Virus record (IMG/VR): IMGVR_UViG_3300042540_000949
Coordinates: 1-64,000 of that record
DNA length: 64,000 nt
Source of the DNA: a virus
Direction: 5' to 3' (one strand)
The notes under the pieces were generated by a model. That model searched no databases, was not told where the DNA came from, and was given only the letters and a program-made list of their open reading frames with translations. The first letter of the stretch is position 1. The number at the start of each line of letters is the position of its first letter. The position numbers and the translations under genes are program-made. Below are positions 1 to 64,000 of this stretch, in pieces.

Positions 1-388
1 TGACTAAAACTTGTTTATAACCTAATGATGTAGTACCTGATGTCGTAGATATGGAGTTATAATTATATTGTTTTCTTGCTATTCCTGCAGAAGAAAAACT
101 TCCAGTTGTACCATCACCCCAATTTACATTGTATGCTCCGGAACATTGCATGCCAATGCTGTTGGAGTCTAATTCATCATCCGTAATTGCCAACAACCCA
201 TAAACAATTTGTTGGCCAGATGTGTAACCAGGAATTGAAAGCCATTCTATTGGTCTAACCCAATCAGTTCCAATATTCCAATTATTTATTTCTTCATTCA
301 AATATTGTTGACGACCATCAATTACTCCTTTTGGAGAAGTAATCTCATTTCTTCCTATGTAACCACGATTTCTTCCGTTTGATGCCAT
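1..388 (-). CDS. Virion structural protein, N-terminal part (runs off window)
   Basis: The frame is open from an ATG at 388 to the left edge, so the C-terminus is missing. The protein begins MASNGRNRGYIGRNE and continues with a Gly/Ser/Thr/Asn-rich, beta-prone sequence without hydrophobic segments. I do not recognise a catalytic motif. It sits directly downstream of a collagen-like fibre gene (3-base gap) in a run of appendage genes, and the composition fits a tail-fibre or other particle-surface protein. The start is supported by the purine-rich GGAGG about 7 bases upstream of the ATG. The structural role is inferred from context and composition only. Confidence 0.5.
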   Translation of the reverse strand, partial: MASNGRNRGYIGRNEITSPKGVIDGRQQYLNEEINNWNIGTDWVRPIEWLSIPGYTSGQQIVYGLLAITDDELDSNSIGMQCSGAYNVNWGDGTTGSFSSAGIARKQYNYNSISTTSGTTSLGYKQVLV

Positions 389-391
389 AAT

Positions 392-1036
392 TTATCCTCC
401 CAAAAACCAAATTAATTCAAAAGGATCTGCTGCTGAAGCACTAGAAGCAATCGTAAGAGTGTTTCCAGATGTAGTTATGGTTATATTGCTTCCTTGAGCG
501 AGGCCAACATTTCCACTTAAACCATTCAAAGTTATTACATAACTTCCAACTGGTCCAGTAACTCCTTGTGGACCCGTTGGACCAGTGAAACCAGTAGATC
601 CAATAGGACCTTGAATTCCCTGTGGACCTTGATCACCAGTGAAACCAGTAGGTCCAATAGGACCTTGAATTCCCTGTGGACCTTGATCACCAGTGGGGCC
701 AATAGGACCTTGAATTCCCTGTGGACCTTGATCACCAGTGAAACCAGTAGGTCCAATAGGACCTTGAATTCCCTGTGGACCTTGATCACCAGTAGGACCA
801 GTTGGTCCCATGGCACCAGTTCCCGTATAACTTATTGTTATATTATTAGAAGATCCGGAAACACCAATAAATGTGCTTCCAAGAATATTAATGCTTCCTG
901 TAAATCCATTTAAAAATGTAACTGCATTCGCTGCTGTTGCATACACATCCCAAGCAGTTCCATTCCACTGCCAAGAACGACCACCAAAGGTGTAAATATA
1001 ACCGAATGTGGGAGATGTTGGAAAATCTAGAGGCAT
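392..1036 (-). CDS. Collagen-like tail-fibre protein
   Basis: This 214-residue protein has a short N-terminal domain (about residues 1-73), a collagen-like Gly-X-Y stretch (about 74-164) and a beta-rich C-terminal cap ending FELIWFLGG. The Gly-X-Y part uses GPTG, GDQG, GPQG and GIQG triplets and is encoded by near-perfect 54-base DNA repeats, which can shorten or lengthen the shaft without changing frame. Such triple-helical shafts are common in phage fibres. The neighbour upstream has another modular structural protein and the next larger gene carries a second collagen shaft. A late-promoter octamer ends 7 bases before the start codon and no Shine-Dalgarno is present. Fibre identity is solid; the receptor is unknown. 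Confidence 0.8.
587..793 (-). repeat. In-frame tandem repeats coding collagen triplets
   Basis: Four units lie end to end: 587-640 (54 bases), 641-694 (54), 695-739 (45) and 740-793 (54). They are almost identical at DNA level; the 45-base unit lacks three codons. All are in frame within the collagen-like gene and encode the Gly-Asp-Gln / Gly-Pro-Gln / Gly-Ile-Gln series. The near identity points to recent expansion by slippage or unequal recombination. Confidence 0.95.
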
Positions 1037-1043
1037 GTCTTAA

Positions 1044-1051
1044 TATTTATA
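1044..1051 (-). promoter_or_regulatory. Late promoter, TATAAATA
   Basis: An exact T4-type late octamer on the minus strand, ending 7 bases before the ATG at 1036. It overlaps the stop codon of the upstream gene. Transcription would start at or next to the start codon. Confidence 0.75.
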
Positions 1052-2282
1052 TGATTTCAAACCAAGAAAGATCTGTATAACCTTGTGTGTTATCTGTCGT
1101 AGGAACCAGTACGAGAACAAATGTATCGCTTACTCCCAGTTGTGTTCTTCCTATTTGAAAATTAAAATCATTTATGCTAGATACATCCAAGGTTCCGCTG
1201 CTACTTATATATCCACCGACAATATCAGTCCCACCAGTAACCCCTGTAGCCGTAATATTATATTGAACATTTCCATTGTAATGTGTTGTCCAAGTGTTTC
1301 CCGTTAAAGTTGGATTTAATAAAATTCTGTATTGCACTACTAATGGTTTGTTGCTTCCTGACGGTTCTATTGCCACACTAATATTTGACGGCACAATAAT
1401 ACTATCCAATCTATCGGGGGCCAATCGTATTGCAACCAGTGGATATTGAGTTCCTGCTGTTGTTAAAGTATGGGGTGTAGTTCCACTATGTGTTATATTA
1501 TATCTTCTGCTGAATCCTTCATATCCACCTTCAGACAATATCGTTGAGCAAATTTGTTTCATGGTACTGCTTGTTGCTTGGCTAGAAGTATTTTCAATTT
1601 CATATCTCAAAGGCAAACATGCAGTTGTCATATAGGTTGTGGAATTTTTATTCGTATTGTAGAATGTATGTGCTACAATGGGTTTTCCGTCTATAAAAAA
1701 TCCAGTTCGAACATCACCCACACCCAACCATTCGACATCCATCCAAAAAATATTTCCTTTTGTTACATCTAAAGTTACACCAGAAGAACCAGATCCATCA
1801 AATCGATCACTGTTCCAGTTTGATTGTGGTACTGTCTGTGTGGTATTTAACGAAGCCGAAGCCAAGCAAATAGATAAAGTAAGACCATCTTGTTGCAAAT
1901 ATACTCCATTGTATGGAGTTGCGGCGGTAACGCCACCAGTAACTCCGAAGTAACCAACTCTTTGTCTCAAACCATTTTTTGGTTGAGACATTGCAAATGT
2001 GTTTATTATTGTAAGAGACTTTCCTGGTTGATATGGAAATACCTTTTTTGTTTCAGAATACAGTTTGGATCCCACTGTCAGTCCTGAAGTTAATGATACT
2101 GTGCTTTCTGTCATATTATAAGAATATGTTCCGCCAGTTGCACCTCTGTAATCCCATTTGTCACTTACTTGGTATCTTTGTTGACTGTCAAACAAGGTAA
2201 AAGGATTGCTAACTTTTAGACGATTGAATGCATCAACTGCATTTCCCTTGAATCCGATTTGATCATTGAATAGGTATGACAT
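1047..2282 (-). CDS. Virion structural protein (tail-fibre-associated type)
   Basis: I place the start at the ATG at 2282, giving 411 residues beginning [14 protein letters not shown]. This ATG overlaps the stop of the upstream gene (TAATG) and has GGAG nine bases before it; the alternative ATG at 2297 would itself contain that GGAG. The N-terminal block NAVDAFNRLKVSNPFTLFDS resembles a block I know from structural proteins of T4-like marine phages, followed by Gly/Ser/Thr-rich beta-sandwich-like sequence with no enzyme motif. It lies in the appendage gene run. The exact position in the virion is not evident. Confidence 0.65.
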   Translation of the reverse strand: MSYLFNDQIGFKGNAVDAFNRLKVSNPFTLFDSQQRYQVSDKWDYRGATGGTYSYNMTESTVSLTSGLTVGSKLYSETKKVFPYQPGKSLTIINTFAMSQPKNGLRQRVGYFGVTGGVTAATPYNGVYLQQDGLTLSICLASASLNTTQTVPQSNWNSDRFDGSGSSGVTLDVTKGNIFWMDVEWLGVGDVRTGFFIDGKPIVAHTFYNTNKNSTTYMTTACLPLRYEIENTSSQATSSTMKQICSTILSEGGYEGFSRRYNITHSGTTPHTLTTAGTQYPLVAIRLAPDRLDSIIVPSNISVAIEPSGSNKPLVVQYRILLNPTLTGNTWTTHYNGNVQYNITATGVTGGTDIVGGYISSSGTLDVSSINDFNFQIGRTQLGVSDTFVLVLVPTTDNTQGYTDLSWFEII

Positions 2283-4327
2283 TATATTATTCTCCATCCA
2301 TTTCTGTAAATGAAATGTAAGCCCCCATTGTTTATGTTTAATATTGCAGAAGATTGATTATCAATTGTTTGTGATGAGGTTGCACCAACAATTGTTATAT
2401 ATCTGCTTGCTCCACTTCCCGCATTGCCAGATTCATCCTTGACAACAATTTGTCTTCCTGTTTCTGGATTTGTTGGAAGTGTAATAGTAACTGGACCACC
2501 ATAACTCACACCAATGTAATAATCCAATGGTGTTGCTGAATATGAAGAGCCCGTGACGGAAGTTGTGGTGAGAATTGATGATACACCACCAGAAGTTGTT
2601 GCTGTATTTGTTGGTTGGACCCATTGAGAACCGTTTCCATCATTGATGTAAACATACTCAATACCATTGTCAGAATCCATCCACCTGTCGCCTTGGGTTA
2701 TTCCGGATGGTGATGCAGACTGATAATAAAATCTATTTGCTGCTGAAGATTGTGTTGAGCCATCAGCAAATGCTATAAAAGCTCCTGTTGTAGTTCCAAT
2801 CACCAATCCCTTTGGAATTTCAAGGTTTTGAGTTGTTGTGTCTAATTTAAAATTTGCTTGTGCAGCTAATCTCGCTGTACTTGAATCTCTATATTGAACT
2901 GAACCACCAATAGATTTTGGTAGATCGGTAACTTCAATTTTTAAAACACCAATTCCACTAGAAGGATCTATTGTTAGACTTCCATTTGGAGATGCAATAG
3001 ATTGAACATAATTGCCTACTGGTCCTGTTGGACCTTGAGCACCAGTGGGACCTTGAGGACCAGTAGGACCTTGAGAACCACCTCCTCCACCCCCACACAA
3101 TCCACTCAAATCAATGTCAACATTTTTTCTTCTTCTTGTGATAGTGATTCCAGAACCAATGAAGTTCATGGTATCGACAGAACGAAGAATCTTGTCACCG
3201 TTCAGAGCAACATCAACTGCACCACCACCACCGGGTGTTGCCATTGCAATTTGATTGATTGCCTTTTGAACATCATCATTCTTGAGTTTGTCAAGAACAG
3301 AAGAAACGTGTTCAGAGTTGAACGAAAGAACACCATCTTCCAAGATTAATGGAAACTGTGCTTCTACAATTCCGGGATCGCCCTTGGGACCAGCAGGACC
3401 TTGAGAACCAGCAGGACCTTGTGTTCCCTTTGGACCAATTGGACCTTGTTGGCCGATTGGTCCACGTTCTCCACGATCACCCTTCTCTCCTTGGTCGCCC
3501 TTTGGTCCTTGTGGACCCATCGGACCTTGCAGACCCATATCACCTTGCTCACCTTTTTCTCCGGGAACACCCTTGGGTCCTTGAGGGCCTTGCAAACCGC
3601 GTGGGCCAACAGGACCAACTGGTCCTTCCTCGCCCTGATCTCCCTTTTCTCCTTGAGGACCAACAGGACCTTCAGGACCAACTTCTCCCTGTGGCCCAAC
3701 AGGACCTTTAGGACCAACAGGACCTTGAGGACCAGCAGGACCTCTTTCTCCTCTTGGGCCGACAGGACCGGGTTCACCTTGAATTCCTTGTGCACCAAAT
3801 TGAGGTACTATTTCTCTGACAATTGTTTTTTCAACCAATTGAACTGGCTGTTGAACAACTGGTTGAGAAACAATTTTTGGTGTTTCTACAATCTCTTCTA
3901 CGATGTTTTTTATTTGTGAAGGATTTCCAATAAATTTTACAATCTTATTGGTTTTTTGTTGTATGAAATATCTTTCAGAAACACCATGTCCCAGATATAT
4001 TTTTTCATCTGGGTGTACTGAATTTGTTTCCTTGAGAAGAGTATTCTTTTGAAGAGAACCAACAGGAAGTCTCAGACGAAATGAAGGCCCTTCAACATTC
4101 TCAAAGATGTATACGGGAATCAAAAGTTCTTTGATCTTTGAAGAGTTTCCTTCAACTACAAATTCTTGTCCGTCTTTGTCTTTCAACAATACTTTGGTAA
4201 TACCAACGCCAACAGATACCTTTGTGGGATTTCTTACCGAGTCTACAATTTGATATTCACAACCTTCCACAAGTATTGGGTGTGGTCTTGAAAGTCTTAA
4301 AGATGTCTTGTTCTTTCCAAAGAACAT
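2282..4327 (-). CDS. Large collagen-like tail-fibre protein
   Basis: This 681-residue protein has an N-terminal domain of about 175 residues with three similar basic/hydrophobic segments, a long Gly-X-Y region at about 178-319 (roughly 47 triplets, many charged GEKGD or GERGP types), a spacer, a short second Gly-X-Y run near 420-440 after a poly-Gly stretch, and a beta-rich C-terminus. Near residue 545 it has a [10 protein letters not shown] motif of a kind found in other fibre proteins and echoed in the 94-residue protein at 10965. The architecture is attachment domain, triple-helical shaft and tip. The start has AAGGAA shortly upstream and a CTAAATA late motif just before that. Confidence 0.8.
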
Positions 4328-4336
4328 GATTTCCTT

Positions 4337-4343
4337 TATTTAG
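4337..4343 (-). promoter_or_regulatory. Late promoter, CTAAATA
   Basis: Minus-strand CTAAATA followed directly by AAGGAAATC and the ATG at 4327. The motif ends 9 bases before the start codon, so any leader would be only a few bases long despite the purine-rich sequence. Confidence 0.65.
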
Positions 4344-4345
4344 TC

Positions 4346-6694
4346 TTATTCTTGGTAAGTGCTCAAACTCTTGAGATCCAATGCTGCGCCATTTAGATAG
4401 GTTATTTTTTTGATCACGCCATTGTAAAAATTAAAACCTTGTGCTGCGGTGGATGCGCCTTTGTATCCAATGGAGAAGAAACAAGCACCACAGATTCCGA
4501 ATTGTGTTCTGTCAATTGTGATGCCTTCTGTGTTACTTCCGTTGATTGAGGCACATACACCCATGATCGAATCACTAAAATTAAAGTAACTCAATGCAAT
4601 AATTGAATTTTTGACTGTATTAAGATTTATATTGGAACCAAAATTATAAGAAATGCCATTGTTGTGTGATATAAATCTATAACCACACATGCCCATTACA
4701 CGCTCAACTGCAAAACCATTGGTGCTTCCGGGTGCGTAGTTAATGGAAAACAGAGTTCTTACATTTCCTTGTGTGTGTATCGTATTGTCTTGCAACGAAT
4801 TATCTACAAGGGCGACAAAGGTGCCACTTGTTGCAGAAAACCAAGAAGAAAAAGATACACCATCCATGAACAGTCTGTCGGGGCTTCTTGTAACTGAAGA
4901 ACCAACAGTTTTGATGTAAGAAGAATCTGTAGTTTGATTTTCTAATTGAATATCTGCAACTAAAATTCCTGTACCTTCATAACCCGCTGCAGTAAAGCCC
5001 ACATTATAATTTGTAAAATTATTTGTAACATATATTCTAATACTATTATTGACACTTTCTTTATTAGTATAAGTAAATGTAATTTTTTTCCAATCATCGG
5101 GATAAGATGTAATTTTTCCTACAGGTCTTGGAATTGCTGCAAAACGGGAATCAATGTCAAATCTGTTTTCTGCTAAATCACATGTAATGGTACACGCTTG
5201 ATCTACCATTTGTATGGCCAAATACAGTGGTTCTTCTAAGCTATAATTTTTGGCCCAAATTGAAATTGTTGAAGATTGTCCGATTGTTCCAAGTGGTGGA
5301 GGGAAAAGGCCAGGATTAGAAGAAATATAGTGTTGTATGTTTCCTGAACCAATTGGGGTTAAGCGAAGAACATTATTTTCTCCAAATAAATCTGTTCCAT
5401 TGCAAGATCCCGTGATAACATCTAAAGATGAGGGACTAGTTGATTGCCAAAAACTTCCAGAATCATAAAAAGTTTCCAAAGAAGGCAATAAATTTGAAGA
5501 ACTACCTTCAACCAACAGACCTGCCAGATCTTCAATGTTTCCGTTCGAATTCAAATAGTAAGCAATTCTTGGAATATCTTGCTGTACATACGTCAATCCC
5601 GCATCATTTAAATATGATGCACTGCTTCCACGAAGGAATGTCAAGTAGTTTGTAAAATCAGCAGGCAACAATCTAAAATCAAATGTGATGCCAGTCAAAT
5701 TTCCCGTAACTGGTGTCAAGGCAAGTTGTTTCCAGCCTTGATTGGTTTTTATGTAAAGATTGTTGTCATCCCAGCACATTACACCCGGTGAGCCCTCTAC
5801 GAATGGATCAACTATTGTCTGTGGTTGTTCAATTCTTATTATCTTGTTTTTTACGTTAAGGGAAGCCACACCATCATCTAATTCCAAAAGCCCTTGCAAT
5901 TTGGTTTTTGTGGTAGAATTGTTCCCAATTACCGTTGTATTATTTCCAAGACCTTCTATTGCAGTGCCAATTATTATTTCATTAAAAGAAGTGGTATTCA
6001 GTGGTTTTGTACTATTTCCTATAAAAATTCCATTATTTACGTCTGTTACCTCTAGTCTAGTGGAACTGCAAGTTCCAGCAAGAGTTCCAATCGCAACAAC
6101 ATTTGTTCCTGAGTTTAAATTTTCTAAAGCTCTTCTACCTATTCCAACTATGTTAGTTCCTTGAATTGTTTTTGTTAAATTAGTGTCTCCAAGTGAAATT
6201 ACATTGTTTAAATTACTAATTGACGGACTAGACACATTAGTTGTAGATCCAATAATTATATTTGAACCCGTTGCTCTTATCACATAATTTGAAAATCTTA
6301 ACCCTGAACCTTCGGTGAGGGTTATTCCTTTGGTCGATATTCCATTGGAAAATTCCTGAGGTTGAGAAAATGATTGCGAAACATTAGTTCTAGCAACATT
6401 TGTCAAACCAAATGCCACAGTGTTTCCGGAAGTTTGAATGTTAATATTACTGTCACCGAAAAGACCAACAACCCCGCGAAGATTGTTTATGCTGGATACA
6501 ACATTTGTTATGCCAATTGATATTGTATTGGCTACACTTTGAACAACTACCCCAGTGTTTCCCGACAAACTCACATTTCCAATCAAACCATTGAGAGAAG
6601 ATACGCTTGCTGGTATGCTGACGGCAATTGAACCGTCAAGCACTTGAACTTGGTTTGGTGGTGTAGTTGTGACGGTGATCTGTGGGTTGCTCAT
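4346..6694 (-). CDS. Modular tail-fibre or adhesin protein
   Basis: A 782-residue protein with several repeated short beta modules near the N-terminus (SLNGLIGNVSL, SSINNLRGVVG, each followed by a VANTISIGITN-like strand), a middle block with the CWDDNNLYIKTNQGWKQL motif seen at fibre domain joints, and a C-terminal half that looks like one or two carbohydrate-binding jelly rolls. The LLVEGSSSNLLPSLETF segment matches the L-x-x-E-G-x-x-x-N-L-L pattern common in phage tail proteins with such domains. No catalytic motif is apparent. AGGATAAA precedes the ATG at 6694. The receptor is unknown; the fibre assignment rests on modules and neighbours. Confidence 0.7.
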   Translation of the reverse strand: MSNPQITVTTTPPNQVQVLDGSIAVSIPASVSSLNGLIGNVSLSGNTGVVVQSVANTISIGITNVVSSINNLRGVVGLFGDSNINIQTSGNTVAFGLTNVARTNVSQSFSQPQEFSNGISTKGITLTEGSGLRFSNYVIRATGSNIIIGSTTNVSSPSISNLNNVISLGDTNLTKTIQGTNIVGIGRRALENLNSGTNVVAIGTLAGTCSSTRLEVTDVNNGIFIGNSTKPLNTTSFNEIIIGTAIEGLGNNTTVIGNNSTTKTKLQGLLELDDGVASLNVKNKIIRIEQPQTIVDPFVEGSPGVMCWDDNNLYIKTNQGWKQLALTPVTGNLTGITFDFRLLPADFTNYLTFLRGSSASYLNDAGLTYVQQDIPRIAYYLNSNGNIEDLAGLLVEGSSSNLLPSLETFYDSGSFWQSTSPSSLDVITGSCNGTDLFGENNVLRLTPIGSGNIQHYISSNPGLFPPPLGTIGQSSTISIWAKNYSLEEPLYLAIQMVDQACTITCDLAENRFDIDSRFAAIPRPVGKITSYPDDWKKITFTYTNKESVNNSIRIYVTNNFTNYNVGFTAAGYEGTGILVADIQLENQTTDSSYIKTVGSSVTRSPDRLFMDGVSFSSWFSATSGTFVALVDNSLQDNTIHTQGNVRTLFSINYAPGSTNGFAVERVMGMCGYRFISHNNGISYNFGSNINLNTVKNSIIALSYFNFSDSIMGVCASINGSNTEGITIDRTQFGICGACFFSIGYKGASTAAQGFNFYNGVIKKITYLNGAALDLKSLSTYQE

Positions 6695-6695
6695 T

Positions 6696-7085
6696 TTATC
6701 CTCTTGTTACGTCAGGCAAGACAGTGATATTCCCACTCATGAGTGTATCAATGTCTCCCGTGTTTTTTTGTTCCTGTATGTCATAAAATACTTTGGTATA
6801 TGGTGGAAATTTTGCCGTGTCATCGGCACCTACGCACACAACAACGTTTCCAACGGCATTGGCGGAAATTCCGCCACACACACCGCCCGGAATTGTCATG
6901 ACGCTTCCAGCCGTTATGCCTGCTTCATAGGAAGCAAATAATTTTGATGGCCACTGTCCGTTACGAACCTGCATTTTCAAGGTCGAACCAGTCAAATCAT
7001 ATGTTCCCCCCGATGAATTTCGGAGAAACATAGTCCAACGGAGGGTATCGCCTCTTATTACAGTAGGATCATAAGAGTCAGCCAT
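6696..7085 (-). CDS. Small structural protein, BppU-N-like beta-sandwich
   Basis: A 129-residue protein. The segment GDTLRWTMFLRNSSGGTYDL followed by a TLKMQVR strand resembles the N-terminal Ig-like domain found in baseplate-attached phage proteins (BppU-N type), which describes how a polymer of fibres docks to the baseplate. It lies between a glycosyltransferase gene and the large adhesin gene and has its own late promoter 8 bases before the ATG with no Shine-Dalgarno. A docking role is inferred; the fold call is by pattern only. Confidence 0.5.
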   Translation of the reverse strand: MADSYDPTVIRGDTLRWTMFLRNSSGGTYDLTGSTLKMQVRNGQWPSKLFASYEAGITAGSVMTIPGGVCGGISANAVGNVVVCVGADDTAKFPPYTKVFYDIQEQKNTGDIDTLMSGNITVLPDVTRG

Positions 7086-7093
7086 TACTGAAA

Positions 7094-7101
7094 TATTTAT
7101 A
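7094..7101 (-). promoter_or_regulatory. Late promoter, TATAAATA
   Basis: Exact T4 late octamer ending 8 bases before the ATG at 7085 and overlapping the stop codon of the upstream glycosyltransferase. No Shine-Dalgarno fits between promoter and start. Confidence 0.75.
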
Positions 7102-8314
7102 ATTTCACTGTGGCTGCATTTGGACTTACGTTCAACGTGGTCTTATTGGATTCCTTGGCAATCTTTTCAGCCCATTGCTTTTGCTGCTGTTCCAAGTTCA
7201 TTTGGAACTGCTGAAATGCCTTACTGTAGATGTTCATGTTGTTTTGAACTCTTTCACGATGCTCCGCTGGTAGATAAGGCTCGTTTAGGAGCTTTTGACA
7301 GCATTGCATTCCCAACTGGGGCATTCCTGCATAGAAAGCCGTGGTTCCGATCTCGTCAAAGATGCCCCACAGATAATTGGCATTGTCAACGAATAAAATG
7401 TCATTCTGTGGAACTGGAATATGAGCGCCTAGGTGTGCAATCAAGAAAGCATTCCTTGGACGATTGTACTTTCTGTAGATGCAGGATAGATGGTATAGTG
7501 GCTCTACACGATTTGGTGCAGATTCAAACGCCATCATGAATGCATCGGCAATCTGTTCGACTGGCTTTCCTTGGAACTCTCGGCACATTCCGACACGCAT
7601 CCAAGAAAAGAATACTTCTTCGTGCCAACCACCCTGTTCGATTCTCTTGAGGTATTCCTTTTCCGCAATCTCAAACATTCTTGCGTCAAAGGCAGACTGT
7701 GCTGCATAGAATTGCTTGCGAGGCTGATTTGGATCCTTCTCCAAATATCCCTTAAGAATGTAATAATCCTTGGTATACTTTTCAATGTCGTTGGAAACAG
7801 ATCGTGAACGGCAACCTTCGGTACGAACTTCCCATGCATAGTCACCCTCAAGTTTGCCAACATTCATTGGCTGCTCGCAGATGGCATATTCATGCAGAGG
7901 CTCTTCGTACCACCACTTTTTCTTGCCCAAGTTGAAGATCTGGGCACGAAGCCACTTGAACTCTCCGCGCTTGATCTGGACTACATAACCGTCAAGATTG
8001 TCATCAAACTTATCGACAGGAAGAGTTCCCGTGATAAAGTCATCAGCATCGATCATCAGAGCCCATTTAGTCTTGCCCATGCAAAGTTCAAGAGCCTTTG
8101 AGCGATTGGTTCCAAAATCAGACCATTCGTGGTCGTGGATCTCACCGGGAATACCCTTTTCATCAAAGAACTTCTTGATGATCTCCTTGGTATTGTCCGT
8201 TGATCCGGTATCACAGATTACATAGTAATCAATGAAAGGTGCGCATGAAGCCAAGCAACGCTCAATGTTTGGGGCTTCGTTCTTTACGATCATACTCAAA
8301 GTCAACTTGTGCAT
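7097..8314 (-). CDS. Family 2 glycosyltransferase with helical C-terminal half
   Basis: The N-terminal GT-A domain (about residues 1-220) starts LTLSMIVKNEAPNIERCL, has the nucleotide-binding CDTGSTDNT turn and a DADD metal-binding motif near residue 90. The C-terminal half (about 200-380) is alpha-helical with TPR-like spacing. I use the ATG at 8314 because AAGGA lies 5 bases before it; the ATG at 8320 directly abuts that site. It follows regA by a short gap, where T4 would have its DNA polymerase gene, and precedes tail-fibre genes. It could glycosylate virion proteins or host surface glycans; the substrate cannot be read from sequence. Confidence 0.85.
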   Translation of the reverse strand: MHKLTLSMIVKNEAPNIERCLASCAPFIDYYVICDTGSTDNTKEIIKKFFDEKGIPGEIHDHEWSDFGTNRSKALELCMGKTKWALMIDADDFITGTLPVDKFDDNLDGYVVQIKRGEFKWLRAQIFNLGKKKWWYEEPLHEYAICEQPMNVGKLEGDYAWEVRTEGCRSRSVSNDIEKYTKDYYILKGYLEKDPNQPRKQFYAAQSAFDARMFEIAEKEYLKRIEQGGWHEEVFFSWMRVGMCREFQGKPVEQIADAFMMAFESAPNRVEPLYHLSCIYRKYNRPRNAFLIAHLGAHIPVPQNDILFVDNANYLWGIFDEIGTTAFYAGMPQLGMQCCQKLLNEPYLPAEHRERVQNNMNIYSKAFQQFQMNLEQQQKQWAEKIAKESNKTTLNVSPNAATVKL

Positions 8315-8322
8315 ATTCATCC

Positions 8323-8748
8323 TTATGTATTGAAAAACTTACGAAGAGATCCAGGATTGAACTTGGGAATCAATTCCCATTGTTCTTTCTCTGTATATTT
8401 AATTATCTTTAAACCAGATAGGGGCATTCGGTCTTTTACTTTTTCCTTGTCAACAATTTCCAGAAGTTCCCATTCTTCCAGCAATTTTATGATTGCGTTT
8501 CTTCTCTTGATGTCTTCTTCCGAGACATTTGATGGAAGGCCATCCAAGGCAAAAAGTTCTTTGAAATGGGCAACGATGTAGCATTCATTCTTGTGAATCA
8601 GGTGACAAGATTGATACAATACTTTCTTGCCCTTTGGAGACACGCCGATTCGTGACAAAGTTTCACGAACAACCATGAAATCTTCTGGGTCGAATAAAGT
8701 TACATGAACGCCTACATTATTGAATATTTTATCGGATACATCTGACAT
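8323..8748 (-). CDS. regA: RegA translational repressor
   Basis: The protein matches T4 RegA along most of its length: the block DPEDFMVVRETLSRIG, then KKVLYQSCHL, IVAHFKELFALDG and a C-terminal EQWELIPKFNPG. RegA binds ribosome-binding regions of early mRNAs and shuts down their translation. I choose the ATG at 8748 (141 residues) because AGGAG lies 11 bases upstream; a GTG at 8760 is also in frame but abuts that site. It forms an operon with gp62, gp44 and gp45 in the T4 order. DNA polymerase (gp43), which follows regA in T4, is not next here. Confidence 0.92.
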   Translation of the reverse strand: MSDVSDKIFNNVGVHVTLFDPEDFMVVRETLSRIGVSPKGKKVLYQSCHLIHKNECYIVAHFKELFALDGLPSNVSEEDIKRRNAIIKLLEEWELLEIVDKEKVKDRMPLSGLKIIKYTEKEQWELIPKFNPGSLRKFFNT

Positions 8749-8762
8749 AACTGCTTTCACTC

Positions 8763-9146
8763 CTACTTACCAGTTCCACCTTTGTTTAGATATGCTTTTA
8801 AATTGTCTATATCTGTTGTACTAAGGATATTTAGTACTTCTCTGGCTTTCATGTCGTTGTATCCAAAAACCTCTTTAATTACCGTAATATTTTCTTCGGT
8901 ATCCTTGCGTATCCAATGAGAGAAACGCTTCTTTTTTCTTACAGATAGTCTGTAAAAATCAAACTGGGATTTGGAATCAAGCCACGGGTGACAATTCATC
9001 TCGTTTGCATGAAACAATGTATCTGGAAAGTATGACAAGCATTTATTGACGACAAAAGCTGGATAAAGACGAACATCCTTTTCGTCCTTGTCCAGCAGCG
9101 CTTTCTTGTCGTGATTTATGCTGTTCAAAAAGTCTTTTAATTCCAT
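8763..9146 (-). CDS. 62: Sliding-clamp loader small subunit gp62
   Basis: A 127-residue protein in the gp62 position, beginning MELKDFLNSINHDK and containing HPWLDSKSQFDFYRLSVRKK, typical of the T4 family. In T4 one gp62 joins four gp44 subunits to load the gp45 clamp on DNA. T4 gp62 is longer (about 187 residues), so this is a compact version. Its ATG overlaps the gp44 stop by one base (TGATG), which suggests translational coupling. Assignment rests on order plus recognisable residues. Confidence 0.85.
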   Translation of the reverse strand: MELKDFLNSINHDKKALLDKDEKDVRLYPAFVVNKCLSYFPDTLFHANEMNCHPWLDSKSQFDFYRLSVRKKKRFSHWIRKDTEENITVIKEVFGYNDMKAREVLNILSTTDIDNLKAYLNKGGTGK

Positions 9147-10090
9147 CAGTTAAACTCACAATCCATCATGATCTGTACGATCAATGCCATTGTATTGATT
9201 TCTTGGTCTGATGCAAAAGCTGCTTTGTATTGATACTCAGCAACAATTAAAATTGCTTGTGGAACTGAATTTGGTTTCAAGACTGTATATAGTTCCGTAT
9301 AAAGTCGCTTGAAAAACTCTGTCGTATTCAGATCCAGATTCTGTACAACCCACTTTCTGCATGAAGTAAAGTCCTTGTTCTTCATGAATCCAATGAGTTC
9401 CTTGTACGATTCACTGCTGCCTTGAGCAAGAATGCCAACATCAATCTTTCCAGAACTTGAATACTTCTGGAGTTCATTGATGATTCTTCGCATGTCAGGA
9501 AAATGCTTCTTGACAAGATTGACCAAGACCGCTTTTTCATATGGAACCTTTTCCGTTGTCAGAATATGTTCCACACGACCAAGCATTGCAGATGCAATTT
9601 GTGCTTTTTCTGCATTGGGAATCGTGAAATCAATCCCAGTACATCTGGAATGCAAAGGTTCAATGACGCGATTCTTGTAATTGCAAGTCAGTATGAATCG
9701 GCAGTTCTTGTGGAATTCCTCTATGGCTCCACGCAATGCTGGCTGAATTGACTGAGGATTTGCATAGTCAAACTCATCAAGCACTACTATCTTGTGATTT
9801 CCATTCAGCGATACTGTTGATGCGTATTGACGAATCTTGGTTCTCAGCGTATCAATTCCATTTTCTTCCGAGCAGTTGATGAGAATGTATTCTGAACCAA
9901 CATCCTTTGCCAAGGCACGGGCAACCGTAGTCTTGCCCGTGCCTGCCTTTCCATAAAGAAGCATGTTGGGAACAGATCCCTCTTTTACCATTCCCTCAAA
10001 GATCTTTTTTAGATCTATTGGAAGAATGCAATCAGACAGCGTTTGTGGGCGGTATGATTCCACCCACAACATATCACGTATATCAGTCAC
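9146..10090 (-). CDS. 44: Sliding-clamp loader ATPase gp44
   Basis: A 314-residue AAA+ protein close to the T4 gp44 length. Walker A GKAGTGKTT is at about residues 47-55, Walker B reads IVVLDEFD near 105, and the arginine-finger SRC motif is in LHSRCTGIDF near 150. Four copies form the ATPase core of the clamp loader, opening the gp45 ring and placing it at primer ends. The gene lies between gp45 and gp62 with short or overlapping junctions, so the holoenzyme accessory proteins are co-expressed. Confidence 0.95.
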   Translation of the reverse strand: MTDIRDMLWVESYRPQTLSDCILPIDLKKIFEGMVKEGSVPNMLLYGKAGTGKTTVARALAKDVGSEYILINCSEENGIDTLRTKIRQYASTVSLNGNHKIVVLDEFDYANPQSIQPALRGAIEEFHKNCRFILTCNYKNRVIEPLHSRCTGIDFTIPNAEKAQIASAMLGRVEHILTTEKVPYEKAVLVNLVKKHFPDMRRIINELQKYSSSGKIDVGILAQGSSESYKELIGFMKNKDFTSCRKWVVQNLDLNTTEFFKRLYTELYTVLKPNSVPQAILIVAEYQYKAAFASDQEINTMALIVQIMMDCEFN

Positions 10091-10092
10091 TT

Positions 10093-10764
10093 TTATCCCT
10101 TGTTGATTGCGATGTAATAAGTAATGTCTTGGGAACTGTGTGTGAACCTAGAAACCACGGTATCCGTGACTTCTACTTTATAGGAACCTGGAAGGAACTT
10201 AATCTCGTTGATTGAGATGTTTCCTTCATAATCAGGACCACTATAGTTTTCCTCAACCACAATTTCAAAACTATCGGATGTGCTGTTGGAGGAATCATCG
10301 ACAGTAAGGCGAATCTGACCGTCACCAGCAATGATCTTCAGATCACTGACCTGAAGGATGCTAGCAGCCTTCATCACTTCACTAAGATCCTGCTCATCAA
10401 GATTGAATGAGAAGAGAACTTCAGGCATGTTGATGTCCTTGGTGGGAACAGTCAACAGGGACTTCTCTGCGTAATAATACTTTACGCTTGAACGCCCGTT
10501 GGAGATGTCAACATGCGTGTCATGGAACTCAAGATCGGGATTGTTGAACATGCTGACCACACCTAGAAACTTGTTGAGATCCCAGATGGAAATTTCGGTG
10601 TCAAAATCCTCCTGAACGGTGGCCTTGACATAGATGTTGCTTCCTGCCGAACGAGTCTTCAGCACATTCCCAGGTTTGATGAGAATGTTTGAATTGATGG
10701 AGGAGAAGTTTTTTAGAATGTTAAATGTTTCTTTGCTCAAACGCATTTTTGTCACAGTACTCAT
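10093..10764 (-). CDS. 45: Sliding clamp gp45
   Basis: A 223-residue protein, the usual clamp size, starting MSTVTKMRLSKETFNILKNF as T4 gp45 does. It has the beta-rich repeated-domain composition of PCNA-like clamps and lies upstream of both loader subunits. In T4 it has two jobs: processivity clamp for DNA polymerase, and mobile enhancer for late transcription through gp33 and gp55, both also encoded in this window. AAAAGGATC upstream of the ATG is a good ribosome-binding site. Confidence 0.93.
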   Translation of the reverse strand: MSTVTKMRLSKETFNILKNFSSINSNILIKPGNVLKTRSAGSNIYVKATVQEDFDTEISIWDLNKFLGVVSMFNNPDLEFHDTHVDISNGRSSVKYYYAEKSLLTVPTKDINMPEVLFSFNLDEQDLSEVMKAASILQVSDLKIIAGDGQIRLTVDDSSNSTSDSFEIVVEENYSGPDYEGNISINEIKFLPGSYKVEVTDTVVSRFTHSSQDITYYIAINKG

Positions 10765-10781
10765 ATAGATCCTTTTGTAGA

Positions 10782-10934
10782 TTATTCTTCGTCACGACGA
10801 TACATCATATCATTCACCTGCTGCTTGCTTTCATGGCGATTGCCCCGCTTCTGCCTTTTCTCTTGCTTGCGGCTCAATCCGTTTTTCTTATTCTTGCGGC
10901 GATTAGTGAATTTCTCAAAACTGTCTTCATTCAT
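10782..10934 (-). CDS. Small basic protein of unknown function
   Basis: A 50-residue ORF, ATG at 10934 and TAA at 10782-10784, beginning MNEDSFEKFTNRRKNKK and ending NDMMYRRDEE. It is strongly basic (many Lys/Arg, no hydrophobic core), so it is probably disordered or nucleic-acid-binding. It fills the space between gp45 and the preceding gene, where T4 has small genes including rpbA; there is no recognisable RpbA similarity. A sigma70-like promoter ends 6 bases before its ATG, making it the first gene of the gp45-44-62-regA unit. Confidence 0.65.
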   Translation of the reverse strand: MNEDSFEKFTNRRKNKKNGLSRKQEKRQKRGNRHESKQQVNDMMYRRDEE

Positions 10935-10940
10935 GGTGAT

Positions 10941-10968
10941 ATTATAACTCCTGTTTTTTGCAAATCAA
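10941..10968 (-). promoter_or_regulatory. Sigma70-type early promoter for the gp45 operon
   Basis: Minus strand: -35 TTGATT (10963-10968), 16-base spacer, -10 TATAAT (10941-10946). The -10 ends 6 bases before the ATG at 10934, so the first gene would be nearly leaderless; the AGGAG upstream lies inside the promoter spacer and would not be transcribed. Confidence 0.7.
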
Positions 10969-11249
10969 GTTTCAATCCATTGAGAACCATCTGGGTCCTC
11001 AAACCAAATATAAAATTTTCCATTTGTCGATCCCCACATTTGACCAACTTTTGGATTCAATGGTGGATCGCTGGATTGAACTATTTCTGTAGAACCAGTA
11101 AATTTCCAATTAAGGGGTGCTTGAAATGGGGTCTTTTGTGTTTCGGTTGTGCACTGATACATCTTTCCCTGATATATCACTACATCCCCATTGGAATAAG
11201 TAATGGGTTTCCCGGAAGCGTTCTTTAATTGAAAGTTTCCTTTGAACAT
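10965..11249 (-). CDS. Small adhesin-like or fibre-tip protein
   Basis: A 94-residue protein. The first half (NGDVVIYQGKMYQCTTETQK) resembles a small chitin- or carbohydrate-binding module with its aromatic residues; the second half has the VGQMWGSTNGKFYIWFEDPD motif, a fibre-type strand pattern also seen in the 681-residue collagen protein. It is a structural-looking gene placed inside the replication/recombination gene run between gp46 and the gp45 unit, and has its own late promoter 7 bases before the ATG. A role as a small virion decoration or fibre tip is inferred. Confidence 0.5.
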   Translation of the reverse strand: MFKGNFQLKNASGKPITYSNGDVVIYQGKMYQCTTETQKTPFQAPLNWKFTGSTEIVQSSDPPLNPKVGQMWGSTNGKFYIWFEDPDGSQWIET

Positions 11250-11256
11250 TCAATAA

Positions 11257-11263
11257 TATTTAG
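11257..11263 (-). promoter_or_regulatory. Late promoter, CTAAATA
   Basis: Minus-strand CTAAATA overlapping the gp46 stop codon and ending 7 bases before the ATG at 11249. It would switch this one structural gene on late although its neighbours are early-type genes. Confidence 0.65.
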
Positions 11264-12981
11264 ACTTGAGCCTTGATTCTTGAGAAGTTGTTTTTCTTCT
11301 CAAATTGCATCTGTTGGTCGAATTTGTCAGTCAGCGCATCTGCCTTGTGGCTGATGATGAAGATCGAACACTTGCTCTTCATCTTGTTCAATAACTTCAA
11401 GAACGATTCAGTTCCAGTCGAATCCAAAGAAGAATCAAGAATCTCGTCAAAGATGAGCAGATTGCAATTCAAACTGTTCTTCATCTTTGCAATCTCTCTC
11501 CAAGTCAGGAGAATGGCCAGATCGATACGCTGTTTCTCTCCCTCAGAGAAAGAGGAATATGAGAATGCATCTCTGTATCGTGACTTGATTGTTTCCTTGA
11601 ATTCCTCATCGATATGGAAGTCAACATAGAGATTGAGTTTTCCGAGGAACTTGTTGACGAGTCCATTGATGATGGGAACATAATGCTTGATGATGCGACT
11701 CTTAAGCCCACCATCCTTGAGAATATCGTAAACAACGTCGTGGTGAATTTGCTTGCTGATGGCACTCTCCAAAGCCTTGGCATGTTTGTCCTTTTCGGCA
11801 ATTGCTTCTTCTATCGTTGTATTGATCTCAGATTCACTTGAGGTCTTCTTTATCTTAGCAATTTTTTGATTCAAAGACAAAATTTCATTGTTGAAACCAT
11901 TCTTACGGGTGACACCCTGTGCCTGCAAAATATTCAATTCCAAGATCTTTTGATTTAAAGTTTCTACTTCAGCTTTCAAATTTTCAAGTTCTTTGAGTTT
12001 TTTGTCACCAACCTGTAAGGATTTCTTACAAGAAGCCAATTTTTTTCTTTTCTCCTCCAAATGCTTTTGTCTGGCCTCTTCTGGCAAAGTTTGACCACAG
12101 CAAGTGCACTTTGGATCTGTTTCTAGAGTGTTTATTTGCCCTATAAGCGATTCTTGGAGTTCCAATGCCTTGGAGTGCATTGTGGGAACCCCGGCCATAG
12201 AAGCGATCCTAGAACTGTGTTCTTTCTTTAAATTTTCAAGTTCTGTAAGTTCAGTTACCTTATTTTGAATAAAAGTTTCCTCTGACTTTACGGATGCTTT
12301 CAGTTCTACAATTTTATCTTCATACTCGGCCATCTCCAAATTTTTGGTGTTGTCGATCTGAGTTTTTAGCTCATTTAAAGACTTTACCTTTTCATGGGCA
12401 ATCTTTACAAAACTCTCTTCTTCGGATATTTCAGTCTTCAGTTTGGAGAGTTCACCACGAACATAGACATTCATGTCAGCCAAAATGTCAAGATCCAAAA
12501 GACCTTCGATGATCTTTCGTCTTTCGTTGGGTGTCAACTGCATGAAAGGAATGAAGTTTGACTTGCCTAGAATTACGACTTGCTTAAATGCTGCGTAATC
12601 AAAGCCCAGAATCTGTTCCTCAAAGTGTTCTTGGTAATCCTTTGACTTGGCATGTTGATCAAGCATCTCACCATCTTTGTAGATCTCAAATATTTTTGGA
12701 CTTAGACCTCTTTTGACGATGTATGTTGATCCTGATCGCTTGAATTCAATCTCCACCATGCAATGGCGGTTGTTTACTGAATTCACCAACTGAGGAATGT
12801 TGATTGGACGGAATGGCTTTCCGAACAACCCAAAGCACAAGGAATCCAGAAGAGCAAACGATTTTCCGTTTCCGTTTGTCCCCGTCACCAAGGTTGTCTT
12901 GTTGTTGTTTAGTTTGATCTCGGAGTAATTGTTTCCGAATGATCCAAAGTTTTTAAACTTTACTGATACAAATTCAATCAT
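11260..12981 (-). CDS. 46: Recombination endonuclease subunit gp46 (Rad50/SbcC-like)
   Basis: A 573-residue SMC-like ATPase. Walker A GTNGNGKS is near residue 35-42, the coiled-coil middle carries a zinc hook CTCC near 290, the ABC signature FSEGEKQRIDLA is near 475, and Walker B LLIFDEILDSSLD is near 510. With gp47 it forms the Mre11-Rad50-type complex that resects DNA ends for recombination-dependent replication in T4. The ATG overlaps the stop of gp47 by four bases, so the two subunits are translationally coupled. Confidence 0.95.
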   Translation of the reverse strand: MIEFVSVKFKNFGSFGNNYSEIKLNNNKTTLVTGTNGNGKSFALLDSLCFGLFGKPFRPINIPQLVNSVNNRHCMVEIEFKRSGSTYIVKRGLSPKIFEIYKDGEMLDQHAKSKDYQEHFEEQILGFDYAAFKQVVILGKSNFIPFMQLTPNERRKIIEGLLDLDILADMNVYVRGELSKLKTEISEEESFVKIAHEKVKSLNELKTQIDNTKNLEMAEYEDKIVELKASVKSEETFIQNKVTELTELENLKKEHSSRIASMAGVPTMHSKALELQESLIGQINTLETDPKCTCCGQTLPEEARQKHLEEKRKKLASCKKSLQVGDKKLKELENLKAEVETLNQKILELNILQAQGVTRKNGFNNEILSLNQKIAKIKKTSSESEINTTIEEAIAEKDKHAKALESAISKQIHHDVVYDILKDGGLKSRIIKHYVPIINGLVNKFLGKLNLYVDFHIDEEFKETIKSRYRDAFSYSSFSEGEKQRIDLAILLTWREIAKMKNSLNCNLLIFDEILDSSLDSTGTESFLKLLNKMKSKCSIFIISHKADALTDKFDQQMQFEKKNNFSRIKAQV

Positions 12982-14024
12982 TCTTCTTCCTTGGACAATG
13001 CATTATTGTAAGCTGCATTTATGATTTCGGCAAGCAAAGGTTTTTGAATTGATTTCTCGTTGATTGTTTCTATTTCTTCGTGCAGGAGTTGAAGCGTGTC
13101 TTTGTGAATGTCCACAGCAACAAGTTCTGGATTTGAAGAAATCTCTTCCGAAACCACCAACTCTGCAACACCTACCTCATAGAACTTGTCTAGGTATTTC
13201 TCAAACAACGCTGGCTTTGTCTTGTTCTTCACGAAGATTTTCACATAACAATCCTTGAACTGAGAATGATCTAGTTTTTCTTTGTTGTCTTCATCATAAT
13301 CAATCGTATGGAATAACTTTCTGGTATTCTTGACAAATGTAAGAGTACGATCCTGAAAGTCGAAGACATGGAAGCCCTTTTCTTCCCAAACGTCAGAAAA
13401 GCCCATTTGGTATTGCGTTCCGAGATAATGAATATTATCACGGCTAGACTTAATGTGATAATGCCCAGTAAGAACGTACTCAAACTTATCGAAATGCTTG
13501 GGATCATAACCTTGCTCTATGAATACTCCACGGATGCTCTGAAAGCCAAAAAGTTCAAGATGTCCTAGCAATACAGAACATGTGTTGTCTGCAAGAAACT
13601 TTGCTGCTTGGTCTTCATTTTCCGGGTTTATCCACGGGAGCAGTGCGACACAACCGCAGGAAAGCTGTATATTGGTCGGCTCTGAATAGACTGACCAATT
13701 CGAATAATGTCCAGCGAGTTCCTGCAAGGAGTTGATGGAATTGGTATTACGGTAATAGGTGTCGTGGTTTCCGCAGATGATGTGGACTTTGATGCCCATC
13801 TCAAGTAGTGGGTCAAAAAACTCTTTTTGAACTCTGTGAAGCGTCTTGAAATTGACATATTTTCTCCTGTCAAAAAGATCTCCTAGATGGAAGATAGTCT
13901 TGATGTTGTGTTCCTTCATGTAGGGAAATAACTGTTCCGTGAAGAACTCAAGGAAGTAATCAAGAACTATGCACGAATCATTCTTGTATCCAAAATGAGT
14001 GTCGTTAAGAATTATTGCTTTCAT
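12978..14024 (-). CDS. 47: Recombination endonuclease subunit gp47 (Mre11/SbcD-like)
   Basis: A 348-residue metallophosphoesterase. The family motifs appear in order: NDTHFG (near residue 8), GDLFDRR (near 48), GNHD (near 92) and GHYH (near 190), which bind two metal ions. It is the nuclease partner of gp46. Gene order gp47-gp46 and four-base overlaps with both gp46 and gp55 match T4-like genomes and indicate one operon. Confidence 0.95.
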   Translation of the reverse strand: MKAIILNDTHFGYKNDSCIVLDYFLEFFTEQLFPYMKEHNIKTIFHLGDLFDRRKYVNFKTLHRVQKEFFDPLLEMGIKVHIICGNHDTYYRNTNSINSLQELAGHYSNWSVYSEPTNIQLSCGCVALLPWINPENEDQAAKFLADNTCSVLLGHLELFGFQSIRGVFIEQGYDPKHFDKFEYVLTGHYHIKSSRDNIHYLGTQYQMGFSDVWEEKGFHVFDFQDRTLTFVKNTRKLFHTIDYDEDNKEKLDHSQFKDCYVKIFVKNKTKPALFEKYLDKFYEVGVAELVVSEEISSNPELVAVDIHKDTLQLLHEEIETINEKSIQKPLLAEIINAAYNNALSKEEE

Positions 14025-14590
14025 AGATCAAATGGATCCGGCTTTGGCTTTCGCTTTTTTCTCTTTGCCTTCTTTGGCTGACACATTTCATCAAACCTTA
14101 CCATGTCGGAATCGGTAAGACCAAAAAAATCTCGTCTTCCGATATCCATTCCAGCATAGGTTTCATTGAACCAATTTTGAAAGTCTTTGTTGTTCTGTTG
14201 TTCTGCAAACTTATATTGAACATATTTTTCTTTCTTTTCTTTGTTGATTATACGCACAAAAGAAAACCAGCAAATTTGGGTTAGATAACCAAATGGGCTG
14301 GTTGAACGCTTAGGATCAAAATTATCTATGTATGTTATGCAATTTAAAACGGCATCAGACACCATTTCGTCTCTATAGGAATAGTTTGCAAAATTTGGTC
14401 TATATGACAATCGGCTTGCTATCTTCAATACACACTCACCGATGTAATCTGGTAACTTTGGCTTCTTTCGTCCAGAGTTATCTGCGTCTTTGCACTTCTT
14501 TTTGTATTCAACCAAGGCATCATAGAGCTGCTGATTGTCTACATAATCAGCATCCGATGGCTTGGCTTTTTTCTTTTTGGTCTTTTTCAC
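14021..14590 (-). CDS. 55: Late sigma factor gp55
   Basis: A 189-residue protein matching T4 gp55: DYIGECVLKIASRLSYRPNF, then YRDEMVSDAVLNCITYIDNF (sigma region 2-like core binding) and SPFGYLTQICWFSFVRIIN (promoter recognition). The C-terminus is very basic (KKAKRKKRKPKPD). Gp55 replaces host sigma and directs RNA polymerase to late promoters, assisted by gp33 and gp45. Its presence agrees with the repeated TATAAATA/CTAAATA motifs found here. It sits between gp47 and the glycan island. Confidence 0.93.
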   Translation of the reverse strand: MKKTKKKKAKPSDADYVDNQQLYDALVEYKKKCKDADNSGRKKPKLPDYIGECVLKIASRLSYRPNFANYSYRDEMVSDAVLNCITYIDNFDPKRSTSPFGYLTQICWFSFVRIINKEKKEKYVQYKFAEQQNNKDFQNWFNETYAGMDIGRRDFFGLTDSDMVRFDEMCQPKKAKRKKRKPKPDPFDL

Positions 14591-14592
14591 CT

Positions 14593-15513
14593 TTAAAGTG
14601 TAGCATCTACTTGGGTTTTGTCAAGATATTCCATCAAGTCTCTGCTTGGAATCCAGTTCAAAACTGATTTTAGTTTTTCTACATTTGCCTTACTATTGCG
14701 ACACTCACCCATTCTTTCTGGTAAATATTCGTGTTTAGATTTGTCTAGTTGAATTTTTGAAGCGATTTCGTTTATGTTATATGCTTTCCCGGTACCAACA
14801 TTAAACACTTCACCATTGTATTTTTGTTCACTCAAACTAAACTTATAGTTGGCTTCAACAACATCTTGTACATGAACAAAATCTCTGGTTTGCAACCCAT
14901 TACCTATAATTGTGATGTTTTGGTTGTTCTTTTTTTGTTTTTGAAATATTCCAATGACGGGAGCGTATTGACCCTTAGACGGATTTCTTGGCCCATAGAC
15001 ATTGAAATAACGAAGACAAACCGTGTCTACCCCATAAAGATTTCCATATAAATTACAATATTGCTCGGCATGCAATTTACTCAATGAATATGGATTAAGG
15101 CAATCTGGTTTATTGATTTCTTTCTGCTCTTTTGAAGAATTTCCGTATATAGCCGATGTGCTTGATAATATCAATTTTGAAACTGAATATTTTTTGCACA
15201 ATGACAACATTGTCAGTGTCCCCATTGCATTTACTTCAAACGCTTTTTGTGGATCTTCAATGCATTTTTGTATTCTGGCTTCTGCTGCAAAATGCAAAAC
15301 TATATCAGGTTTATATTTGTTAAAAATATCTGAACACATTATATAGTCTGAAACATCATAATGGTAATAGATTGCTTTATCATTATAATAAAAATTATCA
15401 TGAACATCAGAAGAAAGATTGTCTATAACAACAACTCTATGACCTTCGTTGATAAGCAAATCAACTGCATTTGAACCAATAAATCCACAACCACCTGTAA
15501 TTATACACTTCAT
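14593..15513 (-). CDS. NAD-dependent sugar-nucleotide epimerase (GalE-like)
   Basis: A 306-residue extended short-chain dehydrogenase. The Rossmann motif GGCGFIGSN is at residues 7-15, the Ser/Thr of STSAIYG is near 118, and the catalytic YSLSK Tyr/Lys pair near 142. The arrangement fits UDP-sugar 4-epimerases or related epimerase/dehydratases. It is the last gene of the glycan island, 2 bases upstream of gp55. Exact substrate (UDP-Glc, UDP-GlcNAc or other) cannot be fixed from sequence alone. Confidence 0.85.
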   Translation of the reverse strand: MKCIITGGCGFIGSNAVDLLINEGHRVVVIDNLSSDVHDNFYYNDKAIYYHYDVSDYIMCSDIFNKYKPDIVLHFAAEARIQKCIEDPQKAFEVNAMGTLTMLSLCKKYSVSKLILSSTSAIYGNSSKEQKEINKPDCLNPYSLSKLHAEQYCNLYGNLYGVDTVCLRYFNVYGPRNPSKGQYAPVIGIFQKQKKNNQNITIIGNGLQTRDFVHVQDVVEANYKFSLSEQKYNGEVFNVGTGKAYNINEIASKIQLDKSKHEYLPERMGECRNSKANVEKLKSVLNWIPSRDLMEYLDKTQVDATL

Positions 15514-15522
15514 ATAAATTTT

Positions 15523-16509
15523 TTATTTCCAATACGAATATATTCCCTTTTCAACTTCATAAGAATCCCATTTTTTTTGAATTCTATTGGGTTGGGTTTT
15601 GGCCCAATTCCACATTTCTGTCAAGCCATTTTTTAAACTAGTTTTATCTTCATAAAAAAGTATATCTTGTGATTTTTTCCAAGTTGACCAAGCATATTTT
15701 ACTTCGTGTCTTTCTTCAAGATAAACTTTTTTACCATAACCCATAACCTCTAAAATAATATCTGCAGTATCATTTATAGAATATTCTTTAATGCCACCCA
15801 AATTTATTATTTGTTTTGATGCCAACTTACTTGTTCCAGCCAACCATAATGGATTTAAACAATCATCAATATAGCTAAATGCACGTTTTTGATCGCCACT
15901 ACCGTATATTGTTATAGGTTGATTATTTAAATTTTGATACATCCAAATACCCAAAACGTTTCGGTATTTGTCCCATATATTTTGGTTTTTTCCATAAACA
16001 TTATGAGGTCTTATTATACACCAATCTAAACCATGCTGTATTCCGGCTATTTCAATATCTTGTTCACAAGCAGCTTTGGCGACTCCATAAGGATCTATAG
16101 GATTTCTAAGCATGATTTCATCAAATGGTGGTACATTATTTCCATATACTGCCATCGAAGAAGTAAAAATTAATCTTTTTACATTATGGTTTATACAATT
16201 GTTTACTATATTAGCTGTAGACAAAAGATTATTGTTATAATTAAATTTACGAATAAATGGACTAAGACCTTCTGCGGCATAGGCCGCAAAATGATAGACT
16301 AATTCCGGTTTTGTCTCTTTAAAAATTTTATTAATTTTATCATCTAAACAATTAACTTCATAAAATTTAATTTTAGGATCAATATTTTCTATATAACCAC
16401 CACTCAAATCATCTATACCAATTACATTTATATTTTTATTTTGTTCTAAAAGCCAAGACGAAAATCTTGACCCCAATAATCCAGAAACACCTGTTACTAA
16501 AATATTCAT
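15523..16509 (-). CDS. NAD-dependent epimerase/reductase of sugar nucleotides
   Basis: A 328-residue extended SDR with GVSGLLGSR at residues 7-15, a TSSMAVYG serine motif near 128 and a YGVAK catalytic pair near 152. It lies between a GalE-like enzyme and Gmd. If Gmd makes GDP-4-keto-6-deoxymannose, this enzyme is one candidate for the step that reduces or epimerises it, but an unrelated epimerase activity is equally possible. No classical GDP-fucose synthase is recognisable elsewhere in the island. Confidence 0.75.
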   Translation of the reverse strand: MNILVTGVSGLLGSRFSSWLLEQNKNINVIGIDDLSGGYIENIDPKIKFYEVNCLDDKINKIFKETKPELVYHFAAYAAEGLSPFIRKFNYNNNLLSTANIVNNCINHNVKRLIFTSSMAVYGNNVPPFDEIMLRNPIDPYGVAKAACEQDIEIAGIQHGLDWCIIRPHNVYGKNQNIWDKYRNVLGIWMYQNLNNQPITIYGSGDQKRAFSYIDDCLNPLWLAGTSKLASKQIINLGGIKEYSINDTADIILEVMGYGKKVYLEERHEVKYAWSTWKKSQDILFYEDKTSLKNGLTEMWNWAKTQPNRIQKKWDSYEVEKGIYSYWK

Positions 16510-16524
16510 TGTATGTTCTCCATT

Positions 16525-17499
16525 TTACCTTTTACAAATTTTTAAATTATGTTCAATCATATCATCCATAAGAGTTTGAAAAGTATATTCGGGTTTCCAG
16601 TTAAGAATTTGTCTAATTTTTGTGGAATCACCCCTTAAATACTTTAATTCTTCTGGTCTTAAAAATTTTTCATTTTGGACCACATGTTTGGTATAATCTA
16701 AATTCAATTTTGTAAACACATATTTTACCATATCCAATACAGAATGTGTTTGCATTGTTGATACAACAAAATCATCGGGTTTATCATGATTTATTATTAA
16801 ATGCATTGCTTTAACATAATCTTTAGAGTGACCCCAATCTCTGTATGAATCCATATTTCCTAATTCTAAAGTATTTTCATAACCATATTTAATATTAACA
16901 GCAGTTTTAATAACTTTACTAGTAACAAAACTTGACCCTCTTCTTGGAGACTCATGATTAAATAAAATTCCATTTACTGCATGTAAATTATAAGAATTTC
17001 TATAATTTCTTACCAAAGAATAACCAAATAATTTAGAACAGCCATAAGGACTTACTGGGTGCATTGGAGTGGTTTCTCTTTGAAATCCATCATCGTCAAC
17101 AGAATTACCAAACATCTCAGAAGAACTTGCTTGATAAAATTTTGCATTTGGACAAGATCGCCTGTATGCTTCCAAAATATTCATGACACCCAAACCATTT
17201 GTCTGTGCTGTAAATTGTGGAATTTCAAAACTTACTTTAACATGGCTTTGTGCTGCTAAATTATAGATTTCATCTGGTTGTATTTTATCTAATAAACGTT
17301 CTAAACTAGATTGATCTAATAAATCGCCATAACTAATATTTAATTTTTCTCTAATTTCATTAGAAAATCGGTTTTGTTGATTTTCTGCAACAGAATTTCT
17401 TCTAACAATTCCATAAACATCATACCCTAAACTTAAAAGATATTCTGCTAGATATGATCCGTCTTGACCGTTTATTCCGGTAATAAAAGCCTTTTTCAT
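16525..17499 (-). CDS. gmd: GDP-mannose 4,6-dehydratase
   Basis: A 324-residue protein with the characteristic GINGQDGSYLAEYLLSLGY N-terminus, VYGIVRR, the ASSSEMFG motif near 128, and catalytic YGCSK near 152, all as in Gmd. It converts GDP-mannose to GDP-4-keto-6-deoxymannose, the precursor of GDP-fucose, GDP-rhamnose and GDP-perosamine. Two fucosyltransferase-like genes, an aminotransferase-like gene and an acyltransferase follow upstream in the same island, so a deoxy-sugar pathway is likely encoded together. Confidence 0.92.
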   Translation of the reverse strand: MKKAFITGINGQDGSYLAEYLLSLGYDVYGIVRRNSVAENQQNRFSNEIREKLNISYGDLLDQSSLERLLDKIQPDEIYNLAAQSHVKVSFEIPQFTAQTNGLGVMNILEAYRRSCPNAKFYQASSSEMFGNSVDDDGFQRETTPMHPVSPYGCSKLFGYSLVRNYRNSYNLHAVNGILFNHESPRRGSSFVTSKVIKTAVNIKYGYENTLELGNMDSYRDWGHSKDYVKAMHLIINHDKPDDFVVSTMQTHSVLDMVKYVFTKLNLDYTKHVVQNEKFLRPEELKYLRGDSTKIRQILNWKPEYTFQTLMDDMIEHNLKICKR

Positions 17500-17502
17500 A
17501 AA

Positions 17503-18093
17503 TTACTTTCTAAAAATATCCATCTCTGTTAAATCCGGCCAATCTTGGATAGTCCATTGAACCGGAGGTGTTTCGATTGCTTTTGGTAATTTTTCTAATC
17601 CCAACTTTGCTGTTTCTGGTGTCATATAATAATGATATCCAACAGTGGATATATTTTGATCTCTCCACGGAACATTGTGTTCTCTTCCATCATATGACAT
17701 TTTTTTAAGTTGGTTTGCCGCTTCTAAATTATCTGTAAGAATTATACCACCTCTGCCAAGCGAAAGATGTTTTTTGTATTGAAAACTTACATTCATGTAA
17801 GTATTTTGAATATAACTATTTTTTTTCCATAATACTGCTGCGTCAATTATATCTTCAGTAATATAATAATAATCTTTCCAATTTTCATCTTTCCACTCAA
17901 GCATAATATTTAATTTTTTGGCTAAAAAAGGAATAGAAAGATACGTGTGTTTTGGCACAGATATCTTTTCATTTTTTTTATATCTTAAACACAGTTCTAC
18001 ACCGTGTGTACATGAATCCACGGCTATTGCGTATGGAGCTCCAAAAAAATTTTTAATTTCATTTTCAAACTGTGTTATTAAATCAAAATCCAT
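17503..18093 (-). CDS. Half-size DegT/StrS-type sugar aminotransferase
   Basis: About 196 residues from the ATG at 18093. It keeps the PLP-dependent core of DegT/DnrJ/EryC1/StrS enzymes: the N-terminal FFGAPYAIAVDSCTHGVEL block, a DAA aspartate motif near 85 and the Schiff-base-lysine block SFQYKKHLSLGRGG near 103-116, then GREHNVPW. Family members are normally about 370-400 residues; here the C-terminal small domain is almost absent and the N-terminal part is compact. It might be a reduced active enzyme, a partner subunit or a degenerate remnant. There is no visible frameshifted remainder downstream, since gmd begins 3 bases on. Confidence 0.75.
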   Translation of the reverse strand: MDFDLITQFENEIKNFFGAPYAIAVDSCTHGVELCLRYKKNEKISVPKHTYLSIPFLAKKLNIMLEWKDENWKDYYYITEDIIDAAVLWKKNSYIQNTYMNVSFQYKKHLSLGRGGIILTDNLEAANQLKKMSYDGREHNVPWRDQNISTVGYHYYMTPETAKLGLEKLPKAIETPPVQWTIQDWPDLTEMDIFRK

Positions 18094-18111
18094 AAAAATT
18101 AACAATCTAGT

Positions 18112-18119
18112 TATTTATG
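18112..18119 (-). promoter_or_regulatory. Possible late promoter, CATAAATA
   Basis: A late-like octamer (first base differs from TATAAATA) on the minus strand, 18 bases before the ATG at 18093 in one of the few non-coding gaps of the glycan island. It could give late expression of gmd and the two epimerases. AT-rich surroundings make a chance match possible. Confidence 0.4.
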
Positions 18120-18152
18120 TAATATAATATATTATTTTATAATGTCAAAAAA

Positions 18153-18683
18153 TTATATTTCAGAATAACCCAACTTTTTTGCATTATTTAATATTATTGA
18201 TGGGTCTATTTTTTTAACCAAAACTGCTGGATTACCTTTATACACTCCCCACTCTTCTGTTTCACCCCTAAGCAAACTTCCTGCGGTTAATAGTACACCC
18301 CTTCTTAAAATCGATCCGGGAAGAACTATTGCATTGGTGCTAACATTTGAAAACTCTTCCATCGTGACAGGTTTATTTATTTGTGTTCCTTTATATTCAT
18401 TTGGAATCATTGCCCCAAATAATCCGCTTCCATCAAATCTATCTGAAGCACAAATTATTCTGGCACCAGCCATAATATTATTAAATCCTTTAACTTCAAA
18501 ATAAGAATTTTTACCACCTATAATAGTAACATACGGTCCAATATGAACATACGAACCAATTTTAATATTGGGTGTGCAGTAAAATCCTTTATCTATTGCA
18601 ATGTTTGATCCATTTATTGATAGAGAATTTTTTACAAAATTATCATTATCAATTAGTACATTTGTACCTTTTATATCAATCAT
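18153..18683 (-). CDS. Left-handed beta-helix (hexapeptide) acyltransferase
   Basis: A 176-residue protein with hexapeptide-repeat strands (IKIGSYVHIGPYVTI, then IVLPGSILRRGVLLTAGSLL) and the C-terminal YKGNPAVLVKKI that closes such folds, as in sugar O- or N-acetyltransferases. It likely acetylates a sugar or sugar nucleotide, possibly the product of the neighbouring aminotransferase. The ATG overlaps the upstream methyltransferase stop by four bases. Confidence 0.8.
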   Translation of the reverse strand: MIDIKGTNVLIDNDNFVKNSLSINGSNIAIDKGFYCTPNIKIGSYVHIGPYVTIIGGKNSYFEVKGFNNIMAGARIICASDRFDGSGLFGAMIPNEYKGTQINKPVTMEEFSNVSTNAIVLPGSILRRGVLLTAGSLLRGETEEWGVYKGNPAVLVKKIDPSIILNNAKKLGYSEI

Positions 18684-19264
18684 AAGGATTTTACGAAGTC
18701 GTCAACTGTTATAAGATTTAATAGTTTTGTTCTATTTAAATTAAAAAATTCATAATTTAAATTGTAGGGGTCTTCTACGTCTATAAGATCTTGGTATCCT
18801 TCAGAGATTATACCACACCCGTAATCCGTATCAATGACTCTCATGTACAAATCTTTTCTTTCAGTTTTTAATTTGACCCAAGCTTTCCAACAATCTCCTG
18901 TCCATGGAGCCCCAGACATTGGTTCGGGATACCTTTGTACAAATTCATTGTAAGGATTCATGTCGTGGCAAATAATATATCCATTTGTATTTAATATTTT
19001 TAAAGAATTTATTATATCAAAATATACTTGTTTGCACCAGTGCAAACCATCAATAAAGATTATATCAAATTTTTCTGTATTTTGTTTAAAAAAATCATCG
19101 GATGTCATTTTAAACGAAACTGGAACACATGGATTTGGATCTACTGATATTTTATAATCACAAACTATCGAATTAAAATTTATTCCGGGCCCCATTCCTA
19201 TTTCTAGATAGGATTTAGCATTTATCTTGTTTATTAAACGTTGTATTATTTCTGTTCTTAACAT
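18680..19264 (-). CDS. SAM-dependent methyltransferase (class I)
   Basis: A 194-residue protein with motif I SYLEIGMGPG (residues 19-28), an acidic DPNP turn after strand 2, IIFIDGLHWCKQVYFDI (motif IV region) and ICHDMNP. This pattern matches small class I methyltransferases found in O-antigen and phage glycan clusters. The acceptor is probably a sugar hydroxyl. Adjacent genes are a fucosyltransferase-like enzyme and an acyltransferase. Confidence 0.75.
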   Translation of the reverse strand: MLRTEIIQRLINKINAKSYLEIGMGPGINFNSIVCDYKISVDPNPCVPVSFKMTSDDFFKQNTEKFDIIFIDGLHWCKQVYFDIINSLKILNTNGYIICHDMNPYNEFVQRYPEPMSGAPWTGDCWKAWVKLKTERKDLYMRVIDTDYGCGIISEGYQDLIDVEDPYNLNYEFFNLNRTKLLNLITVDDFVKSL

Positions 19265-19265
19265 A

Positions 19266-20150
19266 TTATGCCTTAAACACTTTCTTTATATTTTCGTTCC
19301 ACAATATTCCCCCACAAAATAATCCAGATATTTTTCCAAAAAGATAATCGCATTTTCCTAACAATTTAGTTTGTATTATAGCTTCTTCACCCAATAAACG
19401 GCGATGATTTTCTCTTTTTGTGCTAATTTCTATCCAGCAATGTACTTTGTTATAGTACTCCGGTGTTTCATCAGTTTTTCTAAAGACATCGGGAATATAA
19501 TAAGAATTTGGAAAAGTTTTTGACAAGGTTTCTATATAATCACTATCTTCGCTAACAAAAAATAATTTATTTATTTGAGGATTTTCATCTAGTATTGTTT
19601 GTATTTTTTTTACATAATCTTGAATAGTAAAAATTCCATATTCTGGATGAATAGCATCAAATTCTGTTCCCCGTATCATCATACCTAGAGTAGTATAGCC
19701 TTTTAATTCTTTTTCATAGATTTCATTAACTTTATCTAAAATAAATTGTTTTGGTTTTATATACAATTTATCAACCGTTTGTTGTCTGATAAGTTGATCC
19801 GGCTGATCAAAATAATGTTTTGAATGATCTATTATTTCTGATCTCCTTGGAACAGTACAATCTATGATAATATCGTCTGGCTGTGGAATATCTTGATCAA
19901 ACCAATAATCAAATGGGTTACCGTTTGGAACCAATATGCTGGTTTGTCTAGTTTGTCCCGATATATCACTCATGTTTGGTGTAAAACCTTCAACCCATGT
20001 AGTTCTACCCCAATCAATATATGGGATTCCTTCTCCTTTAGTTTCATGATGGTGGATAAGATGCTCTAGACAAATTCTATAATTTGAAAAAAATCCATAA
20101 CCGTAACCCCATCCATGGTAAATTGGCTGTATTCTATAATATTTTTTCAT
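19266..20150 (-). CDS. Fucosyltransferase-like GT-B enzyme
   Basis: A 294-residue protein. The segments TLGMMIRGTEFDAIHPEYG, KLFFVSEDSDYIETL and CDYLFGKISGLFCGG resemble the GDP-fucose-binding half of O- and alpha-1,6-fucosyltransferases (conserved Arg after a strand, then a Ser-Glu-Asp loop, then a Ser-x-hydrophobic motif). With a gmd gene and a GT11 gene in the same island, GDP-fucose or a related 6-deoxysugar donor is plausible. The start overlaps the neighbouring stop as ATGA. Confidence 0.6.
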   Translation of the reverse strand: MKKYYRIQPIYHGWGYGYGFFSNYRICLEHLIHHHETKGEGIPYIDWGRTTWVEGFTPNMSDISGQTRQTSILVPNGNPFDYWFDQDIPQPDDIIIDCTVPRRSEIIDHSKHYFDQPDQLIRQQTVDKLYIKPKQFILDKVNEIYEKELKGYTTLGMMIRGTEFDAIHPEYGIFTIQDYVKKIQTILDENPQINKLFFVSEDSDYIETLSKTFPNSYYIPDVFRKTDETPEYYNKVHCWIEISTKRENHRRLLGEEAIIQTKLLGKCDYLFGKISGLFCGGILWNENIKKVFKA

Positions 20151-20563
20151 TTTAAAAATTCTTTATCTAAGGCCAGTCCTTCATATGGTCCAGTTTTATA
20201 TTCATAAACAATTGTATTTGGTTCAAGGATAAGGTAATTGTGACCACCGTATAAAGTAAAACTTGCATCACCGGGATTTAAAATAACTTCTGTTAACATA
20301 GAATCATCAATATCATAAAAAATTGATTTAATTTTACCTTTAATTACAATCCAAGATTCTTGTGCTATCTGATTTGTATAACTTCTACTTTTTTCTATGT
20401 GCTTGTGGGCTTTAAATGTTTGATTATTTTCTAGACACATAAACGAACATTGTAAAAAATTATCTTCAGGAATAATGTTTACCCTCGCAGATACATTTTC
20501 TAGTCTATGGACAAGATGAAGTAGTTTATTTGGTTCAACTTTAGAATAATATTTTTCAATCAT
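20147..20563 (-). CDS. Cupin-fold sugar-pathway protein (WbuC-like)
   Basis: About 138 residues from the ATG at 20563; that ATG forms an ATGA overlap with the upstream stop, better than the in-frame GTG at 20581. The sequence has a cupin pattern: HKHIEKSRSY (metal-site histidines), ESWIVIKGKIKSIFYD, then LNPGDASFTLYGGHNYLI. WbuC-type cupins occur in O-antigen gene clusters; their reaction is not settled. It may be a sugar-nucleotide isomerase or a metal-binding accessory. Confidence 0.7.
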   Translation of the reverse strand: MIEKYYSKVEPNKLLHLVHRLENVSARVNIIPEDNFLQCSFMCLENNQTFKAHKHIEKSRSYTNQIAQESWIVIKGKIKSIFYDIDDSMLTEVILNPGDASFTLYGGHNYLILEPNTIVYEYKTGPYEGLALDKEFLK

Positions 20564-21357
20564 GCGTCTATTTTTTCCCACCTATTAGGTATAATATCAC
20601 TTATGTTGTGATAAGATAATACTGGACCAAACCATTGTTTTGGAGCGATCACTCTATTTATGTCTTCATTCATCCACGCACCCCACCAACTAAAACTAGA
20701 ATTAGACATTATACAATTTTTTCCTTCTTTCATTAAAAATAAATCTATGTAATCTTTATTATTTTCCATAAAAATATATTGATCACCGATAAAATTATTT
20801 TTACATGTTTGAATGTCATCGCTAAAAATAATATAAGGTAACTTAGAATTTAAAAGTTTTATACCATTTAAAAAATATGAAATTGGTAAGTTATTGTGAG
20901 AATAAGAATTTTTAACATAATCCCCGAGACGGATGTGTATAACATTAAATTGTTTTGGTAATGTTTTTAAGATTAGACTTATTTTATTTTTTATATCATC
21001 TGTGGGTTCAAAATATTTTAATATTTGATCTCTGTATTTGTAAAAATACTTTTCACTTTGAAAAAAACCGTTTACTATTGAATTATCTTGTGGTATATGG
21101 GGATCATAGTGAAAAGGGTATTCATATTTTGGAATATTATTTTTTGGTGATTCTACTATACATTTTTGAAATAGATGCAAGTAGTCATTGGCATAATTTA
21201 TTTTTGGGTTATGATATTGCTCATCATTTAAAAATTTTAAATGATCAAATAAATTTGGAAAAGATGGTTGCGTATTATTTTCTTTTGCAAATGCATATGT
21301 TGCTGCCATTTGAAAAAGCATATTACACAAACCACCTTTTAAATAACAATATATCAC
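20560..21357 (-). CDS. Alpha-1,2-fucosyltransferase (GT11)
   Basis: A 265-residue protein with GT11 motifs: the N-terminal LKGGLCNMLFQMAATYAFA, the donor-binding HIRLGDYV near 148, YIIFSDDIQ near 185, and the C-terminal MSNSSFSWWGAWM. GT11 enzymes move fucose from GDP-fucose to galactose-type acceptors. It links the gmd gene of the island to transfer of the finished sugar. It is followed by small glycosyltransferases with overlapping or near-touching ends. Confidence 0.88.
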   Translation of the reverse strand: MIYCYLKGGLCNMLFQMAATYAFAKENNTQPSFPNLFDHLKFLNDEQYHNPKINYANDYLHLFQKCIVESPKNNIPKYEYPFHYDPHIPQDNSIVNGFFQSEKYFYKYRDQILKYFEPTDDIKNKISLILKTLPKQFNVIHIRLGDYVKNSYSHNNLPISYFLNGIKLLNSKLPYIIFSDDIQTCKNNFIGDQYIFMENNKDYIDLFLMKEGKNCIMSNSSFSWWGAWMNEDINRVIAPKQWFGPVLSYHNISDIIPNRWEKIDA

Positions 21358-21361
21358 AGTA

Positions 21362-22009
21362 TTAACGCTCTACAGAAGTTCCCAAAGAGTAAATATAAAG
21401 TCTTTCTGGTAATTGATAAAATTTATAACCACTATTTGCAGCACGTTTCCACAAATCCCAGTCTTCAGCACCTTTTACATTATTATAAAAATTTAATTTT
21501 TTAAGTGCGGACATTTTAATTATCATAGAACCATGAGTCAAAACATTTTGTTTTGGTAAAATTTTTACTATATCTTCATGAGAATTATACATATTAATAT
21601 CCAAACAACTAGGATATAATGTTTTATCTCTATTAAAGATATTATATGCATGAGTTCCTAAAAAATCTACATTTTCATTTTTTAAAAAATTAAATTGCTT
21701 TTCAATTTTATCTGGCACATATAAATCATCAGCATCTAAAAAACCAACATATTTTGTATCTACTTTTGTTAAACCATAATTTTTAGCACTTGCTAATCCA
21801 GTTTTTGTATTTTTTTCTAAAATAATATTATTAAAAAATTTTAATGAATCTTGTACAACTACTTTTGTATTATTCCAACACTCATCCAACACTACAACAA
21901 CTTTAAAATTTTTACAAGTTTGTTCACACAATGAATCTATTGCTTCTTTTAGATAACAATCATTCGTATCGTTATTGCTGTGAACACAAATTAAAATAGT
22001 TAAATTCAT
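21362..22009 (-). CDS. Family 2 glycosyltransferase
   Basis: A 215-residue GT-A protein beginning MNLTILICVHSNNDT, with CKNFKVVVVLDECWNNT and the metal-binding DADD in GFLDADDLYVPDK near 93. A later GAEDWDLWKRAANSG block is the acceptor-side motif of small GT2 enzymes. It overlaps the next gene by four bases. The sugar and acceptor are not predictable. Confidence 0.88.
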   Translation of the reverse strand: MNLTILICVHSNNDTNDCYLKEAIDSLCEQTCKNFKVVVVLDECWNNTKVVVQDSLKFFNNIILEKNTKTGLASAKNYGLTKVDTKYVGFLDADDLYVPDKIEKQFNFLKNENVDFLGTHAYNIFNRDKTLYPSCLDINMYNSHEDIVKILPKQNVLTHGSMIIKMSALKKLNFYNNVKGAEDWDLWKRAANSGYKFYQLPERLYIYSLGTSVER

Positions 22010-22833
22010 ATTGAAAATAATAAATTTAAACGTTCTATGTAAGAATGTTTTTTAGATAATTCGTAACCTCTACTACTTATATCAAGTAAATCGTTATTTT
22101 TTACATATTGTATTTTGTCAATAAGTTCTGATGTATCTTTATACATCAAGCAATTTACATTATCTTTAAAACCTAATTCTATATACTGTGGATTGTAATT
22201 CGTCAATAATATTGTCCCACATCCTATAGTTTCAAACGACCTATAATTTATATCATTTGATATATTCAGATTAAACTGACATTTATATGAGTTAACAGTT
22301 TTAACCATTTCATCACCAATTACAAATATATCTAAATGTAAACCAAAAGATTGTTGTAGCCATTCCAATACTGATTTTCTGTTTACATAATTTCCACAGA
22401 ATCCAATATCATATTGTTTTGGTACATCTAACTTTTTAATTAATAAATTATCAAAAGAGTTTGGAAACCAAATGTGGTATGGCTTTTTTACAAAATTTTT
22501 TGTTGAGTGCAGTAAATAATCATATTTACCTAGTGTAAATGTTTGTTCGTATATATCTTCACCGCGACAATGAGCATCTATACTCCATAAAAATTTTTTA
22601 GGATTTTTTACATTAGATATATTTGGAACCCAATTAGATTCATCATAATTTTCTAAATTGATTATCCAATCATATGATTCATAATCCGGAATTGTATTGT
22701 AGTTTGTGTGACCTAATCCCCAAACATCACATAGATGATTATGTGATATAAATGCTCGCTGTAAGCAAAAACATTCTCTATAATTTCTATTAACATCATG
22801 CCGACCATTTTCTTGTATTAATAATATTTTCAT
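22006..22833 (-). CDS. GT-B glycosyltransferase, CgeB-like
   Basis: A 275-residue protein. The middle block KQYDIGFCGNYVNRKSVLEW and the C-terminal SFETIGCGTILLTNYNPQY plus a short helical tail are typical of CgeB/spore-maturation-like and related group 1 glycosyltransferases. It overlaps both neighbours by four bases. It belongs to the AT-rich core of the glycan island. Confidence 0.75.
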   Translation of the reverse strand: MKILLIQENGRHDVNRNYRECFCLQRAFISHNHLCDVWGLGHTNYNTIPDYESYDWIINLENYDESNWVPNISNVKNPKKFLWSIDAHCRGEDIYEQTFTLGKYDYLLHSTKNFVKKPYHIWFPNSFDNLLIKKLDVPKQYDIGFCGNYVNRKSVLEWLQQSFGLHLDIFVIGDEMVKTVNSYKCQFNLNISNDINYRSFETIGCGTILLTNYNPQYIELGFKDNVNCLMYKDTSELIDKIQYVKNNDLLDISSRGYELSKKHSYIERLNLLFSI

Positions 22834-23432
22834 CTATTTTTTTTAAAAAAAGTATTATCTGTTTTATAACAAATTTCATAATTATTATTTTTTAAAACAT
22901 TAACAGCAGTTTCATTTATATTTTCTACACAAATTAAATTTATTGTTATTTTATCAAAATTTAATCCTAATATGACATTAGAATCATATGCTTCAGTATC
23001 TATGGATAGAAAATCAATATTTGTAATATTATGTTTTAACAACAATTCCGATGTATTATAAACATCAACTATATCTTCTACAAATGGACAATTAAACAAT
23101 TTTTTACACAATAAATGTTGTTCATGACTAAAAGTTGAAATCTGTTCGTATTCGTCGTTTTTATCTATATAAAAAATTTGATTTAATTTTGTTTCTGATG
23201 AACAACCCACATTTTCTAAAATAATATTATTATTTAATGTGTATAAATTTTTTAATTTATTATAATTTTTTTTATTTGGTTCTACTAATAATCCACTCCA
23301 ACCTAATTCTATTAATTTTTTACTATTGGAATTATTAATACCATCGGCTGCGCCAATATCAACTAAAAATCCAGTATTATTATTTTTAAAATAATTTAAT
23401 AAATAAATTTCTTCATAGCCTTGTGAATACAT
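22830..23432 (-). CDS. FkbM-type methyltransferase
   Basis: A 200-residue protein with FLVDIGAADGINNSNS (SAM motif I) followed by GWSGLLVEPNKKNYNKL, and later IDFLSIDTEAYDSNVI, the classic FkbM signature. FkbM-family enzymes O-methylate sugars or polyketides; methylated fucose or rhamnose caps are common in surface glycans. One of the most AT-rich genes in the window. Confidence 0.85.
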   Translation of the reverse strand: MYSQGYEEIYLLNYFKNNNTGFLVDIGAADGINNSNSKKLIELGWSGLLVEPNKKNYNKLKNLYTLNNNIILENVGCSSETKLNQIFYIDKNDEYEQISTFSHEQHLLCKKLFNCPFVEDIVDVYNTSELLLKHNITNIDFLSIDTEAYDSNVILGLNFDKITINLICVENINETAVNVLKNNNYEICYKTDNTFFKKNR

Positions 23433-23433
23433 A

Positions 23434-24495
23434 CTAACTTCCTTTTTTGTTGTATAAATTACAATATACTTTTTCCCATTCTTTTACAATTTTATTTTCG
23501 TTAAAATCTTGTGCTCTTAATTTTGCATTTTGTGAAATTACAGAATAAAATTCTTTATTTTCAACCAACGACACCAAATAATTCGTATAATCATCCACAT
23601 TGTATGCTACATATCCACCATTATCTATAATTTCTTTTTGTGCATTAAATCCAGCGTAGTGGGATATAATTGGTACACCGTACATCATACCATGTGCTAT
23701 TGCAACACCAAACGATTCTCCATCAATTCTATAGTGCAAAAATACTTGAATAGTATTATATAATTGATGTATAAAATTATCGTCATTTGTTGGTGGAATT
23801 AAAATACAATTTTGCGATAAATTCAACTCATTTATCATTTGAATTGTTTTTTCACAAGGTCCAAGTATAATATATTTGAATTTATATCCCATATTTTTAA
23901 ACTTTACCAAAGATTTTAAAGCTATATCATGAAAATTATCTGGTCTTCCAACTCTACCAAAAATATGATATTCTTCAGGAATATTTAATTCGTGTTTTAA
24001 ATTTTTATTGTTATTTAGAGGTTGTGGTATGGGATTATAAATTTTATAATCAGAACCCCCACGCAACTCTGTTATTCTGTCGGATACAGAAACAGAACAA
24101 TCTAAAAATGGACTATAATCTCTACCAGCAAAAATATTAGTTTCTATTTGCACTGGAGCCAATCGTTCGATGAATGGCCACTCATAATATCCACTTCTTG
24201 CAAAATGAATTATATCAAACTCATATTTTTTTGCTAGTTCTGAAAAATTTGTTGTTAAATAGGAATAACCATTTTCTGGACCAGTTTTTTGATTTGACGC
24301 TTCAAATGGTATTATATTTGATTCTATAAAATTATTTTTAAGATATTCTAATCTATTGTTATTTTTTTTAAAGTTATAAAATACATATGGATCAAATATT
24401 TCTCTATTTAAATTCATCAACACTCGTTCATGTGATCTCCATGTACCACCATAATCTATGGTATGTGAATAAAATAATATTTTAATTTTTTTCAT
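23434..24495 (-). CDS. Group 1 glycosyltransferase (GT4-like)
   Basis: A 353-residue GT-B protein. The N-terminal half has KILFYSHTIDYGGTWRS (acceptor loop); the C-terminal half has FGRVGRPDNFHDIALKSL, KYIILGPCE and GESFGVAIAHGMMYGVPII, in which the E-x7-E-like motif binds the nucleotide sugar. It is followed by FkbM after one base and overlaps the next upstream gene by 14 bases. Confidence 0.85.
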   Translation of the reverse strand: MKKIKILFYSHTIDYGGTWRSHERVLMNLNREIFDPYVFYNFKKNNNRLEYLKNNFIESNIIPFEASNQKTGPENGYSYLTTNFSELAKKYEFDIIHFARSGYYEWPFIERLAPVQIETNIFAGRDYSPFLDCSVSVSDRITELRGGSDYKIYNPIPQPLNNNKNLKHELNIPEEYHIFGRVGRPDNFHDIALKSLVKFKNMGYKFKYIILGPCEKTIQMINELNLSQNCILIPPTNDDNFIHQLYNTIQVFLHYRIDGESFGVAIAHGMMYGVPIISHYAGFNAQKEIIDNGGYVAYNVDDYTNYLVSLVENKEFYSVISQNAKLRAQDFNENKIVKEWEKVYCNLYNKKGS

Positions 24496-25147
24496 AATAT
24501 TTTATAATTTGATAATGATCTGGATGTCTTTGATCTTTATGATCAAAGACTTCACCAACAAATTCATAATTTATTCGTTTTGTTGGAAAAGGTTTTGTGT
24601 TTGGTTCAATTTTAAAAAAAGAATCATGAATATATGCATTATTTACTACTTTATCATAAATTTGCTCTCTTAAAAAATTTTGATCAACTTGCCAAAAATC
24701 ACCTTTAACATAGTCATCAATCATTTTATTTATTCCTTTTAAAATACCATTTCTAGCGCCCCACATACCGCCTAATATTTCTGTTCTATGATATGGGTGA
24801 TCTCTCATAATATGAAAATCAAAAGAAGAATTTAACCAATCATCTACAGCATCTTTTTCTCTTTGAGATAATCTAGAATCAGTATCTCTTGAAATAACAA
24901 TATCATCGCCATCTGCTGCTTTAAATCTCCAAAACATACCTGTCCAATTTCCTTCTTCTGGCATTTCTACAACTTCAGTATATTTTATTCTTTTTAACGC
25001 ATCAATATAACTTTGGGGAGTATTTTTTCCAATATAAAATCTAGAAATCCAGCCAGGATATATGTCTAAAGCCAGATGAGCATTTTTTATTGCTCCCAAA
25101 CAATATTTTGAAGAAGACCCCCATAAACTGTACGATATTATTTTCAT
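24482..25147 (-). CDS. Putative GT-A glycosyltransferase (DxD type)
   Basis: A 221-residue protein starting MKIISYSLWGSSSKYCLGA, with FWRFKAADGDDIVISRDTDS carrying a D-T-D metal motif near residue 88, then GGMWGARNG and VDQNFLREQIY. This layout recurs in glycosyltransferase-like proteins of phages and large DNA viruses. The donor and acceptor are unknown. It overlaps the GT25-like gene by four bases. Confidence 0.65.
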   Translation of the reverse strand: MKIISYSLWGSSSKYCLGAIKNAHLALDIYPGWISRFYIGKNTPQSYIDALKRIKYTEVVEMPEEGNWTGMFWRFKAADGDDIVISRDTDSRLSQREKDAVDDWLNSSFDFHIMRDHPYHRTEILGGMWGARNGILKGINKMIDDYVKGDFWQVDQNFLREQIYDKVVNNAYIHDSFFKIEPNTKPFPTKRINYEFVGEVFDHKDQRHPDHYQIIKYYEKN

Positions 25148-25773
25148 GACAAATAAACTCCAAATGGTACAGATGTGACGGCATTATTATGCCCATCGTC
25201 TTGATAAAATATTGGGTTATTTACACAATATACTTTATGATTGATCATATCCTCTGCGATACACTCATCACAATAACGATTTATTTCTATACAATTTTCA
25301 AGATTTTTTATAGTTGTGTTTACATAATTTTCAGTAATGTAAATTACTGAATGAATGCCCAACATACCCCATACTTTACTAAAATTATGATTTATTTTTT
25401 GACCTCTTGAACCCCCACCAACAGAATTGCCATTTAACATACCCCACACAGAAGTTCCCAAATAAAACGCATCAGCATCATCTGGAATATTGAATTCTTT
25501 TGTAAAGTTGTTTGTGATATTTACATCATCTTCTAAAATCAAAAATGGTGGTTTTGTTTTTTTAAGTGCTTCAATATGAGCTTTGGCAACCAACGAAGAT
25601 TTTTGTGTTTGAATCTCCATAAAACTTAAATTGGTTTTATCTAAAATTTCACCATAGATGTATTCAACATTTAAAGAATGTTTATCAAAAATACTTTGCA
25701 ATTTTTTATGATTTTGCGTTGCAGTTTTGATTGTTATGAGATAGATTGGTATTGTTGAAATATTAATATTCAT
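25144..25773 (-). CDS. GT25-like glycosyltransferase
   Basis: About 209 residues from the ATG at 25773 (MNINISTIPIYLITIK); an in-frame upstream start would extend it far into the neighbouring gene. It has the GT25 layout: an N-terminal YLITIK strand, FLILEDDVNI (E-D-D motif) near 85 and a C-terminal CIAEDMINHKVYCVNN. Related enzymes add galactose or glucose to lipooligosaccharide. It overlaps the GT32 stop by 11 bases. Confidence 0.75.
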   Translation of the reverse strand: MNINISTIPIYLITIKTATQNHKKLQSIFDKHSLNVEYIYGEILDKTNLSFMEIQTQKSSLVAKAHIEALKKTKPPFLILEDDVNITNNFTKEFNIPDDADAFYLGTSVWGMLNGNSVGGGSRGQKINHNFSKVWGMLGIHSVIYITENYVNTTIKNLENCIEINRYCDECIAEDMINHKVYCVNNPIFYQDDGHNNAVTSVPFGVYLS

Positions 25774-26377
25774 AACCTGAATTCGGGGTTGTTCCCCAGT
25801 ATTGTTTTGCGTATATCTTGTCTGACCCAGCGTACTCAATACCACTATAATGTTTGGGTATGAAATACCAACTTGGATAAACTGTTATAGGATATGTGTT
25901 TAAGTATACTGTATTAGTCAAAAGAAGTGGTCCTGTGACTGTCCAAGTTTCTAATGGATGATAACTCATATTTTCATATGTCGATATTCGATTCATTATG
26001 AGTTTCATCAAACGACAGTCCTTAACTGATGCCAAATAACCATTTGACATCAATCCTTTTCGACACTCTTCATTTTCCCAACAACAAAAAGAATCATTAT
26101 CAAGAAAAAAATCATCTAAAGGATTTACGCATTCTGCATCTGCATCAATAAAAAACCCTCCTTCATCGTGAAGAAGTTGATAACGCAAAATATCGGCTTT
26201 ACCAGCCAAAGATGGACAAAGATCAAATTGCTTCTTGCATTTTATTTCGGGTAAGTTATCATCAGTCCATAACTTATGTTGCCAAGAAGGATTTTTGTCT
26301 ATCCAAGTTTCTATAAATTTTTGTGGTCGTTTTGATTGGTCGCCTAACCAAATTTGATGAATAATTTTTGGGATCAT
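25763..26377 (-). CDS. GT32 (Och1-like) glycosyltransferase
   Basis: A 204-residue protein with the GT32 pattern IPKIIHQIWLGDQSKRP at the N-terminus, KADILRYQLLHDEGGFFIDAD (residues about 59-79, the DxD metal site) and TGPLLLTNTVYL. It is the first gene of the glycan island as transcribed. A sigma70-like promoter lies just upstream, 13 bases from the ATG, so the island can be expressed early. Confidence 0.88.
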   Translation of the reverse strand: MIPKIIHQIWLGDQSKRPQKFIETWIDKNPSWQHKLWTDDNLPEIKCKKQFDLCPSLAGKADILRYQLLHDEGGFFIDADAECVNPLDDFFLDNDSFCCWENEECRKGLMSNGYLASVKDCRLMKLIMNRISTYENMSYHPLETWTVTGPLLLTNTVYLNTYPITVYPSWYFIPKHYSGIEYAGSDKIYAKQYWGTTPNSGYEY

Positions 26378-26390
26378 AAGTACTCACAAT

Positions 26391-26418
26391 AATATAAGAC
26401 GTATTAAAGAAATGTCAA
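26391..26418 (-). promoter_or_regulatory. Sigma70-type promoter of the glycan island
   Basis: Minus strand: -35 TTGACA (26413-26418), 16-base spacer, -10 TATATT (26391-26396), 13 bases before the ATG of the first island gene. Its -35 forms an inverted repeat with the -35 of the divergent uvsY promoter. Confidence 0.7.
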
Positions 26419-26428
26419 ATATATTTAT

Positions 26429-26456
26429 TTGACTTTATCTAAAGATACTCTATAGT
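26429..26456 (+). promoter_or_regulatory. Sigma70-type promoter of uvsY
   Basis: Plus strand: -35 TTGACT (26429-26434), 16-base spacer, -10 TATAGT (26451-26456), giving a leader of about 29 bases before the uvsY ATG. The 26378-26491 gap therefore holds two divergent promoters and a cluster of AAGAAC repeats. Confidence 0.7.
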
Positions 26457-26491
26457 TCTCTTAAAAAGAACTTTAAAGAACAATACTAAAG

Positions 26492-26929
26492 ATGAATCTA
26501 GAAGAACTAAAGAACTCTATAACTAAAGACTCTCAAATAGACTCTACAGAACTAGGTATAGAGTCTCTTAAGATACCTCAAATACACTCCAAGTATCTTA
26601 ATCAACTTACGGATCTTAAATTACTTTTGACGAAGTACCAACATGACTTTGCCATTTTGCGTTTGCGTAAATGGAAAATTTATACTGGTAAGGCTTCCGA
26701 AGAAGAACTTACAGATTGGAAAGAAGAACCATTTGAACTGGATATTCTGAAGACAGATGTTGATAAGTTTATGGATGCAGACCCAAAACTTATAGAGCTC
26801 AAGTCTAAAATTTCTGTTACGGAGATCAAAATTAAGATGGTTGAAGAATTTTTAAAAGCACTCAACAACAGAAACTTTGCCATAAAGTCTGCCATTGAGT
26901 GGAACAAAATGATGAATGGTATAGTCTAA
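26492..26929 (+). CDS. uvsY: Recombination mediator UvsY
   Basis: A 145-residue protein of the T4 UvsY size. The segment DFAILRLRKWKIYTGKASEEELTDW lies in the middle, cut short here as the conserved basic helix and EEEL turn typical of UvsY, followed by long charged helices and NRNFAIKSAIEWNKMMNG. UvsY loads the recombinase UvsX on gp32-coated single-stranded DNA. It is followed by uvsW as in T4. Confidence 0.88.
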   Translation: MNLEELKNSITKDSQIDSTELGIESLKIPQIHSKYLNQLTDLKLLLTKYQHDFAILRLRKWKIYTGKASEEELTDWKEEPFELDILKTDVDKFMDADPKLIELKSKISVTEIKIKMVEEFLKALNNRNFAIKSAIEWNKMMNGIV

Positions 26930-26932
26930 ATA
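26926..26932 (+). promoter_or_regulatory. Late promoter, CTAAATA, before uvsW
   Basis: CTAAATA overlaps the uvsY stop codon and ends 4 bases before the uvsW GTG. T4 uvsW is itself a late gene, which supports reading this as a functional late promoter. Confidence 0.65.
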
Positions 26933-26936
26933 TTAT

Positions 26937-28445
26937 GTGGATATTGAAGTTGATTCTATTGATGAAGTTCGGTATTATGTGAAGACCGACAAAGGCATAA
27001 AACAAGAGTTAAGGGACTATTTTTCATTCATGGTCCCAGGTGCTCAATATATGCCTTTATACAAAAAAAGAATCTGGGATGGTAAAATAAGATTGTTCGA
27101 CATTCTTTCTTCCACTCTTCCCCGTGGATTGAAAACTTATCTAGAAAAGTTTTGTAAAGAACGACAATACCAACTAAATATTAAAGAGACAAAAAATCCT
27201 CTATGCATCACGGAGGACAAACTTTTACAGTTCTACGATACATTGCAGGTTTCGGTAAAGAAACAAGCAGTGAAAATGCACCCACACCAACAGCAGGCCA
27301 TACTGCATGCTTTGAATCAACACAGATGCGTGTTGATTTCGCCTACTGGTTCGGGCAAAAGTTTGATCATATACGTCTTGGTCCGGTTTCTTCAATCCGT
27401 ATTAAAGTCAGATCGGAAAATACTTATTTTAGTTCCCACGGTTGGTCTGGTCAATCAGATGGAATCCGACTTCTTTGACTATTCAAAGAACGACAAGTCT
27501 TGGTCCTGCAAGAAGTACATTCAAAAAATCATGGCTGGGGCAGAAAAGGAACTCAACAGACAGGTTGTGGTTTCTACATGGCAGTCGATATACAAACTCC
27601 CAAAGACTTGGTTTGACCAGTTCGATGCTGTCTTCTTCGATGAGTGTCATCAAGCCAAAGCCGAATCAATCAACTTCATTGGTCAAAAACTCTCAAAGGC
27701 TTGGTTTCGAATTGGTACTACAGGTACGCTAGATCAGGCACAGGCTCATCGACTTAGCATCGAAGGCATTCTTGGTCCTGCGATTCAGTTCATTCAAACC
27801 AAGGGATTGATGAACAAGGGTTTGCTTGCAAAACTCGGGATAGATTGCATAATTCTTAAATATAATGATGAGGAGAAGCAATTCATCAAGAAACAAAAAT
27901 ACATTGATGAATTGAAATGGATCGTAACGAATGAAAAGCGAAACGAATTCATCAAAGAACTCGCCCTCCGCACCAAGGGGAATACCCTTGTCCTCTTTAA
28001 TTACGTCGAAGACCACGGTAAACCACTCGCAGCTCTCTTGGAAGCAGCGGGAACGGATCGCAAAATATATCTCATACACGGAAAAACAGAAGCAGATTCA
28101 AGAGAATACATCCGTAAAGTCATCGACAAAGAATCAAACGCCATTCTGGTGGCCAGTTTTGGTACGACTAGCACTGGCATCAACATTGTCAATCTTGACA
28201 ATATTATTTTTGCTTCACCTACTAAATCGATTATAAGATTGCTTCAAAGCATTGGCCGTGGTCTTAGAGTGTCAGAGAAGAAGAAAACACTCAAAGTATA
28301 TGACATTGTTGACGATCTTTGCTGGAAGTCACACAAGAATCATATCTACAGACATTTCGAAGAGCGTGTGAAGATTTACAAAAAAGAAAAGTTTGATTAC
28401 ACCGTTCATTCGATGTCTTTTACAGACCTAAGAAAAAATAAATAA
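26937..28445 (+). CDS. uvsW: UvsW DNA/RNA helicase
   Basis: A 502-residue superfamily 2 helicase like T4 UvsW. The GTG start gives MDIEVDS, matching the T4 N-terminus. Walker A SPTGSGKS is near 136-143, the DECHQ motif near 230, TGTL (motif III) near 264, and the C-terminal RecA fold ends with IGRGLRVSEKKK (motif VI). UvsW unwinds D-loops, R-loops and stalled forks and shifts T4 from origin-dependent to recombination-dependent replication. No Shine-Dalgarno is present. Confidence 0.93.
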   Translation: MDIEVDSIDEVRYYVKTDKGIKQELRDYFSFMVPGAQYMPLYKKRIWDGKIRLFDILSSTLPRGLKTYLEKFCKERQYQLNIKETKNPLCITEDKLLQFYDTLQVSVKKQAVKMHPHQQQAILHALNQHRCVLISPTGSGKSLIIYVLVRFLQSVLKSDRKILILVPTVGLVNQMESDFFDYSKNDKSWSCKKYIQKIMAGAEKELNRQVVVSTWQSIYKLPKTWFDQFDAVFFDECHQAKAESINFIGQKLSKAWFRIGTTGTLDQAQAHRLSIEGILGPAIQFIQTKGLMNKGLLAKLGIDCIILKYNDEEKQFIKKQKYIDELKWIVTNEKRNEFIKELALRTKGNTLVLFNYVEDHGKPLAALLEAAGTDRKIYLIHGKTEADSREYIRKVIDKESNAILVASFGTTSTGINIVNLDNIIFASPTKSIIRLLQSIGRGLRVSEKKKTLKVYDIVDDLCWKSHKNHIYRHFEERVKIYKKEKFDYTVHSMSFTDLRKNK

Positions 28446-28462
28446 GAGTAGGAGGACATCCT

Positions 28463-29122
28463 ATGTCCGATTCACTTCCTGAAAATCCTCTTTCAGGCAC
28501 ACTTAGAGTTGTTAGGTTGCTTACGGGAGAGGAATTAATTGGTCTGGTCAAGGATGTGTCCCAACACGAAATTAGTTTGAGAATGCCTGCCTTGATGGAA
28601 AACTATGCAACAAAGACTCCTGAAGGCGATATCATGGAATTCGTCAAACTTGTCAATTATCTTTACAACATTAAAGGGTTTGAAATTTTGGTTCCTCGTA
28701 ATTCAATTGTCTATATGGGAACACCAACAGATGAACTGACATCAATGTATGAGGCATACTTGATTTTGATTCAAGACAACCCAAAATCAGCCATTGCACC
28801 CAATAATGTTTATAGTACAGGAAACCAACAAGGTTTAGAACTTTTAAACGAGCTTTTCAACAATGATGATTTTGTTGGTTTCATCAATGATTTGATGGAA
28901 AATTTTGAGGCTGCTGGAGTGGATCTTGGAGATGATGATGCAGAAGAGGAAGCTGACGTAGAATCGTTTATAAGCCCCGAGGAGGAAGAAACGCCCCCGA
29001 AGCCACCCAAGCGAAAGAAACGCCGTAAAACGAAACCAGAGACCAATAAACTGCCTTATAAACCGGAGAGCCCACCAGAGGATCCGGAAAGTTGGTCAGA
29101 TAACCCTAATGACTATCTTTAA
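28463..29122 (+). CDS. Sm-like N-terminal protein with acidic/proline tail
   Basis: A 219-residue protein with a strong AGGAGG seven bases before the ATG. Residues about 12-95 (LRVVRLLTGEELIGLVKDV) have the RL-x-GEE pattern of a small Sm-like beta-barrel; the same pattern begins the 101-residue protein at 61159. The rest is acidic (DDDAEEEAD) then Pro/Lys/Glu-rich and looks disordered. Function is unknown; an RNA- or protein-binding role is possible. The 3' end overlaps the convergent 29119 gene by four bases. Confidence 0.6.
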   Translation: MSDSLPENPLSGTLRVVRLLTGEELIGLVKDVSQHEISLRMPALMENYATKTPEGDIMEFVKLVNYLYNIKGFEILVPRNSIVYMGTPTDELTSMYEAYLILIQDNPKSAIAPNNVYSTGNQQGLELLNELFNNDDFVGFINDLMENFEAAGVDLGDDDAEEEADVESFISPEEEETPPKPPKRKKRRKTKPETNKLPYKPESPPEDPESWSDNPNDYL

Positions 29123-29658
29123 CGGTTTTGTTTCAAGTTTGATGGGACAGCATCTTCCCCATCAACCCACATGTCATAATATGAATATTTGAAACTGCAT
29201 GTGGCCTTTTGAATTACGGCATCACTACTATCGGCTTGAAATACCAAACCATTCAATTTTACTGGTATGATGTAGTGAAAGGTTGTTTGCAAAATTGAGC
29301 AATTATTGGATGGATCAAAAAGATACAAGTTTGCTGAGTGATGCCAATCTTGATACATCAAATTGTGATCGATATCATTTTGAATATTTGTGATATTTCG
29401 AATCCAAGAATACAAATTTTTCCAGTTTGTCAGATCAGAATCTACGATGAATTCAACATTTAATAATTCAAAGTTTGCACTCATGGTGGGAACAGGGATG
29501 GTCACACCAAGAACTGTTGGCTGATTTTGATCGGGGACTGCAATACCTGGCAAATTTGCACGCTGACACATGAGTTCCATTTGCTTGGTTCCACGACCAA
29601 AGATAAGACGAAAATAACTGTTGTAGAGTGGATTGATGTTTGATGAACAAATGCTCAT
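29119..29658 (-). CDS. Tail-tube-like structural protein (third tube-fold copy)
   Basis: A 179-residue protein: NINPLYNSYFRLIFGRGTKQ, then MCQRANLPGI and later VEFIVDSDLTNWKNLYSWIRN. The 'xxANLPGI' turn followed by paired strands is the usual opening of gp19-type tube subunits. Two closer gp19 homologues lie at 35730 and 36283, so this may be an initiator, terminator or connector ring instead. Its promoter octamer ends 5 bases before the ATG and there is no Shine-Dalgarno. Confidence 0.5.
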   Translation of the reverse strand: MSICSSNINPLYNSYFRLIFGRGTKQMELMCQRANLPGIAVPDQNQPTVLGVTIPVPTMSANFELLNVEFIVDSDLTNWKNLYSWIRNITNIQNDIDHNLMYQDWHHSANLYLFDPSNNCSILQTTFHYIIPVKLNGLVFQADSSDAVIQKATCSFKYSYYDMWVDGEDAVPSNLKQNR

Positions 29659-29663
29659 AGAAA

Positions 29664-29671
29664 TATTTATG
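29664..29671 (-). promoter_or_regulatory. Late promoter, CATAAATA
   Basis: Late-type octamer on the minus strand ending 5 bases before the ATG at 29658. It lies just downstream of the gp23 terminator, so this gene is a separate late unit. Confidence 0.65.
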
Positions 29672-29675
29672 GTAA

Positions 29676-29707
29676 AACAAAAACCTCCCGATTTCTCGGG
29701 AGGTTTT
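29676..29707 (-). terminator. Rho-independent terminator after gp23
   Basis: A 9-bp perfect stem (29683-29691 with 29696-29704) and a four-base loop, followed on the minus strand by a T-rich run. It lies immediately after the major capsid gene and separates it from the tube-like gene. Confidence 0.9.
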
Positions 29708-29730
29708 CGAAGGTTTGGTTAACTGAATAA

Positions 29731-31182
29731 TCAGTTGATGGCGTTGCCGTGTAGATTCTTGACTTGAGTAATACGGTAGTATTGGTTCAAGCCTCTGGTC
29801 AACTTCTCTCCATCAGGAATATTGCTGCTGTCAAGGACGTATGGGTTGGCTACAACACCATAACGGGTCTTGAATGCAATACGTGGTTGGAAAGTGTTGG
29901 GATCTACTGCACGGACCATTTGTAGCGGTACGTATGGGCAGTAGAACAAACCAGCATCGTATGGAGACTCACCCTTATAGCCAGTTACGAAGAAGTTCAT
30001 TCCAACTGGGCTGTAGGGATCGATGTATACGCGGATCTTGCCAGAGAGGATACCAGCAAAGGTGTTTTGGGTATCATCAGCATTGATCTGAGGAGCGATT
30101 GCGGGGCTGAGGCTCATGAAGCCAGACATGGCTAGAGCAGCAGCGGTATCGCTGTCACAGATGATGAAGTTACCCTTGCCACGGCGGGTTTCCTTGGCGA
30201 TGGTGTTGCACTCACGTTCGATTTGGAAGCTGAGGCCACGGAAGCGTTCAGCGGACCAACGACCGTCTGAGTCAACATCAAGATCATATACACCAGGAAC
30301 TGCTAGGTCAATTTGTTGTGATCCATCTTTGGCTACATAGTAGATGCTGCGAACGACTTCGCGGTTGATCTCAGCGAGAATTTCGGTGCTGAGAAGATTA
30401 GCGAGTTCGGCTTCAGCGTCTAGACCGTGAACAGCCTTGAGGTCTTGTGCCAATTCGACGGTGTAGTTGCTGGCAAGAGCGCGGGTCTTGGCTTGTACGG
30501 CAACACGGTCGATTGAGAAGGCCATTTGGTTCCAGTTAGCATATGCATTGCTGCTGTCTGGTTGATAGAAACCACAAGCACCAACAACTTGATTGCTACC
30601 AATTGCTTCGCCTTTATTGGTCAAAATACCACGAAGGTTATTTAGAGTATTTAAACCACGGTATGCGGCTGAAAAACCAGTTGCACAGTTTCCATTAAAA
30701 TTCCAACCAGCGGATAGACCGTCATAACCAGTGGGCAATGTCCAACCACAACCACCGAATTGTGCGGCGGGCTCTTGGAACATAGCTTCAACCGATGAAG
30801 AGTATTGTGAAGCTTTATTTCCACCAAGTTGATATTGAGCGCGCATTGCAAAGATGAGGCCAGTTGGGGCGGTCATTGGCTGAACGCCGCAGATGTCATA
30901 GGCCATCAAGTTTGGCATAGCACGACGAACCAAGGAGATGAGCACGGGATCATAACCAGCAACGTTTGGTGTGTTGCTGTAATCCATGGGCATTCCGAGG
31001 TTGTTGGAGCTCATGGTCTCAGTGAGGTGCTGAGAACGAAGAGCCTGCTCTTGGTTTTCTAGAAGGACGGCAGTGACTTTCTTGCGATAGTCATCTTGAA
31101 TCTTGGGGAGTGCATCGTGGCCGAGCACGGGATCCCATTTTTCTGTTAAAACGTCATATGGTGTATTTTCTGCGAATTGCAT
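29731..31182 (-). CDS. 23: Major capsid protein gp23
   Basis: A 483-residue HK97-fold capsid protein recognisable as T4 gp23: VLLENQEQALRSQHLTE, VLISLVRRAMPNLMAYDICG and the C-terminal GMNFFVTGYKGESPYDAG and YGVVANPYVL. About 930 copies are typical for a T4-like head, and the prohead protease removes an N-terminal segment. AGGAG twelve bases before the ATG and a CTAAATA late promoter lie upstream; a terminator follows. Confidence 0.97.
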   Translation of the reverse strand: MQFAENTPYDVLTEKWDPVLGHDALPKIQDDYRKKVTAVLLENQEQALRSQHLTETMSSNNLGMPMDYSNTPNVAGYDPVLISLVRRAMPNLMAYDICGVQPMTAPTGLIFAMRAQYQLGGNKASQYSSSVEAMFQEPAAQFGGCGWTLPTGYDGLSAGWNFNGNCATGFSAAYRGLNTLNNLRGILTNKGEAIGSNQVVGACGFYQPDSSNAYANWNQMAFSIDRVAVQAKTRALASNYTVELAQDLKAVHGLDAEAELANLLSTEILAEINREVVRSIYYVAKDGSQQIDLAVPGVYDLDVDSDGRWSAERFRGLSFQIERECNTIAKETRRGKGNFIICDSDTAAALAMSGFMSLSPAIAPQINADDTQNTFAGILSGKIRVYIDPYSPVGMNFFVTGYKGESPYDAGLFYCPYVPLQMVRAVDPNTFQPRIAFKTRYGVVANPYVLDSSNIPDGEKLTRGLNQYYRITQVKNLHGNAIN

Positions 31183-31209
31183 TTTAGTGTTTTCTCCTGT
31201 GAGTGTAAA

Positions 31210-31216
31210 TATTTAG
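31210..31216 (-). promoter_or_regulatory. Late promoter of gp23, CTAAATA
   Basis: Minus-strand CTAAATA followed by a leader of about 20 bases with AGGAG before the ATG at 31182. Unlike many late genes here, the capsid gene has a real leader and Shine-Dalgarno. Confidence 0.7.
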
Positions 31217-31228
31217 TAATAGTGAAAT

Positions 31229-32281
31229 TTAGACCTTTTTATTGAGTCTACCCAACGCACCGACGTAACCTTCTACGAGGGTAGTCGGGGCAGTTTTGAC
31301 TGGTGCAAATGTTTGCTCTGGCTCAACGGAACGAGCAGGAGCGCGAGTTGCGGTGTTTAGATAATTTTCCTTGATGGCTGTTAGTTTTTCACGGTATTCA
31401 TCAACTGTACCGAAAGAAACATTTTCCATTAGGTTTTGAAGTTTGGCGATTTGAGTGTCTGCAAGGTCTCTTGTCTCAGCGACAAAGATTCCAGCACATT
31501 CAGTCAATTCGATTTGCTTCTTGAGTTCAATGCTGACATTTACGGACTCGTTGAGTTTATTTTCCAACTCACGATTTTGAGCGTAAAGTTCATCAAGAAC
31601 GTTGTACTTCTCGTTGGGAACGTCAATGTAGTGGTTCTCAAAGAGGTTCTTTAGACCACTGATGAAGTTCTCGGCAATTTGAGTCTTGATACCTTGTTCA
31701 ACGGCCACAGCGTTCTCTGTCATCCATTCTTCGACTACGTAGTCAAGATAGTCATCTACCTTCTCTACGAGTGATTCGGTGACATTCTCAAGATATTGCT
31801 TGACGTTGCCGTCAACACCTTGAACGATGTGGGCAACGGTCTTTTCAACGCGGTCGGTGACAGCGGCTTCAAAGATTGCCTCTAGTTTGCTGACGAGTTC
31901 TTCTGAAGCGACTTCTTCACCGAGCAATGAAGCGAGAGCAGCGCGGAATTGTGCGCGGGCTTCTGCGATCATTTCCTGATCTTCAACGCTTTCTTCGACT
32001 TCGGTGGGCTCTTCTTCTTCTGTTTCCTCTGTCTCCTCTTCCTCTCCGGAAGATTGAGCAGGAGCGGACATTGCTGGAGCAGCCTTACCCATCATGCCCA
32101 TTGAGTTGGGGACGATTGGGGCTGGAACTCCGGGAACGGCAACAGCGCCCGTGGCAACTGGTGGGGCGGTCATTGAGCCCTTTCCGGTTGCATCGACGGA
32201 ACCCTTGCCGGTTGCATCGTAATCGCCTAGACCCATGGCTTGCATGGCGGCTTCTGAGATAGTTTGTTTCTTATTTTTCAT
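31229..32281 (-). CDS. 22: Prohead scaffold protein gp22
   Basis: I start at the ATG at 32281 (about 350 residues, MKNKKQTISEAAMQAMG) because a TATAAATA late promoter sits at 32308-32315, inside the longer in-frame reading, and AAGGA lies upstream. The protein has a Gly/Ala/Pro linker, a very acidic middle (EEEETEETEEEE) and long charged helices, as in T4 core proteins that are cut up by the prohead protease. Its position between gp21 and gp23 is the T4 order. Confidence 0.85.
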   Translation of the reverse strand: MKNKKQTISEAAMQAMGLGDYDATGKGSVDATGKGSMTAPPVATGAVAVPGVPAPIVPNSMGMMGKAAPAMSAPAQSSGEEEETEETEEEEPTEVEESVEDQEMIAEARAQFRAALASLLGEEVASEELVSKLEAIFEAAVTDRVEKTVAHIVQGVDGNVKQYLENVTESLVEKVDDYLDYVVEEWMTENAVAVEQGIKTQIAENFISGLKNLFENHYIDVPNEKYNVLDELYAQNRELENKLNESVNVSIELKKQIELTECAGIFVAETRDLADTQIAKLQNLMENVSFGTVDEYREKLTAIKENYLNTATRAPARSVEPEQTFAPVKTAPTTLVEGYVGALGRLNKKV

Positions 32282-32307
32282 ATTAAAAGGATCCTTAAGT
32301 GTAAAAT

Positions 32308-32315
32308 TATTTATA
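32308..32315 (-). promoter_or_regulatory. Late promoter of gp22, TATAAATA
   Basis: Exact T4 late octamer on the minus strand, 26 bases before the ATG at 32281, with a leader containing AAGGA. It fixes the gp22 start. Confidence 0.8.
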
Positions 32316-32330
32316 CTCCAAAAAAGTTCA

Positions 32331-32951
32331 TTATGGTGTTCTTCTTCTTGATGTTGATGGTACACCAGACCCACTTAGTAGAGAAGAAATCCAATTTTGC
32401 TGTGAATATTGAGTTTGTGGTGTGTAAAGTGTAACGGGTGGACTTCCTGCACCAGAAACAACATTACCAGCATATTCTGGTCCAAATGCTTGTTTTTGTA
32501 AATCTAAGTACGATAAGCCAGTAAGATCACGCAAAGTAGGTAATAACGATGTACCTAAAAATGCAAAAGGTTTGGCTGCAGAACCAATTTTTTTCATTGC
32601 AGAACCTGCTTTTGATGGATCAACAAAACGTTTCATAAGTCCTTGCCCCAAACTTACTGCAGCAGCTATATCTCCTAGCCCAAGATCCAAGGGATTGGGA
32701 GAATTGGTAATCCCAGTTCCTGCACCACCAAAAGCCACTTTATCCAAATCAATTTTTTCACCCTTTTTTGCTTTTAAATCCAAAGGACTTTTTATAACTC
32801 CTGTGGTGCTGAGATCGGAGCGTGCTTCGGCAAAATAACGTTTTCTGTATTCCTTCAAATGTACATAAACATTGTCATTTGGATTGCTTTCATTTTTGTG
32901 TTCAAGCAATGCACACAGATATGTTTTTGTGTTTGAAGGAATGTTATTCAT
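32331..32951 (-). CDS. Unknown protein between gp21 and gp22
   Basis: A 206-residue protein with an N-terminal helical part (MNNIPSNTKTYLCALLEH), a Gly/Ala-rich hydrophobic middle (LGLGDIAAAVSLGQGL, then KPFAFLGTSLLPTLRDLTGLS) and a Ser/Thr/Gln-rich C-terminus. It overlaps gp21 by four bases. I do not recognise the family. The location among head-assembly genes suggests a head or core component that is co-translated with the protease. Confidence 0.6.
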   Translation of the reverse strand: MNNIPSNTKTYLCALLEHKNESNPNDNVYVHLKEYRKRYFAEARSDLSTTGVIKSPLDLKAKKGEKIDLDKVAFGGAGTGITNSPNPLDLGLGDIAAAVSLGQGLMKRFVDPSKAGSAMKKIGSAAKPFAFLGTSLLPTLRDLTGLSYLDLQKQAFGPEYAGNVVSGAGSPPVTLYTPQTQYSQQNWISSLLSGSGVPSTSRRRTP

Positions 32952-33595
32952 GACAATTTCTTAAAATAGTTATTGAAAACCTTTACAATGTTTTCTTGAA
33001 GATCTCTTTTGGGAGAATTTTTGATCAGTTTGACGGATTGTTCACGATCTCTTTCGGTCCACATTCCGTTTTCAAAAATCCATTCCTTGCCTTCCATGAT
33101 TCCATTGACAAAAGCATTTGGAGCAGAAGGATCTGCAACAATGTCAATTGCGGCAAGCATGAAGTCTTCTTGAACTTCTTGGTAGCCGTTCTTGGGACGA
33201 AGCGAGCCCATTCCACGGGTGGAAACACCGAGTTGAGCACCTTCATCAATCAAGTTTTTGACGATTCTTCCCATTGGAGTGTCAAGGACTTTTGCCTTTC
33301 CGTAGACATTCTTGCCGTCTTCGTGAAGGGTCTTGATCATGTGTGAAACCCTATCAAGATTGACTGTTGGGCCTGTGGGGTGATTTAATTCTCCCATTGC
33401 ACGGCCCTTTTCAACATACTCGGTAATATAACGACCACATTCCTTTTTGAGTATGCCGCTTGGATAGACTCTGCCGTTGCGATTCTTTACATCAGATTGC
33501 ATGAAAACACCTTCGATGAAATATGTCTTTTCACCGTTTCCGATGTTCTCCTTGATGTACTTGATATCTTCAGTTAGTTCCGTTATCAGTTTCAT
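32948..33595 (-). CDS. 21: Prohead protease gp21
   Basis: A 215-residue protein of the T4 gp21 family (herpesvirus-protease-like fold): YFIEGVFMQSDVKNRNGR at the N-terminus, the histidine motif ELNHPTG near 95, and LGVSTRGMGS with the nucleophile serine near 138. It cleaves gp22, gp23 and itself in the prohead. Its ATG lies 26 bases inside the end of the 59-residue upstream gene, so the two share coding sequence in different frames. Confidence 0.93.
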   Translation of the reverse strand: MKLITELTEDIKYIKENIGNGEKTYFIEGVFMQSDVKNRNGRVYPSGILKKECGRYITEYVEKGRAMGELNHPTGPTVNLDRVSHMIKTLHEDGKNVYGKAKVLDTPMGRIVKNLIDEGAQLGVSTRGMGSLRPKNGYQEVQEDFMLAAIDIVADPSAPNAFVNGIMEGKEWIFENGMWTERDREQSVKLIKNSPKRDLQENIVKVFNNYFKKLS

Positions 33596-33749
33596 TGTTT
33601 GTTCCTAGAATTTTTTTGGCAACGGTCTTGTATTGCTCTTCAAGTTTGCTTCCAATCTTGGAATAAAGAACTTTTGAGGTTGTTTCCTTGAAAGAAACCG
33701 CATTTTCTTGAATTGCATTTTTTAACATGTCTCTGATTTCGTTTTTCAT
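33570..33749 (-). CDS. Small head-core protein candidate
   Basis: A 59-residue ORF, ATG at 33749, TGA at 33570-33572, beginning MKNEIRDMLKNAIQENAV and highly charged with a helical pattern (SKLEEQYKTVAKKI). It overlaps the gp21 start by 26 bases and the upstream 136-residue gene end by four bases (ATGA-type junction). T4 has two small core genes, 67 and 68, in exactly this interval between gp20 and gp21. Position supports a core-protein role; sequence alone does not prove it. Confidence 0.65.
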   Translation of the reverse strand: MKNEIRDMLKNAIQENAVSFKETTSKVLYSKIGSKLEEQYKTVAKKILGTNNETDNGTN

Positions 33750-34156
33750 TGTAATTTCCTGGTTTCTTGTGCAAACTTAATGTGCTGTTTGAATGCTTTC
33801 GTATTGTTAAAAATTTCTTGAGTCATTTTTTTTCTGTTTTCCGAATTCAGAGACTCAAACAAATTTTTAACCAATTCTTTTTCATTTTCAGTAATATTTA
33901 TAACAGAATGATCCTTCAGTATTACTTTTCCGCCTTCAAAATTTTCCATAAAATGAATAAATTTTTGTAGTTCGGGTGTTTCTTCGGTTGTCTCTTCGTT
34001 TTCAAAAAGACGGTTGGAAACTTCTTCTCGGACTGAAAAAATGGATTCATTGAGTTTGACAGCCAATGCTTGTTCAATGTTTTGCTTGAAGTATGCTTCA
34101 TTTTCAGAAAGCATTTCTTTGATTCCATTTTTTAAAAGTGTTTTTGAGATATCCAT
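33746..34156 (-). CDS. Prohead core protein, gp67/gp68-like position
   Basis: A 136-residue, charged, helical protein (KNGIKEMLSENEAYFKQNIE at the N-terminus; ENEETTEETPEL acidic spacer). It starts one base after the gp20 stop and ends overlapping the 59-residue gene. T4 core proteins gp67 and gp68 lie here, and helical acidic composition is what such internal scaffold proteins look like. Family assignment is by position and composition. Confidence 0.6.
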   Translation of the reverse strand: MDISKTLLKNGIKEMLSENEAYFKQNIEQALAVKLNESIFSVREEVSNRLFENEETTEETPELQKFIHFMENFEGGKVILKDHSVINITENEKELVKNLFESLNSENRKKMTQEIFNNTKAFKQHIKFAQETRKLQ

Positions 34157-34157
34157 T

Positions 34158-35723
34158 TTAACCCTCTGGTTGCTGTTGTTGTGCTTCTTGAGCCTGTTGT
34201 TGAGCCATCATTGCCAACTGCTCTTGTTGCATTCTTTGTCTATCAACTTCCATTTGTTTGTCCATTACACGCATGTCTTCCTCGCTTTGACGAAGAATGT
34301 TTTTTCTGACATAATCGGAAGAGAAGTATTTGCCGATGTAGGGATCAACAAATTGAACCATCTTAAGACGCTCTGCAAGAATTTCTGCTTCCTTGAGATC
34401 CCAGAAGTAATTGTCGGTATTGAAGACATAATTGATGTCTCCCTTCAATTCTCTCCAGTCATCATCAGTCATGACACCCTTGAGAAGAAGCTGAACTCTC
34501 AACATGTCAGCAAATAATTTGGTGAAATGATGACGAATTCTGTCAATGAACTTGTAAAACTTTACCTCTTCTCTCGTTATTTCAACGGATCGACCCATGT
34601 TGAAACCCGTGGACTCAGATGTCAATCTGCTGACTGGAACATTCAATGCCATGTACAATTTCTTCTTGAAGTAGTCAACGTCTTCGATCTGGGACATGGC
34701 CTGACCACCGGGAAGAGTGGAAATCTCGGTTCCTCTTGAACCTTCACGACGAGGAAGCCAGTAATCCTCAAGCACGGACAGATGGTTTCTTTCATCACGA
34801 ACTTCTCCGGTTGCTTGATTGTAGATGACACGATTGCGGAAGCGGCTCATCATGTCCCGCATATACTGCTCGGCCTTTTGCTTTGGCAACTGTCCTACGT
34901 CAACGTAGAACACTCTGCGTTCAGGTGCGCGAGCGATGCGGTAAACTAGAAGAGCATCTTCTAGTTGTCTCAACATGTTCAACGGACGAATGGCTTTGTG
35001 AAGATAGCCAAGAACACGCTTAGTATTGAGATCTACGATTCCTGAAGGAACATAGACAATGCTGTCCAACGACAGCTGAAGACCACCTGGACCAGTCAAC
35101 ATGTAGGATTCTTTGTCCGTATTTGTATAAAGGTAATACTCCTCAATGTCCGTGATCAAGGAAACGGATTGACCCTCCAAACGTTCCATTTCCTTTTTTA
35201 CTTTGCGAATCTTCTTGATTTTCAAAGGATCGACAGGAAGTATTTCCTTAATTCCGTCAGTTGGTTTTTCCTTGTCGATTACAATATTATAATACACTTT
35301 TGAATCGATGTACCATCTTCGAAATATTTCGTATGACTTGTTGTTAAAATCAAGAAGATGAAGAATTCTTTCAAACTCTCTGTAAATTTTGTTCTTGATC
35401 ACATCAGAAACCGGAAGATTGCCCAAATCCAATTTTACGGGTTTGCGGTCACTTCCCAAGACAATTGATGCATTTACGATTTCATCAACCGCATTGTCAA
35501 CTTCCGGGTAAATGGACATGTTTCTATATTGAACTACCGAAGCACTTTCATCACGCATGCTCGCAGCGTAATCAAGCGCAGTTCCAAAGAATCCACCAGC
35601 CTCTACTGTTACTGTACCATCATAAATTTCAGGAGCAGTAAAAGATTGTAATGATCTTTCCTGTTTCTCCTGTTTTGGAGTTCTTTTCTTTCCAAATTCA
35701 AATCCAAAAAGTTCTAATTCCAT
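34158..35723 (-). CDS. 20: Portal vertex protein gp20
   Basis: A 521-residue protein near the T4 gp20 length. Recognisable blocks include YRNMSIYPEVDNAVDEIVNA, then YFNNIVIDKEKP-like YYNIVIDKEKPTDGI, GYLHKAIRPLNMLRQLEDAL and FYVDVGQLPKQKAEQYM, with a Gln-rich C-terminal tail. Twelve copies form the DNA entry ring, start head assembly and bind the terminase. It is next to tail-tube genes, as in T4. Confidence 0.95.
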   Translation of the reverse strand: MELELFGFEFGKKRTPKQEKQERSLQSFTAPEIYDGTVTVEAGGFFGTALDYAASMRDESASVVQYRNMSIYPEVDNAVDEIVNASIVLGSDRKPVKLDLGNLPVSDVIKNKIYREFERILHLLDFNNKSYEIFRRWYIDSKVYYNIVIDKEKPTDGIKEILPVDPLKIKKIRKVKKEMERLEGQSVSLITDIEEYYLYTNTDKESYMLTGPGGLQLSLDSIVYVPSGIVDLNTKRVLGYLHKAIRPLNMLRQLEDALLVYRIARAPERRVFYVDVGQLPKQKAEQYMRDMMSRFRNRVIYNQATGEVRDERNHLSVLEDYWLPRREGSRGTEISTLPGGQAMSQIEDVDYFKKKLYMALNVPVSRLTSESTGFNMGRSVEITREEVKFYKFIDRIRHHFTKLFADMLRVQLLLKGVMTDDDWRELKGDINYVFNTDNYFWDLKEAEILAERLKMVQFVDPYIGKYFSSDYVRKNILRQSEEDMRVMDKQMEVDRQRMQQEQLAMMAQQQAQEAQQQQPEG

Positions 35724-35729
35724 AATTTA

Positions 35730-36281
35730 TCACGTCCTTCTGGTGATTGGAGTTGTTCCACTTAAAATTTCCATATAATCAAACATTATCATGACTTCAA
35801 AACTGTTCATAGTATTGGGTGACATCATATTTAGAGTCAATTGGCCGATCTTGGCTGGCCAACAACCATGCAATACAAATTTTTTCAATACAGTTTCACC
35901 GTTTAAATCAAGATGTTGAATTTCCCAATCTGTGGCTTTGTATGTTGAGGCTTGATTTATCAAAGATGAAACATTTGTATTGTTGTTGTTTATGTTGTTT
36001 TGCCAATTTTGAAACGCTCTCCACAAATTTTTGTCACCAGTATCATCCAAAACAACAACAGCCCAACTTGTATATTGCTTTTCACCAGGATAAAAATACT
36101 TTCTTCCAAAGTGATCGTATGTCAAGGTTGTTGACATTACCTGTGGAAGAATTGTTGATCTTATGTGAAATTTGGTAAATCGCGGTGTTCCTACGCTATT
36201 GCCACCGGGAATTACACCATTTACCAAAAATCTGTTTGATCTTGTTCCACCAAAAAAGTTTGTCTTGAATTCGTTTAACAT
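35730..36281 (-). CDS. 19: Tail tube protein gp19, copy A
   Basis: A 183-residue gp19 homologue: NFFGGTRSNRFLVNG, YFYPGEKQYTSWAVVVLDD and the C-terminal CWPAKIGQLTLN ... FEVMIMFDYMEI, which parallels the T4 ending CWPTNVGELQLD ... FEVTLALDYWE in spacing. Subunits stack in hexamers to make the inner tube that DNA passes through. The adjacent gene is a diverged paralogue. The start is 1 base beyond the paralogue stop. Confidence 0.85.
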   Translation of the reverse strand: MLNEFKTNFFGGTRSNRFLVNGVIPGGNSVGTPRFTKFHIRSTILPQVMSTTLTYDHFGRKYFYPGEKQYTSWAVVVLDDTGDKNLWRAFQNWQNNINNNNTNVSSLINQASTYKATDWEIQHLDLNGETVLKKFVLHGCWPAKIGQLTLNMMSPNTMNSFEVMIMFDYMEILSGTTPITRRT

Positions 36282-36282
36282 A

Positions 36283-36813
36283 TCAGAGTCCTTCTATCTT
36301 GATGTTATCAAATGTCAAGGTCGCTGAAAAAGAAACAAAATCATTTTCACCCATGTTTAAGCCAATTTCACCAATAACGCTTGGCCAGCATTTATAAAGA
36401 AAAATTCGTCTTAAGACTTGATTTGCATTTACGTCTAACTGATCGATTCTCCATGTAGTTTGCAAAGTTTTGTAAGCAAAATCATTGTTGGCTACTCTAT
36501 GTGTCCAGTGGCCATCCAATGCTTCTTTCCATCTTTGCAATGCAGTCCATATGTTTTGTGAATTTCCATCATCATAAATTCCAACAACCCAAGGGCTATA
36601 TTGACGATCTCCTGCAAAATTTATGAGTCTTCCACGATAAGGAATGCTGATGCTGTTCACTGTTGCCATTGGCAAAGATGCAGACACAATCTTGAATTGT
36701 GCATCGGTAATCGGAACACTTATGCCACTTGGCCAAGAGGGGTAGACGATAAACCTATTGGCTCTTGTGCCTCCATTGAAGTTATTCTTGAAATCGATTA
36801 TCGAATTTGACAT
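36283..36813 (-). CDS. Tail tube protein gp19, copy B
   Basis: A 176-residue gp19 homologue with FNGGTRANRFIVYPSWP, INFAGDRQYSPWVVGIYDD and CWPSVIGEIGLNMGEND. The AGDRQYSPW block is closer to the T4 AGDRTFDDW than copy A's is. Having two tandem tube genes suggests a hetero-hexamer, two tube zones, or one minor paralogue. Its stop-start junction with gp18 overlaps by one base. Confidence 0.85.
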   Translation of the reverse strand: MSNSIIDFKNNFNGGTRANRFIVYPSWPSGISVPITDAQFKIVSASLPMATVNSISIPYRGRLINFAGDRQYSPWVVGIYDDGNSQNIWTALQRWKEALDGHWTHRVANNDFAYKTLQTTWRIDQLDVNANQVLRRIFLYKCWPSVIGEIGLNMGENDFVSFSATLTFDNIKIEGL

Positions 36814-38096
36814 TATTGTGTGTATGTGAAGTTAACCACAAATGAGTCTGTTCCTAGCAATGGCTTGACTACCAAATCAATTTTTAATTGTGCTGGGTCG
36901 GTATTATTTCCCTGATTGCAGATAATTTGCGTGGCTGTTGTATCCAAGTAGGAAGCATATGTATCCAAGGCAGTTTGCACTTCACTTACAACCTGATCTC
37001 TGGTTGTTTGGTTGTTTATTTCAAAGATGTACTTAAATGCAACAGTGTTTACTGAATTGATGATCTCAGAACGAAGTCTTGCTGGCCCTATTCTGTCGTT
37101 TACAGTGATAGGGCCACTTGCGGCAGTTGCACCAACCAAATCAGATCCTAAAAACTTTGGAATGTAATTTACAAAAAAATTGACTTTGTTTGATCTCAAA
37201 TAGTTTTTAAGATTTCCAGACCATTCTATTGGATTTGTGATGCTACCGTTCAATACTGTGGCACGATCTAACCCAGCTATTGTCAAATATTGTTCATTTC
37301 TGTTTTTTGCTCTTGCAAAAAATCCACCAAGATCGGAAACGGCAGGAATGGTGTAATTGATTGTGGAATCGCTTTTTAATAGTTCCACATTTAGAGTATT
37401 TGTTTTCAATCCATACAGATTAAAGAATTTGATACCTTGAGTCGATCCAGCAACATTAGATACACCAAGTGCAGCAAAGTTTGCCATTGTGTAACCGTTT
37501 CCAGAGACACCAGTGGCAGAGTCAAGAATAGAAGGAAAGAATCCAACGGCGTATTCTTGACCAGCAACCCAAGTTGCAATATCAGAAGAAATGTAAGGAT
37601 CGATTACACAATCAATCAAATTTTCTGAATTGGCACCCAAATAAGAATTGAACCCAGCAACACTTCCTGTAAGTACAAGTGTACCGCCGTAAGCCATATA
37701 ACTTATGGCATTCAAAAAATCTTCGCCATTTCGCGTATATAAAAGTTTTGTATTTCCTTCATCAACAAACAAAGAGTAAGTAGAACCACTTACTGGAGCC
37801 AGCAAGCAATTTGTAATTCCACTTAACTTATTTAAATCTTGCACCAAATCTGAAGGATTGGTATAAACAATGAACGGATCTGAGGTTGTTCCTTTTACAG
37901 GACCAAGAGCAGAATTTCCTCTTGAATAGATCAACCAACCGAACAAACCACCCGGATCTACGCTAGTGGCGTTGTTCACTCCGTTGAAAACCGGAGCGGT
38001 GTAAGTAGATCCAACCTTCATTGCAGCCACGAAAGGTATTGCTAAATTTTCTTTTGAATATTGATTTGAGCTAATAAATGAACTGAGTGATGGCAT
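36813..38096 (-). CDS. 18: Tail sheath protein gp18 (compact)
   Basis: A 427-residue contractile sheath subunit, much shorter than T4 gp18 (about 660). The N-terminal PSLSSFISSNQYSKENLAIPF and the C-terminal DRIGPARLRSEIINSVNT plus TRDQVVSEVQTALDTY match the sheath core and the linking C-terminal arm; the missing mass corresponds to the outward-facing inserted domains of T4 gp18. A CTAAATA promoter and AAAGGGAT ribosome site precede the ATG. Confidence 0.88.
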   Translation of the reverse strand: MPSLSSFISSNQYSKENLAIPFVAAMKVGSTYTAPVFNGVNNATSVDPGGLFGWLIYSRGNSALGPVKGTTSDPFIVYTNPSDLVQDLNKLSGITNCLLAPVSGSTYSLFVDEGNTKLLYTRNGEDFLNAISYMAYGGTLVLTGSVAGFNSYLGANSENLIDCVIDPYISSDIATWVAGQEYAVGFFPSILDSATGVSGNGYTMANFAALGVSNVAGSTQGIKFFNLYGLKTNTLNVELLKSDSTINYTIPAVSDLGGFFARAKNRNEQYLTIAGLDRATVLNGSITNPIEWSGNLKNYLRSNKVNFFVNYIPKFLGSDLVGATAASGPITVNDRIGPARLRSEIINSVNTVAFKYIFEINNQTTRDQVVSEVQTALDTYASYLDTTATQIICNQGNNTDPAQLKIDLVVKPLLGTDSFVVNFTYTQ

Positions 38097-38117
38097 AGGA
38101 TCCCTTTTTATCTAAAA

Positions 38118-38124
38118 TATTTAG
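38118..38124 (-). promoter_or_regulatory. Late promoter of gp18, CTAAATA
   Basis: Minus-strand CTAAATA, 21 bases before the sheath ATG with a leader carrying AAAGGG. Overlaps the downstream end of the gp17 coding region only at its flank (gp17 stops at 38129). Confidence 0.65.
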
Positions 38125-38128
38125 AATT

Positions 38129-39787
38129 TCATGTGGGATACCAAACCACTCCTCCCTGAGAAAATGGCTCCTTATCATCTAGTTCATCCTTGTTATCCAT
38201 CATAAAAAGCACATTATCATCTTCAGGTTTTTGTGCTTCTTCGTAATTAAATTTTGCACTTTCGATCAAATCAGCATAATATTCTTGCCTTGAAAGCCAT
38301 GCAAAGAACACCAAAGACATTACCAAGTCATCATTATGACCTTCTTCGGCCTTGTATGTATTGGCTTTTGATACAAATGTGAATAATTCAGAAATTATTC
38401 TTTCATCGTTCAATAAAATTTTGTCTTCTTCTATTAGTCTTTTTAGAATCGCACATCCCAATTTTTTAGTCTGTGTGGTGGTTCTAAGACCCATTTCGCT
38501 TTTTCCAGAAGCAAAACCTTGAGAAAGCATTTGGCCTTTTCTTCCCATCATACGAGTCATCAATACATTTTCATAGCCCAGATCGTTGTAAAGAATAGAA
38601 GAAACCTGACCACCAATGTCATTTGTTTCAATCAAAGCATAGGCATTGTTATACTGCTCACATATTTTTTTGATAATCGTGGGAAAATTGAATGGGCTGA
38701 TTGTGTTGTTTCTGAACGAAGCAACAACTTTATATGGTGCTGATGTTCCATCAATCAGTGTAAATGCCGAAAAGTCAGAGCCCTGACCCCGAGAAACGTC
38801 AGCCTGCAAGAAGTAAATTTGATCTTTTTCTGGTTTTGCAAATACTCGCAAACCTTCTTTATCTTCTTGCAAATATTCTTCTGGTGCCAAGACACTCAAT
38901 TTTGAAGTTGATATAAGAGTGTTGGAAGAGCCCAAGAAACTACATCCATATTCTTGCTCAAATTGTTCTGGACTTGTGTTTGCAATTTGTTCAGCGGCCC
39001 ATTCATCATCTCTTAATTTGGGGCTTCCGGGACTGACTGGGGTTTCTCTCCAACCCACCTCAACCGGAACGAACATGTTTTTTAACTTATGACCTGTAGT
39101 TCGATTAGCATCCACCCAAAGTTTATGGAAATGGTTCATTCCATTTGGGGTGGAAACAATGATAAGTTTGGTGGTTGTACCAGCCGAAATGGTCGGGTAT
39201 GTGGATGTATAGAATTCTTCTGCTACATGGCTCGGCAAGAAGGCGTACTCGTCCAACAGGAGCAGGTTATATGAGCCGCCACGGATCGCTGTAGACGATG
39301 TAGCGTCGCACATGACCCTGGAGCCGTTTTCCAATTTAAAACTCGTCTTATTCCATTCTACGACTCCTTGTTGCAGGAAATGTGGTAAATTTTCATAAGC
39401 AAGTTGAAGTTTGGAGAATAATTCCTCTTTTGCCGTCTTCAAACGGTTTGCTAGAATTGCCACGTTCACGCTTTGGTTGAAAGTCACATAGTGGCAAATG
39501 TAACTGGTCACACAAGTAGACTTACCGCACTGGCGAGGCCACTTGGAGATCACGAATCTATTTTTATGCAATTCGTTTATAAATTTTTTCTGGTATGGAT
39601 AAAGTTTAAACGGAACAACGCCCTTGTCCAATGTTTTGACTTTGATGTATTTTTCACAAAAGTAGACAGGATCGTTTGCACATTTTACATATTCCTCAAA
39701 CTCCTCTTTGGTGTATTGCATCTCCACACCGGGAAGTTTGAGTTTGGAATTGTTTCGATAACCCTGATTATTGTTGTTTGGGTTCAT
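38129..39787 (-). CDS. 17: Terminase large subunit gp17
   Basis: A 552-residue packaging motor. The ATPase domain has Walker A WPRQCGKST near residue 84-92 and Walker B LLLLDEYAF near 175; the C-terminal RNase H-like nuclease has QADVSRGQGSDFS (first Asp, near 330), ALIETNDIGG (Glu, near 382) and GHNDDLVMSLVFF (last Asp, near 498). It overlaps gp16 by 20 bases in another frame, the usual small/large terminase coupling. Confidence 0.96.
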   Translation of the reverse strand: MNPNNNNQGYRNNSKLKLPGVEMQYTKEEFEEYVKCANDPVYFCEKYIKVKTLDKGVVPFKLYPYQKKFINELHKNRFVISKWPRQCGKSTCVTSYICHYVTFNQSVNVAILANRLKTAKEELFSKLQLAYENLPHFLQQGVVEWNKTSFKLENGSRVMCDATSSTAIRGGSYNLLLLDEYAFLPSHVAEEFYTSTYPTISAGTTTKLIIVSTPNGMNHFHKLWVDANRTTGHKLKNMFVPVEVGWRETPVSPGSPKLRDDEWAAEQIANTSPEQFEQEYGCSFLGSSNTLISTSKLSVLAPEEYLQEDKEGLRVFAKPEKDQIYFLQADVSRGQGSDFSAFTLIDGTSAPYKVVASFRNNTISPFNFPTIIKKICEQYNNAYALIETNDIGGQVSSILYNDLGYENVLMTRMMGRKGQMLSQGFASGKSEMGLRTTTQTKKLGCAILKRLIEEDKILLNDERIISELFTFVSKANTYKAEEGHNDDLVMSLVFFAWLSRQEYYADLIESAKFNYEEAQKPEDDNVLFMMDNKDELDDKEPFSQGGVVWYPT

Positions 39788-40217
39788 TCACAACCTCAGC
39801 CTCAACTATATCTTTATCCGTACTTCTTTCCTTGTTTATCAGATTTTGCAGATCTTTGGTAGATCCAACAAAGACAGAATTGTTTGTCTGCTTGACTTCA
39901 ATCTTTGTACCAGTTGTATCCTTTGCTTTTTTATGCACATCCAACACATTGTTGTTTAGATCAGACATTGTCTTTAAAAGAATGGCAACAACCTCAAAGG
40001 CTCTAGGACTATCGGATTCTGTGGCCACTTTCAAAGCACTTTCCAATGCCACATTTCCACTGCCAATAAGAGACTTCAGATTATCTTGAACCAGTGCATA
40101 ATCTTTTTGAAAATTAGCAATATCAAAGGTTCCACCTGATTGGGGTGGTTTATCCAAAGAACTATTTTGTCCTTCAGGGACATTAAAAAGTTTTGCCAAA
40201 TTTTTATTAATATTCAT
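39768..40217 (-). CDS. 16: Terminase small subunit gp16
   Basis: A 149-residue protein in the gp16 position, with a helical core (FQKDYALVQDNLKSLIGSGN, SDSPRAFEVVAILLKTMSDL) followed by a charged tail, matching the coiled-coil oligomerisation domain of T4-type small terminases. It regulates gp17 and recognises DNA ends or concatemers. The 20-base overlap with gp17 supports the call. Confidence 0.85.
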   Translation of the reverse strand: MNINKNLAKLFNVPEGQNSSLDKPPQSGGTFDIANFQKDYALVQDNLKSLIGSGNVALESALKVATESDSPRAFEVVAILLKTMSDLNNNVLDVHKKAKDTTGTKIEVKQTNNSVFVGSTKDLQNLINKERSTDKDIVEAEVVNEPKQQ

Positions 40218-40219
40218 GT

Positions 40220-40879
40220 TTATTCAAAATCAATCTCAGTCGCCGTAGTATTAATAGTCGTTACACTGTTCACACCACCAAATATGTATGATTTGGCCAA
40301 GAAGTTAAATGATGCGATATGCATTCTTCTGCTGTTAAAATCACCCTCATATCGGTCTGTCAGGTTGTTTGAAACCATTACGATTGGGATGTTTAATTTA
40401 TCACCATCCTCTGTAAGTTCAATCTTTATCATGTGATCTGGAACAAAGAATGGCATGATTTGCTCAACAATTTGCAACATGTCATCAATATGTCTTGTGT
40501 AGACAAAGAGGTTTATTCCAACATTTACAGGTTGTTCATTGGCTATTTGTGATCCAGTATTTGTACAATTTCCACCAGATTGATTTAATGCAATTGATGA
40601 AGAAAATCTTGCACGCCGTCTTGATGGGTCTGGGAGAATGTTATTTACATGATAACTTATTCTTGGCAACTGATTCTCAATTCTTGTTCCATCAGTTATT
40701 GAAGAGGGATTTAAAAGTCTTTGAATAAATTTTTCTTGTGATGCATATGTAATTGGAACTCTTAAAGTAGTATTTGGATCAGCACCATTGTTGTCGTGGG
40801 AAACATAAATGTTGTTGAACAAAGTTCCAAATCCCACCACTAATCGTCTTAAACTTTTATTATAGTAGTATCCAAACAT
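40220..40879 (-). CDS. 15: Tail sheath stabiliser/completion protein gp15
   Basis: A 219-residue protein that aligns by eye with T4 gp15: MFGYYYNKSLRRLVVGFG, RVPITYASQEKFIQRLLN, then FVYTRHIDDMLQIVEQIMPF. Hexamers of gp15 cap the finished tail and bind the neck. It lies between gp14 and gp16, the T4 order. Confidence 0.93.
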   Translation of the reverse strand: MFGYYYNKSLRRLVVGFGTLFNNIYVSHDNNGADPNTTLRVPITYASQEKFIQRLLNPSSITDGTRIENQLPRISYHVNNILPDPSRRRARFSSSIALNQSGGNCTNTGSQIANEQPVNVGINLFVYTRHIDDMLQIVEQIMPFFVPDHMIKIELTEDGDKLNIPIVMVSNNLTDRYEGDFNSRRMHIASFNFLAKSYIFGGVNSVTTINTTATEIDFE

Positions 40880-40892
40880 CGTTTTACCTCAT

Positions 40893-41555
40893 TTAAGATC
40901 CACAGTTGTTTGCGGGATTGTTTTCGTCAAATTCATACAATGCAGCTTCGGTGTCTAAAATATCATTGATTCCAGCAGTAGTTCCAAGAATGTTGTTTCT
41001 TGGAATCATGGTTGCACCAGTAAAACCAAATGTGGTTGTATATGGTGAGTTTACTGCAGGACTTGGTGTGGCAATCTTTTCGTAACTGTATGTGAAGAGT
41101 TCTGCGGTTATTTGATAAGAATAAAGTTTGCCCAATGGGTATAGGGGGTTTTCATGTTCTACAAAGTTTATTTCAAACAAAGATTTTGAGAGAGGAAAGT
41201 AGATTAAATCACCTTCTCTGGGTCTTATGATTGTTGGATCAACATTTGTAACCTGCTCTTTGAATCTTCTCCGAGCCATCAACAAAGATATTTTATCTTT
41301 GATTTCAATGCCAAACTGAGTAACGATATCAGTTCCCTCAAATCCCTTGTAAGATTGAATATACATTTCTATTGTATATGTCTTATCAAAAAAAGAACTG
41401 GGATCTTCTCCAAATAGTCTGTCTATGTTTAAAGCATTTCTCGGAACATAGAGACAATCTTGACCAACTCCTTGAATCAATTCAACAGTGATATCCTCAA
41501 CCAAATTTTGTTCAGGATTGTATGAAGTTAAATTGATATAAGGATTGATTGCCAT
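40893..41555 (-). CDS. 14: Neck protein gp14
   Basis: A 220-residue protein matching T4 gp14 in NPYINLTSYNPEQNLVEDI, CLYVPRNALNIDRLFGEDP, REGDLIYFPLSKSLFEINFV and the following PLGKLYSYQITAELFTYS. Gp13 and gp14 form the neck that joins head and tail. It sits between gp13 and gp15. Confidence 0.92.
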   Translation of the reverse strand: MAINPYINLTSYNPEQNLVEDITVELIQGVGQDCLYVPRNALNIDRLFGEDPSSFFDKTYTIEMYIQSYKGFEGTDIVTQFGIEIKDKISLLMARRRFKEQVTNVDPTIIRPREGDLIYFPLSKSLFEINFVEHENPLYPLGKLYSYQITAELFTYSYEKIATPSPAVNSPYTTTFGFTGATMIPRNNILGTTAGINDILDTEAALYEFDENNPANNCGS

Positions 41556-41557
41556 TT

Positions 41558-42385
41558 TTATCCAATCAATGGATCCACGGGGAGTTCGTAGTTTCTCAAC
41601 AATGTATTTTCTATTTCAGTTATCTCACGCACAGCATCTTGCATTATGGCAGGAGCATTCAACTGAGCCCCACCGGGCAATGGAACACCAGCAAACTTCA
41701 TCAAGTTTTGTGCCCATTGTTTTTTCACCAAGGCCGCAAAATATCTTTGGAACAATCGATCTTGCCAAACTTTTTCAAATTTATCAGAATCAATTTTTAC
41801 ATAGGCTTCAACCAAAAGATATGATTTGCCTTCAAGGTTACTGTAATCGGTATCCAAAAACAATCTTTGCGTTGTTTTGGTGTAAGTATAAGACATCGGA
41901 TAATTGAATACATCGTTTATCAACTTAACATAAGACATCGCTTCCATATAAGATGCCATGGGCGCTGATGGATAGCCTGACTGATTAAAATAAAGACCGA
42001 AGAAATCAAAAAGAGTCATTTGATATCTAAGGTCAAACATGTAATCACCGACTTGATTGTCTGCCGTATAAACCTTAGATATCGAAACGATGTCTTGGCC
42101 CGTTGGATAATAAGAAGTTGCTCCGCTACTATCAGTTCTTATTTGAGCACCCAAAGCAGGGCCAAACGTGCTCACATCGAAATAGTTGCGTGCAATGTCT
42201 TGTGGTTGCATTTGATAGGAAAACAGGGCTCTTTGATTGAAGTCAAAGTGCCTTTCTTCCATGTAACGAAGGGCTTCTTCCAAACGATCCTCAACCTGCT
42301 GAGGATCTACATTGATTTGAACGACTGGAGCACCTAAAGTTCTTAATGTGTAGTCAATGAATTCTTGACGGGTGGTAATTGGCAT
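41558..42385 (-). CDS. 13: Neck protein gp13
   Basis: A 275-residue protein with the gp13 pattern RQEFIDYTLRTLGAPVVQIN, VEDRLEEALRYMEERHFD, DYSNLEGKSYLLVEAYVKID and KVWQDRLFQRYFAALVKKQW. It works with gp14 as the neck complex. A late octamer ends 8 bases before the ATG and there is no Shine-Dalgarno. Confidence 0.92.
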   Translation of the reverse strand: MPITTRQEFIDYTLRTLGAPVVQINVDPQQVEDRLEEALRYMEERHFDFNQRALFSYQMQPQDIARNYFDVSTFGPALGAQIRTDSSGATSYYPTGQDIVSISKVYTADNQVGDYMFDLRYQMTLFDFFGLYFNQSGYPSAPMASYMEAMSYVKLINDVFNYPMSYTYTKTTQRLFLDTDYSNLEGKSYLLVEAYVKIDSDKFEKVWQDRLFQRYFAALVKKQWAQNLMKFAGVPLPGGAQLNAPAIMQDAVREITEIENTLLRNYELPVDPLIG

Positions 42386-42393
42386 CTTAGAAA

Positions 42394-42401
42394 TATTTAT
42401 G
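42394..42401 (-). promoter_or_regulatory. Late promoter of the neck genes, CATAAATA
   Basis: Minus-strand octamer ending 8 bases before the gp13 ATG at 42385, overlapping the end of the zinc-ribbon gene. Probably drives gp13, gp14, gp15, gp16 and gp17. Confidence 0.65.
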
Positions 42402-42843
42402 AATCTTCAATTACCTTATTTAAGTCTTCCATAATCTTTTCTTGCAAAGGATTCGATCCAATCGTAATTTGAATAAATTGGAGTTGATCTGGGTCAAAAT
42501 TTTCTATATCTTGTTTTCTGGCCTTGGTTTCGGGTTCATATGCATTCGGGTCATAATTGGAAAACCCAGGCATTTTTAATGGACAATCTAGTTTTGGATA
42601 ATCCAGCTTGGAGTAATATTTTGACTCCTTTATCAACCAAGTGTGGCGATGGTCACCACAACCACATTTACCGCAATAATGCTTTCCCTTGATTTTACTT
42701 GGTTTTAGATGAATACATGCTGGTATTTCCCCGTGACCGAAACAAGACAGAGCCCTCAATTTTTTTGTTGATTCATCTATCTTTTTGGAATTAAATCCAC
42801 GCGATGCGATTGATGCCGCAAACATAACCATTTTTGAAAACAT
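42397..42843 (-). CDS. Cys-rich zinc-ribbon protein, copy 1
   Basis: A 148-residue protein with CFGHGEIPACIHL, then YCGKCGCGDHRHTW and LDYPKLDCPLKM. The C-x2-CGCG ... CPLK arrangement could hold one or two zinc ions. A second protein at 56997 has the same C-x2-CGCG ... CPLKKFG arrangement, so they are paralogues. Function is unknown; its place among neck and baseplate genes suggests an assembly factor or regulator rather than a metabolic role. Confidence 0.65.
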   Translation of the reverse strand: MFSKMVMFAASIASRGFNSKKIDESTKKLRALSCFGHGEIPACIHLKPSKIKGKHYCGKCGCGDHRHTWLIKESKYYSKLDYPKLDCPLKMPGFSNYDPNAYEPETKARKQDIENFDPDQLQFIQITIGSNPLQEKIMEDLNKVIEDS

Positions 42844-43478
42844 CAGAACTCTCCATAAATAACGCTCATTCCGGCAGGCAACACATGTTCTTCTAGGAAT
42901 GGTCTAAACTGCTTTAGTCTTTCAGAATTTGCACTGGTAGTGTTTACTTGTATGACAGCTGCGTTTACAGTAAAAACATCAACTGAATCCCAGTCAAATC
43001 CCAAAAGTGTGCAGATTAGATATTTTGTTGCTTGAGGTGTTCCCTTTTCATTAAAATAATTGGCATCCGCATTAATCAAAAATTTTCTTATGTTTGGCAG
43101 TATAGAAGCATATGGTTCTTGGGAAAAGTCCACATCCGGAAAATAAAAGTCTGCGTATGCTTCCAAAAATTTTGAATTTGTTTTTAATGAATAGCGAAGT
43201 GTCTCCCAGTTTAATTGGGCACCGTATCCATATTCCAATGAAAATAGCCAACGAAGATAATTTTTGATTATAGGAACAACCAAAACTGTATCTGGCTCAT
43301 TTTCATAGGCATCCATTATCCATGATGGAAATAGAGCCCTTACAGTAAGATTGTCTCCAAACCAGTAAGAATCATCGATATCATAAAAATCTGAACCATA
43401 AAGTTCTTTGGCTCTTTCGATCAAATATGAAATTTTTACCTGTTCCGAAACAGGTTGACTGTTAAAAAATAAAATCAT
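42843..43478 (-). CDS. Baseplate wedge-associated protein (tail protein I-like)
   Basis: A 211-residue protein. The C-terminal half has the YFNEKGTPQATKYLICTLLG pattern, like the 'KGT-x-x-x-x' helix of tail protein I or baseplate wedge proteins, and ends FLEEHVLPAGMSVIYGEF, a variant of the gp6-type ending VPVGISVVYKQ found in the neighbour. It overlaps gp6 by four bases. Wedge assembly is inferred; a precise T4 counterpart is uncertain. Confidence 0.5.
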   Translation of the reverse strand: MILFFNSQPVSEQVKISYLIERAKELYGSDFYDIDDSYWFGDNLTVRALFPSWIMDAYENEPDTVLVVPIIKNYLRWLFSLEYGYGAQLNWETLRYSLKTNSKFLEAYADFYFPDVDFSQEPYASILPNIRKFLINADANYFNEKGTPQATKYLICTLLGFDWDSVDVFTVNAAVIQVNTTSANSERLKQFRPFLEEHVLPAGMSVIYGEF

Positions 43479-44548
43479 TGTTTATAGACCACTGATATGC
43501 CAACAGGCACACGATTGGAGATGTAATCGATCAATTGGGATTGTTCGGCAAACCCAAGACCATCTACATATATCTTCACTTGTCCTGGAAGAATGTCATT
43601 TCCCACGCTTATTGAAGATTCATTTTCGGTTCCACTGATTCCTGAACTCATTATTGCATTCTTGTAGTCTCTCAATGTAACACATCTTTCTTGACCAGTT
43701 GCCTTGAACAAAAGAGATGCTTTTGCTGTTTTCATTGAAATTTGATTGTATCCACCATTCGGTGTTGCAGATGTGCCAAAAATTACATTTGATGGAGCAC
43801 CAATCGTACCGTTGTTTCCCACTGAACCATTGCTTATAACTGCTTTGACAATTACTTTGCTAGAAGTTGTTATTTGTCTGGATGATGCAAAGTTGTTAGT
43901 AACAACATAACCTTGAGGACCATTGATTACAGAAAAATGAGTATTATTCTTGGTGGTGGTTGTGTTTGCTTTGTCAACTCTCGTCCATTTGGTTGTTACG
44001 TTTGTTGCAACGTCTGTTTCATAAAATCCGATGGTATCCGGATTTACGCTGTAAGGTAGTTCACAAGACTGCGTGGTAAAATCATAGTTTGTGTAAAACA
44101 CGACTTCCAAACCAGAATAAAGATTTATGGATTTTGAAGTATTGGCAGCTATCGATTCAATATTGTAAAAAAACAAATCTGCACCATTTGTAGCCGTACC
44201 TCTGAATGCACTATACTCGTCAAGTGCAGAAGTTACTGTAACAGTACGATTGCAGGAAGCCGATTTGGTTGGAATGACCAACACCGAGTTGTTTGAGGCA
44301 ATTCCGAGCAAGGATTCCATTACTGTTGCCGTGGTTGCAAAACTATTGATAAACCCGTATTGTGCATACACACCATTATAAGCAGTAGCGGTGCATAATA
44401 TGTTCAACAACATATTTACTGCACTTGCTTGATTTTGAAAGTCTAGATTTTTTAATTCTTCTTGTTGTTGTAAAAAAGCAACCATTGAAGTTTTGATGTC
44501 ATCAAAATCCAAGGAGGCTACATTTAAGTTTTTTATGTTATATGTCAT
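43475..44548 (-). CDS. 6: Baseplate wedge protein gp6
   Basis: About 357 residues from the ATG at 44548 (MTYNIKNLNVASLDFDDIK), which overlaps the gp25 stop as TGATG; a longer in-frame start would run into gp25. Gp6/gpJ features are the ASAVNMLLNILCTATAYNGVY helix pair near 50-70, the beta-rich middle and the C-terminal VPVGISVVYKQ. T4 gp6 is 660 residues; this one is a compact version. Gp6 dimers form the ring that holds the wedges together. Confidence 0.85.
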   Translation of the reverse strand: MTYNIKNLNVASLDFDDIKTSMVAFLQQQEELKNLDFQNQASAVNMLLNILCTATAYNGVYAQYGFINSFATTATVMESLLGIASNNSVLVIPTKSASCNRTVTVTSALDEYSAFRGTATNGADLFFYNIESIAANTSKSINLYSGLEVVFYTNYDFTTQSCELPYSVNPDTIGFYETDVATNVTTKWTRVDKANTTTTKNNTHFSVINGPQGYVVTNNFASSRQITTSSKVIVKAVISNGSVGNNGTIGAPSNVIFGTSATPNGGYNQISMKTAKASLLFKATGQERCVTLRDYKNAIMSSGISGTENESSISVGNDILPGQVKIYVDGLGFAEQSQLIDYISNRVPVGISVVYKQ

Positions 44549-44925
44549 CAGATTGGGACCTCTATGAAGCAACTCATTTGATTTTGAAATTTGATTCCAT
44601 CATAAAAACTGAATCGTACCTCAAATTCCATTTCTGTTTCTGTACGAGAACGAAGAACGACTTTGACATTCGTAAGTTTTCCTAGTGCTGCCTGAATGTA
44701 TGAAGCCAATTCAAACTCCAAAGTTCCTACATCATTTGTTCCAAACAAGTAACTGTAATAATTTGAACCCAAATTCATATTTGAGACAACTTCATTTTTT
44801 TGAGTTTTTATCACATTTTCTATGTACTGAACATAAGCATTGTAACCACTGACCATGGAAATGTCTTTTTTGGTCGTTGTGGTGTTTACTGGTTCAAGAA
44901 ATATAGAAAAATCTCTGGCTATCAT
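44548..44925 (-). CDS. 25: Baseplate wedge protein gp25
   Basis: A 125-residue protein of the gp25 lysozyme-like (GPW/gp25) fold: SGYNAYVQYIENVIKTQKNEVV, YYSYLFG and a C-terminal FEVRFSFYDGI. Gp25 nucleates sheath attachment to the baseplate. A CTAAATA promoter ends 6 bases before the ATG. Confidence 0.9.
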   Translation of the reverse strand: MIARDFSIFLEPVNTTTTKKDISMVSGYNAYVQYIENVIKTQKNEVVSNMNLGSNYYSYLFGTNDVGTLEFELASYIQAALGKLTNVKVVLRSRTETEMEFEVRFSFYDGIKFQNQMSCFIEVPI

Positions 44926-44931
44926 ACCAAA

Positions 44932-44938
44932 TATTTAG
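44932..44938 (-). promoter_or_regulatory. Late promoter of gp25, CTAAATA
   Basis: Minus-strand CTAAATA ending 6 bases before the gp25 ATG with no Shine-Dalgarno; overlaps the end of the hub-like gene (stop at 44940 flank). Confidence 0.65.
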
Positions 44939-44939
44939 A

Positions 44940-45737
44940 TCAAGGATAATCAGACGCAAATGTGCTTCCTGCAAGAGCGGGAGTTGTATTTTGTGGAATC
45001 TGAGACAATGCAAGGGCCGTTTCATGTGTTCCAGAGTTTGTTATAACATGCTTTACGCCAATTATGTAATAATGACCGTTCAACAATGACTGGCCCGGAT
45101 AATATGGATAACCGCTAGCAGCATTTACATTCAGGAACACCAATTGTCCTATTTTGAGATTGAAATCACCAGCCACAGTGATATTCATCTTTTTTCCATA
45201 TTTTAAACCATCCAAAAATTCTGCACGCAGAATTGGAGTTTCTTTTGGTGTATTCCAGAATGTGGCGACATTTAATCGTAATTTTACATAGGCATGAAAA
45301 TCTGGACCGAGATCAGGACATGTACAACTAAATGGTGCCGAAGGTGTCCCCCAAAGACAACCTAGCCACGATTCACCCAAATTGGATACAATTTCTTCAC
45401 ATTCATATTGTGGTTCATCCAAATATAAATCAATAGGAGCAAAAGTATCTTCTATTCCACTTGCTGGTTTTGTTGCCCCTTTCCAAAGATCTAAAATGTA
45501 TGCTGGAGGTCCACACGGTCCAGCAGGCCCAACCGTCATGCCTTTGATAAATCCAATTTTTTCTGCTATACCTTTTACACTTGGAAATCTATCAAAGCAT
45601 TCAGCAAAAGTATCTGGTGATCCACATAAGCCTCTTGTAATGGTAGAGTTGGCGCATTCATATGCACCCTTTGAATTGGGTGCATAAAAAGCATTCTTTG
45701 AGTCAGTGGATCCATATGTTATGATTTGTTTTGACAT
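44940..45737 (-). CDS. Hub protein C-terminal module (gp27 C-terminal-like)
   Basis: About 265 residues from the ATG at 45737 (MSKQIITYGSTDSKN), one base after the stop of the large hub gene. It has a GPAGPCGPP turn, several Cys residues and a C-terminal beta domain (LKIGQLVFLNV then YYIIGVKHVITNSGTHETAL). That ending resembles the C-terminus of T4 gp27 (PGVKIIFND ... YVDEVIHEL). Together with the 657-residue protein this looks like a gp27-type hub divided over two genes. The match is by pattern only. Confidence 0.5.
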   Translation of the reverse strand: MSKQIITYGSTDSKNAFYAPNSKGAYECANSTITRGLCGSPDTFAECFDRFPSVKGIAEKIGFIKGMTVGPAGPCGPPAYILDLWKGATKPASGIEDTFAPIDLYLDEPQYECEEIVSNLGESWLGCLWGTPSAPFSCTCPDLGPDFHAYVKLRLNVATFWNTPKETPILRAEFLDGLKYGKKMNITVAGDFNLKIGQLVFLNVNAASGYPYYPGQSLLNGHYYIIGVKHVITNSGTHETALALSQIPQNTTPALAGSTFASDYP

Positions 45738-45738
45738 A

Positions 45739-47712
45739 TTATGGTGTTCCTGTATCGCAGCATCCGTCAACTACGTTTTCTGCTATAAAGTAATACAAAA
45801 CATTTTCACCATCGGTATATTTGCATATTTTGGCTATGTGATAAATGTCACCACCAGTTCCCGGTGTAAATGTACTTGATGATTCACCGATAGGTCTATA
45901 ATTAAACCCACTGGGCAAACAAGAAGGAACCCAACCAGGTGCCAAATAATTTCCTGTTGTACCACGTTCATTTAGATTTATAGCCCAAGTTTCATCTTGA
46001 GTTGGAGAAGACGCTAACCCCGAAGGCTTCCAATTTTCAATTTGATGGAAGTAAATTCCTCCACATGCGCCACACGCCCCGCATGCACCTCCCGCCCCAC
46101 AAGCACCACACGCACCAGAACTTCCAGAAAACTGCAATTCGTTCCATCTATAACGATATATATTTGCCCCTGACGTTCCTTTAGTTGAATCTAATTCATA
46201 TCTAGTTAATGCGGCAAAGAAACAGTTTTCTCCACTTTCTTTTCCCATGCAACATAGTACATAACCAACAAAGTTTTGTAATTCTATTTTTCTGTATAAC
46301 TCTAATTGCTTTTGTGCACCACAAAGACCCTTTTCAAATGAACGATATCTTCCGTTAATGACTTTTTGTAAATTTGTATTTACACCAATAATTCCGCCAG
46401 CATCTGGATAATTTGGATCCAGTGGAGTCAAATCAAACATATTTTTCCACATTTCGGTGTTGTCAACGTAAGGCATATAACCGGAAGATCCCATCAAATT
46501 CATATTTTTATATGCCGAATCAGTTCCAAATACTTGTCCTATGTGAGTTAAATGACTAACATGATTCATGGAGTCTAGATCGTCATAATAACCCCAGTGA
46601 TTTGTATAGTGCAATTGATCTGATCCTGGGATTGCAGTCGCCCCCGGTGCTGTTGTTATCAATTCAATGTTATATTTTTGTCCTTCATCTTGGTATTGAT
46701 ATGACAAATCAGAATAAATTCGTAAATCTTTTTCTCCATTATCTGCACACAAACCGGGTGGCAAAACATCCAACACCTTTGGAGTTTTTCTAATGTAATA
46801 GTAATTTTTTGAAATGAATTGATATGCTGGATCTGTACTGAAGAAATAAATTTTTCTATACAGTTTTGTTGGATCTATTCCAGAGCCTGCTGGTGGTGTC
46901 ATTTTTTGCAAAACAGCTTCACCATCATAGATACCAAAATTTCTATTATTTGTATAAACTATTCCATTTACAACAGATGTTGTTCGATTGTCTATATTTC
47001 CAAAAGAAGGATCGGAATTTAGTTTATCATCATATCTAAATGCCTTAAAATTAACTGTTCCATCAAATTCAGTCCAAAACATGTAAGTAGGTAATCTACT
47101 ATTATATTCTAAAGCATTTGTAGTAAGATAATTTAAGTAATTTAACGCATTGTCCGATACCATTTCTTCGCGGGAATCCATGGTATTAATTGGGCGATAC
47201 AAAACATAGTTTGAAGTAATATCATTGTATCCACCACTGTAACCAAAAAAACTGGATTTTACTCTAGCAACAAAATCATGAATAAATTCTACTGATGGTT
47301 TTTTGTTTCCCAATAGTTGGTTTAAAGAAGTTTGTTGTGCTTTTTTGTAATAGGTGTTTGTAAAATATATGCCAACAAAGTTTTCTTCTGTTTCCGATGC
47401 TGCGTTGTTTAAGTAACTTACGCTAGTGATATCTAAATTCCACACATTTGAATTAAAAAATTCAACATAAATTTTAGATATTTCAAATTGTTTTATTCTT
47501 GAGACAATGTCCTTGGTATCTCTTACAATCAAAACTCCATTTGGAAAAATGTCATTGACATTTTCAACAAACTCAATTCTTTCAAATTGACATTCTGTGT
47601 TTTGTCTTAAAATATTAAGTCGAACAGTAGTTGATGGAATAGACTCATCATCAAGGTAAATGGCCTTAATAGTAGAATATGCAGGATTATACTGTGATTG
47701 TGTGTTTGCCAT
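45739..47712 (-). CDS. Baseplate hub protein, gp27-like N-terminal and middle
   Basis: A 657-residue protein. The N-terminal part (VRLNILRQNTECQFERIEF, then PNGVLIVRDTKDIVSRIK) and YMFWTEFDGTVNFKAFRYDD resemble the first domains of T4 gp27 hub. The middle region is large and beta-rich. Near residues 545-570 it has a Gly/Ala/Cys repeat in which GAC triplets recur about seven times, an odd flexible or metal/disulfide-prone loop. A CTAAATA promoter ends 10 bases before the ATG. Confidence 0.6.
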   Translation of the reverse strand: MANTQSQYNPAYSTIKAIYLDDESIPSTTVRLNILRQNTECQFERIEFVENVNDIFPNGVLIVRDTKDIVSRIKQFEISKIYVEFFNSNVWNLDITSVSYLNNAASETEENFVGIYFTNTYYKKAQQTSLNQLLGNKKPSVEFIHDFVARVKSSFFGYSGGYNDITSNYVLYRPINTMDSREEMVSDNALNYLNYLTTNALEYNSRLPTYMFWTEFDGTVNFKAFRYDDKLNSDPSFGNIDNRTTSVVNGIVYTNNRNFGIYDGEAVLQKMTPPAGSGIDPTKLYRKIYFFSTDPAYQFISKNYYYIRKTPKVLDVLPPGLCADNGEKDLRIYSDLSYQYQDEGQKYNIELITTAPGATAIPGSDQLHYTNHWGYYDDLDSMNHVSHLTHIGQVFGTDSAYKNMNLMGSSGYMPYVDNTEMWKNMFDLTPLDPNYPDAGGIIGVNTNLQKVINGRYRSFEKGLCGAQKQLELYRKIELQNFVGYVLCCMGKESGENCFFAALTRYELDSTKGTSGANIYRYRWNELQFSGSSGACGACGAGGACGACGACGGIYFHQIENWKPSGLASSPTQDETWAINLNERGTTGNYLAPGWVPSCLPSGFNYRPIGESSSTFTPGTGGDIYHIAKICKYTDGENVLYYFIAENVVDGCCDTGTP

Positions 47713-47715
47713 TAC

Positions 47716-48558
47716 TCATGAATATTTAGTGGTCACATACAAACCCTTCAGAACACCAATCTGTTCTGGGAGGTAGGCATTTATGTTTTTTGATTGTTGT
47801 TCCACTACTTGAACTTCAGTGACATCTATGGGCGTAGAAGATGTCGTTGTAGTAGTTGTTGTCGATTTAGTTGATGATGTTTTTGTTTTTCTGGAAGAAA
47901 CCAGTTCTTCAATTTTTCCTTCTTCTGAAAGTTCTACTTTTACAACTTCCTTTGTAGCACTTTTTGAGTTGGTTGGATAAAATTGTTTTTGAATCGTATA
48001 TGTTCCACCAGAAGTTGGAGAGATGATAACAATGTTTGAACCAGTTAATCCATCTTGCAAAATAAATGAATATGTTGCACCCCTTTGATCCTTGATGATC
48101 ATCGTGTCTTTGTAGTAATGAACACTTTCAATTATTGAGAGTGGACCATTTAAGTCAAAGTTTCCAACCGACTTATAGGAATAAGATCCACCAGTATTTA
48201 AAACATAGGGAGCTATGATGCTTCCTTTTGGGAAGGTAAATGCAGTTGCTCCTGTTGGTGAATCTGTAATTTTTAAAGTTGTCTTTACTTCATTTTCTTC
48301 AATGTAAATTGTTGTATTCGGAACAGGCAAAGTAAATGGATTAATTGTTTTATTTGCCAAGACAAACATCCAAAAGGAATTAATGTCAGAATAAACCGTG
48401 TATGCTTTTTCAAGAAGAGTCGATTTAGTATCAATTGTTACGGGAGAAACACTGATGTTAGCCAAATTTGGATCAATGTAAGTAAAAAAATCAGATATGG
48501 AAAAAGTTCCAATCGTTGATTCAAATGGCTTTGATGGAATATTTGCAAAATATTTCAT
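47716..48558 (-). CDS. Putative baseplate wedge protein gp53-like
   Basis: A 280-residue protein. The segment YSDINSFWMFVLANKTINPF resembles the YWVLLMCNDNYDP helix of T4 gp53. After a beta-rich centre there is a Ser/Thr-rich linker (SSTKSTTTTTTTSST) then a short ordered tail. It lies between the hub genes and gp48, where baseplate genes are expected. The gp53 assignment is tentative. Confidence 0.45.
   Translation of the reverse strand: MKYFANIPSKPFESTIGTFSISDFFTYIDPNLANISVSPVTIDTKSTLLEKAYTVYSDINSFWMFVLANKTINPFTLPVPNTTIYIEENEVKTTLKITDSPTGATAFTFPKGSIIAPYVLNTGGSYSYKSVGNFDLNGPLSIIESVHYYKDTMIIKDQRGATYSFILQDGLTGSNIVIISPTSGGTYTIQKQFYPTNSKSATKEVVKVELSEEGKIEELVSSRKTKTSSTKSTTTTTTTSSTPIDVTEVQVVEQQSKNINAYLPEQIGVLKGLYVTTKYS
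47723..47729 (-). promoter_or_regulatory. Late promoter of the hub genes, CTAAATA
   Basis: Minus-strand CTAAATA overlapping the end of the gp53-like gene (just inside it) and ending 10 bases before the ATG at 47712. No good Shine-Dalgarno. Confidence 0.6.
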
Positions 48559-48560
48559 GA

Positions 48561-49400
48561 TTATGCACTAGGCCCAAAGACGGCATAAGAAATTTCAGAT
48601 TTGGACAAAATTGCACCTTGACCATATTCTGTAGGTATTCCGGGTGCATATGTTCCGGTTTCGAATTCAGTAAAGAGCAATCCAAGAAGGGTGACTGAAG
48701 ATGCACCGTTTGGGAGATATCGTACCACGCTGTCAGCATCATCGTTCTTTTTGACAAACACGTTTTGGAGAACACAAACCAATGGCTCTCCAAGCCAATT
48801 TGCGGTTAAATTTCCTTCACCACCAAATGCAGGAACGTTTCCTTTAGTTACAGCCATAGTCCAAAGACCTTGTGGATAAGTTCTTTCGGGCAGATCAGCA
48901 ACTTGTGGATAAGATGCTTTTCTAAATGACCCAACAATTTGTTCTACATTCAATGATTCTTCTGGGGTTTTTGGAACAAAGATATATTGAAAGGAATATT
49001 GTTTTCTTCCTTCAGATACCATGGTGGCTTCGGCTATATTGCTAAATCTTCGGTAGGTTGATGTGGCAAACATTCTTTCATGGAAGAAAAGCATTGGTTG
49101 CAACATTCTTGACAACATTTGAACTCCACCTTCACCAAACATGTTTCCACCCATATTGGCAACACCAGCGCGAGTTAAAATGGGTCCAACAGGATTGTTG
49201 TTGCTTTCACCAAAGTTATGTTGGATTTGGTATCCGGGTTCCTTTGGCATGGGGAGTTTAATGTGAATTTGAGCCCGGTCAACCACCCCTGCACGGGTTC
49301 TTTCACTATTTTTTAATGAGTAAGGTGCAGCGTAAAAGTTCAACCATAATGGTTGTTCTTGTTCATATATTCCCAATGGATACTGATATCTTGAAGCCAT
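48561..49400 (-). CDS. 48: Baseplate tail-tube cap protein gp48-like
   Basis: A 279-residue protein starting MASRYQYPLGIYEQEQPLW, the YPLDL-type opening common to gp48 and gp54 proteins, with a Gly-rich hinge near 85-95, AEATMVSEGRKQYSFQYIF and repeated beta strands ending YAVFGPSA. Gp48 caps the baseplate centre and starts the tail tube. The late promoter is 8 bases upstream of its ATG, back-to-back with the gp4 promoter. Confidence 0.65.
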   Translation of the reverse strand: MASRYQYPLGIYEQEQPLWLNFYAAPYSLKNSERTRAGVVDRAQIHIKLPMPKEPGYQIQHNFGESNNNPVGPILTRAGVANMGGNMFGEGGVQMLSRMLQPMLFFHERMFATSTYRRFSNIAEATMVSEGRKQYSFQYIFVPKTPEESLNVEQIVGSFRKASYPQVADLPERTYPQGLWTMAVTKGNVPAFGGEGNLTANWLGEPLVCVLQNVFVKKNDDADSVVRYLPNGASSVTLLGLLFTEFETGTYAPGIPTEYGQGAILSKSEISYAVFGPSA

Positions 49401-49408
49401 CTCTATAC

Positions 49409-49415
49409 TATTTAG
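49409..49415 (-). promoter_or_regulatory. Late promoter of gp48, CTAAATA
   Basis: Minus-strand CTAAATA ending 8 bases before the ATG at 49400. The divergent gp4 promoter starts 10 bases away on the other strand. Confidence 0.65.
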
Positions 49416-49425
49416 ATAAAATTAC

Positions 49426-49432
49426 CTAAATA
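49426..49432 (+). promoter_or_regulatory. Late promoter of gp4, CTAAATA
   Basis: Plus-strand CTAAATA followed by TTTTT and the gp4 ATG at 49438. Only 5 bases separate motif and start codon. Confidence 0.65.
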
Positions 49433-49437
49433 TTTTT

Positions 49438-49869
49438 ATGGCATATAAGACCAAATTTATACCCACAAACAAGGAAAAATATGTAGGGGATGTAGGCAAG
49501 ATAACATGCAGATCCTTGTGGGAAAGGAATGTATGCAAATTTTGTGATCAAACCCCAAATGTATTAAAGTGGTCTTTTGAAGAAATTATAGTACCTTATA
49601 CAAGCCCTCTTGACAGAAAACAACATAACTATTTTCCAGACTTTGTAATTCAATTCAAAAATGATTCTGGAATAAACACTTGGATGGTTGAAGTTAAACC
49701 TAAAAAACAAACAGTATTGAAAGAAAATGCATCAAAGAAGGAAAAAATTACTTGGATTATCAATAATGCAAAGTGGGATGCTGCCAAGAAGTATTGTGAA
49801 AAAAACAACATGGAATTCAAAATAATCACAGAAAAAGAAATTTTTTCAAATGCCAACACCAATTATTGA
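49438..49869 (+). CDS. 4: Head completion nuclease-fold protein gp4
   Basis: A 143-residue protein that aligns well with T4 gp4: MAYKTKFIPTNKEKYVGDV, ITCRSLWERNVCKFCD, WSFEEIIVPY, YFPDFVIQF and MVEVKPKKQ. The PDF ... EVKPK residues make a PD-(D/E)xK nuclease site. In T4, gp4 is needed to finish heads after packaging. It overlaps the following tube-fold gene by 20 bases. Confidence 0.93.
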   Translation: MAYKTKFIPTNKEKYVGDVGKITCRSLWERNVCKFCDQTPNVLKWSFEEIIVPYTSPLDRKQHNYFPDFVIQFKNDSGINTWMVEVKPKKQTVLKENASKKEKITWIINNAKWDAAKKYCEKNNMEFKIITEKEIFSNANTNY

Positions 49870-50428
49870 TATCAAACAATTTTTTGATCGTCATAATGGC
49901 CTTCAAAGAGATAATCGTTTCTCAGTGAGTTTTGAAGGACTGCCTCAAGGTTTGCCTAGTTTAGGTGAACCCGGAAACAGTTTAAAAACAGCAATGGTTG
50001 AAATGGGAACCAGAGCAATGGACACGGTGGCAGATAACTTAATTGGTTATGGTCCGGGAAGAATGGTTCCTCGGTATCAAAAATTTCCAGGTGGAGTATT
50101 ATTGACCATACCTGTAACAAACGATCACCATGCAACAAATTTTTTCAATGCTTGGTTTAATCTTCTTTACGGTGGTGGAAGACTAAGAGGGGCGCTTTCA
50201 TCACCATTTCAATTGACATGGTACCACGAAACCATCTATCCAACAAAAATGATTGTAGATGCCTTAGATCCAAATGGAAATGTCAATCGCAAATTTACGT
50301 TTTTTGAAGTGTACCCCATGGAAACAATTCCATTTCAATTTTCCATGGAAAACAATAATCAGTTTTTAAAATATAGTATTTTGATGAACTATAGAGAATT
50401 TACAATGAGTGAGCAATTAAATGCCTAA
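49850..50428 (+). CDS. Tube-fold baseplate protein (gp54/gp19-like)
   Basis: A 192-residue protein: IKQFFDRHNGLQRDNRFSV, then GRMVPRYQKFPGGVLLTIPV and YPMETIPFQFSMENNN. The 'NGLQRDNRF' start and the Pro-Gly-Gly strand pair are those of gp19-type tube proteins. Gene order next to gp48 suggests the baseplate ring from which the tail tube grows (gp54 role). It is the fourth tube-fold protein in the window. Its stop overlaps the gp26 start by eight bases. Confidence 0.5.
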   Translation: MPTPIIDIKQFFDRHNGLQRDNRFSVSFEGLPQGLPSLGEPGNSLKTAMVEMGTRAMDTVADNLIGYGPGRMVPRYQKFPGGVLLTIPVTNDHHATNFFNAWFNLLYGGGRLRGALSSPFQLTWYHETIYPTKMIVDALDPNGNVNRKFTFFEVYPMETIPFQFSMENNNQFLKYSILMNYREFTMSEQLNA

Positions 50429-51092
50429 TACAAATATATTCGATAATATTAATAATTTTATTCAAACGTATGAAACAACTTTGCCTTTTTCTCAAAAAAA
50501 GGTTTCATTTAGACCCTTTAGAGTAAAGGATGCCAAAATACTTGGTCTGATTCTTCAGGAAGACAACAAAAAATTGGCTTTCAAAAACATGGTAGAATTG
50601 TTGAAAAACACAACTACCGAAGCTGAGATTGATGATCTTTGTTTAGCCGATGCAGAATACTTATTCCTGCAAATAAGATCCAAAAGTGTCGATGAGATAT
50701 TGAATTTGGTGTACCAAGAAGAAAAGATACAAGTTCAAATTGCAGACATAAAGTATAGAAATCAAATTGCAGAACAGGAAATTTCAATAGGTCCAAACAT
50801 TTCTTTGGTATTGAGAACACCAACTGTAAAAGATTTGCTAAGACTTGAAACCTTTGACAAACAAGAATATGGTAAAGCCTGCATTGAAAAAATTATCGCA
50901 AATGGTGAAATATACAAACTAAACAAGTTTGTTACCGAAGACATCAAATCATCAATAGACAATCTTCCTCTTTCCGTATTGTCAAAAATAGATGTATTTT
51001 TAAAGAAACAACCTGAACTATACATCAACTTGCAGTTGACTGATGAACAAAAGGAGGTATCTGGTCTTCTAAATTTTTTTACCTTTCGGTAA
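50421..51092 (+). CDS. 26: gp26-like baseplate assembly protein (0-frame product)
   Basis: A 223-residue protein with KKVSFRPFRVKDAKILGLIL near 24-44 and IGPNISLVLRTPTVKDLLRL near 130-150, the paired motifs of the T4 gp26 baseplate family. Near its end the mRNA has a run of seven T bases, a 7-base spacer and a perfect stem, which would redirect a share of ribosomes into a 68-residue extension. The 0-frame version ends NFFTFR. It is likely a hub/tail assembly chaperone and not a major virion part. Confidence 0.7.
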   Translation: MPNTNIFDNINNFIQTYETTLPFSQKKVSFRPFRVKDAKILGLILQEDNKKLAFKNMVELLKNTTTEAEIDDLCLADAEYLFLQIRSKSVDEILNLVYQEEKIQVQIADIKYRNQIAEQEISIGPNISLVLRTPTVKDLLRLETFDKQEYGKACIEKIIANGEIYKLNKFVTEDIKSSIDNLPLSVLSKIDVFLKKQPELYINLQLTDEQKEVSGLLNFFTFR

Positions 51093-51133
51093 AGTTTATT
51101 GATCTGAGAGATTATTTCAGCACAAACTTTACC
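51074..51133 (+). promoter_or_regulatory. Programmed -1 frameshift signal
   Basis: Seven T bases (51074-51080) give the slip site T-TTT-TTT in the gp26 frame. A 7-base spacer (51081-51087) precedes a perfect 10-bp inverted repeat (51088-51097 with 51124-51133) whose loop holds a smaller CTGA/TCAG pair. A -1 slip at this site leads straight into the open frame that ends at 51286. Slip site, spacing and stem match known -1 signals. Confidence 0.75.
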
Positions 51134-51286
51134 ATGATGAACAATTTTTCTTGGTCTTTGCAAGACATAGAAAACATGGTTTATTGGGAAAGAGAAATAT
51201 ATGTTAAGTTGATTGCTGAATTCAAACAGAAAAAAGAGCAGCAAATGATGGAACAGATGTACAAACAAAATTACAATAGCCTATGA
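51080..51286 (+). CDS. Frameshift extension of the gp26 product (gp51-like tail)
   Basis: Read in the -1 frame from the slip site, codons run YLSVKFIDLRDYFSTNF then MMNNFSWSLQDIENMVYWE and EREIYVKLIAEF, ending at TGA 51284-51286, so the fused protein is about 288 residues. The extension has no stop codon for its whole length, starts exactly at the slip site and its own first ATG (51134) has no Shine-Dalgarno, which favours access by frameshift. Length and Trp/Tyr-Glu-Arg composition recall the T part of G/GT tail assembly chaperones. It overlaps the next start codon as ATGA. Confidence 0.65.
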   Translation, partial: YLSVKFIDLRDYFSTNFTMMNNFSWSLQDIENMVYWEREIYVKLIAEFKQKKEQQMMEQMYKQNYNSL

Positions 51287-51732
51287 ACGAAGAAAAAGAA
51301 CAAATTACAGAAAATAGATTCTCTTTGGATATGCAAACAGAGATTCAGGCAATGACTCCACTTATTGAGCCTGATCCATTATTGCCTTCCGATATTGTAA
51401 ACATACTTCCTAGCATTGAACTTTCTGAGAGTGTTCCGTTTACGGCAACCGAAATCAAAATAGGAAGTGCTGCAAAAGCACAATTTGCAGAAATTAGTGG
51501 GTTGGACTATTCTGTAACCGATACTGAAATGCTAACCAAGCAGTTTAGTGGCATGGAAACCAAAATCAAAGAACTTCAAGGTGGTTTTCAGGATTTGTAC
51601 AGCAATGCAAAAAATCCAAATTTACCAAATAGTGAAACAGATGATTTTGAGGAAAGACCGACTACTGAACCAAGAAACTTGATATTTGATGAACGGCGTG
51701 CCAAAATGAGTGAGCCACCAAGTTGGGCATAA
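51283..51732 (+). CDS. Unknown protein at end of the tail-assembly unit
   Basis: A 149-residue protein starting MNEEKEQITENRFSLDM and rich in Glu, Thr, Ser and Pro, with a hydrophobic/acidic middle (SGLDYSVTDTEMLTKQF) and an apparently disordered, charged C-terminus. No family recognised. It starts inside the end of the frameshift extension (ATGA) and ends at a strong terminator, so it is the last gene of the gp4-gp26 unit. A tail-assembly or regulatory role is possible. Confidence 0.6.
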   Translation: MNEEKEQITENRFSLDMQTEIQAMTPLIEPDPLLPSDIVNILPSIELSESVPFTATEIKIGSAAKAQFAEISGLDYSVTDTEMLTKQFSGMETKIKELQGGFQDLYSNAKNPNLPNSETDDFEERPTTEPRNLIFDERRAKMSEPPSWA

Positions 51733-51733
51733 A

Positions 51734-51763
51734 TAAAAAAAGCCCCCTTTCGGGGGCTTTTTT
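51734..51763. terminator. Bidirectional terminator
   Basis: Perfect stem AGCCCCC / GGGGGCT with a four-base loop, flanked by A-run on one side and T-run on the other, so it works on both strands. It separates two convergent units and overlaps the gp32 stop. Confidence 0.95.
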
Positions 51764-52620
51764 CAATCGTTCTCCATTTCGGAGAAGTACTGCAGAGGAT
51801 CTTTCTCTTCAACATTTTCCACAACTGAAGATTCCTCCACATCGTCTTCGATGCTCTTGGACTCAGTAAACTGAGCGCGAATATCGTCACCGACAGACTT
51901 CTTGAACCTAGCGTTCAGTTCATCAAAGCTCTTGAACTGGCTCTTGTCCACAAACGGCTTGAGGGGATATTGCTTCTTCCATAGTTCCTCAAGTTTCTTG
52001 TCATCACCACCAAGAAGTGGTGCAGGGGTTGCAAACTCGCTGCGATCATAGTTTACATACCCACCGACATTACGGATCTTGATCTTAAAATCCGCACCTG
52101 TCCAGAAGTTGAACGGATCAACCGCAACCTCATCCTGAAACTCGGGATGGGCGAGGCTCTGAATCTTCTGGAAGATCTTCGTTCCATACTGGTAGAGGAA
52201 GACCTTGCCCTTGTTCTCGGGGTTTGCAGGATCTTCAACGACCAAGATATTGGAAATATAGGTCAACTTGCGCTTTCTCTGACGAGCAATGTTCTTGTCG
52301 TCTTCGATACCACTGTTCCACAGTTCTGTGTTTGCGGCACAGACTGGGCATTTCTCGCCAATCGTAGTAGGGCAGTTCTCGTAGAACCACCCACCCTTGC
52401 CCTTAAAGGTGTGGCTATAGACAGCCACGAAGGGAGTCTCCTCTCCTTCGACTTCGGGAAGAAAGCGGATAACAGCGTATCCGTTTCCAGCCTTGTCGAT
52501 TCCCGGCTTCCAAATCCGTTCATCCTTGTAACTTTCCTTTGCGTTCATCTTCTCCAAACGCTCAGAAAGTTGTGCGACCGAGTTCTTACTCTTCTTTTTA
52601 AAATCTGAAAAATTTCCCAT
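51763..52620 (-). CDS. 32: Single-stranded DNA-binding protein gp32
   Basis: A 285-residue protein with the T4 gp32 layout: a basic N-terminal arm (FSDFKKKSKNSVAQLSERLE), an OB core starting GYAVIRFLPE, a zinc ribbon ending EKCPVCAANTELW, and an acidic C-terminal tail (DDVEESSVVENVEEKDP). It coats single-stranded DNA and organises replication and recombination proteins. Its leader has a 6-bp hairpin next to the ribosome site, which could serve as autoregulatory operator as in T4. Confidence 0.95.
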   Translation of the reverse strand: MGNFSDFKKKSKNSVAQLSERLEKMNAKESYKDERIWKPGIDKAGNGYAVIRFLPEVEGEETPFVAVYSHTFKGKGGWFYENCPTTIGEKCPVCAANTELWNSGIEDDKNIARQRKRKLTYISNILVVEDPANPENKGKVFLYQYGTKIFQKIQSLAHPEFQDEVAVDPFNFWTGADFKIKIRNVGGYVNYDRSEFATPAPLLGGDDKKLEELWKKQYPLKPFVDKSQFKSFDELNARFKKSVGDDIRAQFTESKSIEDDVEESSVVENVEEKDPLQYFSEMEND

Positions 52621-52632
52621 ACTGTTCTTTCC

Positions 52633-52649
52633 CCAAGGATCTACCTTGG
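52633..52649 (-). promoter_or_regulatory. Hairpin in the gp32 leader
   Basis: Minus-strand CCAAGG, five-base loop, CCTTGG, immediately followed by the GG-rich ribosome site and the gp32 ATG. Predicted transcription start is near 52659, so the hairpin is in the mRNA. It may be a translational operator; this is inferred from T4 gp32 autoregulation. Confidence 0.5.
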
Positions 52650-52665
52650 CCTAAATGACTGACGA

Positions 52666-52693
52666 ATTATACAAGCAACTCCAGGTCAGTCAA
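52666..52693 (-). promoter_or_regulatory. Sigma70-type promoter of gp32
   Basis: -35 TTGACT (52688-52693), 16-base spacer, -10 TATAAT (52666-52671) on the minus strand; leader of about 39 bases. Early or middle expression is expected. Confidence 0.75.
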
Positions 52694-52919
52694 CTGGAAG
52701 TTTTTTGTTTTTGTTTTTTTTCAATAGATGCAAATTTTTGGCTTCCTGTTCAATCTTCTCAACAAGAGGCTTTGTCAAAAGTTTGCCAGCAGCAATAGGA
52801 TCAAGACTCATTTCATCTGCCAGTTCAAGTACACAATCCATAAACGACAGATTGGTGCTTAAAGTTCGCTCTATCACCTTGTTTGAAAATTTTTCCTTTG
52901 CTGTGTCGTCTATATACAT
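52686..52919 (-). CDS. 33: Late transcription co-activator gp33
   Basis: A 77-residue protein. The central LSFMDCVLELADEMSLDP and KPLVEKIEQEAKNL parallel the conserved helices of T4 gp33 (MVEEFGMSYLEATTAFLE then IIEKIQSEAI). Gp33 bridges RNA polymerase and the gp45 clamp so that late promoters fire strongly. T4 gp33 is longer (112), so this is a minimal form. The gene lies just upstream of gp32 and appears nearly leaderless. Confidence 0.78.
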   Translation of the reverse strand: MYIDDTAKEKFSNKVIERTLSTNLSFMDCVLELADEMSLDPIAAGKLLTKPLVEKIEQEAKNLHLLKKNKNKKLPVD

Positions 52920-52925
52920 GTTTAT

Positions 52926-52953
52926 ACTATATGTCGAATTAATAAAAAAGCAA
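52926..52953 (-). promoter_or_regulatory. Possible sigma70-type promoter of gp33
   Basis: -35-like TTGCTT (52948-52953), 16-base spacer, -10 TATAGT (52926-52931). The -10 ends 6 bases before the gp33 ATG. The -35 is poor; the spacing matches the other early promoters in this window. Confidence 0.45.
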
Positions 52954-52966
52954 TAATTGAATCCAT

Positions 52967-52973
52967 CTAAATA
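52967..52973 (+). promoter_or_regulatory. Late promoter, CTAAATA, for the 53009-55292 unit
   Basis: Plus-strand CTAAATA with a leader of about 35 bases before the ATG at 53009 and AAGGAA eight bases upstream of it. A reverse-strand TATAAATA lies at 52986-52993 in the same gap, facing gp33. Confidence 0.6.
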
Positions 52974-53008
52974 TTCTAGAACTATTTATACCACTTTAAG
53001 GAACAAAA

Positions 53009-53992
53009 ATGGCATTTGACTCAGACCCAAACGTATTAATTGAATCAGGTGGAAACACCTTCAATGTAGCAACAGACGCAATTGTGTTCTCTGGGGCAAC
53101 CTCTCACTTCCAATACATGAAGTTGGCATATGGGCCTACTGGCTCCGTATCCATCGTAAGCAACTCCAACGGTCTTCCTGTCAGTGTTATTGGAGGAGGT
53201 ATTACAGCCAATCTAGTGGGCTTCTGTGGGGCCGTACAAGGTATTCCCGGTGGAACTCCGGTAACCGTGAGTGGAACCGTATATGCAACAGGAATCACAT
53301 CTGCACCTGTTTATGTCAGAACTTCAAGTGGTTATCAAGTAGAAATTACAGGTGGGACACCGCTATCAAGAACCAAGGATTCTATTTCTGTTTGGGGTCC
53401 AAATGGCATAACTTATGTTTATGCTAATTTTGTAGATTCAACTGGAACAGAAAAAGGAACTGTAAGTAATCCTTTTTATACCAATATAATTGGTGCAACA
53501 ATTAATGTAACAGTAAATCCAACTGTTGGTGTAACAAACGACTCTCCAAATAATGGTCTGCGTGTTCAAGGGATGAGCGGTGGTGATAATGTCCGAGTAC
53601 AAGTTCAAAATACTGTTACAGTCAACGACACAAATATTCTTTCTAGTCTTTCAGGAATATGCGCCGCAATCGGGGCATTGAATACTAATCTTTCAACTGT
53701 TGGGGCAGCAAGACCTACAACAATAAAGACTGGTAGAGTTTCTTCAGTTTTTTCAACTCCTCAACAAATTGATTCATCTGGATTTACTTGCCAAAGTGGA
53801 ATTAATTTCAAAGCACTTTCAACAAATACAGATTTTGTCTATCTTGGAAATACCGCCACATCTTCAGCACTCATTGCTAACGGAATTGCTTTGGATCCGG
53901 GCGACCAAGTATTCGTGTCAATAACCAATACAAATAACTTCTACATGGTTGCTGCAAGCGGAACACAAACAATAACTTACATGGCTTCGTGA
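53009..53992 (+). CDS. Virion structural protein, beta-rich
   Basis: A 327-residue protein, Gly/Ser/Thr/Val-rich with repeated short strands (PVTVSGTVYATGITSAPVYV, NVTVNPTVGVTN). N-terminal block HFQYMKLAYGPTGSVSIV is unusual for an enzyme and typical of phage surface or fibre-associated proteins. One base separates it from the following gene and both are under a late promoter. Its exact site on the virion is unknown. Confidence 0.6.
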   Translation: MAFDSDPNVLIESGGNTFNVATDAIVFSGATSHFQYMKLAYGPTGSVSIVSNSNGLPVSVIGGGITANLVGFCGAVQGIPGGTPVTVSGTVYATGITSAPVYVRTSSGYQVEITGGTPLSRTKDSISVWGPNGITYVYANFVDSTGTEKGTVSNPFYTNIIGATINVTVNPTVGVTNDSPNNGLRVQGMSGGDNVRVQVQNTVTVNDTNILSSLSGICAAIGALNTNLSTVGAARPTTIKTGRVSSVFSTPQQIDSSGFTCQSGINFKALSTNTDFVYLGNTATSSALIANGIALDPGDQVFVSITNTNNFYMVAASGTQTITYMAS

Positions 53993-53993
53993 A

Positions 53994-55292
53994 ATGCCTT
54001 TTAATAATACCCTTAACAATGTAAGAACATATAAAAATTATGGCCTCATTGTTGAAGGCAACACTTATGATCCAATTTTTACAAAAGGTTGGATTCAATC
54101 ATCCCCAAACATTTTAATTAATGGTCAAACATGTTATTTGGATTATTCACATTCATATGACACTTCTGATGTTGTTTATTTAAAAAGAACCTTTGGAAAA
54201 ATTGCAGTAGGAAATACCTTTTACTTTCAAGATACAAATTATTTTGATCCAAAAACCGATAATAAATTCAATCTAGGTGGAACATTAACTTTTCAAAGCA
54301 CACTAAACAATGGAAAAATTGTAATTGCAAATATTGTTTCTGGAATGACACCCGGAACAAATTATAATTTTTTTGACAAAGAAAACTTTTTAAAATCACC
54401 ACAGTATACATTTACTAATACAACAGGATATACAGCAAATTATATTTTAAATAGTTTACCAAATGTAACCCATACAAGTTTTAAAACCATGGGAATTTTG
54501 GGAAATGAGTTGGGCTTTGAGGAATACATAGATTTTTCCGGTGCTACTGGAATTAACTATGGAAGATTACAGGTTTCCGGAACAGTCACACTAAAAGATG
54601 AACAAGAATTATTGTATATCTTGAGTGGCGTTACATCACAATCATTGATTAATAATACAACTTTGATTAAACATTATATTCGTGGTTCATCAAGTGTAGA
54701 GGAAATACAACAACCAGAAAGTGTTTTAGGTATTTACAGAATTCATGATGAATCAAATAAATTAATAGAATGTTATGAAAATCAAAATTATTATCAAACT
54801 TTTTTAAGAAAACAAATTTTAGGTTCTACTTACTCTGGTTACTGGGTACAATGTGAAACTTGTCCGAATGACATTTATGGAGAAAATATTTCTACAGATG
54901 GAGTTCAGTCAAATTTATTATTTGATAATAACGTATTTTTGTTTATCAATCAAATATCAAGAAATGTCGCTACAAGTATAATACCAACAACTTCTTACGG
55001 AGTCTTTACACAAAGACTCTTAACTGGAACTCCACAAAGCGCCTCAAGACTTTCTTTTTCTGTTTCAGTCGGTCTCAAAATAGATTTGAGCCATGCATCA
55101 TTGCAGGGGTGGGATTTTCAAATTTATATCGATCCAAACTATACCATTCCTCTTACTACAAGCATGTATATATCAGGTAAACCTGGATACGATCAATCGT
55201 ATGTATTGATCAAAAATAATCAAGATGTTCCCAGAACACTTTATTGTAAATTAGTAGGATTTACAACTCTTACTATGGTATTCAACATTTAA
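53994..55292 (+). CDS. Virion structural protein, second of a pair
   Basis: A 432-residue protein with Asn/Thr/Tyr-rich beta strands (GLIVEGNTYDPIFTKGWIQS), a ribbon of aromatic turns, a short Cys pair (WVQCETCPND) and a C-terminal domain ending TLYCKLVGFTTLTMVFNI. No enzyme motif. It immediately follows the 327-residue structural gene and is closed by a strong terminator, so the two form a late two-gene unit, likely fibre or decoration proteins. Confidence 0.6.
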   Translation: MPFNNTLNNVRTYKNYGLIVEGNTYDPIFTKGWIQSSPNILINGQTCYLDYSHSYDTSDVVYLKRTFGKIAVGNTFYFQDTNYFDPKTDNKFNLGGTLTFQSTLNNGKIVIANIVSGMTPGTNYNFFDKENFLKSPQYTFTNTTGYTANYILNSLPNVTHTSFKTMGILGNELGFEEYIDFSGATGINYGRLQVSGTVTLKDEQELLYILSGVTSQSLINNTTLIKHYIRGSSSVEEIQQPESVLGIYRIHDESNKLIECYENQNYYQTFLRKQILGSTYSGYWVQCETCPNDIYGENISTDGVQSNLLFDNNVFLFINQISRNVATSIIPTTSYGVFTQRLLTGTPQSASRLSFSVSVGLKIDLSHASLQGWDFQIYIDPNYTIPLTTSMYISGKPGYDQSYVLIKNNQDVPRTLYCKLVGFTTLTMVFNI

Positions 55293-55296
55293 AATA

Positions 55297-55324
55297 AAAA
55301 ACCCCGATTGCTCGGGGTTTTTTA
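55297..55324. terminator. Bidirectional terminator
   Basis: AACCCCGA / TCGGGGTT perfect 8-bp stem with a TTGC loop, flanked by A- and T-runs. Serves the plus-strand structural unit and the convergent helix-turn-helix gene. Confidence 0.95.
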
Positions 55325-55347
55325 GTCCAACAACTACTATCAAAAAT

Positions 55348-55584
55348 TTAGCGAGTTCTGTTTCGCATCACACGGTAATAGGAGCGGCCATTGCGGACCT
55401 CTCGGATCACGGTGTAGTTCATGTCGAAGCGGTCAAATGCCTCGCGCAGATCGTGCATCGTTGCACGCATGTTCTGCACACGGAAGCGCTTACGAGCCAC
55501 GCCAGCCGTAAGAGGCGAACCGGAACGCATGAAATCAAACACTCTCTGAATCTTCGTCGGACGATCAACTGTAGTAATTTCCAT
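55348..55584 (-). CDS. Small winged-helix-like DNA-binding protein
   Basis: A 78-residue basic protein. The segment SPLTAGVARKRFRVQNMRAT followed by MHDLREAF has the 'L-T-x-x-x-A-x-x-x-F-x-V-x-N-x-R-A' pattern of a phage helix-turn-helix family, and ends with a beta-hairpin (GRSYYRVMRN). It may bind the palindrome in its own promoter region or host targets. It has AAGAAAGGA before its ATG. Confidence 0.6.
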   Translation of the reverse strand: MEITTVDRPTKIQRVFDFMRSGSPLTAGVARKRFRVQNMRATMHDLREAFDRFDMNYTVIREVRNGRSYYRVMRNRTR

Positions 55585-55613
55585 AAAACATTCCTTTCTT
55601 AAGAAGTTGCTAA

Positions 55614-55641
55614 ACTATACACCCTAATCCTTGACTGTCAA
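55614..55641 (-). promoter_or_regulatory. Sigma70-type promoter of the HTH gene
   Basis: -35 TTGACA (55636-55641), 16-base spacer, -10 TATAGT (55614-55619), leader of about 23 bases. The -35 lies in a 15-bp palindrome (55629-55643) shared with the divergent promoter. Confidence 0.75.
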
Positions 55642-55660
55642 GGAATTCCCTAAATAATAT
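55631..55660 (+). promoter_or_regulatory. Sigma70-type promoter of the metallopeptidase gene
   Basis: -35 TTGACT (55631-55636) with -10 AATAAT at 55653-55658 (16-base spacer) or TAATAT at 55655-55660 (18 bases). GAGGAG follows, six bases before the ATG at 55678. The two -35 boxes overlap by one base. Confidence 0.65.
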
Positions 55661-55677
55661 GGACTGAGGAGTCACCT

Positions 55678-56277
55678 ATGAACACTAGGAACCATCAGTT
55701 TGTCAGTCATGTGAAAGATCATCTGGCACAGTACGGCATGCGGCTAGTAATAGGTCGTGGAAAATTGTTAAATTGTGGTGGCTACCGTTGCGAAGGTTAT
55801 TTTTCAGATAAAGAAAAAATCATCAAAATTGCAAGACATGGAACAAATTTTTTGGAAACTTTGGTCCATGAATATTGCCACTTTTTGCAATATATCAGCA
55901 ACTCAAAAATTTACATCAAATCCGACAAAGCAATTTTGATGGTTGATGCATGGTTTTCTGGTCAAAATTTTGATCAAGAAAAACTTCGCAAGGCATTTTT
56001 TATAGTTCGTTCTATGGAACGTGATTGTGAAAAACGAGCAATTCGAATGATTAAAAAGTTCAATCTTGAAATAGATACCAAACTCTATGCCAAGAGAGCC
56101 AACTGCTATATCTATAGTCACTTCTTGATGGAGAAGACTCGTAAGTTCTACGCCTACAAGAAGAGCCCTTATAGGAGTCCCTTGGTGCTTAAAGTAATGC
56201 CATCATCGATGGCAGTCTTGAGTCACCGCAGCATTCCACCAAAAATTTATTCTATGTTGGAATCATTCACTATCTGA
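55678..56277 (+). CDS. Putative HExxH zinc metallopeptidase
   Basis: A 199-residue protein with TLVHEYCHFLQY: H64-E-x-x-H68, the zincin active site, on a helix. A later MERDCEKRAIRMIKKF around 112-127 could supply the third zinc ligand. The N-terminal half has GYFSDKEKIIKIARHG. SprT-like and ImmA-like phage proteins have similar layouts. Possible roles are protein cleavage or processing of a host factor, but no substrate can be read. The strong GAGGAG site suggests good early translation. Confidence 0.65.
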   Translation: MNTRNHQFVSHVKDHLAQYGMRLVIGRGKLLNCGGYRCEGYFSDKEKIIKIARHGTNFLETLVHEYCHFLQYISNSKIYIKSDKAILMVDAWFSGQNFDQEKLRKAFFIVRSMERDCEKRAIRMIKKFNLEIDTKLYAKRANCYIYSHFLMEKTRKFYAYKKSPYRSPLVLKVMPSSMAVLSHRSIPPKIYSMLESFTI

Positions 56278-56612
56278 GACTTCAGATACTTCGACACAAA
56301 CTTTTTGAACGGTTGATCGCCGTAAGGCCATCTGTCGTCTTCGGCCAAAAACTTGTAGTGAACCAAAGCATCCAAATGTTCATCAAGCATTTTTAGTGTC
56401 ACATCGTCAATACACCACTTAACTTCATCATCTCTATTTTGTGCTGGTGCTTCTGCAGCATTGTGTTCGGCAACTGCAAGATCTGCAATCTTTGCGATGT
56501 TCCCAAGAATCTCCAATGACTTGGCGCATTGATAAAAAAGATCCCGCTTTACAGGATCTTCTTCTTTGCGAGCCAAGTTTCGTACTTCATAAACTAGCTC
56601 AGGGATTTTCAT
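56247..56612 (-). CDS. Unknown helical protein
   Basis: About 121 residues from the ATG at 56612, which has AAGGAG seven bases upstream; a longer in-frame start would overlap the next gene. The sequence (KIPELVYEVRNLARKEEDPV, QCAKSLEILGNIAKIADLAV) is helical and acidic. I do not recognise the family. Its 3' end overlaps the convergent metallopeptidase gene by 31 bases. Confidence 0.6.
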   Translation of the reverse strand: MKIPELVYEVRNLARKEEDPVKRDLFYQCAKSLEILGNIAKIADLAVAEHNAAEAPAQNRDDEVKWCIDDVTLKMLDEHLDALVHYKFLAEDDRWPYGDQPFKKFVSKYLKSQIVNDSNIE

Positions 56613-56622
56613 GATTGTCTCC

Positions 56623-56979
56623 TTACGACAGTGTGAGGAGATACTTGGTCTTTTGTACCAACGCAAGCATCTCGTCCTTAATATTTAACAACGAGGAATG
56701 GTTGGTTTCTTTGGGAAGTTCTTGGTTTAGATAATCTTCAAACGAATTTAATACGGAGTTTGTAGAGATTCTGGACGGTCCGTTCAGACGCAAATCCGTG
56801 ACTTCCTTAATATCGTCTTTTCCATGAACACCAAAATAAGTCTCGGCAAAGTTGTCAATCATTGGATCCAAGGCTTCATATAGTTGACCGAGAGCCATAT
56901 GCTCGGCATAAGAAGGCGTACCCCAATGATGGAGTTTGATTTCGTTTTGGAAGTTCATTAGTACTTTAATGCAAGACAT
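56623..56979 (-). CDS. Small ferritin/Dps-like four-helix protein
   Basis: A 118-residue protein. KLHHWGTPSYAEHMALGQ then LYEALDPMIDNFAETYFG mirrors the start of Dps proteins (His-Trp, then His, then Asp-x-x-x-E). At about 118 residues it is shorter than Dps (about 160). It might bind iron or be a related helical fold without that activity. The start has AAAGG and a GATAAATA octamer. Confidence 0.6.
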   Translation of the reverse strand: MSCIKVLMNFQNEIKLHHWGTPSYAEHMALGQLYEALDPMIDNFAETYFGVHGKDDIKEVTDLRLNGPSRISTNSVLNSFEDYLNQELPKETNHSSLLNIKDEMLALVQKTKYLLTLS

Positions 56980-56996
56980 TTGATATACCTTTAAAA

Positions 56997-57548
56997 TTAT
57001 TTATCATTTGAATTTAATGTTTCTTTTATTGATGTAACTAGTCCCGAAATGCTTTCAGTAGCGGATTTTAAGTTAAATCCTGAACCCAATTCTGGACCAA
57101 ATTTTTTCAATGGACAGGAAATAGTTGGTATGTATAGTTTTTGTGATAAAGCAGCCCTGGTTTTCCAACCACAACCACATGCGTTACACCAACCGATTGA
57201 TTCTGTTTCTGGATTTATATTTTGTCTTTTCTCACAAGACATGCATATTTGTTTTCTTTTTTCAAAAACCTCTTCACTAACTTTGCCTTGAATCATCTGT
57301 GATGTTTCAGCTTTTATGTATTTTTTTGTATTTTCTATTGTTATTTGCTGTGGTAGTTGCGCATTTGGGATTTTGCTTCTTTCCTTGCACATATAACAAT
57401 CCAAATCCTTTGGATTGATATTCTTTAAAGAACAAGAAACCGAACAACCAGATGATTCTTGACTCCAGTGAATACAGTTGATTTTTCTTTTAAAAATACG
57501 ATTGTTGTTGCAATCATAACGATCATTTAAAAATAAATCATCTTTCAT
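56997..57548 (-). CDS. Cys-rich zinc-ribbon protein, copy 2
   Basis: A 183-residue protein. The N-terminal Cys-rich part (CIHWSQESSGCSVSCSL, LDCYMCKE) and a second (ICMSCEKRQN, then GWCNACGCGWKTRAAL and SCPLKKFG) contain about a dozen Cys. The GWCNACGCG ... CPLK half matches the zinc ribbon of the 148-residue protein at 42397. It is located beside the giant adhesin, whose Cys content is also high, so it could aid folding or metal loading of structural proteins. That is inference. Confidence 0.65.
   Translation of the reverse strand: MKDDLFLNDRYDCNNNRIFKRKINCIHWSQESSGCSVSCSLKNINPKDLDCYMCKERSKIPNAQLPQQITIENTKKYIKAETSQMIQGKVSEEVFEKRKQICMSCEKRQNINPETESIGWCNACGCGWKTRAALSQKLYIPTISCPLKKFGPELGSGFNLKSATESISGLVTSIKETLNSNDK
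56998..57005 (-). promoter_or_regulatory. Possible late promoter, GATAAATA
   Basis: Minus-strand octamer differing from TATAAATA at the first base, 18 bases before the ATG at 56979 with AAAGG in the leader; overlaps the end of the Cys-rich gene. Confidence 0.4.
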
Positions 57549-57555
57549 ATAATTC

Positions 57556-60500
57556 TTACGTTAATGTTATTGTGCAAGTTTGTGAACCATCATAATCATC
57601 ATACATTTCAGGGCAAATAAATCCATCCGAACAGATCCAACATCTTGGATTTACCATTGTTACGTTTGGATTTTCCTCAAATTGTTGCAAAGTTCTCCAA
57701 GTTCTAACCACATTTCTTTCAATAACTTCACATGGACCCGGAACAGGATCGCATGCATATGACAGTGGACGAGCCAAACCACATCCACTTTGTCCCCAAG
57801 CCATACATGGTTGTTCTACACAACATTTTGGTAAAGGTTTTCCTTGATAATATACTGTGATAGAATGTAACTGGGAAGCAAAATATACAATCATTTCTTC
57901 TCTTTGAATAATCTTATTTCCTTGTGGTATAAAAGATGTATTATATTCAGCAGAAATAAAAACATCACCCGGAATATTATTGTCCAAACTTCTTTTTCCA
58001 CCAATCCAATAACTGTCTGGTCCTAATTGTGTTGCAACATATTTGCCACCAGAATATTGATTGAGTTTTTGAACATAAGTACTTAACCGACACCCTGCTG
58101 CAATAATTCGTGGACCTTCATTAGAAGGTTCTCCTGTATCATTTTCACAACCCGGTCCAAAGTCTCCATATTCTCTATAAATTGGTATATATCCTGCCGG
58201 AATTGAACTATATGGTACACAACCAGGATTATCTGGATCAACTACAACACATTCAGCCACAATAGAATAACCAGGATCTCTAAATGTTCTTTCATTTATT
58301 GCTGAAGCATCTGGTATTCCCGTTATATCTGGGACTATTCCACATGAAGCAATATAATCAAAACAACCCTCAGCCCACCCAGAACCTGCTAAACCACCAA
58401 TACCAGCCGAGCCTTCATTATTAAATGAAAAATTATTTCCAAAATTATCTATTGGAAATGGGCAGTATAAAAAGAAAGTCGGAGAACCGGGTGTAGTTGG
58501 TGGATTAAAACATCCAGGTACTGGTGGTAAGTCACAATTTCCACTATCTCTGGATTCTGTATATGTTCCAGTATTGGGATCTAAATAAGTCACATTATAA
58601 GAAGCACTGTCACTATAGGAGCCATCAAAATCACAATCACATAGTTCAATTTTGTTACAACCAGCATCAAATGGTAATCTACCATTAAAAGAAATGCTTA
58701 CATCAACTGTAGCCCTGTATGGTGATGTTCCACTCCAATATTCACGAACTTCCACGCAACAATTTGGAGGATTTCCTTGGCCACCAGTATTGTTTTCAGG
58801 ATTTGTTCCACCTTCTTGATTTTCACAATCATTGTTTTGTGGTCCATCGCCAAATGGATTAGAACAAGAATCACATGGATTTTCTAATATTACTTCTCCT
58901 ATCGAACCTCTGTTATAAAATTGATCACCAAAAGGTTCCCATAAAGAAGTTTTCCAAACTAAGTAGTACCAATTGTCTTTCTTTGTATAAAATATGTCTG
59001 GATAATCATCTGGATTTTGACAAGAAATAAATGGTTCGGGACAAATTTGAACAGGTTGGCAAGGACAATTGTTTACGTTAAAGCAATTAATTATTTTGTC
59101 ATCTTCATTTGTAATTTCGCATATAGGCAGAGCATACAAACCTTTGCAACAATCCGCATAAGGTCTGCAACCAATATCTGTAAATACTGCATCCTCGGGA
59201 ACCAAGTAGTCGGGATCACACAAAACACCACACTGATAAGAAAGATAATACAATTCTCCGTCATACTTAAATGTTCTGTATTTTACTTCTTGAACTTCTC
59301 CTGTTGGTGTTTCGTTTGGTAAAGTAAAACCAGAAGGACCACAAGATCCACAGACACCAGTGCAAACAAATGCACCAACCCAAGCACCACCACACCCTCC
59401 ACCGATTGGAAAGTCTTTTGCAGGACCCGAACTACCTCTATTTACTGCTCCCGTTGTACCCCTTCCATCTATAACTGTATCAAATCCAATTAAAGACGAT
59501 CCACCACACGGATAATAACCAGATGCACCACATGAACCACATGTTCCGCAACAATTGTTTATTTTATCACAGATATATCCAGCCTGCTCATCAGTCAAAC
59601 AAATATAGGTTTTATCTGGAATCTCTGAAAGAGATTCATTACAGGGACATCGTAATGCAGCAAATTGAATGGCAATTTTTCCGGGCATTCCATTTTCTGA
59701 ATTATTTTTAGGAACATAACCAACCACTCCATTTATTTGCTCCAACCCCCCAATGCTTGAAACATCAGTGGTCCAATACATAGGATCACACATATTTGGT
59801 GGACCATTATCAGTTCCTGACCTTGCCAAAGGATCTATGGTGCTGCTTCCACCACCTCCACCAAATCCCGTTTTTCCTCCACCTCCACCACCTCTCAATC
59901 CACCGCCACCACCACCGCCACCAACAATAGATCCACGTCCACCACTAGATACTATTCCACTTTGGGCACCACATCCACCACAACCACCCTGTGTTTGATT
60001 TCCACCAAATCCCCCATCTGGTCCGTTTGCTTTTTTTCCTGCAGTAACTCCACCATGACCTCCACCACTGCTGTCGTTTCCTGCACCACCACCTCCACCA
60101 GCAATTAAAAATGCACTTTGTGGTTGCATCATATTCTCAGAAACAAAAGCAGCACCACCACCCCATGAACCAAATCCTTGTCCACCACCACCGGGGACGG
60201 TGGAAATATTTCCAGTCCATCCAGTTACGCTTCTGGTGGTATTTGCACCCAATCCACCAAAGCCAACACAGGCAACATAATTTTTATTGTATGGTCCTCT
60301 TTTTTGGGTATACGCTCCATTGCCTCCGGGAAGGTTTATGATTTTTCCACCACCCCCAGCACCCCATGCTTTGTAAAGCAATCCTCTTTCTTCATCTAAA
60401 ATTAAATCATAACATTTTTGCTGAATGCAGCCACCAAATCCACCATTGTAACTACCAAATGCACCTCCAGAACTTTGATCAGCACAACTTATTCCTTTAA

Positions 60501-60753
60501 TTTTAATTGGAACACTTGTATAACCAAAATCAAAATCTGGAAAGGGAAAATATGGATGCAATATACCAAAAGGACCACAAATCCCTAAAGCAGGATTGTT
60601 TTTTAAAAGTTGTTCTATTTGGGACATTGAGGCATTACCAGCAAAACCAGTAAAGCCATCGTCATTATAACCACCAAAAAATTTAGTACCCCAATATCTA
60701 CAGGGTATTGCTATCCAATGTCCTTTACCACAACAACAAGCTTTTGTTGGCAT
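57556..60753 (-). CDS. Giant Gly/Cys-rich virion adhesin
   Basis: A 1065-residue protein. After a Cys-rich start (KACCCGKGHWIAIPCRYWG) comes a glycine-rich region (about 130-310) made of GGGG-type runs interspersed with aromatic or polar residues, the pattern of polyglycine-helix sandwich adhesin tips. The remaining two thirds contain many Cys and Pro (for example CGSCGASGYYPCG), beta-rich segments and a C-terminal CIICSDGFICPEMYDD-like Cys region. Probably a receptor-binding fibre or tip protein. It has TATAAATA 24 bases upstream and AAGGA. Confidence 0.7.
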   Translation of the reverse strand: MPTKACCCGKGHWIAIPCRYWGTKFFGGYNDDGFTGFAGNASMSQIEQLLKNNPALGICGPFGILHPYFPFPDFDFGYTSVPIKIKGISCADQSSGGAFGSYNGGFGGCIQQKCYDLILDEERGLLYKAWGAGGGGKIINLPGGNGAYTQKRGPYNKNYVACVGFGGLGANTTRSVTGWTGNISTVPGGGGQGFGSWGGGAAFVSENMMQPQSAFLIAGGGGGAGNDSSGGGHGGVTAGKKANGPDGGFGGNQTQGGCGGCGAQSGIVSSGGRGSIVGGGGGGGGLRGGGGGGKTGFGGGGGSSTIDPLARSGTDNGPPNMCDPMYWTTDVSSIGGLEQINGVVGYVPKNNSENGMPGKIAIQFAALRCPCNESLSEIPDKTYICLTDEQAGYICDKINNCCGTCGSCGASGYYPCGGSSLIGFDTVIDGRGTTGAVNRGSSGPAKDFPIGGGCGGAWVGAFVCTGVCGSCGPSGFTLPNETPTGEVQEVKYRTFKYDGELYYLSYQCGVLCDPDYLVPEDAVFTDIGCRPYADCCKGLYALPICEITNEDDKIINCFNVNNCPCQPVQICPEPFISCQNPDDYPDIFYTKKDNWYYLVWKTSLWEPFGDQFYNRGSIGEVILENPCDSCSNPFGDGPQNNDCENQEGGTNPENNTGGQGNPPNCCVEVREYWSGTSPYRATVDVSISFNGRLPFDAGCNKIELCDCDFDGSYSDSASYNVTYLDPNTGTYTESRDSGNCDLPPVPGCFNPPTTPGSPTFFLYCPFPIDNFGNNFSFNNEGSAGIGGLAGSGWAEGCFDYIASCGIVPDITGIPDASAINERTFRDPGYSIVAECVVVDPDNPGCVPYSSIPAGYIPIYREYGDFGPGCENDTGEPSNEGPRIIAAGCRLSTYVQKLNQYSGGKYVATQLGPDSYWIGGKRSLDNNIPGDVFISAEYNTSFIPQGNKIIQREEMIVYFASQLHSITVYYQGKPLPKCCVEQPCMAWGQSGCGLARPLSYACDPVPGPCEVIERNVVRTWRTLQQFEENPNVTMVNPRCWICSDGFICPEMYDDYDGSQTCTITLT

Positions 60754-60777
60754 ACAATAATCCTTACACTTACAGAT

Positions 60778-60785
60778 TATTTATA
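60778..60785 (-). promoter_or_regulatory. Late promoter of the giant adhesin, TATAAATA
   Basis: Exact T4 late octamer, 24 bases before the ATG at 60753, with AAGGA in the leader. Fits a strongly expressed late structural gene. Confidence 0.8.
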
Positions 60786-61155
60786 TCGTATGTATACCAT
60801 CATCCATGGTGTAATAAATTTTGTGGAATACTTCCTCACACCACTTTGTGCAAACACAACATGGCTTTGAGTTTCTAAAGTTTCCAAATCTATTGAATCT
60901 AAAATTCAAAAGAATCAACTTTTCACCACGAAGATTCTTTGGAACTTTTCGATATGCATCCAATTCCGAATGCATATCGGAGCACCTATAACCCAAGCGC
61001 AAAGTATCGGGGTGGGTCTTAAAAACATTCTGACCCACCGCGATAACTTTGCGCTTGTAAATTACTAGTGAAATGTGCTTCTTCTGTCTTTCCATTGCCA
61101 TCGAAAGCGGCTTGGCAATGGGCATGTAATTTTGGATTACAGTATCAATGTTCAT
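60781..61155 (-). CDS. Cytidine/dCMP deaminase-like protein
   Basis: A 124-residue protein. H62-S-E64 in MHSELDAY and PC-x-x-C (C99, C102) in KPCCVCTKW form the zinc site of the deaminase fold. The usual His-Ala-Glu is His-Ser-Glu here, and the protein is short compared with T4 dCMP deaminase (about 190). It could deaminate dCMP, another nucleotide or a modified base, or have lost activity. It follows the Sm-like gene with a 3-base gap. Confidence 0.7.
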   Translation of the reverse strand: MNIDTVIQNYMPIAKPLSMAMERQKKHISLVIYKRKVIAVGQNVFKTHPDTLRLGYRCSDMHSELDAYRKVPKNLRGEKLILLNFRFNRFGNFRNSKPCCVCTKWCEEVFHKIYYTMDDGIHTI

Positions 61156-61158
61156 TCA

Positions 61159-61464
61159 TCACTTCGTCAGCTTCAGCTCAGGACCCTTCAGGCTCCCGCT
61201 GGGCGTGGCGATTCCCTTGTTCAAGGAATTGTCATACTGCGTCTTGAGTTCGTCAAGAGGCTCAATGCTGAAAGCAATGAATGACAGAGGAACTTGTACG
61301 CCATTCTTTGCCTTGGTGTACATCATCCATGGCATTAGACCGATTTGGCCCTGACCCACTGGAACCAAAATTGCTGGATCCTTGAGGGTGACATGGCTGT
61401 CAGTCATTTCGTAGCGTGCTAAGATCTCTTCGCCTGATACAAGTCTAAATACTTTTACGTTCAT
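61159..61464 (-). CDS. Sm-like small protein, copy 2
   Basis: About 101 residues from the ATG at 61464, which has AAGGA five bases upstream; the longer in-frame reading enters the divergent lysozyme. VKVFRLVSGEEILARYEM and HVTLKDPAILVPV repeat the RL-x-GEE ... L pattern of the first ~95 residues of the protein at 28463. Function unknown. A sigma70-like promoter precedes it. Confidence 0.65.
   Translation of the reverse strand: MNVKVFRLVSGEEILARYEMTDSHVTLKDPAILVPVGQGQIGLMPWMMYTKAKNGVQVPLSFIAFSIEPLDELKTQYDNSLNKGIATPSGSLKGPELKLTK
61445..61451 (+). promoter_or_regulatory. Late promoter of the lysozyme gene, CTAAATA
   Basis: Plus-strand CTAAATA inside the 5' end of the divergent Sm-like gene, about 29 bases before the lysozyme ATG at 61481. 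Lysis genes are expected to be late. Confidence 0.5.
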
Positions 61465-61480
61465 GTGAATCCTTTTGTTA

Positions 61481-62167
61481 ATGAGAACTATACTACTTAT
61501 CCTACTTTTAGCAAGCATTAATACTATGAAATCTTTCAAAGAATACCTAATAGAAAATCAACAAATAAAATGCGATGTAAACGGTATCTGCAAAATTATC
61601 AGAGAATATGAATCTGCAGGCAATGAAGAAAAAATATTGGGTGTCTATAAAGACAGCAAAGGTTTGGATACCATAGGACATGGTCATTTAATTACAAAAA
61701 ATTCTCCAGCAATTATTGGCAAAGCAATCAAAGACCCCAATCGTGTTAGTAGAATTTTGGCAAGCCAAGACCGAATGACTCCAGAAGAAGCAGAAAGTTT
61801 GCTGAGAATAGATGTCGAATCAAGATTGCCAACTGTTAAAAAATTAGCACCTGATTTTGAAAATTATTCACCAGAACTGCAAGCAGAACTTGCTTCAGAA
61901 ACATTCAGAGGAATGACAGGCAAATCTCCAAAAGCAATGCAACATCTTCGTGCAGGACGATTTGAAGACGCTGCACAAGAATATTTGAATGCTAAAGATT
62001 ACAGAGAATCTGTTCGTGATGAAACTGGAATTGCAAACAGAATGAAAAATCTATCTGATGCAATCAGAAGGGAAGGTCAGCGTAGAGCAAAAAGTCAGGC
62101 TGCTTCAACTCAAACCACTCAGGCACCTCGCAGTTCTTCCACTTCGCAAACCGCGCCTTCTCGTTGA
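61481..62167 (+). CDS. T4-type lysozyme (endolysin)
   Basis: About 228 residues. NEEKILGVYKDSKGLDTIGH carries the catalytic Glu, Asp and Thr at T4-lysozyme spacing (Glu, nine on Asp, six on Thr), followed by GHLITKNSP. It cuts the peptidoglycan glycan chain. Starting at the ATG at 61481 adds MRTILLILLLASINT, a hydrophobic segment that could be a secretion or signal-anchor sequence; starting at 61526 (MKSFKEYL) would be cytoplasmic. The Ser/Thr/Gln-rich C-terminus overlaps a convergent gene. Confidence 0.8.
   Translation: MRTILLILLLASINTMKSFKEYLIENQQIKCDVNGICKIIREYESAGNEEKILGVYKDSKGLDTIGHGHLITKNSPAIIGKAIKDPNRVSRILASQDRMTPEEAESLLRIDVESRLPTVKKLAPDFENYSPELQAELASETFRGMTGKSPKAMQHLRAGRFEDAAQEYLNAKDYRESVRDETGIANRMKNLSDAIRREGQRRAKSQAASTQTTQAPRSSSTSQTAPSR
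61487..61514 (-). promoter_or_regulatory. Sigma70-type promoter of the Sm-like and deaminase genes
   Basis: -35 TTGCTA (61509-61514), 16-base spacer, -10 TATAGT (61487-61492) on the minus strand. It overlaps the first codons of the lysozyme gene on the other strand. Confidence 0.45.
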
Positions 62168-62627
62168 TGTAATAATTGCGATAAGCAATAACGGCATCTG
62201 AATTTCGATACTGATCTGGCATGGCCTGAGCAAACGGAGTAAGTTTGCCTTTAGTAATGTTCGCAGGCGGATCATAAAGTTCATCCATGAGCATTTTTTC
62301 CATGACATGCACTTTGCCATAACGACGAGTGTATTCTTTGCATAGAGCGTGTGCATGCTTCCACAACCAAAGATAATTTGCACGGGTTTCTCTTGCCCAG
62401 ATGGTGCAAGGATGGTTGATCATAGTGCAACGACAAATGTTTGTGTTGCCGTTGCTGAATGTCTTGTATTCTTTCTTCTTGCCTTTGGTCATAACTGGCT
62501 CACCGTCAAGAACATGGTGAGCAGTTGAAAGCAACTGACAAGATTCTAAAATCATTTTTACGACGTGTTTGTTACACATCATGCGAGCAGAAGTTGCTGC
62601 GTCAGGATCAAGAACAAAAATATTCAT
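62064..62627 (-). CDS. Conserved phage protein, 'MNIFVLDxD' family
   Basis: A 187-residue protein starting MNIFVLDPDAATSARMMCNK, then HVVKMILESCQLLSTAHHV, YLWLWKHAHALCKEY and ending WKNCEVPEWFELKQPDFL. This N-terminal pattern (VLD, Cys-Asn/Asp-Lys-His-Val-Val-Lys-Met) recurs in T4-like and other environmental phages, but I know of no established function. Several His/Cys could bind a metal. Its C-terminal coding overlaps the convergent lysozyme by 104 bases, and its start overlaps the GMP reductase stop as ATGA. Confidence 0.75.
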   Translation of the reverse strand: MNIFVLDPDAATSARMMCNKHVVKMILESCQLLSTAHHVLDGEPVMTKGKKKEYKTFSNGNTNICRCTMINHPCTIWARETRANYLWLWKHAHALCKEYTRRYGKVHVMEKMLMDELYDPPANITKGKLTPFAQAMPDQYRNSDAVIAYRNYYINEKARFAKWKNCEVPEWFELKQPDFLLYADLPF

Positions 62628-63658
62628 ACTTCGTTGGTCTCAAAAATGCTGTTAATGGTGCGATTGACTTTGATTAGTTTACCATTGGAATACAGAGAAG
62701 GCAAGTCAAAAGCGCCAACATAAGAACAAGCCGAGCGAATACCACCAAAAATTTCTTGTACCGTATTGCGTACAGATCCACGATATGGGACCTCCACAGT
62801 GCGTCCTTCGGATGCACGATAATCGGAAAGCCCACCGCTGTATTTTTCATTCGCAGTTCGACTGCTCATTCCATAATGCAACATTGTGAGCTCTCCATGC
62901 TCCTTGTGTCGAATCTCTCCACCACACTCGTCATGGCCAGTGAACATCCCACCAGCCATGACGAAAGCCGAACCAGCGACAAATGCTTTTGCAAAGTCAC
63001 CGGGATAATTTATTCCGCCGTCAGCAACGATCCCAATACCGTATGCTTCGGCTGTTTCCACACACTCTAGCACTGCGGAGAGTTGGGGATATCCCACCCC
63101 TGCCACTCGCCGGGTCAGACACATCGATCCCGAGCCGATTCCCACTTTTACTAGGTCTGCGCCAGCCGTTGACAACGCCTCTACCCCCTCTGGGGTCACA
63201 ACATTCCCTGCAATCAATATTGACTTGGGCCATTTCTCTCTCACCTTTCTTGTAAAGTTATGAAACTCCGTCATGTAACCATTTGCCACATCAAGGCAAA
63301 TGAAAGTCGGGTCATGAATCTCGGATGTATCAACGAACAGTTTGCTGTCGGAATCCAATCCAAGAGTCAAAGAAACATAGGGTTCTTTTTCAGGATGCAT
63401 ATTCACAAAAGCAGAATAATAATTTCCACCCTTGCGAAGGCAAGTGATCATTTTGTACTCCGCAAGAACCTCTGCCATCTTGTGAGTTCCAACTGTTGAC
63501 ATGTTTGCTGCCATGATTGGAATTCCTCTCCAAGAAGATCCACACTTAAATGTGGTCTCCACTTCAAGATTCACTTCTTTGCGAGACTTAACATCCGAAA
63601 GCGATGGCACGATAAGCACATCGGAATAATCCAATTTGGGTTCGTAGTTGACAATCAT
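62624..63658 (-). CDS. guaC: GMP reductase (GuaC-like)
   Basis: A 344-residue TIM-barrel protein, the GuaC length. The catalytic loop GSGSMCLTRRVAGVGYPQL has the nucleophile Cys180, followed by LSAVLECVETAEAYG, VADGGINYPGDFAKAF and AGGMFTGHDECGGE, which parallel E. coli GuaC. The enzyme reduces GMP to IMP, moving guanine nucleotides back toward adenine during infection. The start is at 63658; a sigma70-like promoter ends 7 bases upstream. Confidence 0.9.
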   Translation of the reverse strand: MIVNYEPKLDYSDVLIVPSLSDVKSRKEVNLEVETTFKCGSSWRGIPIMAANMSTVGTHKMAEVLAEYKMITCLRKGGNYYSAFVNMHPEKEPYVSLTLGLDSDSKLFVDTSEIHDPTFICLDVANGYMTEFHNFTRKVREKWPKSILIAGNVVTPEGVEALSTAGADLVKVGIGSGSMCLTRRVAGVGYPQLSAVLECVETAEAYGIGIVADGGINYPGDFAKAFVAGSAFVMAGGMFTGHDECGGEIRHKEHGELTMLHYGMSSRTANEKYSGGLSDYRASEGRTVEVPYRGSVRNTVQEIFGGIRSACSYVGAFDLPSLYSNGKLIKVNRTINSIFETNEV

Positions 63659-63665
63659 TTTTCAA

Positions 63666-63693
63666 AATATATCACTCAAAACAGATCTGTCAA
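63666..63693 (-). promoter_or_regulatory. Sigma70-type promoter of guaC
   Basis: -35 TTGACA (63688-63693), 16-base spacer, -10 TATATT (63666-63671). The -10 ends 7 bases before the guaC ATG, with no Shine-Dalgarno. A 10-bp palindrome ACAGATCTGT (63681-63690) overlaps the -35 and could be an operator. Confidence 0.7.
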
Positions 63694-63873
63694 TTATTTG
63701 TCGTAGTTTTCGATTCTCATTATTGCGTCCCGAAGATTCAACATCTTCTGTGCTAGTTCTTTGGACGTAATTTTACCCCGAAGATAATCCTCATATTTCG
63801 AAAGAATGATCTTCGATTCTCTGAAGAGAACAGCATGAAGGTGAGTAATGCTTTGGGAATCATCGGATGGCAC
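63694..63873 (-). CDS. Small helical protein of unknown function
   Basis: A 59-residue ORF from a GTG at 63873 to TAA 63694-63696: SITHLHAVLFRESKIILSKY, then KITSKELAQKMLNLRDAIM. It is mostly helical and charged. It starts eight bases after the stop of the upstream gene and ends at the guaC promoter. No Shine-Dalgarno was seen, so the start is uncertain. Confidence 0.5.
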   Translation of the reverse strand: MPSDDSQSITHLHAVLFRESKIILSKYEDYLRGKITSKELAQKMLNLRDAIMRIENYDK

Positions 63874-63881
63874 AAAACTAT

Positions 63882-64000
63882 TTATTCAAGTTCGATTGTG
63901 TCATCACGAACAAACTTGATAACACGGTCCATGTAGAAAGAACGCCATCCTTGTTTGTCAATGTCCCAAACAACAACCCTGTCACCCTTCAACGGACTGA
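63882..64000 (-). CDS. SH3-like small protein, C-terminal part (runs off window)
   Basis: The last 38 residues are visible (GDRVVVWDIDKQGWRSFYMD, then RVIKFVRDDTIELE) and the start lies beyond the right edge. The basic/aromatic beta-strand pattern with VVWDID and a Trp-Arg turn resembles small SH3-barrel proteins often encoded by T4-like marine phages. Role unknown. Confidence 0.5.
   Translation of the reverse strand, partial: SPLKGDRVVVWDIDKQGWRSFYMDRVIKFVRDDTIELE

Follow-up and report, generated by a model that had tools for sequence, protein, structure and literature searches.

Predicted -1 frameshifting at a gp26/gp51 junction: a T4-superfamily tail assembly chaperone very probably made in two lengths

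The locus analyzed here raises the question of whether a gp26-like gene of a T4-superfamily phage yields a single protein ending at its own stop codon, or whether part of the ribosomes change frame just ahead of that stop and read on into a second domain. The gene lies in a stretch of 64,000 nucleotides (hereafter "the window") that forms part of a virus record of 79,060 bases, and the placement of the window in the T4 superfamily rests on its major head protein, scaffold, portal, terminase and gp32-like proteins, which match the corresponding phrogs. Sequence comparison provides very strong evidence for programmed -1 frameshifting at the gp26/gp51 junction, and the locus very probably encodes a T4-superfamily tail assembly chaperone (TAC) in two lengths, a short gp26 and a long gp26-51, of the lambda G/GT kind. 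The elements concerned are the following.

50421-51092, plus strand: gp26-like gene, its 0-frame product being the predicted short chaperone form (TAC-N), 223 aa (PF12322, phrog_150)
51051-51058, plus strand: putative internal Shine-Dalgarno-like element AAGGAGGT, codons K-E-V (anti-Shine-Dalgarno match, codon bias)
51074-51080, plus strand: slippery heptamer T_TTT_TTT, in phase (sequence, homologous junctions)
51080-51286, plus strand: -1 frame, predicted C-terminal domain (gp51/TAC-C), 68 codons and stop (phrog_634)
51088-51133, plus strand: candidate stimulatory stem-loop with a 10-bp outer stem (51088-51097/51124-51133) and an inner hairpin, spanning the gp26 stop (folding, compensatory changes)
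51090-51092, plus strand: 0-frame stop TAA of gp26 (read from the sequence)
51283-51732, plus strand: next gene, an unknown protein of 149 aa (no match in a Pfam search)

By its profile matches, the 0-frame protein belongs to the T4 gp26 family: residues 16-220 match PF12322 (T4_baseplate) with E=4.8e-28 and 98.8 bits against a curated cut-off of 24.5, and the match to phrog_150 (baseplate hub) has E=3.8e-27. An AlphaFold2 model of the protein (mean pLDDT 92.6) matches other gp26 proteins in BFVD. A PDB sequence search with gp26 found no homologue, and fold comparison of the model gave no convincing match, that to the HK97 tail assembly chaperone 2ob9 being weak (E=1.6, TMt 0.38).

At its 3' end the gene reads AAT(51072) TTT(51075) TTT(51078) ACC TTT CGG TAA in the 0 frame, so that the heptamer T_TTT_TTT at 51074-51080 stands in the classical X_XXY_YYZ phase relative to gp26. 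From 51080 the -1 frame reads YLSVKFIDLRDYF... and runs to a TGA at 51284-51286. A spacer of 7 nt (51081-51087) separates the heptamer from the stem, whose two arms, GGTAAAGTTT (51088-51097) and AAACTTTACC (51124-51133), are exactly reverse-complementary. All of this agrees with the initial annotation, made from the sequence alone, which had described the 0-frame stop, the slip site, the spacer, the perfect 10-bp stem and the 68 open codons ending at 51286. Bare TTTTTTT is common in the AT-rich window, with 38 occurrences on the plus strand, and the T-run alone would therefore mean little; the case for a frameshift is carried by phase, open frame, homology and conservation.

The -1 product matches phrog_634 (gp51, baseplate hub assembly catalyst) with E=3e-16 over profile positions 64-119 of 121 and also, weakly, the end of the phrog_150 profile. 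An HMM built from the -1-frame domains of relatives recovers both the -1 product of the window (E=8e-29) and T4 gp51 (E=2.7e-8). The -1 frame thus falls in the gp51 family, and the frameshift would join gp26 to gp51. The two-length T4-like chaperone proposed by the initial annotation is retained here, while the gp51 identity of its second part had gone unrecognised.

Conservation was assessed on homologues from five IMG/VR scans with gp26 proteins, whose search patterns did not include the slip site, and from twelve GenBank regions, together with the window itself. These sources gave 336 closed gp26 ORFs, 276 of them distinct at the junction and forming, by protein identity, 211 clusters at 90%, 118 at 70% and 29 at 50%. 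An in-phase T_TTT_TTN occurs within the last nine gp26 codons of every distinct junction (276/276), as TTTTTTC in 172, TTTTTTT in 93, TTTTTTA in 10 and TTTTTTG in 1. Past the slip site the -1 frame is open for 55-69 codons at all 275 testable junctions, L245 having been left out of this count as its contig ends 40 nt after the slip site. Neither pattern named at the outset as contrary to frameshifting was thus encountered, no homologue lacking the slip site and none having a stop codon between the two frames; a chaperone of two lengths produced by -1 frameshifting, as originally proposed, is the best reading of the sequences. Related sequences are not independent, yet 29 clusters below 50% identity make a chance account untenable. 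A T-run that is a mere by-product of a conserved Phe-Phe pair is ruled out by the background, T preceding TTT TTY at only 103 of 890 other Phe-Phe pairs (11.6%) in long ORFs of the same contigs. The codon ahead of the slippery pair invariably ends in T, although the residue it encodes may be S, N, D, A, T or R. In a small subgroup (L284, L220, L192, L226, L258, L223) gp26 extends to the eighth codon past the slip site, and the short form gains an extra tail that overlaps the gp51 coding sequence.

The principal alternative is that gp51 is an ordinary separate gene, translated from its own start (ATG 51134 in the window) by direct initiation or by reinitiation, with an incidental T-run. Cyanophage and other records do annotate gp26 and gp51 separately, and some relatives have an ATG 2-3 codons into the -1 frame. 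In the window, however, the first ATG of this frame lies 42 nt past the gp26 stop, beyond the stem, and no Shine-Dalgarno sequence precedes it, just as the initial annotation had noted for the downstream ORF. Read in the -1 frame, the 18 codons ahead of this ATG show conservation at the protein level, and they can be aligned with the gp51 domain. Within the window's group, 59% of the differences over the 16 codons after the slip (436 pairs) fall at the third position of the -1 frame, a bias that shows the signature of translation in this frame upstream of any ATG. Among the 211 representatives, 97 have no ATG, GTG or TTG within the first 8 codons of the -1 frame, and none of the others, in which a start codon is present, has a Shine-Dalgarno sequence of at least 4 bases 5-16 nt before it. 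A separate gene, moreover, would have no need of T_TTT_TTN at every junction. An independent gp51 gene is very improbable as an account of the locus, and in those cyanophages with an ATG 2-3 codons after the slip some free gp51 could still be made by reinitiation.

Slippage of RNA polymerase rather than of the ribosome is less probable still. Poly-T runs are known sites of transcriptional slippage in other genes, and the run in the window comprises 7 T's; in the 276 homologues, though, its length is 6 in 183, 7 in 79 and 8 in 14, and six T's are short for such a mechanism. The run begins at a third codon base in every homologue, a register that only codon-by-codon slippage would demand, and both the stem and the Shine-Dalgarno-like element fit ribosomal stimulation. 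Least credible of all is that sequencing or assembly went wrong, or that the gene has decayed and an indel has split a single gp26-gp51 frame. T-runs are error-prone, and T4 gp51 is indeed a single-frame protein, but the same layout is shared by 276 distinct junctions from both IMG/VR and isolate genomes, so that comparison of the sequences already contradicts this explanation.

Programmed ribosomal frameshifting, the preferred reading, is further supported by candidate stimulatory elements on both sides of the heptamer. The initial annotation had described the slip site and the stem, both of which stand, and had overlooked the Shine-Dalgarno-like AAGGAGGT at 51051-51058, located 15 nt upstream of the heptamer. 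In the group to which the window belongs, in which the slip site lies 4 codons before the gp26 stop (j=4), a match of 8 or 9 bases to the anti-Shine-Dalgarno complement occurs in 28 of 33 members, against 0 of 132 control windows. The element is encoded by AAG GAG in 28 of 30 members of the window's clade, where gp26 codon usage predicts 2.3%. The claim is limited to this clade because elsewhere GGAGG partly reflects Leu-Glu-Gly codons.

Downstream, the 60 nt following the slip site in the window fold with z = -4.1, and an 81-nt segment gives z = -2.8, with 1 of 200 shuffles as good. The median z of the downstream 60 nt is -3.4 in the j=4 group (n=25) and -2.2 in the commonest other group (j=2, n=76), whereas a control region within the genes themselves gives -0.14. 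Of 46 distinct sequences, 43-46 retain each of the stem pairs 51088-51096/51125-51133. In L176 and L177 two pairs have changed in a compensatory manner, from A-U to G-C at 51091/51130 and from G-C to A-U at 51094/51127, both changes being synonymous in the -1 frame; this covariation is modest, as it comes from two sequences that probably represent one branch. Apparent pair changes in L306, L310 and L335 were not counted as compensation, these not being close relatives; all three are j=4 members with neither the Shine-Dalgarno-like element nor the stem of the window's clade.

All three parts of a dnaX-type cassette are therefore present at the window locus, namely an upstream Shine-Dalgarno-like element, a slippery heptamer and a downstream stem. 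In E. coli dnaX the heptamer is A_AAA_AAG instead of T_TTT_TTT, and the Shine-Dalgarno spacing is about 10, the 15 nt of the window being longer; in the window, unlike dnaX, the -1 product is the longer one. It is conceivable, if rather doubtful, that the clade's combination of an 8-nt Shine-Dalgarno-like element, T_TTT_TTT and a 10-bp stem raises frameshifting well above the few percent of lambda. The long form would then be abundant, at a short/long ratio unlike that of other T4-like phages, and the clade would have its own tuning of chaperone stoichiometry.

According to the proposed mechanism, most ribosomes would stop at the TAA ending at 51092 and release the short gp26 form (TAC-N). The stem-loop at 51088-51133, together with pairing of 16S rRNA to the element at 51051-51058, would make some ribosomes pause, whereupon both Phe-tRNAs could slip from TTT_TTT into the -1 frame at 51074-51080. 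The slipped ribosomes would continue to 51286 and produce a gp26-gp51 fusion of 288 residues, the long form (TAC-NC). If lambda gpG/gpGT is a guide, a coat of many short copies with a few long ones may form on the tape measure protein, and tail tube subunits may be brought in by the gp51 part of the long form. We infer a chaperone role because the products are homologous to T4 gp26/gp51 and the G/GT layout is present, with a slip site in phase close to the 3' end of the short ORF and, beyond it, an open -1 frame that codes for a conserved domain. The slip site of lambda itself is not T_TTT_TTY. In lambda gpG/gpGT and P2 E/E', as in the window, a short protein with a slip near its end is accompanied by a longer -1 form (PMC5009743), the likeness being one of layout. 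In the lambda precedent, coating of the tape measure is the task of the short protein, and the long form uses its extension to bring in tail tube subunits (PMC5009743).

The surroundings of the locus offer a few further observations. In the window, gp26/gp51 is followed by the 149-aa gene and then by a strand switch; in the genomes of Cr30 and HTVC008M, gp51 is followed by one small gene and next by one with a tape measure annotation. Of the large ORFs that were examined in window positions 1-64000, none could be identified as a tape measure gene. The ATG of the 149-aa gene overlaps the -1-frame stop (ATGA, 51283-51286), and this overlap is kept in 25 of 33 members of the j=4 group, which suggests translational coupling of the 149-aa gene to frameshifted ribosomes; the frameshifting level might thus also set the expression of this gene. 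Two large proteins of the window, encoded on the minus strand at 45739-47712 and 57556-60753, carry glycine- and cysteine-rich segments (GACGA, GGGG); a PHROG search with the one of 657 aa gave no match, and the other has 1065 aa. An Rfam scan of the window found no family at gathering score.

T4 itself has a different arrangement. T4 gp26 and gp51 are divergent genes on opposite strands, and neither has the slip site (GAG TTC TTT GAG in gp26, GTG TTT AAG in gp51). The PF12322 domain is found in both T4 proteins: T4 gp51 (249 aa) matches it over residues 1-201 and carries phrog_634 at its C-terminal end, the domain that constitutes the -1 frame of the window. Judged by these matches, T4 gp51 is an in-frame protein of a gp26-like and a gp51 domain and corresponds to the predicted long form, encoded by a gene of its own; a match covering at least 80% of it is found in 1,334 phage records. 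T4 would thus use two genes where the window phage and its relatives use one; in the 64-kb window a single gp26 homologue was found, with a slip site, and not the two-gene arrangement. One need would thereby have two solutions, frameshifting or two genes, and the survey supports T4 gp26 and gp51 as chaperones of the G/GT type. A 2010 review (PMC3004832) counts both among the hub assembly chaperones and describes gp51, whose function it still called unknown, as required yet absent from the final particle. According to Atkins et al. (2016, PMC5009743), long-tailed phages have conserved the G/GT layout "except T4". The TAC locus of Pseudomonas phage Adele (Vandenendeviridae), from another phage family, resembles that of the window in layout, with a -1 frame that is always open, a conserved T-rich slip motif (GTTTTT) and a downstream ORF misannotated as a separate gene (PMC12846349).

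The initial annotation did not know frameshifting to be described for the gp26 family, and in this respect it has to be amended. As cited in the PRFect (PMC10885494) and Adele (PMC12846349) papers, Vladimirov, Gautam and Davidson (Virology 2022, 566:9-15) are credited with poly-T slip signals in TAC-N genes of T4-like phages and with the finding that some T4-like phages encode the short form and the long fusion in one gene each. Literature searches by gp numbers returned no direct report of gp26/gp51 frameshifting. Frameshifting is reportedly conserved in several T4-like groups according to Vladimirov and colleagues, who are also said to have identified genes 26 and 51 as T4's TAC pair, an identification with which the present computations agree independently. 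Given this prior work, the frameshift in the window is not a new kind of signal, and the locus is a well-supported new instance of a frameshifted T4-like chaperone. Beyond what the citing papers convey of that study, the size of the survey, the clade's Shine-Dalgarno-like element and the stem changes may be additional, the clade consisting of uncultivated viruses that combine an 8-nt element of this kind with a compensatory stem.

The survey also argues for annotating gp51 as a frameshift extension of gp26. Cyanophage gp51 was reported to be without the first ~200 residues of T4 gp51 (PMC3037559), which such an extension would explain. In the public T4-like and cyanophage records examined, gp51 is a separate short gene, is missing (S-BM3, DSL-LC03, Cronobacter S13) or is annotated with a late start, by about 50 nt (HTVC008M, Melnitz-1). 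In GenBank records OQ319121 (L016), OR003938 (L017) and KC954775 (L018) gp51 is unannotated, and its frame sits in the gap after gp26.
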